Shown: piece after piece, positions 1 to 64,000 of the stretch | Layout of the letters: each line of letters begins with the position of its first letter | How positions within the stretch are numbered: the first letter of the stretch is position 1 | Origin: Pseudomonadota bacterium | GTDB lineage: Bacteria; Pseudomonadota; Gammaproteobacteria; Burkholderiales; Gallionellaceae | Reading direction: 5' to 3' | Length of the DNA stretch: 64,000 bases | Assembly (NCBI GenBank): GCA_021848465.1 | Contig: JAJZUP010000001.1 | Location: 868,001-932,000, forward strand | The notes under the pieces: generated by a model | What the model saw: only the letters and a program-made list of their open reading frames with translations | The model's database searches: none | What the model was told of the DNA's origin: nothing | Made by a program: the position numbers and the translations under genes

Positions 1-1
1 T

Positions 2-1534
2 CCGTGGAAGCCGGATGAGGCCTACAGCTTCGGCCTGGTGTACCACATCCTGAAAAGTGGCGACTGGCTGGTGCCGACTCTTGCCGGCGACGTATTCATC
101 GAAAAGCCGCCGCTGTTCTACTGGACCGCCGCGCTCTGCGCCAAGCTCGCCGCCCCGATCTATCCGCTGCATGACGGCGCGCGCCTGGCCAGCGGCCTGT
201 ACATGCTGCTCACCATGCTGCTGGTCGGCGCGACCGGGCGCGAGCTGTTCGGCAAGGGCGCCGGCTGGGCCGCCGTCATCACGCTGATCGGCTCGCTCGG
301 GCTGCTGATCCGCGCCCACCTGATGGTCACCGACATCGCGCTGCTCGCCGGCTGCGCGATGATGCTGTACGGTTATGCGCTCAGTACGCGGCGCGAGTTG
401 CTGGCCGGTTTCCTGATCGGCACCGGCATGGGCATCGGCTTCATGTCCAAGGGCTTCATCGCGCCGGTGTTTTTCCTGTTCATCAGCATCGGGCTGCTGA
501 GTTTCCGCGACTGGCGCCGCCGCCCGTTCTACATCACGCTTTCGATGGCCGTGCTGTCCAGCCTGCCCTGGCTCACCGTGTGGCCGCTGCTGCTGTACCA
601 CCATTCGCCGCAACTGTTCAGCCTGTGGTTCTGGGACCTCAACGTCGGGCGCTGGGCCGACTACATGCGCAACGGCGACCATGCCGACACCTTCTATTAT
701 TTCGGCCTGCTGCCCTGGTATGCCTGGCCGGCCGCGCCGCTGGCCGGCTGGGCCGTGTGGGAGGCGCGCAAAAAAATGCTGCACGCGGCCGAGTTCCAGA
801 TATTGCTGGTCAGCTTCATCGTGATGTTCGTGGCGCTGAGCCTGGCGCCGCGCATCAACGACCTGAATGCGTTGCCGATGCTGCTGCCGCTGGCATTGCT
901 GGCGACTGCTGCGCTGTACACGCTACGGCGTGGTGCGGCAAACGCGCTCGACTGGTTCGGCATCATGACCTTCGCCTTCATCGCCATCCTGATGTGGTGG
1001 GGCTGGACCGGCCTGCTGGTGGACAGCCCGGCCTACATCACGCAATTGCTGAAAAACTACCGTCCCGGCTTTACGCCAGTCTTGCAGGAAAACCAGTTCT
1101 GGATCGCGGTGTTCGTCAGCGTGCTGTGGATGGTGCTGGTATGGCGCGTGGGCCGATCGATCCGCCGCTCCGTCATCAACTGGGCGGCCGGCGTCACGCT
1201 GCTGTGGATTCTCGCCGTCACCCTGTGGATGCCCTGGCTCGACAATACCAAGAGCTACCGACCGATGGTGCTGGAAATCCGCAAGGCCATCCCGGCCGAC
1301 TACAACTGCCTGTCCGGCATCGGGCTGGGCGAAGCGCAACGCGCGATGCTGGATTATTTCGGCGGCATCGTCGTGCATGAGCAGCCTCAGCCCGCGTGCG
1401 ACTGGAAACTGGTCGCCGGCAGCGGCCGCGTGACGCACAGCGAAGACCCGGCGCAGTGGGCGGAGATGTGGGAAGGCGGGCGGCCGGGGGATAAGGGCGA
1501 GCATTATTGGTTGTATCGGAAGGTGGGGCACTAG
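2..1534 (+). CDS. ArnT/PMT-type glycosyltransferase, multi-TM membrane protein (5' end truncated by window)
   Basis: Open frame runs from the window edge (PWKPDEAYSFGLVYHILKSGDWLVPTLAGDVFIEKPPLFYW...), typical of the N-terminal loop of ArnT-like transferases, followed by many hydrophobic helices. Confidence 0.8.
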   Translation, partial: PWKPDEAYSFGLVYHILKSGDWLVPTLAGDVFIEKPPLFYWTAALCAKLAAPIYPLHDGARLASGLYMLLTMLLVGATGRELFGKGAGWAAVITLIGSLGLLIRAHLMVTDIALLAGCAMMLYGYALSTRRELLAGFLIGTGMGIGFMSKGFIAPVFFLFISIGLLSFRDWRRRPFYITLSMAVLSSLPWLTVWPLLLYHHSPQLFSLWFWDLNVGRWADYMRNGDHADTFYYFGLLPWYAWPAAPLAGWAVWEARKKMLHAAEFQILLVSFIVMFVALSLAPRINDLNALPMLLPLALLATAALYTLRRGAANALDWFGIMTFAFIAILMWWGWTGLLVDSPAYITQLLKNYRPGFTPVLQENQFWIAVFVSVLWMVLVWRVGRSIRRSVINWAAGVTLLWILAVTLWMPWLDNTKSYRPMVLEIRKAIPADYNCLSGIGLGEAQRAMLDYFGGIVVHEQPQPACDWKLVAGSGRVTHSEDPAQWAEMWEGGRPGDKGEHYWLYRKVGH

Positions 1535-1536
1535 CC

Positions 1537-1707
1537 TTGAATCTTTCACTTTTTACCGCTCGTTTAGAGCAGCGTGTTGCCGAAGCAGATGCTGGAAAGT
1601 TTGCTTCGGATGAAGCGGTAGAGCAATTTTTTCTTGAGTGTGGCGAAATGGATTCTGGTTGCGCAACGCTTGTCGGTGTAGGAGCCAGCTTGCTGGCGAA
1701 AGCGTAG
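1537..1707 (+). pseudogene. Possible remnant of an antitoxin-like protein, running into repeat sequence
   Basis: Frame LNLSLFTARLEQRVAEADAGKFASDEAVEQFFLECGE resembles C-terminal parts of small antitoxins of the (E/A)xADAGxFxSxExVexxF type; no plausible N-terminal domain; C-term runs into a REP-like repeat. Confidence 0.3.
1676..1702. repeat. REP-like palindromic sequence (gtaggagccagcttgctggcgaaagcg)
   Basis: Inverted repeat gccagc-ttgctggc; resembles Pseudomonas-type REP consensus (GGGAGCnnGCTTGCnnGCGAAAGCG). Confidence 0.5.
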
Positions 1708-1770
1708 TGTTCTCGCACACCGCAGTCCGTTCGTGGTGAGCTTGTCGAACCATGCACCTGTTCCTTGTTT

Positions 1771-2356
1771 AAAAGCAAAACCGTTGGGACCCGACAGAAA
1801 CCGCGGGGAGCGGCCCCGCACGCCGATTACTTTCTTTGTGCGGCCAAAGAAAGTAATCAAAGAAATGCCGCCCCGGTTCACCGCCGCTGCGCGGTTCCCT
1901 GCGTTGCTCATCTGGTCAGGCGGCTGCGGAACTCGCGCTTCGCGCTCAGACAGTCCTCGCCGACCACCCCTGACCAGCCTGCGCTACTCGGCGGTTCACA
2001 GGGGAGACAAAATCAAACTCGGGTTTGTGTGCGCTTTGCGCACGATTTTCTTCTGGGTGTTGGCGAGGCGGGCGTTGCCCACCTCGCTGGTTTCGGGTTT
2101 CCGGTTTTGATTTTTCTTCCCCTGTGCGCCGCCTCGGTCAGGCGCGAACGGGCGGTGCAGTTAGGCGAGCACTGTTTGAGCACGTGGCCGCGTAGCGGAT
2201 CGTGCGAGTTGCGCAGCCCCGCTCGTTTGTGACTGATCGAGGGAACCCACGCAGTGGGCGGCAAACCGGGGTCGCCTTCTTCTTGGCTACTTCTTCTTGG
2301 CGAAGCAAGAAGAAGTAGCTGGCTGTCGGGCCACCCCCGACGGTTTTGGTTTTTTA
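1771..2356. repeat. Large non-coding foldback (imperfect inverted-repeat) element
   Basis: Left end AAAACCGTTGGGACCCGACAG matches the reverse complement of the right end (AAAACCGTCGGGGGTGGCCCGACAG). Sub-terminal hairpins on each side (ttactttctttgtgcggccaaagaaagtaa; ctacttcttcttggcgaagcaagaagaagtag). Inner arms CCCGGTTCACCGCC..GGTTCCCT..CTGCGGAACTCGC versus CCCGGTTTGCCGCC..GGGTTCCCT..CTGCGCAACTCGC; innermost arms CACAGGGGAGACAAAATCAAA / CACAGGGGAAGAAAAATCAAAA. Confidence 0.75.
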
Positions 2357-2381
2357 ATCCCGCTGGTGCAATGCCTATTGG

Positions 2382-2843
2382 TTATTGCGCCCTACGTTTA
2401 CTGTGCTTAGCCACTTGCTCATCTAAAGGCTTTTGAACGCGAACATACCAACGTCTAAATCCCCAAAAGGAAATCCACGGCCCAGCTATAAAGCCAATAA
2501 TCGCGGCGGTGAAATATTTTGAGGATAAATCGAGTTTCGTTTGAGTAATTTTGACGAGTCTATCGAGTTCAATCTTTTTAGTTTGGCTTTGTAAAATTCG
2601 TTCCCTTAAACCTGACACTTCCTGTGGTGTGGGTTGCTTCGCCTTTTCCAACTCTCCAACCAGTTGCTCTATTGCGGCCAATTCGATTTCGATTTTGGCT
2701 TTCTCGGCTTGAGCATCAATGACGGCGAGCTTAAACTCTTCAGCCTTGTTAAGAGGATAGGTTAGTGAAACCAGCGTGATCAAAAGCCCTGCGAATGCAA
2801 CGAACTTGTATAGATTGTCAGAAGGAAGGGAGGGGATGTCCAC
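2382..2843 (-). CDS. Hypothetical membrane protein: N-terminal TM, coiled coil, C-terminal TM
   Basis: Intact 153-aa ORF; hydrophobic FVAFAGLLITLVSLTYPL, charged heptad-rich middle, then YFTAAIIGFIAGPWISFWGF; lower GC than flanks. Confidence 0.65.
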   Translation of the reverse strand: MDIPSLPSDNLYKFVAFAGLLITLVSLTYPLNKAEEFKLAVIDAQAEKAKIEIELAAIEQLVGELEKAKQPTPQEVSGLRERILQSQTKKIELDRLVKITQTKLDLSSKYFTAAIIGFIAGPWISFWGFRRWYVRVQKPLDEQVAKHSKRRAQ

Positions 2844-2851
2844 AATCGCAC

Positions 2852-3946
2852 CTATCGCAACTTCACCGTCTCACACACCACATCCCCATTCTGCCCCCGC
2901 TGCCTCAACGCATGATCCATCAACACCAACGCCACCATCGCCTCGGCAATCGGCGTGGCGCGGATGCCGACGCAGGGATCGTGTCGGCCTTCGGTCGAAA
3001 CCTTCACTGCTTCGCCAGCTTTGTTGATCGAATTTCGTTCGATGCGGATGCTGGAAGTCGGCTTGATCGCGTAGCGCGCGACGATGTCCTGCCCGGTGGA
3101 GATGCCGCCGAGGATGCCGCCGGCGTTGTTCGAGGCGAAGCCGTGCGGGGTGAGTTCGTCGCCGTGTTCGCTGCCTTTCTGGGTGACGCAGGCGAAGCCC
3201 GCGCCGATTTCCACGCCCTTGACGGCGTTGATGCCCATCAGCGCATGGGCGATGTCGGCATCGAGGCGGTCGAAGACCGGCTCGCCCCAGCCTACCGGTA
3301 CGTTCTGCGCGACGACGGCGAGTTTGGCGCCGATGGAGTCACCGGATTTGCGCAGCGCGTCCATGTAGTCTTCCAGTTGGCCGATGTAGGTGGCGTCGGC
3401 GACGAAGAAGCTGTTGCCTTCTTCATGCAGGTCGCCCCAGCTCTTGAACGGGATTTTGATTTCGCCGAGCTGTTCCAGGTAGCCGCGCACTTCGACGCCG
3501 TATTGCTGAGCCAGCCATTTTTTCGCGATGGCGCCGGCAGCGACGCGCGCTGCGGTTTCGCGCGCCGAGGAGCGGCCGCCGCCGCGGTAGTCGCGGATGC
3601 CGTATTTCTGCCAGTAGGTGTAGTCGGCATGGCCGGGGCGGAAGGTGTCGGCAATGTTGCCGTAGTCCTTGCTGCGCTGGTCTTCGTTGCGGATCAGCAG
3701 TGCAATCGGGGTGCCGGTGGTCTTGCCTTCGAAGACGCCGGACAGGATTTCCACGCTGTCGGCTTCTCGGCGCTGCGTCACGTGGCGCGAGGTGCCGGGC
3801 TTGCGGCGGTCGAGGTCGGGCTGGATGTCGGCTTCGCACAGGGCCATGCCGGGGGGGCAGCCATCCACGATGCAGCCGATGGCTTTGCCGTGCGATTCGC
3901 CGAATGAGGTGACGGTGAAGAGCGTGCCGAAGGTATTTCCAGACAT
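2852..3946 (-). CDS. aroC: Chorismate synthase
   Basis: [34 protein letters not shown] and [25 protein letters not shown] signatures. Confidence 0.97.
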
Positions 3947-4051
3947 AGTGCTATCTCGCAAAAAAAGTGCGCGGAGTTTAACATAGCGCCCCTGCGCGGA
4001 AGTCGCGAATCAATGCCGCGCCGCCCGCATGAACCTTACGGTAAACCCATT

Positions 4052-4813
4052 ATGTTTATAGATACCCACTGCCACCTGGATGCTTCCGAGTTCGACGATA
4101 CGCAGGTCGAGCTGGTGCAGGCGGCGGTCGCCGCAGGCGTGACGCGCATCGTGGTGCCGGCGGTGGAGCGCGGCAATTTCGAGGCGGTGCAGCAGCTGTG
4201 CGCACGCTTTCCGCAATGTCTGCCGGCCTATGGCATCCACCCGATGTATACCGATCACGCACACCCGGACGACCTCAAGGTGCTGCGCGATTATCTCGAG
4301 CGCCAGCGTCCGGTTGCGCTCGGCGAGATCGGGCTGGATTTCTTCATCGACCATTACGACCGCGCCTGCCAGGAACATTTTTTCGTGGAGCAGCTGAAGC
4401 TGGCGCAGGAATTCAACCTGCCGGTGCTGCTGCATGTGCGCCGTGCGCAAGACGTCATTCTCAAGCATCTGCGCGAACACAAGGTGCGCGGGGGCATCGC
4501 GCATGCGTTCAACGGCAGCCGCCAGCAGGCGGAGGAATTCATCAAGCTCGGCTTCAGGCTCGGCTTCGGCGGCGCGATGACCTACTCGCGCGCGACGAAG
4601 CTGCGCGACCTCGCCGCGACGGTGCCGCTGGAAAGCATCGTGCTGGAAACCGACGCGCCGGACATCCCGCCGGATTTCCTGGAGCGCGGCGAGCCGAACA
4701 AGCCGGAGTACGTGCCGCGTATCGCGCAGACGCTGGCGGAGTTGCGCGGCATGCCGCTGGACGAGGTTGCACGCATCACGACGCAGAACGCAGCGTCGCT
4801 GCTTTCGCTTTGA
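4052..4813 (+). CDS. TatD family hydrolase
   Basis: MFIDTHCHLDASEFDD; ALGEIGLDFF; VLLHVRRA; ETDAPDIPP motifs. Confidence 0.93.
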   Translation: MFIDTHCHLDASEFDDTQVELVQAAVAAGVTRIVVPAVERGNFEAVQQLCARFPQCLPAYGIHPMYTDHAHPDDLKVLRDYLERQRPVALGEIGLDFFIDHYDRACQEHFFVEQLKLAQEFNLPVLLHVRRAQDVILKHLREHKVRGGIAHAFNGSRQQAEEFIKLGFRLGFGGAMTYSRATKLRDLAATVPLESIVLETDAPDIPPDFLERGEPNKPEYVPRIAQTLAELRGMPLDEVARITTQNAASLLSL

Positions 4814-4818
4814 CTGCC

Positions 4819-5586
4819 ATGCACAGCCATCCGCTCGACGACCATCATCCGCGCCGCTTCGGCGGCCTGGACCGCCTGTACGGCGAGGGCGCGCGCTTGC
4901 GCCTGCACCGGGCGCGCGTGGCGGTCATCGGCGTCGGCGGGGTGGGCTCCTGGGTGGTGGAGGCCCTGACGCGCAGCGGCGTCGGCAATCTGACGCTGAT
5001 CGATTTCGACAATGTGGCGGTGTCGAATGTGAACCGGCAAATCCAGGCGCTGGAGAGCACGCTGGGGGAGGCCAAGGTGCTGGCGTTGCAGGCGCGTATC
5101 CGCGACATCAACCCGGCCTGCAAGGTGACGGCGGTCGAGGATTTCCTGACGCAGGAAAACATGGCGCAGTTGCTGCCGCCGGGCGCTTACGATGCCGTGG
5201 TGGATGCGTGCGATGAGGCGAAGGTGAAGGCGGCGCTGATCGCGCATGCGCGTTTCAACAAGATCAAGTTGGTGGTGTGCGGCGCGGCGGGCGGCAAGCG
5301 TGACCCGCTGGCGTTGCGGCGCGACGACCTTGCGCGCGTCACCCACGATGCGCTGCTGGCGCGTATCCGCACCCAACTGAAGAAGAACCTGAACATCCTG
5401 CCGCGCAAGAACGGCAAGTTCGGCGTGCCGTGCATCTACCTGGAGGAGCCGTCGTTGCGTAGCACGTCGTGCGCCAGCGCGGACTTGAGCTGTTCGGGTT
5501 ACGGCTCGGCGGTGACGGTGACGGCGAGCATGGGGCTGGCGGCGGCGGCCTGGTGCGTGGAGCAGGTGCTGGCGGCCCCGCAATAA
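4819..5586 (+). CDS. tcdA: tRNA threonylcarbamoyladenosine dehydratase (TcdA/CsdL, E1-like)
   Basis: RFGGLDRLYGEGARLRLHRARVAVIGVGGVGSWVVEALTRSGVGNLTLIDFD; ATG at 4819 six bases after the tatD-family stop. Confidence 0.92.
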   Translation: MHSHPLDDHHPRRFGGLDRLYGEGARLRLHRARVAVIGVGGVGSWVVEALTRSGVGNLTLIDFDNVAVSNVNRQIQALESTLGEAKVLALQARIRDINPACKVTAVEDFLTQENMAQLLPPGAYDAVVDACDEAKVKAALIAHARFNKIKLVVCGAAGGKRDPLALRRDDLARVTHDALLARIRTQLKKNLNILPRKNGKFGVPCIYLEEPSLRSTSCASADLSCSGYGSAVTVTASMGLAAAAWCVEQVLAAPQ

Positions 5587-5685
5587 GCCGGTTTGGCTCG
5601 CGGTATGGACGAAAAAAGGGGTAGCGCATACAATGTGCGCCGTTTTGCCGGATCAGCCGGGCATTTACTAAGCAGATTTTCCGAG

Positions 5686-5710
5686 TGCGGCTTTGCCGCA
5701 TTTTCTTTTT
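5686..5710 (+). terminator. Intrinsic terminator-like hairpin in the thrS 5' leader
   Basis: TGCGGC-TTT-GCCGCA followed by TTTTCTTTTT, ending 14 nt before the thrS ATG. Confidence 0.65.
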
Positions 5711-5724
5711 CATAGAGTTTACAC

Positions 5725-7635
5725 ATGCCGATCATCACCTTGCCGGATGGCTCGCAGCGCAGCTTTCCCAACCCTGTCACCGTGGCCGAGGTCGCCCAGA
5801 ATATTGGCGCAGGCCTGGCGCGTGCCACGCTGGCAGGCAAGGTGGACGGCAAGCTGGTGGACGCTTCGCACCTGATCGAGCGCGATGCCAGCCTGGCGAT
5901 CGTGACCGACAAGGATGCGGATGGGCTGGAGTTGATCCGCCACTCCACGGCGCACCTGTTGGCTTATGCGGTGAAGGAGCTGTTTCCCGAGGCGCAGGTG
6001 ACGATCGGCCCGGTGATCGAGAACGGCTTTTACTACGATTTTGCCTATTCGCGCCCCTTCACGCCGGAAGACCTGGAGGCCATCGAAAAGCGCATGGCCG
6101 AGCTGGCGAAGAAGGATATTCCGGTGACGCGCAAGGTGCTGCCGCGCGACGAGGCGGTGGCCTATTTCAAAGGGCTGGGCGAAAAATACAAGGCTGAACT
6201 GATTGAGGCGATCCCGGCCGACCAGGACGTGTCGCTGTACACCGAAGGGGCGTTCACCGACTTGTGTCGCGGCCCGCACGTGCCTTCCACCGGCAAGCTC
6301 AAGGCGTTCAAGTTGATGAAGGTGGCGGGCGCCTACTGGCGCGGCGATGCCAAGAACGAGATGCTACAGCGCATCTACGGCACGGCCTGGGCCAAGAAGG
6401 AAGACCTCGACGCTTACCTGCACCAGATTGAAGAGGCCGAGAAGCGCGACCACCGCAAGCTGGGCAAGCAGCTCGACCTGTTCCACATGCAGGACGAGGC
6501 GCCGGGCATGGTGTTCTGGCATCCCAAGGGCTGGGCGATGTGGCAGGTGATCGAGCAATACATGCGCGGCATCTACCGCGACAACGGCTACCAGGAGATC
6601 CGCTGCCCGCAGATCATCGATCGCGTGCTGTGGGAGAAATCCGGCCACTGGGAGCATTACAAGGCCAACATGTTCACCACCGAGTCGGAGAAGCACGACT
6701 ACGCGATCAAGCCGATGAATTGCCCGGGCCATGTGCAGGTGTTCAATTCCGACCTGCGTTCCTACCGCGAACTGCCGCTGCGCTACGGCGAATTCGGCTC
6801 CTGCCATCGCAACGAGCCGTCCGGCGGCCTGCACGGCCTGATGCGGGTGCGCGGTTTCGTGCAGGATGACGGCCATATTTTCTGTACCGAGGAGCAGATC
6901 GAATCCGAGGTGACCGCCTTTAATGCGCTGGTGCTGAAGGTCTACAAGGATTTCGGTTTCCATGAGGTGCGGGTGAAGCTGGCGCTGCGCCCGGAAAGCC
7001 GTGTGGGTTCGGACGAGATTTGGGATAAATCCGAAAACGCGTTGCGCGGCGCTTTGCGCGCTTCTGGCATGGAGTGGGAAGAGTTGCCGGGCGAAGGTGC
7101 TTTCTACGGCCCGAAGATCGAATTCCATATCAAGGATGCGATCGGGCGTTCCTGGCAGTGCGGCACGATCCAGGTGGACTTCTCGATGCCGGGGCGTCTC
7201 GGCGCGGAATATGTGGCGGAAGATAACAGCCGCAAAGTGCCAGTGATGCTGCATCGCGCGGTGCTCGGTTCGCTGGAACGCTTCATCGGCATCTTGGTGG
7301 AAAACCACGCCGGAGCGCTGCCGCTGTGGCTGGCGCCGGTGCAGATGGTGGTGATGAATATCTCGCAGGCGCAGGAAGGATATGCGGAAAAAATAATCGA
7401 TACATTGCGTGCCGCCGGCTTCCGCGTACAGGCGGATTTGCGCAATGAGAAGATTACCTATAAAATACGAGAACATAGCTTGCAGAAGCTGCCTTACCAG
7501 CTGATTACCGGCGATAAGGAGATGGCTGCAGGACTCGTCGCTGTGCGTTCCCGTAGTGGTGAAGACCTTGGGCAGATGTCGGTGGAGGCGTTGATTGAGC
7601 GCTTGAACGCCGAGCTGTTGCAACGCGCGGTTTAA
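5725..7635 (+). CDS. thrS: Threonyl-tRNA synthetase
   Basis: TGS domain, [61 protein letters not shown]. Confidence 0.98.
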
Positions 7636-7657
7636 TTTTTTTAATGGAGAAATTGCA

Positions 7658-8176
7658 ATAGCACAGGAAAAGTCACAGCGCGTCAATGAGCAGATAACGG
7701 CACCGCAGGTGCGGCTTATTGGCGAAGGCGGGGAGCAGGTTGGCATCGTGGCAATCGCGGAAGCGTTGCGCATGGCGGAAGAGGCAGAGCTGGAGCTGGT
7801 GGAGATTGCGCCACTGGCAGAGCCGCCGGTGTGTCGCATCATGGATATTGGCAAGTTCCGCTATGCGGAAGCCAAGCGGCAGCATGAAGCCAAGATGAAG
7901 CAGAAGCAGGTGCAGATCAAGGAAATCAAGTTCCGTCCCGGGACTGATGAAGGCGATTACAACATCAAGCTGCGCAACCTGATCAAATTCCTCGGCGAGG
8001 GTGACAAGACCAAGGTGACATTGCGTTTCCGCGGACGCGAAATCGCCCACCAGGAGTTCGGCATGCAGTTGCTGGAGCGGGTGAAGGAAGATTTGGCCGA
8101 GCACGGTGTGGTGGAGCAGTTCCCGAAGATGGAAGGCCGCCAGATGGTGATGGTGATCGCGCCCAAGCGTAAGTGA
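7658..8176 (+). CDS. infC: Translation initiation factor IF-3, probable non-canonical ATA start (ATT at 7652 possible)
   Basis: Frame upstream of 7709 reads ATA GCA CAG GAA AAG TCA CAG CGC GTC AAT GAG ([22 protein letters not shown]); GGAGA Shine-Dalgarno at 7646-7650; downstream [28 protein letters not shown] typical of IF-3. Confidence 0.95.
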
Positions 8177-8306
8177 TTCGATACCGTGCTGGTTCAGGGA
8201 CTGGCAGGCACGGCGTAGCAGTACCCAGTCCCGGATAAGTGGCTTCGGGGTTCCAAGTGTTTCTGCCAGAAACCTCCCGCTGTCATCCAATAACAAAGGA
8301 GTTGTC

Positions 8307-8504
8307 ATGCCTAAGATGAAAACGAAAAGCGGGGCGAAAAAGCGCTTCGTTGTCCGTGCAGGCGGAAGCATCAAGCGTTCGCAAGCCTTCAAGCGTCATA
8401 TCCTGACCAAGAAGACCACCAAGAACAAACGTCAGTTGCGCGGCACTGCCGAAGTCCATGCAACCAACGCGGCGTCCGTGCGCGCCATGATGCCTTATGC
8501 TTAA
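8307..8504 (+). CDS. rpmI: 50S ribosomal protein L35
   Basis: [36 protein letters not shown]. Confidence 0.97.
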
Positions 8505-8516
8505 GGAGGATAGGAA

Positions 8517-9946
<1,430 letters not shown>

Positions 9947-9948
9947 CT

Positions 9949-12303
9949 ATGCAATTTTCTGAATCGTGGTTGCGTACCCTGACTAACCCGGCGCTGTCGA
10001 GCGCGGAGTTGTCCCACTTGTTGACCATGGCGGGACTGGAGGTCGAAGAAATGGTGGCGGTTGCCCCGACCTTCGACAAGGTTGTCGTGGCACAGGTATT
10101 GAGCAAGGAAAAGCATCCCGACGCCGACCGCCTGAACCTGCTCAGCGTGGATGTCGGCCAGGGCGAACCGCTGGCCATCGTATGCGGCGCGGGCAATGTC
10201 ACGGTGGGCATGAAGGCGCCGTGTGCGTTGGTCGGCGCCAGGTTGCCGGGCATTGAAATCAAACAGGCCAAGGTGCGCGGCGTGGCCTCGTTCGGCATGA
10301 TGTGCTCCGCCAAGGAACTCGGCCTCGCGGAGGAAAGCAGCGGTTTGCTGGAGCTGGCGGCCGATGCGGTTGTTGGACAAAGCATTCGCGACCACCTCGA
10401 ACTGGATGATCAGTTGATTACGCTGAAACTGACGCCGAATCGTAGCGACTGCCTGTCGCTGTACGGCATTGCGCGTGAAGTGTCGGCACTTACCGGCGCA
10501 CCGCTGCAAGCCAGGCCGCAGCCGACTTTCAAGGTGGGCGGCCATCATGTGCGCAAAGTGAAAGTGTCCGCAGCGCAGGCTTGTCCGCGCTATACCGGTC
10601 GCGTGATTTCCGGCGTGAACGCCAAGGCGGCGACGCCGGAATGGATGGTGCGTCGCCTGGAGCGCTGCGGCCTGCGCAGCATCAGCGCGCTGGTGGATGT
10701 GACCAATTACGTGTTGCTGGAGCTGGGGCAGCCGCTGCACGCGTTTGACCAGTGCAAACTGCAGGGCGGTATCGAGGTGCGTTTTGCGCAGCCCGGCGAG
10801 CAAATCAAGTTGCTGAACGAGCAGCAGGTCGAGTTGCAGGACGACATGCTGGTAATCGCCGACGGCATGGGGCCGGTGGCGCTGGCCGGCATCATGGGCG
10901 GCGCGGAGAGCGCCGTGGATGAGAACACGCAGGATATTTTCCTCGAGAGCGCGTTCTTTACTCCCGGCGTCATTATCGGCAAAGCGCGTCGCCTTGGCTT
11001 CGGCTCGGACTCTTCCTATCGCTTCGAGCGTGGTGTGGATTTTGCCGCGACCGAGGTCGCACTGGATCGCGCCACGCAACTGATCCTGGAGATTTGCGGC
11101 GGGCAGGCCGGCCCGGTAACCGAAGTGAGCGGTGCGTTGCCGGCACGCAGCGCGGTGACGCTGCGCCCCGAACGTGCACAGCGCGTGCTGGGTGTCGCAC
11201 TGGAAGCGGATGCCATTGCGCATATCCTGTCGCGCCTGGGCATGAGTTACCAGCGCAATGGCGCGCAGTTCGCTGTGACGCCGCCGAGCTACCGTTTTGA
11301 CATTGCGATCGAGGAAGACCTGATCGAAGAGATTGCGCGGGTGCATGGTTACGAAAATATCCAGCCGGCTCCCATCAAGGCGCGCATGAGCATGCTGCCT
11401 TTGGATGAAGCGCGGCGTCCGTTGGCGCGGCTGCGCCAGGCGATGGTGCTGCGCGATTACCAGGAAGCGGTGACTTACTCATTTGTGGAATCGGCGTGGG
11501 AACGCGATCTGTGCGGCAATACTGACCCGGTCGCATTGCAGAACCCGATTGCCAGCCAGATGAGCGTAATGCGCAGCAGCTTGCTGGGCGGACTGCTGGA
11601 GGCAGTGCGTACTAACCTGGCGCGCAAACAGGTGCGTGTGCGCCTGTTCGAAATCGGCGGATGTTTTGCCGCGCAGCAAGGGGCCTATACACAGCAGCAA
11701 CGTCTGGCCAGTGTCGCATATGGTGCTGCGACTCCGGAGCAGTGGGGGCTGGCAGCGCGCAATGTGGATTTCTACGATGTGAAGGGCGATGTCGAGGCCC
11801 TGTTTGCACCGCGCCGCCTGAAATTCGAGGCCGCCGTGCATCCCGCTTCGCATCCCGGGCGCTCGGCGCGCATCCTGCTGGACGGCAATCCGATCGGCTG
11901 GGTCGGCGAGCTGCATCCGCAGTGGCAGCAGCAATATGGCTTGCCGCAGTCGCTGGTATGGTTCGAGGTAAATCAGGATGCCCTGCTGGAAGCCGGCGTG
12001 CCGACGGCCAGCGAAGTGTCGAAATTCCCGCCCGTGCGCCGCGATCTCGCGGTTGTCGTGGCGGAAAACGTGGCAGCGGACAGTCTGGCGGCAGCATTGC
12101 AGACTGGTAACGTGCCATATGTGGTGGATGTCGGACTGTTTGATGTGTATCGCGGCAAAGGCGTGGAGCAGGGAAATAAAAGCCTTGCATTCCGTGTGTT
12201 ATTGCAAGATACTCAGAAGACTTTGACCGAGAATGAGATTGATAACAGCATCGCGCGCATGGTGGAAATTTTGCATCAGCACGGCGCCCAGATGCGAGTC
12301 TGA
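9949..12303 (+). CDS. pheT: Phenylalanyl-tRNA synthetase beta subunit
   Basis: MQFSESWLRTLTNPALSSAELSHLLTMAGLEVEE; tRNA-binding and B5 domains; ORF follows pheS directly. Confidence 0.97.
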   Translation: MQFSESWLRTLTNPALSSAELSHLLTMAGLEVEEMVAVAPTFDKVVVAQVLSKEKHPDADRLNLLSVDVGQGEPLAIVCGAGNVTVGMKAPCALVGARLPGIEIKQAKVRGVASFGMMCSAKELGLAEESSGLLELAADAVVGQSIRDHLELDDQLITLKLTPNRSDCLSLYGIAREVSALTGAPLQARPQPTFKVGGHHVRKVKVSAAQACPRYTGRVISGVNAKAATPEWMVRRLERCGLRSISALVDVTNYVLLELGQPLHAFDQCKLQGGIEVRFAQPGEQIKLLNEQQVELQDDMLVIADGMGPVALAGIMGGAESAVDENTQDIFLESAFFTPGVIIGKARRLGFGSDSSYRFERGVDFAATEVALDRATQLILEICGGQAGPVTEVSGALPARSAVTLRPERAQRVLGVALEADAIAHILSRLGMSYQRNGAQFAVTPPSYRFDIAIEEDLIEEIARVHGYENIQPAPIKARMSMLPLDEARRPLARLRQAMVLRDYQEAVTYSFVESAWERDLCGNTDPVALQNPIASQMSVMRSSLLGGLLEAVRTNLARKQVRVRLFEIGGCFAAQQGAYTQQQRLASVAYGAATPEQWGLAARNVDFYDVKGDVEALFAPRRLKFEAAVHPASHPGRSARILLDGNPIGWVGELHPQWQQQYGLPQSLVWFEVNQDALLEAGVPTASEVSKFPPVRRDLAVVVAENVAADSLAAALQTGNVPYVVDVGLFDVYRGKGVEQGNKSLAFRVLLQDTQKTLTENEIDNSIARMVEILHQHGAQMRV

Positions 12304-12315
12304 GGAGGGTAGGGT

Positions 12316-12624
12316 ATGACAACATTAACCAAGGCCGAGTTGGCCGATTTGCTGTTTGAGAAAGTCGGGCTGAACAAGCGTGAAGCCAAGGATATGGTAG
12401 AGGCATTTTTCGAGGAAATCCGCGGGCAATTGGAGCAAGGGGAAAGCGTGAAGCTGTCCGGCTTCGGCAATTTCCAGCTGCGCGACAAGCCGCAGCGTCC
12501 CGGGCGCAACCCGAAGACCGGCGAGGAAATCCCGATTACTGCACGTCGCGTGGTGACCTTCCATCCCAGCCAGAAACTCAAAAGCATGGTAGAGAAGAGC
12601 TATCATGGAGCACCACGTACCTAA
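12316..12624 (+). CDS. ihfA: Integration host factor alpha subunit
   Basis: [89 protein letters not shown]. Confidence 0.97.
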
Positions 12625-12994
12625 TTCCGAATTGCCGCCAATCCCGGCCAAGCGCTACTTCACGATTGGTGAGGTCAGCGAATTGTGCGGGGTGAAGGCG
12701 CACGTGCTGCGCTACTGGGAGCAGGAGTTCACCCAGCTCAAGCCAGTCAAGCGCGGCGGCAACCGGCGCTATTACCAGCATCACGAAGTCCTGCTGATCC
12801 GGCGTATCCGTCAATTGCTGTATGAGGATGGCTTCACCATCAGCGGCGCTCGCAGCCGTCTGGATCAGCTCGCATCCAAACAGGCCGAACCAGTCGCGGC
12901 CGAAACCAGGCCTGCTCCTGTCTCGTCCCCAGCTTACGATATGCGCGAATTGCGGCGCGAGTTGCAGGGCGTGCTGGCCCTGCTGCAAGCCTGA
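12605..12994 (+). CDS. MerR family transcriptional regulator
   Basis: [51 protein letters not shown]; 20-nt overlap with ihfA. Confidence 0.93.
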
Positions 12995-13044
12995 GTGTGC
13001 TGCAATACCAGCGCGAAATTGCTTCAAGGAATATTCGGCTCTGT

Positions 13045-13050
13045 TATAAT
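13045..13050 (+). promoter_or_regulatory. -10 box (TATAAT) of tRNA-Pro
   Basis: Perfect TATAAT followed by GC-rich discriminator gcgcgcc, 9 nt upstream of the mature tRNA 5' end. Confidence 0.55.
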
Positions 13051-13059
13051 GCGCGCCTT

Positions 13060-13136
<77 letters not shown>

Positions 13137-13187
13137 GTCTTCTAAAACAACTTGGGGGTCAGGTTTTTCGTCCCGCGTTGTCAATCA

Positions 13188-14144
13188 ATGTTTGATTTTC
13201 TCGTGAAGTTCCGGCAGCACATGCTGCGCCTGACGGCCGTCGGGCTGCTGGTGTTGCTGTCCGCCTGCCAGAGCGTTCCGCCGCCGCCTCCCGTCGAGGT
13301 TCCTTCGGTCGTTCCACCTGTTGTGGTCGCACCACAGCCGCAACACCGGGTTGCCCTTGTGCTGGGCGGCGGCGCCGCCAAGGGATTTGCACATGTCGGC
13401 GTTATCAAGAAGCTTGAAGAAGCCGGTATCCATCCGGATCTGATCGTGGGGACCAGTGCCGGGGCCGTGGTGGGAGCCTTATACGCCTATGGCTACAGCG
13501 GCGTCGAACTGGAGCGGATGTCGCGGCAGATCGAGGAAAGCCAGTTGACCGACTGGTCGTTGCCCAACCGCGGCGTCATCAAGGGACAGGCCTTGCAGGG
13601 TTTCATCGATCGGGCGGTGCAGCATCAGCCGCTGGAAAAGCTCAAGCGTCCGCTCGCGGTGGTCGCAACCGACCTGCACAGCGGGGAGATAGTGGTGTTC
13701 CGCAGCGGCGACACCGGCATGGCGGTGCGCGCGTCCAGCACGATTCCGGGCGTGTTCCAGCCGGTCACGATAGACCGGCGCGAGTATGTCGATGGCGGGC
13801 TGGTGAGCCCGGTGCCGGTCAAGGTCGCGCGTGCGCTGGGTGCCGACTTCGTGATTGCGGTGGATATTTCCAAGGCACCGGAAAGCGGCAAGACCGACTC
13901 CTATCTGGAGGTCATGATGCAAAGCTTCATCATCATGGGCAAAACCATACGCAGCTATGAGTTGCCGCTTGCGGATGTGGTGATTCGCCCGGACATGCAG
14001 GGCATCGGCGGACTGAACTTCAAGCGGCGTGAAGAGGCGATCCGCGAGGGCGAGCGCGCCGCGGCGGCGGCGCTGCCGGATTTGCAACTGCGTCTTGGGC
14101 GGGTGAGCAGCATCAGCGATCCGGGCGTGAACCCTATTCGCTGA
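13188..14144 (+). CDS. Patatin-like phospholipase family lipoprotein
   Basis: Lipobox LLSAC; RVALVLGGGAAKGFAHVGVIKKLEEAGIHPDLIVGTSAGAVVGALYAYG (GxSxG) and DGGLVSPVP dyad. Confidence 0.93.
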   Translation: MFDFLVKFRQHMLRLTAVGLLVLLSACQSVPPPPPVEVPSVVPPVVVAPQPQHRVALVLGGGAAKGFAHVGVIKKLEEAGIHPDLIVGTSAGAVVGALYAYGYSGVELERMSRQIEESQLTDWSLPNRGVIKGQALQGFIDRAVQHQPLEKLKRPLAVVATDLHSGEIVVFRSGDTGMAVRASSTIPGVFQPVTIDRREYVDGGLVSPVPVKVARALGADFVIAVDISKAPESGKTDSYLEVMMQSFIIMGKTIRSYELPLADVVIRPDMQGIGGLNFKRREEAIREGERAAAAALPDLQLRLGRVSSISDPGVNPIR

Positions 14145-14874
14145 TGCCGTAGCTGCGCAGTTCGCTGCGGCAGCGTGCATAGTCGGGCAGCACGCTGCCC
14201 ACCACGCTCCAGAATGCCGCGGAGTGGTTCATTTCGATCAGGTGCGCGAGCTCGTGCACCACGACATAGTCGATCAGGTGCAGCGGCATTTTTACCAGTT
14301 GCCAGTTCAGGCGCACCACGCCGCGCGACGTGCAGCTTCCCCATTGGGTGCGGGCGTTGGCCAGCAATACCTGGCGCGGGGCCACTTGCAGCAGCGGCGC
14401 GTAGTGGGCCACGCATTCGGAAAATACCTGCATGGCTTCCTGGCGGTACCAGTGCGTCACCATTTTTTCGATATGCATTTCGTTGGCGTGATCGCGCACA
14501 TACAGGTGCAACTGTTCGCGGCGCAATTGCGCGGGCGAGTCGAACAGGCTGGGTATGATGCGCAGCGTGAATTTCTCCCCGCGAAAATCGATTTGCTCGC
14601 CATCGCGCCACTGCACCGGCGGGGATTTGCGCGACTGCCACGAGCCCAGCTTTTCCACCACCCAGTCGGCCTTTTCATTCAGCACGCTGTGCAGCCACTT
14701 TTCCGAGGCGCGCAGCGGCATGCTGACGGTGAGGCCGCGGTCGTCGATGCGCAGGCCGATGCTGCGCCGTTTATTGCTGCGTTTCAGGGTGTAGGTGATG
14801 GGGCGGCCGGCCAGCTCGATGCTGCGTTGTTCGGCCACCGGCGGAATGACTTTCTGGCGCAAGCGCTCCAGCAT
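14134..14874 (-). CDS. M48/YgjP-like (DUF45) zinc metallopeptidase family protein
   Basis: VVHELAHLIEMNHSAAFWSVV zinc-binding HExxH context; NARTQWGSCTSRGVVRLNWQL. Confidence 0.9.
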   Translation of the reverse strand: MLERLRQKVIPPVAEQRSIELAGRPITYTLKRSNKRRSIGLRIDDRGLTVSMPLRASEKWLHSVLNEKADWVVEKLGSWQSRKSPPVQWRDGEQIDFRGEKFTLRIIPSLFDSPAQLRREQLHLYVRDHANEMHIEKMVTHWYRQEAMQVFSECVAHYAPLLQVAPRQVLLANARTQWGSCTSRGVVRLNWQLVKMPLHLIDYVVVHELAHLIEMNHSAAFWSVVGSVLPDYARCRSELRSYGISE

Positions 14875-15602
14875 TACTTGAGGCGCTCCATTTCACCCTC
14901 GATCCAGTCCTCGACCAGGCGGTTGATCTCTTCGCCCTTTAATCCGGCGGGGTCGATCGGCTTGCCAATACTCATCGTGATGGTGCCCGGACGCTTGATG
15001 AAGGCGTTGCGCGCCCAGAGGCGGCCGGCATCATGGGCCACCGGCACGATCAATGCGCCGCTGGAGCGGGCGAGCAGGGCGCCGCCGATCTTGTATTTGC
15101 CGCGCACGCCATAAGGCATGCGTGTGCCTTCCGGGAAAACGACTACGCAGAAACCGTCTTCGAGGCGCTGCTTGCCTTGTGCCAGCAACTGCTTCATGGC
15201 TTCGCTGCCTTTGCTGCGGTTGATCGCAATCGGGCTGGTGAGCGCCAAGCCCCAGCCGAAGAAAGGCAGCCACAATAATTCGCGCTTGAGCACCCAGACT
15301 TGTGGCGGGAATACGGTCTGCAATGCAAAGGTTTCCCAGGCCGATTGATGCTTGGACATGATGATGCAGGGCTCGGCCGGGATGTTTTCCTTGCCGCGCA
15401 CCTCCATGCGAATGTCGCAGACCACGCGCAGCAGCCACATCATGCTGTAAGCCAGCCCCGAGATGATGCGGTAACGGGTGTGCGGGCTGAGCGGGAAAGT
15501 GAGCAGGGAAAATGTCGCGTAGATCGGTATCCAGACTAACTGGATGATCATGAAAAGCAGGGAGCGAATGAATGTCATATCAGGCAAGCAAATGATCAAC
15601 AA
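14874..15602 (-). CDS. 1-acylglycerol-3-phosphate O-acyltransferase (PlsC-like)
   Basis: MSKHQSAWETF (HX4D-like motif) and VVFPEGTRMPYG. Confidence 0.9.
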   Translation of the reverse strand: MLIICLPDMTFIRSLLFMIIQLVWIPIYATFSLLTFPLSPHTRYRIISGLAYSMMWLLRVVCDIRMEVRGKENIPAEPCIIMSKHQSAWETFALQTVFPPQVWVLKRELLWLPFFGWGLALTSPIAINRSKGSEAMKQLLAQGKQRLEDGFCVVVFPEGTRMPYGVRGKYKIGGALLARSSGALIVPVAHDAGRLWARNAFIKRPGTITMSIGKPIDPAGLKGEEINRLVEDWIEGEMERLK

Positions 15603-16113
15603 CAGCGGCCAGGTCGGGGAATACCAAAGTTCCCTCGGGCAGCCCGCCCTTGGCCTGGGTTTTCGTGCCTTTGCCGGTCAACACCAGGAATGGCCGCGCA
15701 CCGAGGCGGGCTGTGGCCTCCAGGTCGCGCAGGGAGTCGCCGACCGCCGGTACGCCTGCCAGCGAAATGTTATAACGCGCGGCGATTTCTTCCATCATCC
15801 CGCTCTTCGGTTTGCGGCAATTACATTCGTCATCCGCGGTATGCGGGCAGAAAAAGATCGCATCGATGCGTCCGCCGGAGAGGGCGCAGGCCTTGTGCAT
15901 CTTGTCGTGAATCGCATTCAGCGTGGCCATGTCGAACAGGCCGCGGCCGATGCCGGACTGGTTGGTGGCGACCACTACGCGGTAATCCGCCTGGCACAAG
16001 CGGGCGATGGCCGCCAGGCTGCCGGGCACCGGGCGCCACTCATCCGGGCTTTTGATGAACTGGTCGGAATCGAAATTGATGACGCCGTCGCGGTCTAGGA
16101 TGATGAGTTTCAT
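15580..16113 (-). CDS. gmhB: D-glycero-beta-D-manno-heptose 1,7-bisphosphate 7-phosphatase
   Basis: MKLIILDRDGVINFDSDQFIKSPDEWRPVPGSLAAIARL; CxCRKPKSGM motif. Confidence 0.93.
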   Translation of the reverse strand: MKLIILDRDGVINFDSDQFIKSPDEWRPVPGSLAAIARLCQADYRVVVATNQSGIGRGLFDMATLNAIHDKMHKACALSGGRIDAIFFCPHTADDECNCRKPKSGMMEEIAARYNISLAGVPAVGDSLRDLEATARLGARPFLVLTGKGTKTQAKGGLPEGTLVFPDLAAVVDHLLA

Positions 16114-16114
16114 G

Positions 16115-18262
16115 TCAGGCCGCCAGTTTGGAAATGTCGGCGACCTGGTTCATCAGCGCACCCAGTTGCTGCAACAGCGCAGCACGGTTGGTGCGCACCG
16201 CACGGTCTTCGGCCATGACCATGACCTGGTCGAAAAAGTCGTCGATGAACGGCTTGAGGGTCACCAGCGCCTTCAGGTTCTGGCCGTACTCGCCGCGGTC
16301 GAAATAGCCCTGCGCGAACGGAGCAATGTCCTGCAATGCCTGGTACAGGCTGCGCTCGGCCTCGTCGCTCATCAGACGGGTGTCCACTTTGGCGGTGGCC
16401 AGCGCGGCGCCGAGCTCCTCATGGTTCTTGCGCATGATGTTCTGCACGCGCTTGTTGGCGGCGGCCAGGTCCTTGGCAACGGCGAGGGCGGCGAAGGTGC
16501 GCACGCCCATCAGGCGCGGCACCGCTTCGTGCAGGCGTCCGCCCAGGGTGTACAGCACCGCTTCGATATGCGCGGCTTCGAAGCCGCGATCGCGCAGGTA
16601 GCCGCGCAGGCGGTCCAGCATGAAGCCCTCGATGTCTTTGGCAACCGTCGCGCTGAGCATGCCTTGCGGGAAGTTTTCGGCGGCGAGTTTCAGCAGCAGC
16701 GGCAGTGGCAGGTCGAGCGGCGTCTCGACCAGGATGCGCAGCACGCCCAGCGCATGGCGGCGCAGGCCGAACGGGTCCTTGTCTCCGGTCGGAATCTGGC
16801 CAATGCCGTAGATGCCCAGCAGGGTTTCGAGCTTGTCGGCCAGCGCTACGGCGCAGGCGAGTCGGCCCTGCGGCAAGGTGTCGCCGGCGAAACGCGGGTG
16901 GTAATGGGCCTCGATGGCCTCCGCCACTTCGGTTTTTTCGCCATCATGCAGCGCATAGTAGCGGCCCATCACGCCTTGCAGTTCCGGGAACTCGCCCACC
17001 ATGTCGGTGAGCAGGTCGGCCTTGCACAGGCGCGCAGCCAGTTCGGCTTCGGCCTTGTCGGCGCCGAGCAGGTGCGCAATGCTGCCCGCCAGCGTGGTGA
17101 TGCGCTCGACGCGCTGCAACTGCGTGCCGAGCTTGTTGTGGTACACGACGCTGCCGAGTTTTTCGACGCGCGCTTCCAGTTTCTGCTTGCGATCCTGATT
17201 GAAAAAGAAACGCGCATCGGACAGGCGCGGGCGCACCACGCGCTGGTTGCCGTTGATGATGTGCTCCGGGTTGGCGATCGGCATGTTGGAAACGATCAGG
17301 AACTTGTTCAGCAGGCGTCCCTCGCTGTTGAGCAGCGGGAAATACTTCTGGTTCTGCTGCATGGTCAGGATCAGGCATTCCTGCGGCACCTCAAGGAACT
17401 CCGCCTCGAATTCGCCGACATAGACTTCCGGCCACTCGACCAGTGCAGTGACTTCGTCGAGCAGGCTGCTCAACAGGCTGCGCTCTTGATTGGACAGGCC
17501 CAGCAATTTTTGCAGGTCGATATTCGCATGTCCTACCCAGGTGGCTTTTAGGCGCTCGGCCTGTTCATCCAGCTTGAGTGCGATCATGTCGCGGCGCTTG
17601 CTCAGGCTGGGCACGACGCGGCCGTCGCGTTCCAGCGCTGCTTCATAACTGTCGGCATCGCTGATCGTCAGGGTGTCCTGGGTGAGGAAACGGTGCCCGC
17701 GTGTGACATTGCCGCTGGTCAGCCCCAGCACTTCCACGACCACCACGCGGCTGCCGTGCAATACGGTCAGCGCGTGTGCCGGGCGCACAAACTGGTGTTC
17801 GCTGTCGCCCCAGCGCATCAGTTTCGGGATGGGCAGCTTCTTCAGCGCCAGGGCAATGATTTCCCCGAGGCAGTCATCCAGCGACAGGCCTTTTTGCATG
17901 ATGCGGGCAGCAAAGTATTCGGCCTTGCCGTCGCTGACCTTTTGCAGGTCGCCGAAGGAAACATTGGCTGAACGCATGAAGCCTTCCAGCGCCTTGGTCG
18001 GCTTGCCCTCGGCATCCAGCCCGGCGTTGACGGCCGGCCCTTTGCGCTCGATGGTGCGGTCGGCCTGCATGTCGGCGACATTGCTGATGGTCAGCGCCAG
18101 GCGGCGCGGGGTGGCATAACGCGTGCAGATGCTGCTGTCATCCGCAAAGAGCTGTGTCTTCAATGCGCCGAATACTTCGTCGGCAAGGGTCTGGGCCAGC
18201 CGGTCCAGCGCCTTGGGCGGCAGTTCTTCGGTCAGGAGTTCGATCAATAGCGTCTGTTTCAT
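16115..18262 (-). CDS. glyS: Glycyl-tRNA synthetase beta subunit
   Basis: MKQTLLIELLTEELPPKALDRL; ORF track over-extends upstream; start ATG complement at 18260-18262. Confidence 0.97.
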   Translation of the reverse strand: MKQTLLIELLTEELPPKALDRLAQTLADEVFGALKTQLFADDSSICTRYATPRRLALTISNVADMQADRTIERKGPAVNAGLDAEGKPTKALEGFMRSANVSFGDLQKVSDGKAEYFAARIMQKGLSLDDCLGEIIALALKKLPIPKLMRWGDSEHQFVRPAHALTVLHGSRVVVVEVLGLTSGNVTRGHRFLTQDTLTISDADSYEAALERDGRVVPSLSKRRDMIALKLDEQAERLKATWVGHANIDLQKLLGLSNQERSLLSSLLDEVTALVEWPEVYVGEFEAEFLEVPQECLILTMQQNQKYFPLLNSEGRLLNKFLIVSNMPIANPEHIINGNQRVVRPRLSDARFFFNQDRKQKLEARVEKLGSVVYHNKLGTQLQRVERITTLAGSIAHLLGADKAEAELAARLCKADLLTDMVGEFPELQGVMGRYYALHDGEKTEVAEAIEAHYHPRFAGDTLPQGRLACAVALADKLETLLGIYGIGQIPTGDKDPFGLRRHALGVLRILVETPLDLPLPLLLKLAAENFPQGMLSATVAKDIEGFMLDRLRGYLRDRGFEAAHIEAVLYTLGGRLHEAVPRLMGVRTFAALAVAKDLAAANKRVQNIMRKNHEELGAALATAKVDTRLMSDEAERSLYQALQDIAPFAQGYFDRGEYGQNLKALVTLKPFIDDFFDQVMVMAEDRAVRTNRAALLQQLGALMNQVADISKLAA

Positions 18263-18264
18263 TC

Positions 18265-19224
18265 CTATTCCCCCCGGCCTTTCAGCATCGGGAAGCCGAG
18301 CTTTTCTCTTGAGTCGTAATAAGCCTGCGCAACGGCGCGTGCCAGCGTGCGCACGCGGCCGATGTAGCCGGCACGTTCGGTCACCGAGATCGCGCCGCGT
18401 GCATCCAGCAGGTTGAAGCTGTGCGAGCACTTCATCACCATCTCGAAAGCGGGCAATACCAGTGCGGCCTCGATCAGGCGCTTGGCCTCGCCTTCGTACT
18501 CGTTGAAGTGGCGGAACAGCATGTCGACGTTGGAGTGTTCGAAATTGTATTTCGACTGCTCCACTTCGTTCTGGTGGTAGACGTCGCCATAGGTGACGAT
18601 ATTGCTGCCGTTCCTGGCCCAGACCAGGTCGTAGACGTTTTCCACGCCCTGCAAATACATTGCGAGGCGCTCGAGACCATAGGTGATCTCGCCTAGTACA
18701 GGCTTGCAGACGAGCGATCCGACTTCCTGGAAATAGGTGAACTGCGTGACTTCCATACCGTCCAGCCATACTTCCCAGCCCAGGCCCCAAGCGCCCAGCG
18801 TAGGGGATTCCCAATCGTCCTCGACGAAGCGGATGTCGTGCTCCTGCGTGTTGATGCCCAGCGCGCGCAGGCTGTCGAGATACAGTTCCTGGATGTTTTC
18901 CGGGGACGGTTTCAGCGCTACCTGGAACTGGTAGTAGTGCTGCAAGCGGTTGGGATTTTCGCCGTAGCGGCCGTCCTTCGGTCGGCGCGAAGGCTGCACG
19001 TAGGCGGCGCGCCAGTGCTCCGGTCCGATGGCGCGCAAAAAGGTTGCCGTATGGAAAGTGCCCGCGCCGACTTCGATGTCGTAAGGCTGCAGCAGGGCGC
19101 AGCCCTGCTTATCCCAGAAATTCTGTAGCGTCAGGATGACTTGCTGAAAGCTGAGGCCTTGCCCCTGCTTCGGTGAGGGCTCATATCCGTTGGTGGATGT
19201 GATGCCGGAGTCAAAAGTACTCAT
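18265..19224 (-). CDS. glyQ: Glycyl-tRNA synthetase alpha subunit
   Basis: [70 protein letters not shown]. Confidence 0.97.
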
Positions 19225-19309
19225 GTAAAAAGTGACGTAATTTGCGAAGCGCGTATTTTACGGGTTTTCCGGGGTGGACGTCACCCCGGATGAGCCTTTG
19301 CTCGCCAGC

Positions 19310-21862
19310 TTATGCTGCGTCCGTCTGGAGGGCGTCTGATTCAGCCAGGGCGCGCAGGATGGCGGGGTAGTTGAAATTTTCCGTGAGTGCGGAGAGCCCG
19401 TGGTGAAGGTTGGCATCCAGCGGAAGAACCTGGCCGATGGCGGCTTCGATACGGGCGCTATCCAGTTTTTCCAGCGCGTCGGCGAGTTCGCTGCGCAAGG
19501 CTTGCGGCAAGGCGGCCAGGGCGGCTGGGTTCAGAGCGGGCAGCTCGGGTGGGGCCGCATCCTGTGTGGCGGCGGTGTACTGGTAGCGGATGCCGAGCTG
19601 GCGGGCAAGGCAGTCGTAGATTTCCTCGAAGCGGTAGGGTTTGCGTACGAAGCCGTCCATGCCGACATCCAGCATTTCCTGTTGCTGCTCCTTGAACACC
19701 GATGCGGTGACAGCAACGATCCTGACTTTATCCCCGCCGGGCAGTTTTCGGATGCGCCGGGTGGCCTCGATGCCATCCATCACCGGCATGCGCCGATCCA
19801 TCCAGATCAGCGCGGGTTGCCACTCCGGAAACATTTGCACGGCTTCGGCACCGCTGGCGGCAATCCGGGTTGGCAGGCCGAGTTCTTCCATCAGCTGGCG
19901 CAACAACAACTGGTTTTCCTGCTGGTCTTCCACGATCATGATGCGGGGACGCGGCTGGCCCGGCGCGAGCCCGCTCACTTCGCGCTGGATCGTGGCGGTC
20001 GGCTTCAATACTTCGCCCGGCTTCGCCAGTTCCGCAGGCAGGTCTACCCGGAACAGCGAACCCTTGCCGACCGTGCTCTCAATGCTGATGGTGCCCCCCA
20101 TCAGCTCGACGAACTGGCGGGTGATGGACAGCCCCAGCCCGGTTCCGCGCTGCTCCATGCCTTCGGCCAGCTGCACGAAGGGCTCGAACAGGCGCTGCTG
20201 GTCGGCGGCGCTGATGCCGGGCCCGGTATCTTCCACTTCGATCAGCAGGTGGGCGCGTGTGTTCTGTCGTGTACCGAGGCGGATCGTGACGCCACCTTGC
20301 GCGGTAAATTTGATTGCATTACCGACCAGGTTGACCAGCACCTGACGCAACCGTGCTTCGTCGCCGCGAATGTAGCGTGGGAACTCGGAGGACTGGTCGA
20401 GCAGCATTTGCAGGCCTTTTTCTTCAGCACGCTGGTGCATCATGTCGACCACATCGCGCACCATGTTGCCGAGGTCGAATGGGGCGATTTCAAGCTGCTG
20501 GCGGCCGGCCTCGATCTTGGCCATTTCCAGCACGTCGTTGATCAGCGTGAGCAGGTGCTCTCCGCTGCGGTTGATGATGTCGAGATTGCTGCGCTGGCTG
20601 GCGGAAATGCCCGGATCGCGGCGCATCATGCCGGAGAATCCGAGAATTGCGTTCAACGGGGTGCGCAACTCGTGGCTCATGTTGGCGAGGAAAACACTTT
20701 TTGCCTTGTTGGCGGATTGGGCAGCATCGCGCGCCAGCTGCAATTCGGCGGTGCGCTGTTGCACGGTTTCTTCCAGTTGGTCCTTGTAGCGGCGCAATGC
20801 CTCCTCGGCCTGCTTCAGATCGGTGATGTCGTGCAGCGTGCCGCGAAAGAACAGTATTTTCCCCTCATCATTGCGTATCGGCTCGCACTTTTCATGAATG
20901 TGGCGCGCGGTCTGGTCAGTCAAGCGCTGGATGCGATAGCTGATGCTGTACGGGGTGTTGTCTTGCCGCAGGTGGTCGTAGGCCTCGGAAACATGCGCCC
21001 GGTCGGCGGGGTGCATGGTCGCCAGCAGCAGTTGTACTGAAGGCGAACCGGATGGTGCGATACCAAAAATGCGGTAAACCTCATTCGACCAGGACAATTC
21101 ACCGCGCTCACAATTCAGCTCCCAACTACCGAGATGGGCCATGCGCTGCGCTTCGGCCAGCCCCTCCTCGCTTTTCCTCAGCACCCGGCTGCGTTGCAGC
21201 AGGGTGGCCTGGTAGCCCTGGAGCGCCTGGCGCATTTCACTGAAACGATCGACCAGCTCACCGACTTCATCATCGCCGCTTTTCTCCAGCGTGCCTTCAA
21301 AGCGGTTTTGCGCCATTGCGCTGGCCGCCTTGCCGAGCGTCTTGACCGGGCGGATGACCAACTTCTCCAGCACGAGCCATGCGCTGATCAGGAAGGCGGC
21401 GATCATGGCCAGCATCACTGTCACAAGTTCGCGATGGCGCAACTCCATTTGCTTCAGTTGCGGGGTGAAATTGACGCGGACGACAAGCGAGCCGAGGTTC
21501 AAGCCGAGATAGTCGATATTTTTCTTCAGCACGTGAATTTCAGCGCCGGGAGCGATGTTGTGCGGCGAGTCGCTGGTTAACGGGTAGAGTTGCCGGCCCT
21601 GAGCATCGTCGAGTTCGATGCCGAGCCAGTCGTGGTCGTTTGCCCGCAGCGCGTCGAGGTTTTCATAGACGGTGTCGAGCTGATGACCGAGCAGCAGCGG
21701 GATCAACCCAACGGCAACGCTGTCCAGGTGGCGCTCGATGTTTTGCTGGTGTTCGGAGCGGATATTGTCGATGGAGCGCGGCATCCAGTAGCCATACAGG
21801 TAACCGAGCAGCAGCAGGCTCAGCAATACCAGCGGCAACAGGACCTTGGTGCGCAGGCTCAT
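19310..21862 (-). CDS. Hybrid sensor histidine kinase/response regulator (TM-HAMP-PAS-HisKA-HATPase-REC)
   Basis: HAMP after TM; PAS; SHELRTPLNAILGFSGMM H-box; DTGPGISAADQQRLFEPF; IMIVEDQQENQ...IWMDRRMPVMDG receiver. Confidence 0.93.
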   Translation of the reverse strand: MSLRTKVLLPLVLLSLLLLGYLYGYWMPRSIDNIRSEHQQNIERHLDSVAVGLIPLLLGHQLDTVYENLDALRANDHDWLGIELDDAQGRQLYPLTSDSPHNIAPGAEIHVLKKNIDYLGLNLGSLVVRVNFTPQLKQMELRHRELVTVMLAMIAAFLISAWLVLEKLVIRPVKTLGKAASAMAQNRFEGTLEKSGDDEVGELVDRFSEMRQALQGYQATLLQRSRVLRKSEEGLAEAQRMAHLGSWELNCERGELSWSNEVYRIFGIAPSGSPSVQLLLATMHPADRAHVSEAYDHLRQDNTPYSISYRIQRLTDQTARHIHEKCEPIRNDEGKILFFRGTLHDITDLKQAEEALRRYKDQLEETVQQRTAELQLARDAAQSANKAKSVFLANMSHELRTPLNAILGFSGMMRRDPGISASQRSNLDIINRSGEHLLTLINDVLEMAKIEAGRQQLEIAPFDLGNMVRDVVDMMHQRAEEKGLQMLLDQSSEFPRYIRGDEARLRQVLVNLVGNAIKFTAQGGVTIRLGTRQNTRAHLLIEVEDTGPGISAADQQRLFEPFVQLAEGMEQRGTGLGLSITRQFVELMGGTISIESTVGKGSLFRVDLPAELAKPGEVLKPTATIQREVSGLAPGQPRPRIMIVEDQQENQLLLRQLMEELGLPTRIAASGAEAVQMFPEWQPALIWMDRRMPVMDGIEATRRIRKLPGGDKVRIVAVTASVFKEQQQEMLDVGMDGFVRKPYRFEEIYDCLARQLGIRYQYTAATQDAAPPELPALNPAALAALPQALRSELADALEKLDSARIEAAIGQVLPLDANLHHGLSALTENFNYPAILRALAESDALQTDAA

Positions 21863-21868
21863 ATGCGC

Positions 21869-22798
21869 TTACTTTCCCTCATTGGTGGTCTGCCAGTATT
21901 TTTCCAGCCCCCATTTGCGCATGACGGCATAGTCCGTATACGCAACCGGCGCCAGTTTGGTCGTGGGTATCTTGTCCAGCAGGTCGCGACCTTTGGCGGT
22001 ACCGTCCATGGCAAGCAGCGCTTTACGCACCGCTTCGCGGTCCGGTTTGGGAACCCGCGCATGGGCGGCGATGGGGTGAGACGGACAGGCGCGCGTGGTG
22101 TATATCACGCGCAATTGCGCCCTGATTGCCTCGTCCTGCTCTTGCAGGGTTTTTTCCACGCCGCCGCCAGCTGCCGCCATATCCTTGACGACATGCAGAT
22201 ACACCGAGCTGTGCGTGGTGACATACAGCGGGGTGATCTTTACATGTTGAACCTGCTCGAGGTCGGCGCGTACCAGCAGCGAGGAACCCAGCGCGTTGGC
22301 GGATGGAAAGGCAACGGTCTTGCCGTCCAGGTCGGCGGGGGTCTGGATCGGACCGTTCTTGCGTACCACGAGGATGCCGCGCAATGGCGTGGTGTCGGCT
22401 ACAAGAGGCAGGTAGTTTTGGGTATCGTGTACCTGGACCAGGTGATAAGGATTCACGTAAACGAAGTCGAAATCGCCGCGCATGAATGCATTTTCGAAAT
22501 CCTGGATTTTCAGCGTGGTGACCAGTTCGAAGGTCAGGCCGGTGCGGCGTGACAGGTCGTCGACAATCGGCTTCCAGATGGCGTAGAGCTTGCGTTGTTC
22601 GAATTGCGGCACGACGCCAAAACGGTAGATTTTCCCGGTTTCGGCTGACGCGGTTGGTGCGGCGAGGACCAGCAGGGCAGAAAACAGTGCGGCAAACAGC
22701 AGCAAGCAAGGGCAGCGCGTCGCGGTATACCTCATGGTCAATTCTCCCGGGAAGAAATGCATGGCAGGGAGAATACCTTGCGCCCTGTTGCACAGCAA
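21869..22798 (-). CDS. PhnD-like phosphate/phosphite/phosphonate-type periplasmic binding protein
   Basis: Signal peptide then YRFGVVPQFEQRKLYAIWKPIVDDLSRRTGLTFELVTT...FDFVYVNPYHLV. Confidence 0.88.
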   Translation of the reverse strand: MLCNRAQGILPAMHFFPGELTMRYTATRCPCLLLFAALFSALLVLAAPTASAETGKIYRFGVVPQFEQRKLYAIWKPIVDDLSRRTGLTFELVTTLKIQDFENAFMRGDFDFVYVNPYHLVQVHDTQNYLPLVADTTPLRGILVVRKNGPIQTPADLDGKTVAFPSANALGSSLLVRADLEQVQHVKITPLYVTTHSSVYLHVVKDMAAAGGGVEKTLQEQDEAIRAQLRVIYTTRACPSHPIAAHARVPKPDREAVRKALLAMDGTAKGRDLLDKIPTTKLAPVAYTDYAVMRKWGLEKYWQTTNEGK

Positions 22799-22855
22799 CC
22801 TGGCGAGGCGGGGGATGCCGCATGGTATCCGGTATCCCCCGCTATACGCGGCGCC

Positions 22856-23980
22856 TTATTGCGAGAAGAACTCCTTGACCTTGCTCATCCACGATTTGTG
22901 GCGCGGGCTGTGGCGTTCGCTGTCCTGCTGGCTGATATGCTCGAACTCGCGCAGCAGTTCCTTCTGGCGCTCAGTCAGGTTGGACGGTGTTTCTACCACC
23001 ACATGGCAATTCAGGTCGCCATAGGTGCCGGTGCGCATGCCCTTGATGCCCTTGCCGCGCAGGCGGAAGATTTTGCCGCTCTGGGTTTCCGGCGGAATCT
23101 TGATGCCGGCCTTGCCGTCCAGCGTGGGAATCTCGATTTCGCCGCCGAGTGCTGCAGTGGCAAAGCTGATCGGCATCTCGCAATGCAGGTCGTCGCCGTC
23201 GCGCTGGAATACCGCGTGCGGCTTGATGTGGATTTCCACATACAAGTCGCCGCTGGGGGCTCCATTGCTGCCGGCTTCGCCGTGGCCGCTGTGGCGCAGG
23301 CGCATGCCGGTATCAATGCCGGCGGGAATCTTGATTTCCAGCGTCTTGTGCTGTTTTACCCGGCCCGAGCCGTGGCAGGTGGTGCAGGGCGACGAAATCT
23401 GCTTGCCGCTGCCATGGCAGCGTGGGCAGGTTTGCTGGATCGAGAAAAAGCCCTGCTGCATGCGTACTTGTCCGTGACCGCCGCAGGTGGAGCAGGTGGA
23501 GGCGCTGGTGCCGGGTTTGGCGCCACTGCCGTGACAGGTGTCGCACTCCGCCATGGTCGGGATGCGGATCTGTTTCTGGGTGCCGCGCGCAGCTTCTTCC
23601 AGCGTGACCTCCAGGTTGTAGCGCAGGTCGGCGCCGCGATGCGCCTGGCTGCGGCCGCGCCCGCCGCCGAAGATGTCGCCGAAGATATCGCCGAAATCAA
23701 AACCGCCGGCACCTGCCCCGGCGCCGAACGGATTGCCGCCGCCCATGCCGCCCGCCTCAAATGCGGAGTGGCCGTACTGGTCGTAGGCAGCACGCTTCTG
23801 GCTGTCGCTTAGCGTTTCATAGGCCTCCTTGGCTTCCTTGAAATGCTCCTCCGCTTTCGGATTGTCCGGATTGCGGTCAGGGTGGTACTTCATCGCCAGC
23901 TTGCGGTAGGCCTTTTTGAGGTCATCTTCCGAAGCGTCGCGGTTGACGCCGAGGATGTCGTAATAGTCTCGCTTACTCAT
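22856..23980 (-). CDS. dnaJ: Chaperone protein DnaJ
   Basis: [40 protein letters not shown]; four CxxCxGxG zinc repeats. Confidence 0.98.
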
Positions 23981-23996
23981 GTTTTTTCCATGTGGC

Positions 23997-24018
23997 GATG
24001 GGGCGCATGCGCCCCATC
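23997..24018. repeat. Perfect 22-nt palindrome GATGGGGCGCATGCGCCCCATC between dnaK and dnaJ
   Basis: Self-complementary along its full length. Confidence 0.8.
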
Positions 24019-24044
24019 TGTTGCTACCTCAAGAAATGGACGGC

Positions 24045-25970
<1,926 letters not shown>

Positions 25971-26024
25971 GATGTATATCCTTTCAGTTAGATTTGGTTA
26001 TATCTGTAATTCCGTTGCTCCCCA

Positions 26025-26052
26025 AAATGGGGCGCGTATTGCTTATTTCAAG
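26025..26052 (-). promoter_or_regulatory. Sigma-32 (RpoH) promoter upstream of dnaK
   Basis: Minus strand CTTGAAA-N13-CCCCATTT (matches CTTGAAA-N13/14-CCCCATnT). Confidence 0.85.
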
Positions 26053-26109
26053 AGTCTTTTCGGGGAAGAGGGAAGGGGAAACCCGGGTACATTTTTTCGG
26101 AGAGGCGGT

Positions 26110-26132
26110 GTTACCCTTCCCCCTTAACCCTT
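26110..26132. repeat. Intergenic hairpin repeat, copy 1 (GTTACCCTTCCCCCTTAACCCTT core)
   Basis: 21/23 match to 35787-35809; purine-rich left arm (agagggaagggg) at about 26068-26080. Confidence 0.65.
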
Positions 26133-26139
26133 CCCGGAT

Positions 26140-26667
26140 TTAGCTCTTGCCCTTGCTGACGGTTACCAGCGCTGGGCGCAGCACGCGGTCATTCAGCGTG
26201 TAGCCCTTCTGCATGACGCTGACCACGGTGTTGGCTTCCTGTTCACTTTCCACCATGCCGATGGCCTGATGCTTGTGCGGGTCGAGTTTTTCGCCAACCG
26301 GGTTGATTTCCTGGATATTGAATTTTTCGAATACGCTGGACAGTTGCTTCAGCGTCAACTCCATGCCGTTCTTGAAGCTTTCCACGTTTTCGGTCTTTAC
26401 CGCCAGACCGGCTTCCAGGCTGTCTTTTACCGCCAGCATCTCGTTGGAGAAGCGCTCCACGGCAAATTTTTGCGCCTTGCTCACATCCTCGGCGGCACGG
26501 CGGCGGATATTTTCGCCTTCAGCCTTGGCGCGCAGCCAGGCGTCATGGTGTTCCTGTGCCTTTAATTCTGCCTGCTTGAGCAGCTCTTCCATGCTGGGCA
26601 TGACCTCAGGCGCGGCGGCTGCGTCCGGCTGTTGTTCGTTTTGTGCGGTGTCCTTGTTTTGCTCCAT
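26140..26667 (-). CDS. grpE: Nucleotide exchange factor GrpE
   Basis: [14 protein letters not shown]...; [45 protein letters not shown]; adjacent to dnaK. Confidence 0.95.
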
Positions 26668-26696
26668 TGCAACTCTCCTGTTTTCGACCTTGCCGC

Positions 26697-26724
26697 AGAT
26701 GGGGGCGTGTTTCCGGGTTTCAAG
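26697..26724 (-). promoter_or_regulatory. Sigma-32 (RpoH) promoter upstream of grpE
   Basis: Minus strand CTTGAAA-N13-CCCCATCT, about 30 nt upstream of the grpE ATG. Confidence 0.88.
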
Positions 26725-26812
26725 GGGTAATTCGAAATTATTTTTCCAGGGGGAAATTAAACGGGGCCGGGCGTCATCCATGTAAAATGCGCGCCCCAAG
26801 TTGTGAATAATC

Positions 26813-27976
26813 ATGAACGATTGCAGAAACTACCACTGGCGCATCGCCGGTTTCTATTTTTTCTATTACGCCTTCGTGGGGATGTTTGCTCCCTACTGGA
26901 GCCTGTACCTGAAGTCGTTGCAATTCAGCGCGGTCGAGATCGGCGTCCTGATGTCGATGCAGCCGTTGATGCGCCTGGTGGCGCCGAACATCTGGGGCTG
27001 GCTGGCTGACTATTCCGGCAAGCGCCGCGAGGTGGTGATCGCGGCGGCCAGCCTGAGCGCGCTGTTTTACCTGGGGGTGTTTTTCACCACCAGTTTCTGG
27101 GGCGTGCTGGCGGTGCTGCTGCTGATGAATTTTTTCTGGAGTGCCTCGATGCCGCTGGTGGAGGCGACCACGCTGTCCTATCTGGGCAAGAACACCGCGC
27201 ATTATGGGCGCATCCGCTCCTGGGGCTCGGTCGGCTTCATCGTGACGGTGGTGGGGTTGGGCTATGCGTTCGACTACGTCGCGATTGCCTGGCTGCTGTG
27301 GGCCGGGCTGGTGTGCGAAATCGGTATCCTGCTGTTCGCGCGGCAGATACCCAGGACCGAGGTGCTGGCGCACCACACCGACAGCCAGCCCATCCGGCAG
27401 ATCGTGCTGCAGCCGCGCGTGCTGGCCTTGTTTGGTGCCTGCTTCCTGATGTCGGTGGCGCACGGGCCGTACTACACGTTCTACTCGATTTATCTGGTCG
27501 AGCATGGTTACGCGAAAAGCGCGGTGGGCGGGCTGTGGGCGCTCGGGGTGATCTGCGAGATCGGGGTATTTTTTCTGATGCCGCGCCTGGTGCAGCGCTT
27601 CGGGTTTGTGCGTATTTTGCTATTCAGCCTGGGGGCGGCGGTGGTGCGTTTCGTGCTGATCGGCTGGGCGGTGGACGTGCTGGTGCTGATCCTGCTGGCG
27701 CAGGTGTTGCATGCGGCCACGTTCGGCGCGTATCACGCCTCCTCGGTGGGCATGGTGCATGAATTTTTCCAGGGGCGGCACCAGTCCAAGGGGCAGGCGT
27801 TGTTCGGCAGCATTACCTATGGCGCGGGCGGCATGCTGGGTGGCTTCGCCAGCGGCCCGATCTGGCAGCATTGGGGCGCGACGGCGCTGTATTCATGCAG
27901 CGCGGCGGCGGCGTTGCTGGGGCTGTTCCTGATGGCGTCGGCAGGCAGGCGTCATTGGGGAATGCCGCAGTCCTAG
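26813..27976 (+). CDS. MFS transporter (HcaT/3-phenylpropionate transporter-like)
   Basis: [59 protein letters not shown]; about 12 TM segments. Confidence 0.88.
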
Positions 27977-27977
27977 T

Positions 27978-29864
27978 TCAGAACTTGCATGCCCGGTTGC
28001 GGCCCTGCGATTTGGCGCGGTAAAGCGCTGTGTCGGCTTGTTCGATAAACTCTTCGAGGCTGCTTGCACCACTGACAGTGTCGCTTATACCGATACTGAC
28101 GGTGACCCGTTTGAAGGGTGAATCCTCATGCGGCAGCAGGGCCTGCTCGACTGCCTCGCAGATTTTTTGTGCATAGGATAGGGCGTTCTGGCTGTCCGGT
28201 ATGGAAAGGAGCATGACAAACTCTTCGCCGCCATAACGGGCAACCAGGTCTTCAGTGCGCTTGGCGTTTGCTTTCAGGAGCTTGGCGATTTTGCGCAGGC
28301 ATTCGTCGCCGGCCGGGTGGCCGTAGTAATCGTTGTAATTCTTGAACCAGTCTACATCAATGATGGCGAGCGTCAGATTGGTGCCGGTTCTTCGGGAGTG
28401 GTTCCACTTTTCAAGCAAGACTTCGTCCAGGCGGCGCCGGTTCGCGATGCCGGTGAGTTCGTCGGTTGTGCTTATTTCTGCCAGTTTCTGGTTGGCCTGT
28501 GCGAGTGCGGCAGTGCGCTCTTCGACCTTGCGTTCCAGTGCGGAGTGCGCTTCTTCGACGCGTTCCGCCATCTGGGTGAAATCGCGCGCCAGTTCGCCGA
28601 TCTCGTCTTCGGCATGGATGGGCAGGTTGTTTTTATCGAGGCTTCCACCGGAGCGACCAACCTGGCGGGTGGCCATCATCAGGCGCGAGAGCGGCTGGGC
28701 CACCTGCTTTTGCAGGATGGAGCGGATGATGAAAATTTCGACCAGCAAGGTCAGCAGGCCTACTGCGATGACGATGGCAAGGTTCTGCAGGATGGCCGGT
28801 TGCATCAAGGCTTTCGGATAGTGCACGGCCAGCACCCAGGGGGTATCCGGGATGATGCCTAATGCAACTATTTCATGCCCGGTTTCAATCAGGCTGGTTT
28901 CGCCCGGACGAAGATTGGGGAGCATGTCCAGCAGTGGATAGTCTGCGGCGATATGCAGCGAGCGGATGGAGGCGCCGCCCTGACTTTGCTTGATGGCGTT
29001 GGCGTATTGCGGGTGGTAGAGCAGGGTGCCGTCGCGATCAGCCAGGAACAGGCTGTTCTGCGAGCCGCGCAAGACCGGCCGGGCGGTGCGCTGCATCAGT
29101 TGGTCCAGCAGCACATCGACGCAGGCAAGGATGCGGTGTTTGCCGCGGGTGTCGGCGATGTCCGGCGTGGCGATGGTCGTCATCCAGGCAGCATTGGATT
29201 CGTCCCAGTACATGCGGGTGAACAGCGTTTCGTGGCTGGCCGAGGCGAAGCCGCGCGCGTAGAACTCATAGGTTTCGAGTTTCAGTGCGTTGGGGCCGGA
29301 ATAGCTGAACACCTTGGCGATGTCGGCATTCTGGTAAATCGGGAAGCCTTTTTCCGGCACGACACCGTAGAAGTTGAACAGGCGGCCGTGTGCGCTGGAG
29401 CCGAATTTGTAGGAAAGCTGGTAGGACAAGGCGAAGCGCGCTTTGATGTCCGGCGTGGGAGCAAAGTCCGGGGCATAGGTCGCCGACATGTTGGCAAAGC
29501 GGCGGCCATCCGCCAGAGGCTTGCCCTCAAACAGGCCGGGGCGCTGGGTATAGGAACCATCTGGATGGCGATAGAAAATCAGGTCGAAATCGTGTGCCAG
29601 CCGGGCCTGGTTGCCGGGAATTTCATATTGTTGTTTGAACTCGTGCAGGAAATTTTGCTGCAAATCGCGAATTTCGCGGAATGGCAAGGATTCGCGTTGC
29701 AAAGTTTGTTCGGTGGACAGGATAAGCTGTTTGCGTACGCCGTCCTCAATCGAGTTTTTGTTGAGCCAGTACGAAATCGCGCCGGCCAGCACCGATACCA
29801 ATGCAATGCGCAAGGCGGCTTGGCGCAGGGTGCGGGCGGTGAGCGAATTCTGGGATTTGAACAT
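27978..29864 (-). CDS. Cache/HAMP-type diguanylate cyclase
   Basis: N-terminal TM, long periplasmic region, second TM and HAMP, C-terminal GGDEF domain with ARYGGEEFVMLL. Confidence 0.92.
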   Translation of the reverse strand: MFKSQNSLTARTLRQAALRIALVSVLAGAISYWLNKNSIEDGVRKQLILSTEQTLQRESLPFREIRDLQQNFLHEFKQQYEIPGNQARLAHDFDLIFYRHPDGSYTQRPGLFEGKPLADGRRFANMSATYAPDFAPTPDIKARFALSYQLSYKFGSSAHGRLFNFYGVVPEKGFPIYQNADIAKVFSYSGPNALKLETYEFYARGFASASHETLFTRMYWDESNAAWMTTIATPDIADTRGKHRILACVDVLLDQLMQRTARPVLRGSQNSLFLADRDGTLLYHPQYANAIKQSQGGASIRSLHIAADYPLLDMLPNLRPGETSLIETGHEIVALGIIPDTPWVLAVHYPKALMQPAILQNLAIVIAVGLLTLLVEIFIIRSILQKQVAQPLSRLMMATRQVGRSGGSLDKNNLPIHAEDEIGELARDFTQMAERVEEAHSALERKVEERTAALAQANQKLAEISTTDELTGIANRRRLDEVLLEKWNHSRRTGTNLTLAIIDVDWFKNYNDYYGHPAGDECLRKIAKLLKANAKRTEDLVARYGGEEFVMLLSIPDSQNALSYAQKICEAVEQALLPHEDSPFKRVTVSIGISDTVSGASSLEEFIEQADTALYRAKSQGRNRACKF

Positions 29865-30013
29865 GGGGGGCGAGCGAACCTTTTCTGACTGACAGGATAC
29901 CGGAATTGCGCCGGCAGTCAGTCAGGAAATCTTGATTTTATTGTAAGTACAAGCTGAGTGGGTAGGGAAATCCTTAGCCAAAATTAATAAAATATGAGGC
30001 AAGCGGGGTGCGT

Positions 30014-30475
30014 TCAAATCGGCAGCGCAGTCTTATCCACTGCCTTGCGCAATACAAAGCTGCTGCGTACGCCGGTGACGCCTTCGATACGCGTGATGCG
30101 GTTGAGCAGCAATTCCTGATAGGCATCCATGTCTTTCACTACCACCTTGAGCTGATAGTCGGCGTCCTGTCCGGTGATCAGCAGGCACTCCAGCACCTCG
30201 GGAATTTCCACGATGCGCGCCTCGAAGTTATTGAGTCGTTCGGGCGTGTGCTGATCCATGGAGATCAGGATCAGCGCGGTGAGCGACAGGCCGAGTTTCT
30301 TCGCGTCCAGCATGGCGCGGTAGCCGGTGATGAGGCTGGATTCTTCCAGGGCATGCAGGCGGCGCAGGCAGGGCGAGGGGGTGAGGTTGATGCGGTCGGC
30401 CAAGTCCTGGTTGCTGATGCGGCCGTTTTCCTGCAGCACTCGTAAAAGCTGTAAATCGTAGTTATCGAGTTGCAT
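30014..30475 (-). CDS. Lrp/AsnC family transcriptional regulator
   Basis: MQLDNYDLQLLRVLQENGRISNQDLADRINLTPSPCLRRLHALEESSLITGYRAMLD. Confidence 0.95.
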   Translation of the reverse strand: MQLDNYDLQLLRVLQENGRISNQDLADRINLTPSPCLRRLHALEESSLITGYRAMLDAKKLGLSLTALILISMDQHTPERLNNFEARIVEIPEVLECLLITGQDADYQLKVVVKDMDAYQELLLNRITRIEGVTGVRSSFVLRKAVDKTALPI

Positions 30476-30648
30476 AAGATTCTCCGGATTTTGATATTAC
30501 TGGATTAAATTTTAAAGAAATTTATAAATTCGGCAATAAAATTGCGATAAGTGCGAAATTTAGGGATGAATTGGCAAGTGTCTGCTCCAGCTTTGTCGAT
30601 ATGATGGCTTCCGTTGAAATCATACGAATCATGCCCAGGAGAAAGATC

Positions 30649-32340
30649 ATGTTGAGCCATCCCGAAACCAAATATCGCCCGTTCAAGCCCGTGGTGTTGG
30701 CTGACCGCCAGTGGCCGGGCCGCACCATCACCCACCCCCCGATCTGGATGAGCACCGATCTGCGCGATGGCAACCAGGCCTTGTTCGAGCCGATGGATGC
30801 GAGCCGCAAGATGCGCATGTTCCGCATGTTGTGTGACATCGGTTTCAAGGAGATCGAGGTGGCGTTTCCCTCCGCGTCGCAGACTGAATTCGATTTTGTG
30901 CGCAAGCTGATCGAAGACAAGCACATCCCCGATGATGTCACGATCGAAGTGTTGACCCAGGCGCGCGAGCATTTGATCCGCCGCACCATGGAGTCGTTGC
31001 GTGGTGCGCGCCGGGCCATTGTGCATGTGTATAACGCCACCTCAGAGCCGTTCCGTGATGTCGTGTTCGGCATGAGCAAGGCGGAGGTGAAAACGATGGC
31101 GGTGAATGCAGTGAGCCTGATCCGCCAGTTGGCCGATGAGCAGCCCGGGACTGAGTGGGTGTTGCAGTACAGCCCGGAGACCTTTACCGCGACTGAATTG
31201 GAGTTCGCCAAGGAGGTCTGTGACGCGGTGACCGAGACCTGGGGGGCGACCCCGCAGCGCAAGGTTATCCTCAACTTGCCGGCTACGGTGGAGATGGCGA
31301 CGCCCAATGTGTATGCCGACCAGATCGAATGGATGCACCGCAATCTTGCGCGGCGCGACAGCGTGATTATCAGCTTGCATCCGCACAATGATCGTGGCAC
31401 CGCCGTGGCTGCGGCGGAACTCGCCATGATGGCCGGTGCGGACCGCGTGGAAGGGTGTTTGTTTGGCAACGGCGAGCGCACCGGCAATGTGGATATCGTG
31501 ACGCTTGCGCTGAATCTCTACACGCAGGGCATCGCGCCGGGGCTGGATTTTTCGGACATCAATGCGGTGGCACGCACGGTGGAGGAATGCACGCAGTTGT
31601 CGGTCCATCCGCGTCACCCCTATGTGGGCGACCTCGTGTTTACGGCGTTCTCGGGTTCGCATCAGGATGCGATCAAGAAGGGGTTCTCCGCGCAGCAAGG
31701 CGAGTCTGTGTGGAATGTGCCCTATCTTCCGGTGGACCCGAAGGATGTGGGGCGCAGCTACGACTCGGTGATCCGCGTCAATAGCCAGTCCGGCAAGGGC
31801 GGCATTGCCTATCTGCTGGAGACCGAATACGGCATCGTGATGCCGCGCCGCTTGCAGATCGAGTTTTCCGGCGTGGTGCAGAAACATGCCGATGCGCACG
31901 GCGGCGAGATCAGCGCGGCCACGTTGTGGAAGCTGTTCTCGGCCACGTATTTCGAGGCGCAGAGCCCGGTGTGTTATCGCCAGCACCACTTGTTTGAGCA
32001 GGGGGCGATGCAGGGTATCCGGCTGGAAGTGGAGATCGTCGGGCAGCCGCAGATTCTCGCCGGCACCGGCAATGGCCCCATCGATGCTGCTGTGCATGCC
32101 TTGCGTAGCGCCGGAATCGGCGTGCGGGTGTGCAGCTTTGAGGAGCGCGCCATGGCGGCGAGTCGCGAGGGCGGCGATGCGCAAGCGTGCGCCTTCATGG
32201 AAATTACGGATGAGGCGAGCGGAAGCGCATGCTATGGCGTCGGTATGGACGCGAATATCGTGACGGCATCGATCCGGGCGCTGTTCAGCGGGTTGAATCG
32301 TCTTGAAGCGGCTTGGGCCGGCGTCCGCGCTGTGGCATAA
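30649..32340 (+). CDS. leuA: 2-isopropylmalate synthase (long form with N-terminal [15 protein letters not shown])
   Basis: [50 protein letters not shown] before ATG 30649; [15 protein letters not shown]. Confidence 0.95.
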
Positions 32341-32365
32341 TCGCGCGCTCTTGGAAAGAAATGAA

Positions 32366-33766
32366 ATGACTGCAAAAACCTTATACGACAAACTCTGGGA
32401 CTCCCACGTGGTGCGGCAGGAAGCCGACGGCACCGCATTGATCTACATCGACCGGCAATTGGTGCATGAAGTCACCAGCCCGCAGGCCTTTGAGGGTCTC
32501 AAACTGGCGAAGCGCAAGCCGTGGCGCACAGCCTCCATGGTGGCTGTGCCGGATCACAACGTGCCGACCATTAACCGCGCCGCTGGTATCGCCGACCCGA
32601 TCTCGCGCACCCAAGTGGAAACGCTGGATGCCAATTGTGCCGAGTTCGGCATCGTGGAATTCAAGATGGGCGACATCCGCCAGGGCATCGTGCATGTGAT
32701 CGGCCCCGAGCAGGGCGCGACCTTGCCAGGCATGACGGTGGTGTGCGGCGATTCCCACACCAGCACGCATGGCGCGTTCGCCGCGCTGGCGCACGGCATC
32801 GGCACCAGCGAAGTGGAGCATGTGATGGCGACGCAGTGCCTGGTGGCGAAGAAATCCAAAGCCATGCTGGTCAAGGTGGACGGCAAGCTCGGTCATGGTG
32901 TGACCGCCAAGGACATCGCGCTGGCCGTGATCGGCAAGATCGGCACCGCCGGCGGCACTGGCTACGCCATCGAGTTTGCCGGCAGCGCCATTCAGGGCTT
33001 GAGCATGGAAGGCCGCATGACCCTGTGCAACATGGCCATCGAGGCCGGGGCGCGTGCCGGGATGGTGGCGTGCGACGACACTACGATCAACTACGTGAAG
33101 GGGCGGCCGTTCGCGCCCAAGGACAGCGATTGGGACAAGGCCGTGGCGTACTGGAAGACGCTGCACAGCGATGCTGGTGCGAAATTCGATGCCACGATCG
33201 AACTGGATGCCGCACAGATCCGGCCGCAAGTGACCTGGGGTACTTCGCCCGAAATGGTGACCTCGATTGACGGGCGCGTGCCGAACCCGGCGTCTGCGCC
33301 GGATGCAGTGAAGCGCGGTGACTGGGAGCGCGCCTTGCAGTACATGGGGCTCAAGGCCGATACGCCGATCAATGAGATCAAGGTGGACAAGGTGTTTATT
33401 GGATCCTGCACCAATGCGCGCATTGAGGATATGCGCGAGGCGGCGGCGGTCGCCAAGGGCAAGAAGGTGGCCGCCAATGTGAAGCTGGCGATGGTGGTGC
33501 CGGGGTCCGGCCTGGTGAAGGCGCAGGCCGAGCAGGAAGGGCTGGACAAGATTTTTGTGGCCGCCGGTTTCGAGTGGCGCGATCCGGGGTGTTCGATGTG
33601 TCTGGCGATGAACGATGACCGGCTGGAGCCGGGTGAGCGTTGTGCCTCCACTTCGAACCGCAACTTCGAAGGGCGTCAGGGGCAGGGCGGGCGTACGCAC
33701 CTGGTGAGCCCGGCGATGGCGGCGGCGGCGGCGATTGCAGGACACTTTGTGGATGTCAGCCGTTAA
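32366..33766 (+). CDS. leuC: 3-isopropylmalate dehydratase large subunit
   Basis: [72 protein letters not shown]. Confidence 0.98.
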
Positions 33767-34004
33767 GGTTGGACGTTTGTTTTTGATTGCCGCCCTGTGG
33801 CTGGGCTGCATGCAAGGAGCAACGGCACGGGAAGAGGAGTCTGCCAAGCGGCTGGAAGCGGATTTGGCCAAAGTGGGGCGCTCCGTCGAAAAAGGCCTGC
33901 ATGAGGGTGGCGAAGCTGTAGCTAAAGGCGCCCGTAAAGCCGGCGGCTGGTTGGGTAAACAGATGCAGCAGGGCGGCAAAAAATTGGAAAAGGCAGGTAA
34001 GTGA
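33753..34004 (+). CDS. Small exported amphipathic protein between leuC and leuD (entericidin-position gene)
   Basis: [25 protein letters not shown] signal peptide then Lys/Gly/Ala-rich [52 protein letters not shown]; overlaps the leuC 3' end and the leuD start. Confidence 0.75.
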
Positions 34005-34642
34005 TGCGTAAATTTGAATTATTGGATGGCGTGGTGGTGCCGTTGGATCGTGCCAATGTGGATACCGACGCGATTATCCCGAAGCAATTTTTGAAATCGA
34101 TCAAACGCAGCGGCTTCGGTCCGAATGCGTTCGACGAGTGGCGTTATCTCGACCACGGCGAGCCGGGTATGGACAATGGCAAGCGCCCGCTGAACAAGGA
34201 CTTCGTGCTGAACCAGCCGCGCTATCAGGGGGCGCAGATATTGCTTGCGCGCGAGAACTTCGGCTGCGGCTCTTCGCGCGAGCATGCGCCTTGGGCATTG
34301 GAAGATTACGGTTTTCGCGTCATCATCGCGCCGAGCTTCGCCGACATCTTTTTCAACAACTGTTTCAAGAACGGGTTGTTGCCGATCAAGCTCGCGGCGG
34401 ACAAAGTGGATGTGTTGTTCAAGGCAGTAGAAGCGAATGTCGGCTACAAGCTGAAGGTCGACCTGGAAAAGCAAACTATCACCACGCCGGATGGCTCGGC
34501 CTATCCTTTCGAGGTGGATGCCTTCCGCAAGCATTGCCTGTTGAACGGGCTGGATGACATCGGCCTGACTTTGCAGCATGTTGAGGACATCAAGGCATTT
34601 GAGGCAAAACACAGGGCGGCGCAGCCCTGGTTGTTCGCATAA
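34004..34642 (+). CDS. leuD: 3-isopropylmalate dehydratase small subunit
   Basis: [48 protein letters not shown]. Confidence 0.97.
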
Positions 34643-34671
34643 TCATTCTGTTAATTGGATTGGAATCGTAA

Positions 34672-35736
34672 ATGAAGATCGCAGTATTGCCGGGTGACGG
34701 CATCGGACCGGAGATCGTCGCGCAAGCGGTGAAAGTGTTGGAGGCCTTGCGCAGCGACGGCCTGAAGATCGAGATGGAGCACGCACACATCGGCGGTGCG
34801 GGTTATGACGCGGCAAAGGACCCGTTGCCGGAAGCGACGCTGAAGCTGTCGCAACAGTCCGACGCGGTGTTGCTCGGTGCGGTGGGTGGCTATCAGTACG
34901 ATACGCTGCCGCGCCCCATGCGTCCGGAGCAGGGCCTGTTGCGCATCCGCAAGGGGCTCGGTCTGTTCGCCAACCTGCGTCCGGCGCTGGTGTATCCCGA
35001 GCTGGTGAATTCCTCCAGCCTCAAGCCGGAGCTGGTGTCCGGTCTGGACATCATGATCCTGCGAGAACTGACTGGCGATATTTACTTCGGCCAGCCGCGC
35101 GGCATTCGCACGCTGGATAATGGCGAGCGTCAGGGTTTCGACACCATGCACTACAGCGAGTCGGAAGTGCGTCGCGTGGCGCATGTCGGCTTCCAGATTG
35201 CGATGAAGCGCAACAAAAAGATGTGCTCGGTGGACAAGGCCAATGTGCTGGATACCAGCATGTTCTGGCGCGAGATCGTCACCGAGGTGGCGAAGGAATA
35301 TCCGCAAGTGGAGTTGAGCCACATGTACGTGGACAACGCCGCGATGCAGTTGGTGCGTGCGCCCAAGCAGTTCGACGTGATCCTGACCGGCAATATCTTC
35401 GGCGACATCCTGTCCGACGAGGCTTCGATGCTGACCGGCTCCATCGGCATGCTGCCGTCGGCTTCGCTGGACGCGAACAACAAGGGCCTGTACGAGCCGT
35501 GCCACGGCTCCGCACCTGACATCGCCGGTAAGGACATCGCGAATCCGCTGGCGACCATCCTGTCGGTGGCGATGATGCTGCGCTATACCTTCGCTGACGA
35601 GGCGAATGCGCAGCGCATTGAGAAGGCGGTACGCAAGGTGTTGCAGCAGGGCATCCGTACCGGCGACATCTGGCAGGAAGGCATGCAGAAAGTTGGCTGC
35701 GTCGCGATGGGTGATGCGGTAGTGAAGGCGATGTGA
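34672..35736 (+). CDS. leuB: 3-isopropylmalate dehydrogenase
   Basis: [55 protein letters not shown]. Confidence 0.98.
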
Positions 35737-35758
35737 AACAAGGGAGGGGTAAAGAGGG

Positions 35759-35802
35759 AAGGGTGAAGGGTAACGGCGGTGCTGCGGTTACCCTTCACCC
35801 TT
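35759..35802. repeat. Intergenic hairpin repeat, copy 2 (perfect 16-bp stem)
   Basis: AAGGGTGAAGGGTAAC - ggcggtgctgcg - GTTACCCTTCACCCTT. Confidence 0.85.
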
Positions 35803-35856
35803 TACCCTTGAGCACCGCAGGTGCGATCCCTTCCCAATTGAACTGAGGAAAGAAAA

Positions 35857-36960
35857 ATGAAAGTAGGTCTGGTCGGTTGGCGCGGAATGGTTGGTTCGGT
35901 GCTCATGCAGCGCATGCGTGAGGAGAAGGATTTCGACCTGATTGATGCAGTGTTCTTTACCACCTCCAATGTTGGCGGCGATGCCCCTGCCGAAGGCAAG
36001 GGCGCGAAGCTGAAAGATGCGAATGACATCGACGCACTGAAGGTGATGGATGCGATCATCTCCTGCCAGGGGGGCGACTACACTACAGATATATTCCCCA
36101 AGTTGCGCGCGGCTGGCTGGAACGGCTACTGGATTGATGCGGCTTCGACGCTGCGTATGGAAGAGGATGCGGTGATTATCCTTGATCCGGTCAATCGCAA
36201 TGTGATTGATGCCGCGTTGGCGCGTGGCGTGAAGAATTATATCGGCGGCAACTGCACCAACAGCATCCTGCTGATGGGGCTGGGCGGCTTGTTCCATGCC
36301 GGGCTGGTGGAGTGGGTGTCGTCGATGACCTACCAGGCGGCATCCGGCGCAGGCGCGCAGAACATGCGCGAACTGCTGAAGCAGATGGGCATGGTGCACG
36401 ATTCGGTGGCCGAGCTGTTGCAGGACGACAAGTCCGCCATCCTGGAGATCGACCGCCGCGTGGCGGAAGCGTTGCGCTCCAGCGAGATGCCGACCGAACA
36501 TTTCGGCGCACCGCTGGCGGGCAGCCTGATCCCCTGGATCGACAAGCAACTGGAGAACGGCCAATCCAAGGAAGAGTGGAAAGGCAAGGCCGAGGTCAAC
36601 AAGATTCTGGGCACGACTTCCGCCATTCCGGTGGATGGCCTGTGTGTGCGCATCGGGGCGATGCGTTGCCACAGCCTGGCTTTGACGCTCAAGTTGAAGA
36701 AGGATGTGCCGTTAAGCGAGATCGAAGCGCTGATCAAGGGCGGCAACCCGTGGGTCAAGTTCGTGCCGAACGAGCGCGCTATCTCGGTGCGTGAGCTGAC
36801 GCCGGCGGCGGTGACCGGCAAGCTGGATGTGGCCGTGGGACGCGTGCGCAAGATGGAGTTGGGCGCGGAATACCTGGCTGCGTTCGTGTGTGGCGACCAG
36901 TTGCTGTGGGGAGCGGCAGAGCCGCTACGGCGCATGCTCCGGATTGTTCTGGAGCGCTGA
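35857..36960 (+). CDS. asd: Aspartate-semialdehyde dehydrogenase
   Basis: [54 protein letters not shown]. Confidence 0.97.
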
Positions 36961-37085
36961 CCGCGCTTCTGGAACCAGATTCAAAATGCCGGGTTAGCGG
37001 TTGAATTTAAAGGGAAGGTGAGCTTGCATCACCAACTCTATGATGTTAGTCTGAACAACATTTCGAAAAATTAAAGGGTGGCAGC

Positions 37086-39887
37086 GTGCTGAAATCACAT
37101 CTGAAAGCGTTAATTCTTCTTGCCGGTGCGGCATGGTCAGGGGTGGCCGCTGCCGTGGGTTTTGGTGGAATCAATGTTACTTCTTCGCTGGGGCGCCCGC
37201 TGTCTGCCGAGATCGAGCTGGTATCAGTCAGCCAGTCGGATAAAGCCGGTCTGGCTGCCAAACTGGCATCTCCCGATGCGTTCAAGGGCGCGGGCATCGA
37301 CTACCCGTCCACGCTTCCCAAACTGAAGTTTTCCATTGAAACGCGCAGCAATGGCGAGCCCTACATCAAACTGACCTCAACGCAGCCGGTCAATGAGCCG
37401 TTTGTCAGTTTGCTGATTGAATTGTCCTGGTCTTCCGGGCGCTTGCTGCGTGAATATACTTTCCTGCTTGATCCTCCGGGGTTTGTAGCGGAGCAACCGG
37501 CAGAAGCGGCAGTCAAGCCGATCGAGCCGGTTGTCGTTGCGCCGGCGGCCTCTGCGCCGGTTGCGGTTCCGGAACCGGCTCCGGCGCCGATCGCGGTAGC
37601 GGCTCCGGCGGCTGAAGTGGCTGCGGTATCGGCCTCAGCGCCAGTCGAGGCTGAGGCAGTGGCTGCGGCTTCGCAGCCGGTGGAGGCGGCGCAAGTGGCT
37701 GCCGCATCGGCGCCTGTTGCCGAGGAGACCAAACCCGTTGAAACGGTGGTAGCGCCGCCTGCCGCCGAAACCATCAAGGCGGAAGCTCCGGCCAAGGTTG
37801 AAGAGAGGAAAACCGGACCGGATTCGGTGACGGTCAAGCGCGGTGACACGCTGGGCAAGATTGCGATGGAAACCAAGCAGACCGACGTGAGCCTGGAGCG
37901 CATGCTGGTGGCGTTGTACCGCACCAACACCGATGCGTTTGCCGGCAACAATATGAACCGGCTGCGTACCGGCAAGATTTTGCATATGCCGCAGGAAGAA
38001 AACCTGGATAAATTGAGCCAAGCCGAAGCCGTGAAAGAAGTGCGTGCGCAAGTGGCGGACTGGAATGCGTACCGGCAGAAACTGGCTGGTGCGATGGCGG
38101 CGTCGGGCGAGCAGCATGCAGCTCAGGAGGCTTCCGGCAAAATCAGCACTGCGGTAGTAGACAAGACGCCAGCCGCACCAGCTGCGGGCGCGGAGGTGTT
38201 GAAACTGTCCAAGGGCGAGGCTCCGGGTGACCAGACTACCGCAGGCGGCAAGGCAGGTTCCGCCAAGGAAAAGGCCAAGGAAAAAGCCAATGCACGCGAC
38301 GAAGAGACGGTGGCAAAAACCAAGGCATTGCAGGAATCCGAGCAGCGTACCGCGATGCTTGAGCAGAACATCAAGGAAATGCAGCGACTGGTCGAATTGA
38401 AGAACCAGGCTGCAGCGCAGGCAGCTTCGGCGGCAACCGCTGCACCTGTGGCCAAACCGAAACCAGTCGCACCCAAAGTGGTGGCTCCTCCGCCTTCACT
38501 GCTGGATGACATCATGGGTAACCCGGTATATCTCGGGGCCGGCGCAGCCGTTGTGCTCGGCCTGGGGGGCTTGTTGCTGATGCGCGTGCGCCAGCGCCAG
38601 GCAAAGGGCAAGAAATTTACCGGAGAAGAAACCGGCAGCGCGACCGGCAGGATCGTGGCGCCTGTTGAACCTTCTCCTGATACCGGCGATTTCACTTCGC
38701 ATTTCACGCCGGTTGCAGAAACCGCAGCCGAAGAGCTGGACCCGATCGGCGAGGCCGACATGTTCCTGAATTTCGGACGCGATGTGCAGGCCGAAGAGGT
38801 GCTGAAGGATGCCTTGACCCGCGACCCGTCGAACAACAAAATCAAACTGAAACTGTTGTCGATTTATTCCAGTCGCAAGGACACCAAATCGTTCTATGTG
38901 TATGCGATGGAGATCAAGGGGTCCGGCGACGAAGCCGCCTGGGCGCAGGCGGCAGCCATGGGGCTGGCGCTGGAGCCGTCCAATCCAGCATACGGCGGTG
39001 CCGAGGCAGCAGCCCCGGTTCCGGAAACGTCGGTGCCACCTGCAGTGGACTTTGATCTCGGCGCAGTCGAGGCAAGCGCTGGGCAGACCATGATTGATCT
39101 GGAAGGAGGGCTGAACAAGCCTGCCGTCGGCGAGCAGACTTCAATCATGTCTGCGGCCGAACTGCAGTCGCTGCAGGAATCGCCAATGGACTTTGATGTG
39201 ACCACTACGCGTCCCGGACTCAATGTGCCTTCTGCGGATGAGCCAAAGCTGGATGTGACGTCGATGGATTTTGACGTGACCGGCACCCATCCTGGCTTGA
39301 GCGCGGCAACCGAAGAAGCCCAGCAGTTGGACGTTGCGGCGATGGATTTCGATATAACCGGCGTGAATGCGGGTGCTAAAACCGTTGCCGAGGCTCAGGA
39401 ACCCGCCGCAGAAATGTCGGGTATCGACTTCGATGTAACCGGAGTCCAGGGTAAGGTCGCCGAGCCGGCCAAGGCCGCTGAACCATTGCCGTCGTTGAAC
39501 CTGGATGACCTGGTGTTTGAAGCGCCAGCCATGCCTAAAGCTGAGCCGGAGCAAGTGGCCGTTGCGGAAGACAAGGGGCTGGAGTTCAGTATCGACATCC
39601 CGGATATCAAGGCAGAGCCGGCAGCACCTGCTGCTCCGGCAGCGCCATCCTTGGGTTTGAGCGAAATCAGCCTGAGTCTGGACGATTCAGTACAATCTGC
39701 CGCAACTCCTGCACAGGAAGTGAAGGATGAGCGCTGGCAAGAGGTTGCGACGAAGCTGGACCTGGCCAAGGCCTATCAGGAGATGGGCGACCAGGCTGGC
39801 GCGCGCGAAATACTCGAGGAAGTAGTGCGTGACGGCGACGAGCAGCAGCGCGCCACAGCACAGGAATTGCTGCAGCAGCTTGGATAA
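37086..39887 (+). CDS. fimV: FimV-like pilus assembly/polar hub protein
   Basis: VGFGGINVTSSLGRPLSAEIELVSVS N-term; LysM-like SVTVKRGDTLGKIA; Ala/Pro-rich spacer; single TM; C-terminal conserved KLDLAKAYQEMGDQAGAREILEEVVRDGDEQQRATAQELLQQL. Confidence 0.93.
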   Translation: MLKSHLKALILLAGAAWSGVAAAVGFGGINVTSSLGRPLSAEIELVSVSQSDKAGLAAKLASPDAFKGAGIDYPSTLPKLKFSIETRSNGEPYIKLTSTQPVNEPFVSLLIELSWSSGRLLREYTFLLDPPGFVAEQPAEAAVKPIEPVVVAPAASAPVAVPEPAPAPIAVAAPAAEVAAVSASAPVEAEAVAAASQPVEAAQVAAASAPVAEETKPVETVVAPPAAETIKAEAPAKVEERKTGPDSVTVKRGDTLGKIAMETKQTDVSLERMLVALYRTNTDAFAGNNMNRLRTGKILHMPQEENLDKLSQAEAVKEVRAQVADWNAYRQKLAGAMAASGEQHAAQEASGKISTAVVDKTPAAPAAGAEVLKLSKGEAPGDQTTAGGKAGSAKEKAKEKANARDEETVAKTKALQESEQRTAMLEQNIKEMQRLVELKNQAAAQAASAATAAPVAKPKPVAPKVVAPPPSLLDDIMGNPVYLGAGAAVVLGLGGLLLMRVRQRQAKGKKFTGEETGSATGRIVAPVEPSPDTGDFTSHFTPVAETAAEELDPIGEADMFLNFGRDVQAEEVLKDALTRDPSNNKIKLKLLSIYSSRKDTKSFYVYAMEIKGSGDEAAWAQAAAMGLALEPSNPAYGGAEAAAPVPETSVPPAVDFDLGAVEASAGQTMIDLEGGLNKPAVGEQTSIMSAAELQSLQESPMDFDVTTTRPGLNVPSADEPKLDVTSMDFDVTGTHPGLSAATEEAQQLDVAAMDFDITGVNAGAKTVAEAQEPAAEMSGIDFDVTGVQGKVAEPAKAAEPLPSLNLDDLVFEAPAMPKAEPEQVAVAEDKGLEFSIDIPDIKAEPAAPAAPAAPSLGLSEISLSLDDSVQSAATPAQEVKDERWQEVATKLDLAKAYQEMGDQAGAREILEEVVRDGDEQQRATAQELLQQLG

Positions 39888-39905
39888 CTTGCAGCGAGCA
39901 GTAAG

Positions 39906-39943
39906 ATCGGCAGCCATCCAGCATGGCTGCCGATTTTTATTTT
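39906..39943 (+). terminator. Rho-independent terminator after fimV
   Basis: ATCGGCAGCCAT-ccagc-ATGGCTGCCGAT followed by tttttatttt. Confidence 0.9.
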
Positions 39944-39959
39944 GGGGAGCTTGAAACCG

Positions 39960-40571
39960 ATGGTGCCGCATCCGGCGACGCAAATCATGGCGTGGAGTGT
40001 GTTTGCGGTAATGACGCAAACACTCCAATCACTGCCTGTACTGGGCGGCCTGACCAGCTTGCTGGCGTTGCTCGCATTCAGTCTGCACGAGCGGCGCCTG
40101 TTCGAACTGATGTACCGGGCGCGCTGGATATTTTTGTCGCTGATGCTGATCTACGCCTACGCAACCCCGGGGGATGCCCTGTGGCAGGGAATGTTTGCAC
40201 CGAGCCGGGAGGGAGTCGAGGAAGGTGCGCTGCAGTTGCTGCGCCTGCTATCCGTGCTGTCCGGCCTGGCGATCCTGCTGACGTCATTAACGCGGGAAAA
40301 GTTGATCAGCGGCATTTACGCGCTGTTGTATCCGCTGCGCTATGTGGGGTTGGCGCCGCAACGCGCCGCAGTACGGCTGGCGCTTACCCTGCACTATGCC
40401 GAAACGGCTATGCGCGAAACGGCAAGCGATTGGCGCGGCACCATCGCTACGACATTGGCGGCGAAAGGTGCGGGGGATGTCAGGATTGCACTGGAGATGA
40501 CGGCACCCAACTGGGCAGACGCAGTGTTGCTGTGCGTGACGATCGGCATGTTGGCGGGAATGTGGTTATGA
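39960..40571 (+). CDS. CbiQ/EcfT-like transmembrane protein
   Basis: Several TM helices; LYPLRYVGLAPQRAAVRLALTLHYAE resembles the coupling-helix region of the CbiQ family; ATG preceded by GGGGAG. Confidence 0.6.
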   Translation: MVPHPATQIMAWSVFAVMTQTLQSLPVLGGLTSLLALLAFSLHERRLFELMYRARWIFLSLMLIYAYATPGDALWQGMFAPSREGVEEGALQLLRLLSVLSGLAILLTSLTREKLISGIYALLYPLRYVGLAPQRAAVRLALTLHYAETAMRETASDWRGTIATTLAAKGAGDVRIALEMTAPNWADAVLLCVTIGMLAGMWL

Positions 40572-41332
40572 GAATTGCACTGGGTGTGGAATATGACGGC
40601 AGCGGTTTCCATGGCTGGCAAAGCCAGCCTGCGGGGAATACCGTGCAGGATGCCCTGCAGCGGGCGCTTGGCAGCGTGGCAGGCGAAGCAATTTCCGTCG
40701 TGGCGGCGGGGCGCACCGATACCGGGGTGCATGCACTCGAACAGGTCGTGCATTTCGATACCCAGGTTGTGCGTCCGTCCGGCGCATGGGTGCGCGGCGC
40801 AAATGCCCTGTTACCGCCGCAGGTGGCGGTGCTCTGGTCGGCGGAAGTTCCGGATGATTTCCATGCGCGCTTTTCGGCACAGGCGCGCAGCTACCAGTAC
40901 GTGCTGTTGAACCGGCCGTCGCGCGGTGCAGTTCATCACGGCAAGATGGGCTGGTTCCATGCGCCGCTGGACCTTGGGGCTATGCGCGCGGCAGCGGCTT
41001 ACCTGCTGGGGACACATGACTTCACTTCGTTTCGGGCGGCGGAGTGCCAGGCCAAATCGCCAGTCAAGCATTTGACCCGGCTTGAAATCAGCCAGCAGGG
41101 CGATGTGTTTATCTTCGAACTGACTGCCAATGCATTCCTGCATCACATGGTGCGCAACATCGTTGGTTGCCTGGTTTATGTCGGCAAGGGCAAGCATCCG
41201 CCGGACTGGATGCGGCAAGTGCTTGAAGCGCGCAACCGCAGTCATGCCGCCCCGACTTTCGCGCCGGACGGTTTGTATTTGCGTCATATCACCTATGACA
41301 GGAAATGGAGTTTGCCGCAAATGCGCGGGTGA
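40568..41332 (+). CDS. truA: tRNA pseudouridine(38-40) synthase
   Basis: MRIALGVEYDGSGFHGWQSQPAGNTVQDALQRAL; AAGRTDTGVHALEQVVHFDT; ATGA overlap with preceding gene. Confidence 0.97.
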   Translation: MRIALGVEYDGSGFHGWQSQPAGNTVQDALQRALGSVAGEAISVVAAGRTDTGVHALEQVVHFDTQVVRPSGAWVRGANALLPPQVAVLWSAEVPDDFHARFSAQARSYQYVLLNRPSRGAVHHGKMGWFHAPLDLGAMRAAAAYLLGTHDFTSFRAAECQAKSPVKHLTRLEISQQGDVFIFELTANAFLHHMVRNIVGCLVYVGKGKHPPDWMRQVLEARNRSHAAPTFAPDGLYLRHITYDRKWSLPQMRG

Positions 41333-41339
41333 CGCAGGT

Positions 41340-41621
41340 TCAATTGTCGAGTAGCGCGACGAGCTTGCCAAACAGCTCGCTGCCATCCCGAATGCTGAAC
41401 CAGCGACCGTCCTGCCATACGTAGTGGAACCCGCCGGATTTTGCCGCCAGCCAGATTTCACGATTGGGCAGGTGGCGGTTGACGATGATCTTGCTGCCAT
41501 TATCGAGCTCGATTTCCATGACTGCGTCGTTGTTGCTGTAATCGATTTCGCGCTCATCCAGCATTTCTTCAATCGCGGAAAAAGCTTCTTTGGCCAGTGC
41601 AATATATTCGCTTTCGGTCAT
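41340..41621 (-). CDS. cyaY: Iron donor protein CyaY (frataxin)
   Basis: MTESEYIALAKEAFSAIEEMLDER...GSKIIVNRHLPNREIWLAAKSGGFHYVWQDGRWFSIRDGSEL. Confidence 0.93.
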   Translation of the reverse strand: MTESEYIALAKEAFSAIEEMLDEREIDYSNNDAVMEIELDNGSKIIVNRHLPNREIWLAAKSGGFHYVWQDGRWFSIRDGSELFGKLVALLDN

Positions 41622-41673
41622 CGGGACACCTGTCTTTGCATTTATAATTACGCGCAATTTTACGGGGAAGACG

Positions 41674-41808
41674 ATGCGCAATCCAATACTTGCTTTTACG
41701 GGAATCATATTGCTGGCGCTGCTTGCACTGCAAGGCTGCGGCCGCAAGGGACCGCTATTCATGCCCAAAAACAATCCGCCACCGACTCAATCCGATCAGA
41801 AGAAATAA
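41674..41808 (+). CDS. lptM: Small LPS-translocon-type lipoprotein (LptM/YifL)
   Basis: MRNPILAFTGIILLALLALQGCGRKGPLFMPKN; upstream of lysA. Confidence 0.88.
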   Translation: MRNPILAFTGIILLALLALQGCGRKGPLFMPKNNPPPTQSDQKK

Positions 41809-41809
41809 C

Positions 41810-43060
41810 ATGACCTCGAACTTCCATTACCAGAATGACCAACTCCATGCCGAGAATGTAGCGTTGCAGGATATCGCCGAACGTTTCGGCACCCCAAGTT
41901 ATGTCTATTCGCGGGCGGCACTGACCGATGCCTACATGCAGTTTGCGGATGCGTTCAAAACGCGCGAAGCGTTGATTTGCTTTGCGGTGAAATCCAATTC
42001 CAACCTGGCGATCCTGAACCTGTTTGCACGGCTGGGTGCGGGGTTCGATATTGTGTCCGGCGGCGAATTGCAGCGCGTTCTGGCTGCGGGCGGCGATGCG
42101 GGCAAGGTGGTGTTTTCCGGCGTGGGCAAAACTGCGGCGGAAATGCACCAGGCCCTGGAGGCGGGCATCCTGTGCTTCAACGTGGAATCGGAAGCTGAGT
42201 TGGAGCGCTTGAATCAGGTGGCAGGGGTAATGAGAAAAACCGCGCCGGTCAGCCTGCGCGTGAATCCGGATGTGGATGCCAAGACGCACCCCTACATCTC
42301 CACCGGGCTGAAACAGAATAAATTCGGTGTGGCGTATGCCGATGCGCTGCGCCTGTATCGCAAGGCTGCCGGCATGCCGAATCTGCGCGTGACCGGGATG
42401 GATTGCCATATCGGCTCGCAGCTGACCGATGCCAGCCCGTTTGTGGCGGCAGCGGAAAAAATTCTGCAATTGGTCGAACAACTGGCAAGCGAGGGCATTC
42501 GCCTTGAGCATCTCGATTTCGGTGGCGGTCTGGGTATTCGCTATCGTGACGAAACCCCGCCCAGTGTTGCCGACTACGCCAATGCCCTGTTGGGCGCGCT
42601 GGTTGGCAGGAAGGAAAAGCTGATCCTGGAGCCGGGGCGAGCGCTGGTGGGGAATGCAGGTGTGCTGCTGACCAGGGTGGAATATCTCAAGCCAGGTGAA
42701 GAAAAGAATTTTGCAATTGTGGATGCGGCGATGAACGACCTGATGCGGCCGACACTCTACGACGCCTACCATGAGGTGCTGCCCGTGGTTCGAGATGCCA
42801 CACTGGCATCGCATGTGTATGAGGTTGTCGGGCCGGTGTGCGAGACCGGTGACTTCCTCGCGCACGAACGTGAAATGGCGATAGCACAAGGCTCCTTGTT
42901 GGCGCTCATGTCGGCGGGCGCATATGGAATGAGCATGAGTTCCAACTACAATTCGCGGCCGCGTGCTGCGGAAATCATGGTGGACAAAGGCGCGATGCAC
43001 TTGGTGCGCGAGCGTGAGACGGTTGCGCAAATTTTTGCCGGTGAGAAACTATTCAAATAG
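41810..43060 (+). CDS. lysA: Diaminopimelate decarboxylase
   Basis: FGTPSYVYSRAALTDAYMQFADAF...ICFAVKSNSNLAIL; HIGSQLTD; CETGDFLA. Confidence 0.98.
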   Translation: MTSNFHYQNDQLHAENVALQDIAERFGTPSYVYSRAALTDAYMQFADAFKTREALICFAVKSNSNLAILNLFARLGAGFDIVSGGELQRVLAAGGDAGKVVFSGVGKTAAEMHQALEAGILCFNVESEAELERLNQVAGVMRKTAPVSLRVNPDVDAKTHPYISTGLKQNKFGVAYADALRLYRKAAGMPNLRVTGMDCHIGSQLTDASPFVAAAEKILQLVEQLASEGIRLEHLDFGGGLGIRYRDETPPSVADYANALLGALVGRKEKLILEPGRALVGNAGVLLTRVEYLKPGEEKNFAIVDAAMNDLMRPTLYDAYHEVLPVVRDATLASHVYEVVGPVCETGDFLAHEREMAIAQGSLLALMSAGAYGMSMSSNYNSRPRAAEIMVDKGAMHLVRERETVAQIFAGEKLFK

Positions 43061-43087
43061 TTTTTCAGCATTTTCCGCATAAAAATG

Positions 43088-43117
43088 TTGCGCAGAAAAT
43101 TTATTCACGCATAGAAT
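43088..43117 (+). promoter_or_regulatory. Putative sigma-70 promoter of the histone-like gene
   Basis: TTGCGC-N18-TAGAAT. Confidence 0.45.
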
Positions 43118-43227
43118 GCGCGCACCAAGCGCCTCGGTTGTGTTTCAGGGATTGCAGCGTGTTTGGTGGTGCGGTGTCTGCACCAGTTGTGCCGAAGGGT
43201 TTTAGTCAATTTAAAAAAGGAAAGAAC

Positions 43228-43776
43228 ATGGCTGCAACAACTACCAAAGCAAAGAGCACTACTGCCAAGAAAACAACCGCAAAAAAAGCCGCAGCAAAGC
43301 CGGCAGCTAAAAAGGCAGTAGCCAAACCTGCTGCGAAGAAAGCTGCCGCAAAACCAGTTGCCAAGAAGGCGACCGCCAAGCCTGCTGCAAAGAAAACCGC
43401 AGCAAAGCCGGCAGCTAAAAAAGCTGCAGCCAAACCTGCTGTGAAGAAAGCTGCGGCAAAACCAGCTGCCAAGAAGGCAACCGCCAAGCCTGCTGCAAAG
43501 AAAGCCACGGCAAAGCCAGCCGCAAAGAAGGTCGCAGCAAAGCCTGTAGCAAAGAAAGCAGCTGCCAAGCCGGTTGCAAAGAAAGCCGCTGCGAAGCCAA
43601 CCGCCAAGAAGGTTGCAGCCAAGCCGGCAGCTAAAAAAGCAGCCGCCAAACCTGCTGCGAAAAAAGCCGTGGCTAAGCCAGCTGCCAAGCCGGTTGCAAA
43701 GAAAGCCGCAGCGAAGCCAGCCGCCAAGAAGGTTGCAGCCAAGCCAGCGGCGAAGAAACCGGCCGGTCGCGCCTGA
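43228..43776 (+). CDS. Histone H1-like / AlgP-like Lys-Ala-Pro repeat DNA-binding protein
   Basis: MAATTTKAKSTTAKKTTAKKAAAKPAAKKAVAKPAAKK... tandem (A/V)AKPxAKKxA repeats across the whole ORF. Confidence 0.88.
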   Translation: MAATTTKAKSTTAKKTTAKKAAAKPAAKKAVAKPAAKKAAAKPVAKKATAKPAAKKTAAKPAAKKAAAKPAVKKAAAKPAAKKATAKPAAKKATAKPAAKKVAAKPVAKKAAAKPVAKKAAAKPTAKKVAAKPAAKKAAAKPAAKKAVAKPAAKPVAKKAAAKPAAKKVAAKPAAKKPAGRA

Positions 43777-43800
43777 CTCGGTCATTGATGGTTTCGCCGG

Positions 43801-43837
43801 CGTAGAGGCGATAGCAATCGCCTCTACGCGCTTTCTT
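43801..43837 (+). terminator. Hairpin terminator after histone-like gene
   Basis: CGTAGAGGCGAT-agca-ATCGCCTCTACG followed by cgctttctt. Confidence 0.75.
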
Positions 43838-43954
43838 CAGCAGGTCCCTTACGTTTAGTGGCGGGTCCAGTAAGCGTTTATTCTCCGCCAGCCAGCCTGG
43901 CTGGCTCTGATCCTGGCCCGGGATTTCCATTTAAAACTGACGAAGAGTGAGCGC

Positions 43955-45067
43955 ATGAACAGCACGAACTTGAGGTTATTGTTTTTTGCGTTATTGCTTG
44001 TGGGCGGCTGCAGCAAGAAGACCGCAGACAACAAGCCGGTTCAGGGCGCAATTCCGGTGACGGTTGTGCAGAGCACATCCCGGCCGCTGGAACTGGTCGA
44101 GGAATCGGTGGGTACGCTGGAGAGCCTGACTGATCCGACGATTTCGGCGGAGGTATCGGGCAAGGTGCTACAAATCCGTGCCGTAGCCGGGAGTGCCATT
44201 CGCGAAGGTGACACGCTGGCGGTGCTGGACTCACAGGATGTGGAATTGGCGCGTAAATCCGCGCAGGCAGAGGTGCAACGCGTCGGCATCCTGATCAACA
44301 ACCAGACCAGAAACCTCGAGCGCATGCAGCAACTGCGCCAGAAGAATTTCATTTCCCAGTCGGCGCTTGATGATGCCGTCGCGCAGACAAATGCGTTGCG
44401 CAACCAGGTGCGCGCAGCGCAGGCGCAGTTGGCATTGGCGGAGCGCAATGTCGGCAAGACCCGGATTGTGTCTCCGGTCAACGGCCGCGTGGAAAAGCAG
44501 ATTGCCGAACGCGGGCAGTATGTCAAAGTCGGCGATCCGCTGTTCCAGTTGGTGACCTTGGGCAGTTTGCGCGCGCGCTTGCCGTTCCCTGAAAAATTCT
44601 CCGCACAACTGCAACGCGGCATGACGGTGCGTTTGTCCAGCCCGGCAGACGACCGGGTGGTTTCCGGGAAAATTTCTGAAATCCGTCCGATGGCCGAGAC
44701 CAATAGCCGCGCCTTCGATGTGTATGTGAGCCTGAACAATCCGGGCAACTGGAAACCGGGCGCCAGTGTGCTGGGCAAGGTGGTGCTGGGTGAGCATCCG
44801 GATGCTGTCATTGTCCCGGAAAACAGTGTGGTGATGCGGCCAGCAGGCAAAGTGTTGTATGTGGTGAATAACGGCAAGGCCGAACAGCGGGTTGTGCAAA
44901 CCGGGGTTGAGCAGGATGGCGTGATCGAAGTGACCAGCGGGGTGCGACCTGGAGAAGAGGTGGTAGTGGACGGCGCCGGATTCCTGACCGACCATGCTGA
45001 AGTTGCAATCAAGAGCAGCGAGGGGGCTCCGCCTCCGGCGTCTTCCGCTGTCAGTGCGGCCAATTAA
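43955..45067 (+). CDS. RND efflux periplasmic adaptor subunit (lipoprotein)
   Basis: Lipobox VGGC; ISAEVSGKVLQIRAVAGSAIREGDTLAVLD biotinyl-lipoyl motif; coiled coil; VIVPENSVV. Confidence 0.92.
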   Translation: MNSTNLRLLFFALLLVGGCSKKTADNKPVQGAIPVTVVQSTSRPLELVEESVGTLESLTDPTISAEVSGKVLQIRAVAGSAIREGDTLAVLDSQDVELARKSAQAEVQRVGILINNQTRNLERMQQLRQKNFISQSALDDAVAQTNALRNQVRAAQAQLALAERNVGKTRIVSPVNGRVEKQIAERGQYVKVGDPLFQLVTLGSLRARLPFPEKFSAQLQRGMTVRLSSPADDRVVSGKISEIRPMAETNSRAFDVYVSLNNPGNWKPGASVLGKVVLGEHPDAVIVPENSVVMRPAGKVLYVVNNGKAEQRVVQTGVEQDGVIEVTSGVRPGEEVVVDGAGFLTDHAEVAIKSSEGAPPPASSAVSAAN

Positions 45068-45081
45068 CTGAAGCGTTGCCG

Positions 45082-48000
45082 ATGAATCTGCCAGAACTTT
45101 CAATCCGGCGCCACGTGTTTGCCACCATGCTGAGTGGTGTGTTGATGCTGACCGGGTTGATCGCCTACCAGCGTATCGGGGTCGACCAGTTCCCGAAAAT
45201 CGAGTTCCCGATCATTTCGGTGATGACCACGATGCAGGGGGCCAACCCGGAAAGCATGGATATGAGCGTGACCAACGTGCTCGAGACCGCAGTCAACAGC
45301 GTGCCGGGAATCGAGCATGTCCAGTCCAGTTCGTCGCCGGGCGTCTCCGTCATCGCAATCACGTTCAGCCTGGAAAAAAATGTCGATGTGGCCTTCAACG
45401 AAGTCCAGGCCAAGGTCAATCGCGCGCTCAGACTCCTGCCCAAGGATGCAGATGCGCCGGTGGTCGCCAAACTTGATACCAGCTCCAACCCGATCATGTG
45501 GCTCGCCTTGCAGGGCGATCGCACGCAGCAGCAGCTTAACCAGTATGCGACGAATATCATCAAGAAGAAGCTGGAGACGATTGACGGCGTCGGCGAGGTC
45601 CGGCTGGGGGGGCGGCGCGATCGTACGATCCGCGTGCACCTGAATCCGGAGCGCATGGCTGCGCTGGGATTGACTGCGCAGGATGTCGCCGCAACCTTTG
45701 CCCGCGAGCATGTGCAATTGCCCGGTGGCTTCCTGACCGGCAACGCCAATGAATACCTGCTCAAGCTGGACTTGGAGTTCCATCAGCTCGAAGGGTTGCG
45801 TCATATGACCGTCGCGTATCGCGCCGGTGCGATCGTCCAGCTTGAAGATATTGCGACCGTGACGGACGGGCTGGCCGATTTCAGGCAGCTTGCGCGCTTC
45901 AACGGCAAGCCGGCGGTCGGGATCGGCATCGTGAAGGTTTCCGATGGCAATACCGTGGCGATTACCGAGGAAATCAAGCGCAGGCTGGAAAAGGAAATCA
46001 TTCCCGCCCTGCCGCCCGGCATGACCCTGCGCATCGCCACCAACGACGGCATCTTCATCCAGGAAATGATTGACGCACTCAAGGAGCACCTGGTGGAGGG
46101 AACGCTGCTGGCGGCGCTGGTCGTGTGGGTGTTCCTGCGCAGCATCCGCTCGACCCTGATCATCGCGATGGCGATCCCGGTATCGTTGCTGGGCGCCATC
46201 GCGGTGATCTATTTCCTCGGCTACTCATTCAACGCGATGACCATGCTGGCCCTGCTGCTGCTGATCGGGGTGGTGGTGGACGACGCGATTGTGGTGCTGG
46301 AAAATATTTTCCGGCATCGCGAACAGATCGATCCTGACCCGGTGAAGGCCGCGATCAACGGCAGCAACGAGGTCGTGTTCGCGGTCATCGCCGCATCCCT
46401 GTCGCTGGTCTCGATTTTTGCGCCGGTGATTTTCATGAGCGGCATCATCGGCATGTTCTTCAAGTCGTTCGCCGTGGTGGTGACGTTCGGCGTGCTGGTC
46501 TCCCTGTTTGTTTCGCTGACACTGACCCCGATGTTGTGCTCGCGCTTCCTGAATGTCGCACCGCGTCACGGCAGGTTGTACCACTTGCTGGATGGCCTGT
46601 TTCGCGGCCTGGACCGGTTTTACCGCGGCCTGTTGGCAAGTTCGTTGCAGCATCGCTGGAAAGTGGTGGTGCTGACCATCCTGGTGGTGGCCTCAAGCAG
46701 CTTTTTCCTGGCTCGCGTGGGTAAGGCCTTCCTGCCGGACGAGGATCAGGGGCGCTTCATGGTGTTCAGCAAGGTGCCTTTGGGCTCGTCTATCGAATAT
46801 ACCAACGGCAAGCTGGAAGAAGTGGAGCGGATACTCGCCCGCCATCCGGAGGTCGAGACCGATTTCAGCGCCATCGGTGCAGGCTCGGCCGGGCAGGTCA
46901 ATCAGGCGTTTTCCTTTGTGCGCATGGTGCCGCGCCAGATGCGCACAGTTTCGCAGCAGGAGTTACTGGGGCAATTGCGCAAGGAACTCGCCGAGATTCC
47001 GGGGGTACGGGCGTTTCCGGCCCCCGTTTCGAATGTCGGAGGACAGCGCGGCGAGCCGTTGCAGTTCGTCCTGACCGGAACCAACCTGGATGAGGTGGCA
47101 CGCCTTGCGGGAGGATTCCAGCGCGAACTGTCCAGGGAGATCCCCGGGCTGGGGCGCGTCGACCTTGACCTGCAACTGGACCTGCCCGAGTTGTCGGTCA
47201 ACTTGGACCGCGCCAAGGCGGCAGCCTTGGGTATTTCGGCGCAGGACGTAGCCCTGGCGGTGAGCACGCTGACCGGCGGGATGGACATTGCCCAGTACAA
47301 CGACGAGCCCGGCGATGGTCAGCGTTACTATATCCGGCTGAAGGCCGGGGAGGGCGACTTCACGCGAGCTGCCGATATGCGCCAGATTTACCTGCGCGCG
47401 CGCGACGGCAGCATGGTGCGGCTCGATAACCTGGCAAATTTTGACGAGAAGCTGGGCGCGGCAGTGGTCGGGCGTTACGACCTGCAGTATTCAGCGACCT
47501 TTTATGCCACCCCGCTGATGCCGCTGGGCGAGGCGACCGCCAGGCTCAAGGAGGTGGCAGCCAAATTCCTGCCGGCGGGGTACCGTGTGAAGCTGATCGG
47601 TCAGGCGGAGGAGTTCGGCAAAACAGTGGGCTATATGCTGTTCGCGTTTGTCCTGGCAATTGTGTTGCTGTACATGGTGCTGGCCAGCCAGTTCAACTCG
47701 TTCGTCCAGCCCTTCATCATCATGATGGCGCAGCCGCTGGCGATCATCGGCGGAGTGGCGGCTTTGTGGCTGGTCGGGCACACGCTGAATATTTACTCGA
47801 TGGTAGGGCTGGTGCTGCTGATTGGCCTGGTGGCCAAAAACTCGATCCTGCTGATCGACCTCACCAACCAGCGCCGTGCCGGCGGCATGCCGATCGACGC
47901 GGCCCTGCTGGACGCCTGCCCCATCCGTCTGCGTCCGGTGCTGATGACCTCGGCAACGATCATCCTGGCCCTGTTCCCGGCGGCGCTCGGGTTCGGTGCC

Positions 48001-48156
48001 GGCGCCGAGACCAATGGCCCGCTGGCGGTAGCGGTGATCGGCGGGATGATTTCCTCGACCCTGTTGACCCTGGTGGTGGTGCCTTCCGTGTACTCGCTGG
48101 TGGAAGGGGGCTTGCAGCGGCGTGCGCAAAAGCATGGCCGCAAACAGGCAGAATAA
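45082..48156 (+). CDS. RND efflux transporter permease (AcrB/HAE1-type)
   Basis: MNLPELSIRRHVFATMLSGVLMLTGLIAYQRIGVDQFPKIEFPIISVMTTMQGANPESMDMSVTNVLE; GVVVDDAIVVLENIFRH. Confidence 0.96.
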   Translation: MNLPELSIRRHVFATMLSGVLMLTGLIAYQRIGVDQFPKIEFPIISVMTTMQGANPESMDMSVTNVLETAVNSVPGIEHVQSSSSPGVSVIAITFSLEKNVDVAFNEVQAKVNRALRLLPKDADAPVVAKLDTSSNPIMWLALQGDRTQQQLNQYATNIIKKKLETIDGVGEVRLGGRRDRTIRVHLNPERMAALGLTAQDVAATFAREHVQLPGGFLTGNANEYLLKLDLEFHQLEGLRHMTVAYRAGAIVQLEDIATVTDGLADFRQLARFNGKPAVGIGIVKVSDGNTVAITEEIKRRLEKEIIPALPPGMTLRIATNDGIFIQEMIDALKEHLVEGTLLAALVVWVFLRSIRSTLIIAMAIPVSLLGAIAVIYFLGYSFNAMTMLALLLLIGVVVDDAIVVLENIFRHREQIDPDPVKAAINGSNEVVFAVIAASLSLVSIFAPVIFMSGIIGMFFKSFAVVVTFGVLVSLFVSLTLTPMLCSRFLNVAPRHGRLYHLLDGLFRGLDRFYRGLLASSLQHRWKVVVLTILVVASSSFFLARVGKAFLPDEDQGRFMVFSKVPLGSSIEYTNGKLEEVERILARHPEVETDFSAIGAGSAGQVNQAFSFVRMVPRQMRTVSQQELLGQLRKELAEIPGVRAFPAPVSNVGGQRGEPLQFVLTGTNLDEVARLAGGFQRELSREIPGLGRVDLDLQLDLPELSVNLDRAKAAALGISAQDVALAVSTLTGGMDIAQYNDEPGDGQRYYIRLKAGEGDFTRAADMRQIYLRARDGSMVRLDNLANFDEKLGAAVVGRYDLQYSATFYATPLMPLGEATARLKEVAAKFLPAGYRVKLIGQAEEFGKTVGYMLFAFVLAIVLLYMVLASQFNSFVQPFIIMMAQPLAIIGGVAALWLVGHTLNIYSMVGLVLLIGLVAKNSILLIDLTNQRRAGGMPIDAALLDACPIRLRPVLMTSATIILALFPAALGFGAGAETNGPLAVAVIGGMISSTLLTLVVVPSVYSLVEGGLQRRAQKHGRKQAE

Positions 48157-48283
48157 GGCTGTCTCCAAATCCCGGAAATAGGGTGTTTTTCCGTCGCAGT
48201 TCGGCAATATGGATTTGCGCAGGCTCTGTTAGAGTGCAGACTGGTTACATCATCATGTTACTCGTTTAACTACGGAGAAGATC

Positions 48284-48766
48284 ATGTCCTCAATTAGCGG
48301 AGTTTCGAATATGCGCGAAGCGACGATGCCGCAGGTGAATAAGGTAAAGCCCAAACCTGCCGCAACCCCGTCGCCTCAGCAAAAACTTGCCAGCATGTTT
48401 CAGAAGATCGACACAGAAGGCAAGGGCAGCATCACCAAGGCACAATTTGAACAGGTGTTCAGCAAGCTTGATACGCCCCCGGCACTCAAGGCCATGGGTG
48501 CGGAAGAAACATTCAAGAAACTGGATGCCAAGGGCACCGGTGTGGTGAGCAAGGATGAGTTCATCAAGGGCATGGAGTCGGTGATTGAGCAGGCAAAGAG
48601 CGGCAAACCGGCGCCGGCAAAAGCTGCTCCGGCAGTTGCCAAAGCCGCGCCCGCAGCAGCGCCTGCGGCCCATCATGTAGCCCAGACCTATTCGGCGCCA
48701 TCTGCGCCTGCGGCACACCCGGCATCACAAGGCGCGGTCGGCAACACGATCAACCTGACTGCCTGA
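48284..48766 (+). CDS. EF-hand-like domain protein with Ala/Pro-rich tail
   Basis: FQKIDTEGKGSITKAQFEQVFSKL and FKKLDAKGTGVVSKDEFIKGMESV; then APAKAAPAVAKAAPAAAPAAHH. Confidence 0.75.
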   Translation: MSSISGVSNMREATMPQVNKVKPKPAATPSPQQKLASMFQKIDTEGKGSITKAQFEQVFSKLDTPPALKAMGAEETFKKLDAKGTGVVSKDEFIKGMESVIEQAKSGKPAPAKAAPAVAKAAPAAAPAAHHVAQTYSAPSAPAAHPASQGAVGNTINLTA

Positions 48767-48806
48767 TTCCTGCGCGAACAGGCGGCAGGTCGTTGCAGTT
48801 CTGGCT

Positions 48807-50984
48807 TCAGTTTCCGGGCTTGATGAGACCCAGGAACTGCTCGAGCGGTTGCGGTGCACTGAACAGGTAGCCTTGGAAATCATGGCAGCCATGCTGGTCC
48901 AGGAAGTCGCGCTGGGCCTCGGTCTCCACGCCCTCGGCAATGACGCTTAATCCGAGTGCCTGCGACATGGCAATGATGGCCTGCACGATTGCTGCGCCGT
49001 TCGGGTCGCTGGTGATGTCACGCACAAATGACTGGTCGATCTTGACCTGGTCTATCGGCAGGCGCTTCAGGTACTGCAACGAAGAATAGCCGGTGCCGAA
49101 GTCATCCATCGAGAAGCTGACACCATGCAGTTTCAACTCACGCATTTTGGCAATCGTATCTTCCATGTTTTCCAGCACGGTGCTTTCGGTCAGCTCAAGC
49201 TTCAAATGTGAGGCCTTGGCGCCCGACTCCTGCAGGATGCGCTTAACCTGAGTGGCAAAATCGGCCTGGCGGAACTGCCGCGCGCTGACGTTGACTGCCA
49301 GGGTCAGGTTGCGCAGCAGGACATTTTCCTGCCAAGTGCGCAGCGTCTCGCAGGCGGTCTTCAATACCCAGAGGCCAATGGGGATGATGAGCCCGGTTTC
49401 CTCCGCCAGCGGGATGAATTGCGCCGGCGAAACAAGTCCCTGTTCCGGATGCTGCCAGCGTAGCAGTACCTCCGCCCCGATCGGACGGTGCAGGCTGTCT
49501 ACTTGTATCTGGTAGTACAGGAGCAGTTGTTGCGCCTTGAGCGCGTTGCGCAATGCGCCCTCCATGTCAGCGCGCGCCTCGATCGCTGCCTGCATGCCGG
49601 GATCGTAGAAGCGGATCGCGTTGCGCCCGGAGGTCTTGGCCAGGTACATGGCAGAATCGGCATATTTGAGCAGGTTGTCCAGGCTGTCCTGATGCCCGCG
49701 GAACAGCACTATGCCGATGCTCGGGGAGGTGAAATGCGTGTAACTCCCAAGCTGGAAGGGTTTGTTCAATGCTTCCTGGATGCGTTCAGCGGCGAGCTTG
49801 GCCTGGTTGGCCGCATCGGTAGGATTGGCATTCAGGGACTCCAGCACAATGATGAATTCATCCCCACCCAGCCGCCCCACCAAATCGCCGGGGTTGAGCG
49901 TGGCATTGATGCGCTTGCTGACTTCAACCAGGAGCTGGTCTCCGACCTCATGACCCTTGGTGTCATTCAGGGTTTTGAAATGGTCCAGATCCAGCAGCAG
50001 GATTGCGCCGTGCTTGCCGTTATGCAGGCTGGAGGAGAATACCTTGGGCAGTTGGGATATCAACAGGCGCCGGTTGGGAAGTCCGGTCAGGGAGTCATAG
50101 AACGCCAGATGGTGGATTTGTGCTTCCGCCTCCTTGCGTTGGCTGATGTCCGAGAACATGCAGACATAGTTGCTCAGGCTACCATCCTTGTCCCGTACTT
50201 GGCTGATGTTGATCCACTCCGGATAGATTTCGCCGTTTTTGCGGCGGTTCCAGATTTCCCCGTGCCAATACCCCTTTTCCATTAATTCATGCCACATTTC
50301 CTGGTAGAAATGATGGTCGTGCTGTCCCGATGCCAGGAAATTCGGGTTCTTGCCGATGGCCTCGGCGGCCGCATAGCCGGTGATGCGGGTGAAGGCCTGG
50401 TTTACGCGGGTGATGATGTTGCCGGCATCCGTGATCATGATCCCGGAATAACTGCTGGCAAAAACTTCTGAAAGCTGGTCCCGTTCTGAAATCAGTTTGT
50501 GAGTGTAGGCGTCATTGCTGCGGCACAGCACGATGGCCTTGGCGAGATGCCCCAGTATCGGCTGGAACATCAATGTCAGCGGTTGCTCGGTGGCTGGGGT
50601 TTCCGGCGCCAGCAGGATGATGGCGCCGCAGCCTTCGATCGGGAGTCTCAAAAAGCTGCGATAGGCCGGGCCAAGACCGGAAAGCAATTCCGGACGACTT
50701 CCTTCGCGGATGGCGGGGCCGCATAGCAGTGCGCAGGGCATCTGCACCGGTTTTCCCACCAATGCAACCAGGTCGTAATCACCCACTGCGGCATGGAGGG
50801 TGGTGACTACCTCATTGCAGCCGGTGGTGCACTGTTGCGTGTCCAGGCAGATGAAACCTGCCGGAAACGAGGTGTAGTACAGCAGGCGTTGCAGCGTGCG
50901 GGTCAGCAGTGGCTGCAGGCTGATTTCATTGCCAATGGTGATGGCAAGGTCATACAGGATAGGAAGAATCTGTTCCTTATCCAC
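48807..50984 (-). CDS. GAF-PAS-GGDEF-EAL c-di-GMP signalling protein
   Basis: N-term GAF-like region; PAS YSGIMITDAGNIITRVNQAFTRITGY; GRLGGDEFIIVLE; EVLLRWQHPEQG, DDFGTGYSSL, EGVETEAQ. Confidence 0.94.
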   Translation of the reverse strand: MDKEQILPILYDLAITIGNEISLQPLLTRTLQRLLYYTSFPAGFICLDTQQCTTGCNEVVTTLHAAVGDYDLVALVGKPVQMPCALLCGPAIREGSRPELLSGLGPAYRSFLRLPIEGCGAIILLAPETPATEQPLTLMFQPILGHLAKAIVLCRSNDAYTHKLISERDQLSEVFASSYSGIMITDAGNIITRVNQAFTRITGYAAAEAIGKNPNFLASGQHDHHFYQEMWHELMEKGYWHGEIWNRRKNGEIYPEWINISQVRDKDGSLSNYVCMFSDISQRKEAEAQIHHLAFYDSLTGLPNRRLLISQLPKVFSSSLHNGKHGAILLLDLDHFKTLNDTKGHEVGDQLLVEVSKRINATLNPGDLVGRLGGDEFIIVLESLNANPTDAANQAKLAAERIQEALNKPFQLGSYTHFTSPSIGIVLFRGHQDSLDNLLKYADSAMYLAKTSGRNAIRFYDPGMQAAIEARADMEGALRNALKAQQLLLYYQIQVDSLHRPIGAEVLLRWQHPEQGLVSPAQFIPLAEETGLIIPIGLWVLKTACETLRTWQENVLLRNLTLAVNVSARQFRQADFATQVKRILQESGAKASHLKLELTESTVLENMEDTIAKMRELKLHGVSFSMDDFGTGYSSLQYLKRLPIDQVKIDQSFVRDITSDPNGAAIVQAIIAMSQALGLSVIAEGVETEAQRDFLDQHGCHDFQGYLFSAPQPLEQFLGLIKPGN

Positions 50985-50993
50985 CGGCCTGCC

Positions 50994-52151
50994 TTATCGG
51001 GGTGTCCATTTCGACGCAACCAGGGTGGCGTTCTGAAACAGTGGGTAGCCGCCTACGGTGGAACTGCCGATCTCACCCAGAGAGAGTGCGCCAGCCACCT
51101 GTTGGGCCGCAGTGCGGGTAAAGAACTCTTGCAGTTCTGCGCTGGCCTGCTCGATGCCGAGGTGCAGGCGGCGGCCTGCGCAATAAAACAGCAGCAGTTC
51201 GGTGCCCGCAGGCGAGCCATTCAGCGCTGTCATGCCATCGAGGAGTACGCGCATGGTTTCCTGGGTGTCTACCGAGGGGGCTTCGAGCAGGGTCAGCATG
51301 GAGTTGGCGGGAACTTCGCCGACGCAAAACAGCGAACCATCGTCCTGCAGGGCCACCGGGATGCGGACAACGACATGGTGGTTGGCGCGCAGGATGCCGA
51401 AAGGGAAATGCACCGCGTGCTGGTAGAAATTTTCGCGGGTGACTTCGATATGGTATTGGGCATGCACCAATTCCTGGTAGACCTCGAAAGCCGGGCGCCA
51501 ATCAATCTGGCTGATACAGTTTCCCTGAGTCGACGTCGCATACACGGTACGTTGCGGAGCCTTGTATCCATGCTCCAGGATCGCGCCGCGATGTTGTTTC
51601 AACAGAATCAGCAGCACCCCGTTAGAAACGATGCGCTGGCTGTCGAACAGGCACGGCATGGGCTGGAAGGTCTCGCTGCCAGCATTTGCGCCGGCATAGT
51701 GAACCCGGTTGGCCAGTTTCAGGTACAGGCGATCAAGCAATGTCGCGATGTTCGGAACCATTGCGTCGAACAGCATGAACAGGGTGACATCCGGCGTGTG
51801 GTCGATTTGAGTGCGGATGTCTTGAGCGATGATTTCGATGACCTGTTCCGCCGCATTGTCTTCGGTGGGCAGGTTCTCATGGAGCGCGTAATGCGGCATC
51901 TGTGGAAAGCACAACAGCCACACACCGGAATTGACGAAACCTTCATTTTTCAGCAAGGCCGGAAAAATGCCGCCGACCAGAGGAATGTTGTGGCGCTGGC
52001 AGGCCGTCTGCAATTGCTTTACCGAAGCGGCGCCGGATTCAGGAACAAGTGCGCAAATTCCCATTTCCGGAAACTGCTGTTTCCAGCCAGTCAGCACTAA
52101 GTCGAGTTGGCGGTCATCCGGTGCGGCGAGGTAATGCATGTGGTTTGCCAT
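50994..52151 (-). CDS. FIST domain signal-transduction protein
   Basis: Two-domain FIST_N/FIST_C-like layout (LVGGIFPALLKNEGFVNSGVWLL; GALSLGEIGSSTVGGYPLFQNATLVASKW); 9 nt upstream of the GGDEF-EAL gene. Confidence 0.8.
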   Translation of the reverse strand: MANHMHYLAAPDDRQLDLVLTGWKQQFPEMGICALVPESGAASVKQLQTACQRHNIPLVGGIFPALLKNEGFVNSGVWLLCFPQMPHYALHENLPTEDNAAEQVIEIIAQDIRTQIDHTPDVTLFMLFDAMVPNIATLLDRLYLKLANRVHYAGANAGSETFQPMPCLFDSQRIVSNGVLLILLKQHRGAILEHGYKAPQRTVYATSTQGNCISQIDWRPAFEVYQELVHAQYHIEVTRENFYQHAVHFPFGILRANHHVVVRIPVALQDDGSLFCVGEVPANSMLTLLEAPSVDTQETMRVLLDGMTALNGSPAGTELLLFYCAGRRLHLGIEQASAELQEFFTRTAAQQVAGALSLGEIGSSTVGGYPLFQNATLVASKWTPR

Positions 52152-52652
52152 GATGTCCTCCTGCTGAGTCCAATGAGTAAAAGAGTATGAAGCTTACCCC
52201 TGTTCAGATAGCAAGTATCTTGACCATCAACGTGTCAAAAGGCAAGGGGTCACTGCGGCCGCACAAGCCAGCCGGTAGTTTGGCTGCATTTGTCCCGGAC
52301 GCTTAAACGATGTTTGGGATAGTCCGAGGAATTTCATGATGCATATGAAATGATGGGATATTTTTTAGGTCTGGGGGTGAGCTTCCGGTCCGGAAAAAAA
52401 CGAATTGGACCGAAAAAGGGTGCTTAATCGCGCTTTGGGATTTTGCAAAATGCGATAAATTGCAGCCATTGCTACTCGCCATAAATGTTTTGCCAAGGGT
52501 ATGTCAGGCGAAATGGTTGGGGTAAGCGAGAAGGGCATGAAAAAAATGCTCTGATAACTGGACCAACGGCAGACTACCTGCCTTGTGACCAGAATTAACT
52601 GGAAGCAATGGCAGCAGAGTCGTAATAACGAAATAGTTAAAGGAGAAATAAA

Positions 52653-53465
52653 ATGCCTCAGTATATCAATACAAATATTGCGTCATTGAACGCTCAGCGA
52701 AACCTGAATGCATCCCAGGGCGCGCTGCATACCTCCTTGCAACGTCTGTCGTCGGGCATGCGCGTAAACAGCGCCAAGGACGATGCGGCGGGGATGGCAA
52801 TCGCGACACGTATGGAAAGCCAGATTCGCGGCTTGAACCAGGCAGTGCGCAACGCCAGTGACGGTATCTCGCTTGCGCAAACTGCCGAAGGTGCTCTGGG
52901 CGACATCCAGAACAACCTGGCACGTATGCGCGAACTGGCGGTTCAGGCAGCCAATGCCACATCCAACTCAGACATTGCTTCGATCAATGCCGAATATACG
53001 CAGTTGAATGCTGAAAACCAGCGCGTGATTCAGGCGACCACGTTCAACAACATCCCGTTGCTGTCCGAGGCGGTAAACCAGACTTTCCAGATTGGTGCGA
53101 ACAGTGTGGCCGGGGTGGATGACATCACGATTTCAACGCCCGCAGCCCTGCAACCCTCATCGACTACCTTGGGGGAGACCTCGGAAACCGCCCGTGAGGA
53201 AATCGGCAAGCTGGATAACGATATTGCTGCGGTGGCCACGTTGCGTGCGACATATGGTTCGGTGCAATCGCGTTTTGAGTCGATCATCAACAACCTGCAG
53301 ATTGCATCCGAAAACCAGACTGCATCGCGCAGCCGGATTATGGATGCCGACTATGCAGCGGAAACTGCAGCACTGACTCGCGCCCAGATCCTGCAGCAAG
53401 CTGGTACCGCCATGCTGGCACAAGCCAACCAGTCGCCGAACACCGTGCTGCAACTGCTGCGTTAA
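52653..53465 (+). CDS. fliC: Flagellin (short, D0/D1 only)
   Basis: MPQYINTNIASLNAQRNLNASQGALHTSLQRLSSGMRVNSAKDDAAGMAIA...; C-term RSRIMDADYAAETAALTRAQILQQAGTAMLAQANQSPNTVLQLLR. Confidence 0.96.
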   Translation: MPQYINTNIASLNAQRNLNASQGALHTSLQRLSSGMRVNSAKDDAAGMAIATRMESQIRGLNQAVRNASDGISLAQTAEGALGDIQNNLARMRELAVQAANATSNSDIASINAEYTQLNAENQRVIQATTFNNIPLLSEAVNQTFQIGANSVAGVDDITISTPAALQPSSTTLGETSETAREEIGKLDNDIAAVATLRATYGSVQSRFESIINNLQIASENQTASRSRIMDADYAAETAALTRAQILQQAGTAMLAQANQSPNTVLQLLR

Positions 53466-53636
53466 GCGTAGTGGTTTGGTGTGCAACCTTGCAGGCACGA
53501 GGTTGCTGCGAGTGAGGTTGACGCGTGCACTTCCATGCTTCGGGCTTGCTGCCTGGGCGGGTTGCGGTGTGCCAGTTGGCTTGGGGAATGTATTGCCGCA
53601 GTGACGGTGGAAAAACATCAGGCACATGCGCATAAA

Positions 53637-54572
53637 ATGGAACAGAAAAAAAGGTCTTCCCTGCTGCACCTCTTGATTGCACTGTGTTGCCTGGCAGTGG
53701 CGTCGGCACCGGCTTATGCCGCGAGAACCAAGCCCGCGAAAACTGCAAAGCCGGCGAAGCAGCGAACACACACGAGCAGCTATTCCGGCCATGGTCTGGC
53801 GCGGGAGTGGGAGCCGACCTACGAGATCAAGCAGTACAAGCAGAATTACGTCTTGCTGTATGCCCTGTCGTCAGCTCCGAATAACCTGCCGACCAGCCCG
53901 AATCCGCTGAACCAGGTGCTGATTCCCTATGCGCTGGACAATCGCGACATGAAGTTCCAGATCAGCCTGAAACTGGCTTTGGCCGATTATGAGGAGTATG
54001 GAGCCTTGTGGTTTGCCTATACCCAGACTTCGTTCTGGCAGTTTTATAACAAGGCCAATTCCCAGCCGTTCCGGGAAACCGATTATTCGCCCGAACTGAT
54101 TTACTCCTTGCGCCCGTTTGACGGCAGCATTCTCAACTTTGGCGTGCAGCATGAATCCAATGGCGAATCCAATCCGCGCTCAAGAAGCTGGAACCGGGTA
54201 TATCTCCAGCCCGGCGTCGACCTGTTCGACTTCGACGGTAATCGCCTGTCGGTCATCGTGCGCTGGTGGCAGCGTTTTCAGGAATCCCCTGCTGGGGACG
54301 ACAACCCGGACATCGCCGATTTTCTTGGCTACCGGGAGGTCGAGTGGCGCTTCATGCAGGACAACGGCTGGCAAATCACGTCGTTGACGCGCAGCAAATC
54401 AATCCAGCTGGATATCGCTGCGCCGTGGACTTCCTGGCTGATGATGCCGGATGGCGACGAGCATCCGTTGAATATACACTTGCAGTATTTCAGCGGCTAT
54501 GGCGAGAGCCTGCTGGACTACAACCAGGGGCATGTCACCTGGGGACTGGGGCTGTCGCTCCCGATTGAATAA
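53637..54572 (+). CDS. pldA: Outer membrane phospholipase A1
   Basis: Signal peptide; HKPNYVLLY-like KQNYVLLYALSS; NFGVQHESNGESNPRSRSWNRVYLQPG catalytic His-Ser motif. Confidence 0.92.
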   Translation: MEQKKRSSLLHLLIALCCLAVASAPAYAARTKPAKTAKPAKQRTHTSSYSGHGLAREWEPTYEIKQYKQNYVLLYALSSAPNNLPTSPNPLNQVLIPYALDNRDMKFQISLKLALADYEEYGALWFAYTQTSFWQFYNKANSQPFRETDYSPELIYSLRPFDGSILNFGVQHESNGESNPRSRSWNRVYLQPGVDLFDFDGNRLSVIVRWWQRFQESPAGDDNPDIADFLGYREVEWRFMQDNGWQITSLTRSKSIQLDIAAPWTSWLMMPDGDEHPLNIHLQYFSGYGESLLDYNQGHVTWGLGLSLPIE

Positions 54573-54779
54573 CTCGCACCGCAGCTTAAACTGCCCGACA
54601 GCGGTAGCGAAGCTGGCATTCCTGAATCTGATATTTCATGCTCCCGCACGTGTGTTGAAATACACTCCTGCCTTTGCTGTATTTTGAATATATAATAATT
54701 CCGACCTTGCCTTCAATCCAGCAATGGATGTGATGGGCCAGGCATCCGCGATTACACATAACAAACGGCGGAGTTGGGG

Positions 54780-57700
54780 ATGAGAGAGAGCGGCAAAACA
54801 ATCACCGCGTACCTGTTGATCACGCTGTCCTACGTGGTCAGCGGGAAGCTGGCCCTGATGCTTGCGTTGCCTCCGGGGTACGCTTCCGCGATTTTTCCGC
54901 CTGCCGGAATTGCCGTGGCAGCGGTACTGATCGGCGGACGCTCTGTCCTGCCTTGGGTCTTTGCCGGTTCTTTCCTGTTGAATTTCTGGGTGGGGTATGC
55001 GGCGCAGCCGCACAACCTTGCGCTCGGGCTGGGTGCTGCGCTGATCATTGCCGCAGCATCCGTGGCACAGGCGGCGTTCGGCGGCTGGTTGTTGCGACGC
55101 GTGGTCGGTTGCCCTTGTGCGTTTGATAACGTCTTCGAGACTTTCTCCTTCCTTCTGCTGGCTCCGCTGATTTGCCTGGTGAGTGCAACGCTCTCCTTGG
55201 CGGGTTTGAGCGTGATCGGGGTTATCGACCGCAGTGATTTATTAATCGGTTGGGGTGCCTGGTGGGCCGGCGATACCCTGGGGGTGATGGTGACATTGCC
55301 ATTGGTATTGATCGTGGCCGGGGAGCCGCGTTCGTTATGGCGCAGCCGAATCAAGTCGGTGGCGCTGCCCATGTTGCTGATTTTCGGATTGCTGGTAGTG
55401 ATGTTCCTGAAAACCAACCAATGGGAACGCGAAGATACGCTGACGGAATTCCGCCTGGCTTCAACACAAGCGATTAACCAGATCCAGAACAAGCTTGATG
55501 AGCAAAACACGCTGTTGCTGGCCTTGAACAACCTGATCATCCACAGCCCGGATGCGGAGGTCGATCGGGCTGAATTCCGGCGCTTTACCGCGACGCTGTT
55601 GCAACGCTTTCCCATGATCCAGGGCTTGGAATGGGTGCCGCGTGTGTCTGCCGGAGAGCGCGACAGGTTTGTTGCCCGGCAGCGCAAGGAAATTTCCGAT
55701 TTCGAGATCCGCGAACAAGGGCAGGATGACAAGCTGCAAGTGGCGGCGAGGCGCAGCGAGTACTACCCGGTCACTTACGTCGAGCCTTTGGAGGGAAACC
55801 AGGCCGTACTCGGATTCGATCTGGAGTCCAACTCCCAGAGGCGGGAGGCAATCCGGAAGTCGCTGCAAAGCAGCGGGGGCGTTGCCTCTGAGCCTGTCCG
55901 GTTGGTGCAGGCAGACGGACAGCCGGGTCTGTTGTTGCTGAAAAGCGTGCGGACAAACGGCCGGGAGATTGGCGTAGTGCTAGTCGTGCTGAAAATGCAT
56001 GAGTTCATCGAGAAGACCTTGCCGGAAAGTCACAAACTGATGAATTTGCATTTTTCCGACGAAGACGCACACAGAGTGCTGTATGACGGTTATAGCGGTC
56101 AGGTTCGTGCTGGTGAAGGCTTTACGAATGTTTTTGAGTTTGGTTCGCGCCACTACCGCCTGTCGACTTCCCCCACCCGTGACTATCTGAAAGCACATCG
56201 CAGTTGGGAAAGCTGGGGGGTGCTGGCTGTGGGGACGGCGGTTACTGGAATCCTGGGGGGCATGTTGTTACTCGGCACCGGGTTTACCTACCGCATGCAA
56301 CGTACGGTTGCCGATCGTACTTTCCAGATGCAGCAGAGCGAGCGGCGTCTGCGCGGCGCGTATCGCGAGCTTGAAGATAAAACCGACAAGCTTGCCAGCG
56401 AAAATGAAAAAAGCCAGGCGCTGCTGCGCAATGCGAGCGACGGTATCCATATTCTTGATGATGCGGGAAATGTCATTGAGGCCAGCGATTCATTCTGTGC
56501 CATGCTGGGGTATTCGCGCGACGAAGTAATCGGCATGAATCTGGCCGTATGGGATGCAGGGTTCACCAGCCATGAAGCTCTGATGGGTAAGCTCAAGGAG
56601 CAGTTCGATAGCCCTGAGCGCGCCTTGTTTGAGACCCGTCATCGTTGCAAGGACGGCAGGGTCATTGATGTCGAGGTAAGCGGCCACGTGCTTGAGCTGG
56701 GGGGGCGGCATGTGCTTTTCAACTCTTCTCGCGACATTACCGAGCGCAAGCGTGTCGAAGAGGAAATGCGCGAAAGCGAGCAGCGGTTGCTTGAAATATT
56801 GAACCTCAGTCCAATTGCCGTGCGCATTGCCGCCGATCAGGGGCGCACCGTCATGTTTTGCAATGCGGCTTATGTCGTGCTGATCAGGAATACCCATGCG
56901 ATGGGGGATGACCCGCGCCGCTATTACGCCAGGCCGGAGGATTACGATGCAGTCCTGGCTGAACTGGCCGCCGGGGAAGTCATCATCAATCGTGAAATTG
57001 AGTTGTGCATCCCGGAGGGCGGAACAGTCTGGGTTTTGGCCTCGTACATGCCGATCAGGTATCACGGCATGGATGCCGTACTGGGCTGGTTCTATGACGT
57101 GACCGAACGGAGGAACTACACCGCCCGTCTGCAGCAAAGCGAACAGGAATACCGCCACCTGATTGAGTTCCTGCCGTATGGGGCGCTGGTACATCGCGGC
57201 GGAAATATCCTGTTAACAAATCAGGTGGCCGCCAGTTTGTTGCGAGCTTCGAGCAGCAGTGAGTTGGTTGGCAAGCCGGTCCTGGATTTCGTGCACCCCG
57301 ATTACCGTGGGGTGGTGCAGGGGCGCGTGCGCGCGGCGATTGATCAGGGCGAAAACCAGAACGTGATCGAAGAAAAACTGGTACGTATTGATGGTGGCGT
57401 GTTCTATGCCGAAGTTGCTGCCATTTCAGTTTTGTTTGAGGGCCGTCCTGCTTCACTGGCCGTGTTTATGGATATTTCCGGCCGCAAGCGGGCCGAGGAT
57501 GAGCTGCGGCTGGCAGCATCGGTATACCGGAACAGCAGCGAAGGCATGATGATTACCGATGCCGAAGGTCGAATCGAGGCAATCAACCCGGCCTTTACAC
57601 AGTTGACCGGATATGAGTTGGCCGATGTCCTCGGGATGAATCCCAGAATATTGAAATCGGGCATGCAGCCAGCTGAGTTTTATCAGGATATGTGGATGCA

Positions 57701-59171
57701 ACTCAATACTACCGGGCAGTGGCGTGGCGAGCTATGGAACCGGCGCAAGGATGGCCAATTGTTTGCCGAAACGCTTTCGATCAATGCGGAAAAGCATGCG
57801 AATGGCAGTGTCCATCGCTATGTTGCGCTGTTCTCGGATATTACCGACCAGAAGAAAAAGGAAGAGCTGATCTGGACGCATGCGAACTTTGACACTTTGA
57901 CCGGACTGCCTAACCGGAGGCTGTTCATGGATCGTCTGGATCAGGAGATGCGCAGGGTGAAGCGGTCCGGTACGAAGCTGGCATTGCTTTTCATCGATCT
58001 GGATCACTTCAAGGAGGTTAACGATACGCTGGGGCATGCAAAAGGAGACAACTTGCTGATTGAGGCCACGCGGCGCATCCGTATTCATGTGCGAGACACC
58101 GATACGTTGGCTCGTCTGGGCGGGGATGAATTCACGCTGATCCTGCCGGAGTTCGGCGAGCTGTCGAATATAGACCGGGTCGTGCAAAATATCCTGCGGG
58201 AGCTCGGGACGCCGTTCGATCTGGGCGGCGGCGATATGGGACATATCTCTGGCAGTATCGGGATTACGCTGTACCCGGATGATGCCGCCGTGATGGATGA
58301 ACTCCTGCAACATGCCGACCAGGCCATGTATGCAGCGAAGGCCGCCGGCCGCAATGGGTTCAGCTATTTCACGATGAGCATGCAGGTCGATGCGCAGGAG
58401 AAATTGCAGTTGACCAATGACCTGCGCCACGCGCTGGCTCGCGATGAGCTAGAGGTGCTGTTCCAGCCCATCATCGAGGCGAGTTCCGGGCGGGTTACCA
58501 AGGCGGAGGCATTATTGCGCTGGCATCATCCGTTGCGGGGGACGGTCAGCCCAGCGACTTTTATTCCCTTGGCAGAGGAATCCGGGCTGATACTGGAAAT
58601 AGGTGAGTGGGTATTCCTTGAGGTCATACGCAACATCCAAATATGGATGCAGCAGACTGGCAAGCTGGTCCAGGTGAGTGTTAACAAGTCTCCTGTACAG
58701 TTTATCCGCGCCACGGAGCATCGCTGGCAGGACCGCCTGGCGGAGTCTGGGCTTCCTGCCGGGTGCATTACGGTCGAAATTACCGAAGGGTTGCTGCTCA
58801 ATGACTCGGTGGCAATCAGGAATAAGCTGGACGACTTCGGCAAGAGGGGAATCGAGGTTTCAATCGACGATTTCGGTACGGGATTTTCCGCGTTGTCTTA
58901 CCTGAACAAGTTCGACATTGACTACCTGAAGATAGATCGCTCGTTTGTGAGCGAAATGCATGCGAGCAAGACCAGCAGGGCGCTGACCGAGGCCATCATT
59001 TCCATGGCGCACAAGCTTGGCATCAAGGCCATCGCGGAGGGCGTTGAAACCGAAGTGCAGCGTGACCTTCTGCTCAAATTGGGATGCGATTACCTGCAGG
59101 GCTACCTGTTCTCCAGACCGGTTCCCGCCGCTGATTTCGAGAAATTGCTGAGGCAGCAGGAGCAGGCTTGA
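54780..59171 (+). CDS. MASE1-CHASE-PAS(x3)-GGDEF-EAL membrane c-di-GMP signalling protein
   Basis: MASE1-like N-term (LMLALPPGYASAIFPPAGIAVAAVLIGG); CHASE (RFPMIQGLEWVPRVSAGERDRF); ARLGGDEFTLILPEF; KAEALLRWHHPLRGTVSP; EGVETEVQRDLL. Confidence 0.94.
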   Translation: MRESGKTITAYLLITLSYVVSGKLALMLALPPGYASAIFPPAGIAVAAVLIGGRSVLPWVFAGSFLLNFWVGYAAQPHNLALGLGAALIIAAASVAQAAFGGWLLRRVVGCPCAFDNVFETFSFLLLAPLICLVSATLSLAGLSVIGVIDRSDLLIGWGAWWAGDTLGVMVTLPLVLIVAGEPRSLWRSRIKSVALPMLLIFGLLVVMFLKTNQWEREDTLTEFRLASTQAINQIQNKLDEQNTLLLALNNLIIHSPDAEVDRAEFRRFTATLLQRFPMIQGLEWVPRVSAGERDRFVARQRKEISDFEIREQGQDDKLQVAARRSEYYPVTYVEPLEGNQAVLGFDLESNSQRREAIRKSLQSSGGVASEPVRLVQADGQPGLLLLKSVRTNGREIGVVLVVLKMHEFIEKTLPESHKLMNLHFSDEDAHRVLYDGYSGQVRAGEGFTNVFEFGSRHYRLSTSPTRDYLKAHRSWESWGVLAVGTAVTGILGGMLLLGTGFTYRMQRTVADRTFQMQQSERRLRGAYRELEDKTDKLASENEKSQALLRNASDGIHILDDAGNVIEASDSFCAMLGYSRDEVIGMNLAVWDAGFTSHEALMGKLKEQFDSPERALFETRHRCKDGRVIDVEVSGHVLELGGRHVLFNSSRDITERKRVEEEMRESEQRLLEILNLSPIAVRIAADQGRTVMFCNAAYVVLIRNTHAMGDDPRRYYARPEDYDAVLAELAAGEVIINREIELCIPEGGTVWVLASYMPIRYHGMDAVLGWFYDVTERRNYTARLQQSEQEYRHLIEFLPYGALVHRGGNILLTNQVAASLLRASSSSELVGKPVLDFVHPDYRGVVQGRVRAAIDQGENQNVIEEKLVRIDGGVFYAEVAAISVLFEGRPASLAVFMDISGRKRAEDELRLAASVYRNSSEGMMITDAEGRIEAINPAFTQLTGYELADVLGMNPRILKSGMQPAEFYQDMWMQLNTTGQWRGELWNRRKDGQLFAETLSINAEKHANGSVHRYVALFSDITDQKKKEELIWTHANFDTLTGLPNRRLFMDRLDQEMRRVKRSGTKLALLFIDLDHFKEVNDTLGHAKGDNLLIEATRRIRIHVRDTDTLARLGGDEFTLILPEFGELSNIDRVVQNILRELGTPFDLGGGDMGHISGSIGITLYPDDAAVMDELLQHADQAMYAAKAAGRNGFSYFTMSMQVDAQEKLQLTNDLRHALARDELEVLFQPIIEASSGRVTKAEALLRWHHPLRGTVSPATFIPLAEESGLILEIGEWVFLEVIRNIQIWMQQTGKLVQVSVNKSPVQFIRATEHRWQDRLAESGLPAGCITVEITEGLLLNDSVAIRNKLDDFGKRGIEVSIDDFGTGFSALSYLNKFDIDYLKIDRSFVSEMHASKTSRALTEAIISMAHKLGIKAIAEGVETEVQRDLLLKLGCDYLQGYLFSRPVPAADFEKLLRQQEQA

Positions 59172-59244
59172 AGTTGCGGCAAGGCTCCGTTAATGGTTTG
59201 TCCGCGCAGCTCTGAGCCAGGGGGGCGCAGCGAACGGTCTTTCT

Positions 59245-59808
59245 TCAGAACGTATACAGTGACGAAAGGCCGACGCGATAGATGCTGCCGCCAAAGCTGT
59301 AATTCGTTGCCGTGACCGTTCCGGTCGTTGAGCCGTTCACCTGGTAGTTGTAACCGGTTTCGGCAAACAGGCGCAGCGTGGTATTGCGGGTTGCCTCATA
59401 TTGCAGCCCGACCCCGTAGGGCATGGTGGACAGGCTGTTGCTGATGCCACTGACGGTTGTTCCGCTCATGATTGAGCTGACCTGGGCGGCTTCGATCTTT
59501 GCATACACCGATGCACGGCGGCTCAGCGGCTGGAGCAGCAGCAGCGCGATCCCTTTGCTGCTGGCGGAAATTTTATTGTTCTTGTCGTCGCTCAACTCGC
59601 CGTGGTCGGTATATTCCGCCTCCACAGCCAGATTCGGGCTGAATTGGGCGCCGAGCAGGACGCTGTAACTCACGCCGGAATAGGTCGCGCCGTTTGCTTC
59701 GGTTTGCGATTGGGCCAGGCCGACCGCGAAATAGGCTGCTTCGCGCGCCGCTGCCGGCGTCGCAAAAACCATCAGACCCAAGATGCAAACCAGGATATTG
59801 CGGAACAT
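59245..59808 (-). CDS. Outer membrane beta-barrel protein
   Basis: MFRNILVCILGLMVFATPAAAREAAYFAVGLAQSQ signal peptide; alternating beta pattern; ends ...YRVGLSSLYTF. Confidence 0.82.
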   Translation of the reverse strand: MFRNILVCILGLMVFATPAAAREAAYFAVGLAQSQTEANGATYSGVSYSVLLGAQFSPNLAVEAEYTDHGELSDDKNNKISASSKGIALLLLQPLSRRASVYAKIEAAQVSSIMSGTTVSGISNSLSTMPYGVGLQYEATRNTTLRLFAETGYNYQVNGSTTGTVTATNYSFGGSIYRVGLSSLYTF

Positions 59809-59918
59809 AAAAACGCTCTGTGTTGCGAAATTCAGCCCGCACGAATCTGTCCGGGCCGGCGTATATGGCAGAAAAACAAAAGCCAGACTAATGCGCCTGG
59901 CCGATGTATTTGAAAAAC

Positions 59919-59994
59919 TGGTGGGTCGGGCGAGATTCGAACTCGCGACCAACGGATTAAAAGTCCGCTGCTCTACCGACTGAGCTACCGACCC
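59919..59994 (-). tRNA. tRNA-Lys (anticodon TTT), CCA encoded
   Basis: Reverse complement GGGTCGGTAGCTCAGTCGGTAGAGCAGCGGACTTTTAATCCGTTGGTCGCGAGTTCGAATCTCGCCCGACCCACCA folds as a cloverleaf. Confidence 0.97.
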
Positions 59995-60039
59995 AGTCCC
60001 CGAAAGGAACCGCGCATTATACGGATTTGCCTTTTACTG

Positions 60040-60720
60040 TCAACGCGCGGCTTTTTGATAACGTGTCATGTCCGCTACCTGCGCGGCTTCAAAGCCGGCT
60101 TTGCGCAGGCGGCATGAGTCGCAAACCCCGCAAGCGCGTCCCAACTCGTCGGCCTGATAGCACGATACCGTGATGCCGTAGTCTATGCCCAGTGCAACAC
60201 CGCGCTGGATGATTTCGGCCTTGCTCAAATGCTGCAACGGGGCATGCAGGGTGAGCGGACGGCCCTCCACCGCGGCTTTGGTGGCGAGGTTGGCCATGCG
60301 TTCGAAAGCTGTCACGTATTCCGGGCGGCAGTCCGGGTAACCGGAATAATCCACCGCATTCACGCCGAAGAAAATGTCCTGTGCCTGCAGCACCTCGGCC
60401 CAGGCCAGCGCCAGTGACAGCATGATGGTATTGCGCGCCGGCACATAGGTGAGCGGGATGCCGGTGGTGGCCTGTTCGGGTACGGCAATATTCTTGTCGG
60501 TGAGGGCCGAGCCGCCGAATGCCGTAAGGTCGATATGGATCACGCGGTGTTCGCGGGCGCCCAGCGCTTTGGCCACGCGCGCGGCGGCATCCAGTTCGGC
60601 ATGGTGGCGCTGGCCGTAATCCACGCTCAAGGCGTGGCAGGCATAGCCTTGCGCACGGGCCATCGCCAGTACTGTTGCGGAATCCAGTCCGCCGGAAAGC
60701 AATACGACTGCGTTGTTCAT
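60040..60720 (-). CDS. queC: 7-cyano-7-deazaguanine synthase
   Basis: [53 protein letters not shown]. Confidence 0.97.
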
Positions 60721-61373
60721 TTTCCTTGCTGGTTACCCCAGAGTAGTTTGTGCAACTGGATTTGCAAGCGCACCTGCAGCTTGTCGCGCAGGATCCAGTC
60801 GGCCAAGTCGCGCGCCTCCAGTTGGCCTTGTGCCGCGGAGAATAGCACGTTGCGCCGCTCCAGTTGATGGGCCTCACAGAACTCCCTGGCCCACCGGTAG
60901 TCGGCTTCATCGCACAACACGAACTTGATTTCGTCCTGCGGCCGGAGGTGATCGAGATTGCCGGTGAGGTTGCGGGACGATTCGCCCGAAGCGGGTGTCT
61001 TCACATCCAGCACCACCGCGACGCGCGGGTCGACTGGCGCGGTATCCAGCGCCCCGCTGGTTTCCAGCGAAACCTGGAAGCCTTGATCGCACAGGCGCGT
61101 CAGCAAGACCAGGCAATTCTTCTGTGCCAGCGGCTCGCCGCCGGTGACGCAGACATAACGGGTTGGGTTGGCCTGTACGGCCTGCATGATTGCGTCCAGC
61201 GACATGCTGGTTCCGCCGCTGAAGGCATAAGTGGTGTCGCAATAGTTGCAGCGCAACGGACAGCCGGTCAGGCGCACGAACGTAGTCGGCAGCCCGGTGC
61301 GCGAGGTTTCGCCCTGCAGGGAATAGAATATCTCATTGATGCGGAGCGTCATGTCCGCGCTGGAAGTGGTCAT
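60717..61373 (-). CDS. queE: 7-carboxy-7-deazaguanine synthase
   Basis: [42 protein letters not shown] (radical SAM CxxxCxxC). Confidence 0.96.
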
Positions 61374-61381
61374 CGTGCAAC

Positions 61382-62155
61382 TTACTTTTTCAGGGCTGCG
61401 AGGCGCTTCTTGGCAGTGCGTGCGGCCTCGGTATTCGGGAATTTTCCGATAACCTGCTTGAGGGCGGATTTCTCGCCATCCGTATTGCCCAGCAACTCCT
61501 GGCAATCGGCGATGCTCAGCAGGGCTTCCGCTACCTTGGGGTGCGAATCGTATTTCTGCACCAGTAGCTGGTAGTTGGCCAGGCTGTTCTTGTAGTCCTT
61601 CAGGATGAAGTACGAATTTCCCAGCCAGTAACGGATATTCGCGGCATGTGCCGATTTCGGGTAGTTGCTGAGGAAATCCTGAAAGGCATCGACGGCGTTC
61701 TGGAAATGCTCGGTTTTATAAAAATTGAAAGCCGCTTCGAGGGCGCGGTTTTCGGTTGCCGGATCGTCGGTTTTCGCTTGCGGGTTATTGGCCTTGGTAG
61801 CTGCGGCGGTGTCCACCGCTTCAAAGCGGTGCAGGCGCCCATCCAGGTCTACATAGAAGTCCTGGACCCGTTTTTCGGTTTCCTGCTGGTTGTGCAGCAA
61901 CTCCTCATTCTGGCCGCGCAGTTTGCGCAGCTCGGTATTCAGTGTGTCGATCGACATTTGCAGATCCAGCAGGGCGCTGGTCTGTTTCTTGTAGGCATCA
62001 TTGAGCTTGGTCAGCGAGGCCTCGGCTTCGGCGAGGCGCGCATCCATCTGCTGGATTTGCAGGCGCGCTTCTTCATCGTTGAACAGCCCCGCCGAAGCCG
62101 GGGCTGCCGCGACCAGCAATAGGAGGCTGAGCGATGAAAGGGCGAGCCTGCGCAT
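61382..62155 (-). CDS. cpoB: Tol-Pal system protein CpoB (YbgF)
   Basis: Signal peptide, coiled coil, then TPR ENRALEAAFNFYKTEHFQNAVDAFQDFLSNYPKSAHAANIRYWLGNSYF. Confidence 0.94.
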   Translation of the reverse strand: MRRLALSSLSLLLLVAAAPASAGLFNDEEARLQIQQMDARLAEAEASLTKLNDAYKKQTSALLDLQMSIDTLNTELRKLRGQNEELLHNQQETEKRVQDFYVDLDGRLHRFEAVDTAAATKANNPQAKTDDPATENRALEAAFNFYKTEHFQNAVDAFQDFLSNYPKSAHAANIRYWLGNSYFILKDYKNSLANYQLLVQKYDSHPKVAEALLSIADCQELLGNTDGEKSALKQVIGKFPNTEAARTAKKRLAALKK

Positions 62156-62157
62156 GC

Positions 62158-62736
62158 TTACTTGTAAATGATGTCGGCGCGGCGGTTTTGCGACCAGGCG
62201 GCCTCGTTATGCTCGGTTGCGCGCGGGCGCTCTTCGCCGTAGCTGAGGGTCTCGATCTGGTCATTGTGGGCACCGCTCAACACCAGGGCTTTCCTGGTGT
62301 TGTTTGCGCGGCGCTGTCCGAGTGCCAGGTTGTATTCGCTGCTGCCGCGCTCATCGGCATTGCCTTCCACGCGCGCCTTGCGCTCGGGATGGTCATGCAG
62401 GTATGCGCCGTGCGCCTGGATCACATCCTTGTCGCCGTCCTGGATGGCATCCACATCAAACGGGAAGAACACGCTGTTCTTCGGCGGGGTCATCGCCTCA
62501 TCGGCGGCGCTAGTTGTCTGAGCGGGTGCTGCTGCTTCGGCCTTCGGTGCGGCTGCGTTATCCAGCGTCTGGGCGCTCACATCGGCTGAGCCGGCGGTTC
62601 CGGTTGCGGGTGTTTCAGCCGCAGGGGTGGTGGCTGCGGGTTCGGCGGCATTCTCTGCAGGCTTTTCCTTGGTCGGTGCGCTGGAGCAGGCTGCGAGCAG
62701 ATTGACGACTAAGAAACCTAGGATCAGTTTTTTCAT
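62158..62736 (-). CDS. pal: Peptidoglycan-associated lipoprotein Pal
   Basis: Lipobox LLAAC; NSVFFPFDVDAIQ...VEGNADERGSSEYNLALGQRRANNTRKALVLSG OmpA-like domain. Confidence 0.96.
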   Translation of the reverse strand: MKKLILGFLVVNLLAACSSAPTKEKPAENAAEPAATTPAAETPATGTAGSADVSAQTLDNAAAPKAEAAAPAQTTSAADEAMTPPKNSVFFPFDVDAIQDGDKDVIQAHGAYLHDHPERKARVEGNADERGSSEYNLALGQRRANNTRKALVLSGAHNDQIETLSYGEERPRATEHNEAAWSQNRRADIIYK

Positions 62737-62750
62737 TGGGAACTCCTCAA

Positions 62751-64000
62751 TTACTGTTTAACGAACGGGCCCCAGACTGGCTCACGAATGTCACCTTGCT
62801 GTGGGGTCATCTTGAGTTTAACGCGACCATCGCTTGAAACGGTAGACAATATACCACGCCCGTTTACCTCGGTGGCAAACAGGATCAATTTGCCGTTGGG
62901 GGCGAAGCTTGGCTTTTTCTCCCAGCCGCCGGGCGTAAGTATCTGCACCTGGCCGCTCAGGAAGTCCTGCACGGCGATATGGAAAATGCCGTCGTTGAAT
63001 TGCGTATACACAAATGATTTGCCGTCCGGACTGTAGTGCGGGGAGAAGTTGTTGCTGCCTTCAAAGGTCAGGCGCTCCGCAGTCCCGCCGCTGACTGGCA
63101 TGCGGTAGATTTGCGCGCTGCCGCCGCGGTCCGATGTGAACAGCAGGAAGCGGCCATCCGGGGAAAAGGTCGGCTCGGTGTCGATCGCCTCGCTGAAGGT
63201 GATGCGGCGCAGGTCGCTGCCGTCCTTGCGCATCAGGTAGATTTGCGAAGAGCCGTCATGGGTGAGCACGATGGCAAGCTGTTGCCCGTCGGGCGACCAG
63301 GCCGGGGCGCTGTTGCTTCCGGGGTAGCTGGCCAGCAGCACCGGCTTTCCGGTCGCCAGGGGCTGCATGAAAACCATCGCGCGTCCGCGCTCAAAGCTCA
63401 CATAGGCCAGTGCGCTGCCGTCCGGTGACCAGGAAGGCGACATGATGGGCTGGTTTTGCGCCAGCAAGGTCTGCTCGCCAAAACCGTCGCTGTCGGCAAT
63501 CACCAGGCGGTTATAGCGGCCCTGGCGATTGACGTAAGCGATGCGCGTGCTAAAAACGCCGGGAGCGCCGGTCAGCTTCTCGTAGATGGCATCGGCAATG
63601 TGGTGGGCAATCGCACGCGCCTGCTCCGGGCTGGCGCTGACCGCCTGGGCGAGCAACTCGCCTTGCTTGACAGTATCCAGCAGATGAAAGCGCACCTCGA
63701 TATGTCCGTCCGGGAACTTGTCGACCTGACCGACCAGCAGCGATTCGACGTTCTGCCAGTTCGCATAATTGACATCCGGCACGTCATGCGGAGCTTTGCC
63801 GGCGGGATCGACCAGTTTGAACAGGCCGGTGCGCAACAGGTCGCTGCGGATGACTTCACTGACCTGCTGCTCAAGCTTGTCCTCGCCGGAAAACGGCACG
63901 ATCGTCATCGGCATCTGGTGCTCGCCGGCGCCGGTCACTTCGATGTCAAGTACGGCGCGCGCAGGCACGGCAATGAAAAACAAAATCATCAGACTGCATA
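62751..64000 (-). CDS. tolB: Tol-Pal system translocation protein TolB (5' end runs off the window)
   Basis: LDIEVTGAGEHQMPMTIVPFSGEDKLEQQVSEVIRSDLLRTGLFKLVDP; beta-propeller SPSWSPDGSALAYVSFERGR; frame still open at 64000. Confidence 0.95.
   Translation of the reverse strand, partial: CSLMILFFIAVPARAVLDIEVTGAGEHQMPMTIVPFSGEDKLEQQVSEVIRSDLLRTGLFKLVDPAGKAPHDVPDVNYANWQNVESLLVGQVDKFPDGHIEVRFHLLDTVKQGELLAQAVSASPEQARAIAHHIADAIYEKLTGAPGVFSTRIAYVNRQGRYNRLVIADSDGFGEQTLLAQNQPIMSPSWSPDGSALAYVSFERGRAMVFMQPLATGKPVLLASYPGSNSAPAWSPDGQQLAIVLTHDGSSQIYLMRKDGSDLRRITFSEAIDTEPTFSPDGRFLLFTSDRGGSAQIYRMPVSGGTAERLTFEGSNNFSPHYSPDGKSFVYTQFNDGIFHIAVQDFLSGQVQILTPGGWEKKPSFAPNGKLILFATEVNGRGILSTVSSDGRVKLKMTPQQGDIREPVWGPFVKQ

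Follow-up and report, generated by a model that had tools for sequence, protein, structure and literature searches.

A gene-less palindromic element in a Gallionellaceae genome, probably one of a family of small, gene-carrying, non-autonomous mobile elements

The window, which is the whole stretch of 64,000 nucleotides that was analysed, originates from a Pseudomonadota bacterium of the Gallionellaceae (assembly GCA_021848465.1, contig JAJZUP010000001.1, positions 868,001 to 932,000 of the forward strand). At its arnT-aroC site it contains a gene-less palindromic element of 565 bp, located at approximately 1780-2344 and followed on either side by a few AT-rich bases; these ends are set by copies found elsewhere. 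An earlier note on this DNA had described a foldback element at 1771-2356, of which the foldback was confirmed and the outer bounds proved slightly too wide. Each of the repeats listed there was found, the arms pair in order, and its view that the ORFs of this region do not encode known proteins agrees with the lack of a convincing coding gene within the window copy. In its short length and in being without a transposase, the window copy is MITE-like. Three distinct REP-like palindromes are present around the element (1677-1706, 1726-1753, and 2365-2396), and the two tRNA genes of the window, at 13060-13133 (+) and 59922-59994 (-), are both ordinary. The features are as follows, with the basis of the assignment in brackets where one applies.

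1726-1753, no strand: REP-like repeat CCGTTCGTGGTGAGCTTGTCGAACCATG in the flank, not part of the element (sequence)
1771-1788 and 2336-2353: terminal arms (repeat check)
1780-2344, no strand: whole gene-less element, the putative mobile unit, with ACCGTCGGGGG-like terminal inverted repeats, the left end being partly degenerate (alignment to L018 and of further copy pairs within single genomes, in which identity ends here)
1780-2004, plus strand: left arm (arm profile and alignment)
1780-1797, plus strand: left terminal hairpin h1, degenerate in the window copy (ACCGTTGGGACCCGACAG; family consensus ACCGTCGGGGGTNGCCCGACAG) (sequence)
1801-1821, plus strand: additional GC hairpin CCGCGGGGAGCGGCCCCGCAC, in one arm type only (sequence and arm alignments)
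1825-1858, plus strand: hairpin h2 (GATTACTTTCTTTG/CAAAGAAAGTAATC) with a 14-bp perfect stem (repeat check)
1862-2004, plus strand: structured left-arm domain, P1-P5, with AACTCGC..TCAGACAGTCCTCGCC apex (covariation on alignment A2)
1864-1885 and 2257-2278: CCGGTT/CCGCC blocks (repeat check)
1922-1936 and 2204-2218: CTGCG-AACTCGC block (repeat check)
1990-2022 and 2101-2133: CACAGGGG-AAAATCAAA block (repeat check)
2029-2043, no strand: central hairpin GTGCGCTTTGCGCAC
2063-2087, no strand: central hairpin GCGAGGCGGGCGTTGCCCACCTCGC with one mismatch, having a counterpart in L018 and many gene-less copies (sequence)
2119-2344, minus strand: right arm, inverted (arm profile and alignment)
2119-2281, minus strand: structured right-arm domain of the alternative stem type
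2286-2319, minus strand: hairpin h2 of the right arm with a 14-bp perfect stem (repeat check)
2323-2344, minus strand: right terminal hairpin h1 (CTGTCGGGCCACCCCCGACGGT)
2365-2396, no strand: REP-like repeat of the GTAG type, GGTGCAATGCC..GCGCCCTACG, in the flank and not part of the element, also adjoining L018, L055, and L081 (sequence)

Folded as RNA, the 586 nucleotides of the plus strand reach -329.8 kcal/mol, compared with -240.5 +/- 5.5 kcal/mol for 100 dinucleotide shuffles (z -16.1); for the minus strand, z is -12.8, and no shuffle reached so low a value on either strand. Since a long inverted repeat necessarily folds well, strong folding by itself tells little about function, and it is the comparative evidence that bears the argument. 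The structured domain of a single arm folds only moderately better than its shuffles (median z -1.7); thus, most of the z of -16 of the whole element is supplied by arm-to-arm pairing.

Arms from 40 loci of related genomes can be aligned across about 230 bp. From the outside inwards, an arm consists of an AT-rich edge (TTCAAAaCCAA), the terminal hairpin h1 (ACCGTCGGG-N5-CCCGACAG), the hairpin h2 (e.g., TTACTTTCTTTTGCTTCGCCAAAAGAAAGTAA), in which the stem sequence varies while the pairing is kept, and a closed domain with an outer stem CCCC..GCGCCGCC/GGCGGCGC..GGGG, a long variable stem, and the conserved apex AACTCGC..TCAGACAGTCCTCGCC. Across copies, the terminal inverted repeat ACCGTCGGGGG is found at both ends, as is typical of MITEs. 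RNAalifold, run over all arms jointly, returned just 15 pairs owing to misalignment of the alternative stem types, and one stem type was therefore aligned separately. In the 30 arms of this type, 93.7% of the cells of the hand-drawn structure are paired, and double-sided changes are found at 15 pairs, compared with 7.2 +/- 1.6 in shuffled and 1-5 in slid controls. On the evidence of these alignments, each single arm has a conserved predicted structure with compensatory changes; for the hairpins, templated repair of imperfect palindromes can be another source of such changes. Within an element, the left and right arms are no close copies of one another: they mostly belong to different types and share, family-wide, a mean identity of 74%, while arms at different loci of one genome are 80% identical. 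Between the arms of gene-less copies lie about 75-225 bp, in most cases including one or two GC-rich hairpins, with at least two perfect central hairpins in 25 of the 41 gene-less copies. The h2 hairpin of L061 and L074 holds a 40-bp insert (TTTTGGCTCCGACTAACCTAAAGGTAAGTC), to which a 60-bp hairpin insert at another place in L074 is related; this is perhaps a smaller nested repeat. A Variovorax element (L165, 1935-2745) is a nearly perfect foldback of 811 nucleotides (-653 kcal/mol) with further REP-like repeats nested centrally.

The assembly of the window's genome (G000) comprises 2.43 Mb and is 86% complete; that of G003 is likewise incomplete, and most of the genomes compared are drafts. 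G000 contains, in addition to the window element, a second gene-less copy (C2:120852-121430), two loci with arms around one gene of about 0.75 kb, and one lone arm. Of 41 relatives, 19 have arms; in the related genus g2, arms are present in 30 of 34 genomes, including all 21 of good quality. With a strict filter, which makes the count a lower bound, they were detected in at least 13 of 399 genomes of the phylum, so that several further families within the order and the class have them. When these distant arms were used as BLAST queries, named records were matched from Variovorax paradoxus, Aeromonas caviae, Pasteurella multocida, and Pseudoalteromonas piscicida, in some cases over the h2 region only. 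The window element had no match among plasmid and phage records, and the distant arms matched just a few large replicons deposited as plasmids; carriage by plasmids or phages was rejected on these grounds. In total, 80 inverted arm pairs were catalogued, 41 of them gene-less and 39 with cargo, the second batch having been picked partly for cargo; the first, unselected batch (n = 38) comprised 26 gene-less and 12 cargo-bearing pairs.

The gene-bearing copies usually enclose one gene of about 145-380 codons. A passenger gene inside inverted repeats, the arrangement of a mobile insertion cassette (MIC), is a property of 39 of the 80 family pairs and not of the window copy, which is probably an empty platform rather than a gene or an RNA gene. 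The two cargo genes of G000 encode a 258-amino acid TIR/nucleoside-deoxyribosyltransferase-like protein (Pfam PF05014 below cut-off; PADLOC TIR effector, E 1.7e-9) and a 248-amino acid RES-domain protein (PF08808, E 8.6e-15). Families recognised among the cargo are RES, TIR/NDT, 8xMP, DUF4236, RelA_SpoT, HEPN_RiboL-PSP, DUF2441, DUF4238, BRCT, and KilA-N; by PADLOC, the RelA/SpoT-like cargo is assigned to PDC-S33 (E 3e-104) and the KilA-N cargo to BstA (E 1.5e-19). Many cargo proteins are orphans without a Pfam family, and no transposase or recombinase is recognisable in the 39 cargo regions. The cargo looks like an accessory gene pool that is partly anti-phage or toxin-like. In two species, arms at the polA site are adjoined by what, from our reading of the sequence, are presumably HigBA-like toxin-antitoxin genes (L145, L147), and annotated HigB and regulator genes adjoin the Variovorax element L165.

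The elements are intergenic and placed near gene ends, divergent neighbour genes being found at only 3 of 45. A REP-like motif adjoins an end in 63 of the 80 elements and is rare at a distance of 500 bp, though much of the DNA there is coding. The copies are dispersed and have sharp ends, which again is MITE-like. In G015, near-identical gene-less copies occupy two loci with unrelated flanks, the identity starting at ACCGTCGGGGG and stopping at its mirror; the same abrupt ends are seen in G024 and in the pair formed by the window element and L018 in G000. The RES-cargo element of G000 is 75% identical from end to end to one in another genus without any homology of the flanks, and L186 and L205 are likewise alike over the whole element and not beyond. 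At the lnt site, the element is absent in four species, while four other species contain four different cargo genes; the empty lnt sites also lack the neighbouring repeats, so that the junction there is not base-resolved. The polA site contains gene-less elements or differing genes, depending on the species. No target-site duplication was detected, the mean direct repeat being 0.33 nt compared with 0.61 nt with ends shuffled (64 elements); in this point the elements depart from MITEs. The site adjacent to aroC is occupied by gene-less elements in at least seven species of g2. There, the arms have a median identity of 0.73-0.75 and resemble each other no more than do arms drawn from other sites and genomes, although the adjacent gene is 73-88% identical. 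Vertical inheritance of arms at one site is ruled out by this finding; a given site has either had more than one occupation or had its arms replaced.

At some sites, a short footprint is found in place of the element. At the L061 site of G442, the sequence ACCGTCGGGGGTTGCCCGACGGT represents both outer ends joined. The corresponding 23-bp palindrome, ACCGYCGG..CCGRCGGT, has 20 exact matches in 15 of the 151 family genomes, distributed over three genera, while a reversed-pattern control has none in the same 151 genomes. The scan returned no footprint in genus g8, of which two members were found to be arm-free; in genus g12, most footprints have a paired variant (ACCGCCGG..CCGGCGGT) that resembles the element ends in g12. 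Ten footprints of g2 were examined, and every one of them has a flank, on one side or both, that matches a locus occupied by an element or an arm in other species. Among these loci are the L061 site, the L204 site, the arnT-aroC site of the window, for which the footprint is in G461, and the L059/L172 site, where two species have two different cargo genes and a third has the footprint. In the G448 footprint (L216, G448:C32:107680), the left flank of one element site is joined to the aroC side of another, which suggests a chromosomal rearrangement between element sites.

By comparison of these loci it is shown that units reach new loci with constant ends, that sites acquire, lose, and exchange cassettes, and that the structure of the arms is conserved. 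The window element is probably a gene-less representative of a family of small mobile elements that are non-autonomous, can carry genes, and are served by a putative trans-acting recombinase. Between two inverted arms of about 230 bp, these elements have only one or two short hairpins or else cargo, usually a single gene. The recombinase supplied in trans would recognise the hairpin ends in their folded form, probably in single-stranded DNA; loss of the element would leave the 23-bp palindromic footprint, and the same sites would be refilled by other cassettes. The earlier note's proposal of a mobile element of the MITE/foldback type is supported by the copies, the sharp ends, the unoccupied orthologous sites that exist in some relatives, and the footprints, but is incomplete: target-site duplication, a defining feature of MITEs, is absent, and the gene-cassette form and the conserved structure of each single arm had been missed. 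Neither a single copy nor folding like that of controls, which the note had named as evidence against itself, was observed, and the similar intergenic sequence it had suspected in other proteobacteria does exist in the other families and named records mentioned above.

A rather unlikely alternative is that the family spread once in the past, that cargo is now exchanged by homologous recombination or gene conversion acting on the arms and on the conserved genes beside them, and that the footprints arise by slippage deletion between the CCCGAC repeats at the base of a long palindrome, with no active recombinase involved. The footprint exactly matches the expected deletion product between two 6-bp CCCGAC repeats, so that enzyme-driven excision and slipped mispairing both account for it. 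Long palindromes are unstable in bacteria, which would favour slippage; arm identity is higher within one genome (0.80) than between species at a shared site (0.78), as gene conversion predicts; and the G448 footprint combines the flanks of two element sites. However, insertion at new sites is required by the whole copies that one genome has, nearly identical, at new loci, and by the sharp-ended gene-bearing copies that are found in different genera without flank homology. The same footprint is, moreover, present at a site where relatives have gene-bearing elements of about 1-1.4 kb (L221 versus L059 and L172).

With its hairpin termini arranged as inverted pairs, its frequent REP-like neighbours, and its intergenic position at gene tails, the element could also be taken for an oversized REPIN/BIME, in which an inverted pair of REP hairpins is moved by a REP-associated tyrosine transposase (RAYT). 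This is improbable, as the terminal hairpin was never found free in the ten genomes searched, occurring at element ends only. There is no Y1_Tnp match in the arm-bearing genomes G000 (86% complete) and G003 (incomplete), several Y1_Tnp-positive genomes are without arms, and no correlation is seen across 41 genomes. A RAYT/REPIN origin was rejected because of the end hairpin and the missing correlation.

It is very unlikely that the element is a cis-acting structured RNA, such as an attenuator or two-way terminator, that is kept for regulation and carries cargo only incidentally. The compensatory changes within the arms, the scarcity of elements between divergent genes, and the proximity of an element to aroC in many species would be in accordance with such a role; against it stand the mirroring of the structure on both strands, the arms at a single site in seven species being no closer than random arms, the footprints, and the exchange of cargo. 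Rfam yielded no match at the gathering threshold and chance-level matches only below it, and a described Rfam RNA was rejected, no family having been matched. Least credible of all is an integron-type cassette with arms acting as attC-like sites for IntI: single orphan-type cargo genes and folded sites would fit, and G000 as well as several relatives contain an integron integrase (intact in G000, G000:C2:35769-36710; TIGR02249, 495.8 bits), but neither arm nor cargo relatives are located around IntI of G000 and G435, the arms form inverted pairs at dispersed single sites instead of tandem arrays, the arm-rich genomes G023, G462, and G464 have no IntI above cut-off, and some arm-free genomes have one, so that this origin was rejected for want of arms near IntI and of any correlation.

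For the reading as recombinase-served mobile elements, a more specific version can be put forward tentatively, namely, that of a distinct cassette-exchange system of Beta- and Gammaproteobacteria, in which the putative recombinase would cut and join folded palindromic ends of 23-29 bp, the 23-bp footprint would serve for landing, and chromosomal sites would repeatedly be refilled with single accessory genes, often for defence. The search for the mobilising enzyme returned none; neither RAYT (Y1_Tnp) nor integron integrase tracks the elements. A 344-amino acid phage-type tyrosine integrase ends about 50 bp from an element in L069 (2250-3284, -) and L198 (41-1075, +); the two proteins are very similar and come from two genera, and the enzyme is possibly a candidate mobiliser or just another gene-end site.

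If this interpretation is true, the family would represent a widespread vehicle on chromosomes by which single accessory genes, anti-phage candidates among them, are carried without a transposase, and which has so far apparently been taken for spurious small ORFs or junk palindromes. With the arms as a sequence handle, the genes enclosed at these sites would become a list of defence and toxin candidates, and the footprints would allow gain and loss to be counted. The question posed is that of the enzyme for hairpin-ended cassettes that make no target duplication.

No description of the family was found in the open-licence literature, and it is seemingly undescribed. It is placed under the MITEs and mobile insertion cassettes in the broad sense, from which it is set apart by the failed target-duplication test and by having no known parent insertion sequence. 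Bacterial MITEs are short, without transposase, intergenic, and strongly folding, with terminal inverted repeats and several copies (PMC10969869); all of this is shared by the present element, which differs in making no target-site duplication, in that no cognate IS was recognised in the 39 cargo regions, in its multi-stem arms of about 230 bp, and in the many gene-bearing copies. The intergenic repeats of Pseudomonas fluorescens, such as R0, R2, and R200 (up to about 350 bp; PMC2718517), are alike in their intergenic position at gene tails and in the inverted repeats that several of their families have; going by their description, they differ from the present family in being without described cargo and in having shorter inverted repeats (11-43 bp). 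With REPINs/BIMEs and their RAYTs (PMC3116915, PMC2817692), the element shares inverted hairpins and an intergenic position among REP-like repeats, while it is about five times longer, its end hairpin is not free, and its presence is uncorrelated with the Y1 transposase. Integron cassettes resemble it in their folded recombination sites and their single-gene orphan, toxin-like, and defence-like cargo; its dispersed inverted pairs form no array and have no link to IntI. In MICs, inverted repeats surround a passenger gene in place of a transposase. This arrangement is common to both, and what distinguishes the present family from them are the long structured arms, the common gene-less form, the cargo swaps at fixed sites, and the palindromic footprint.
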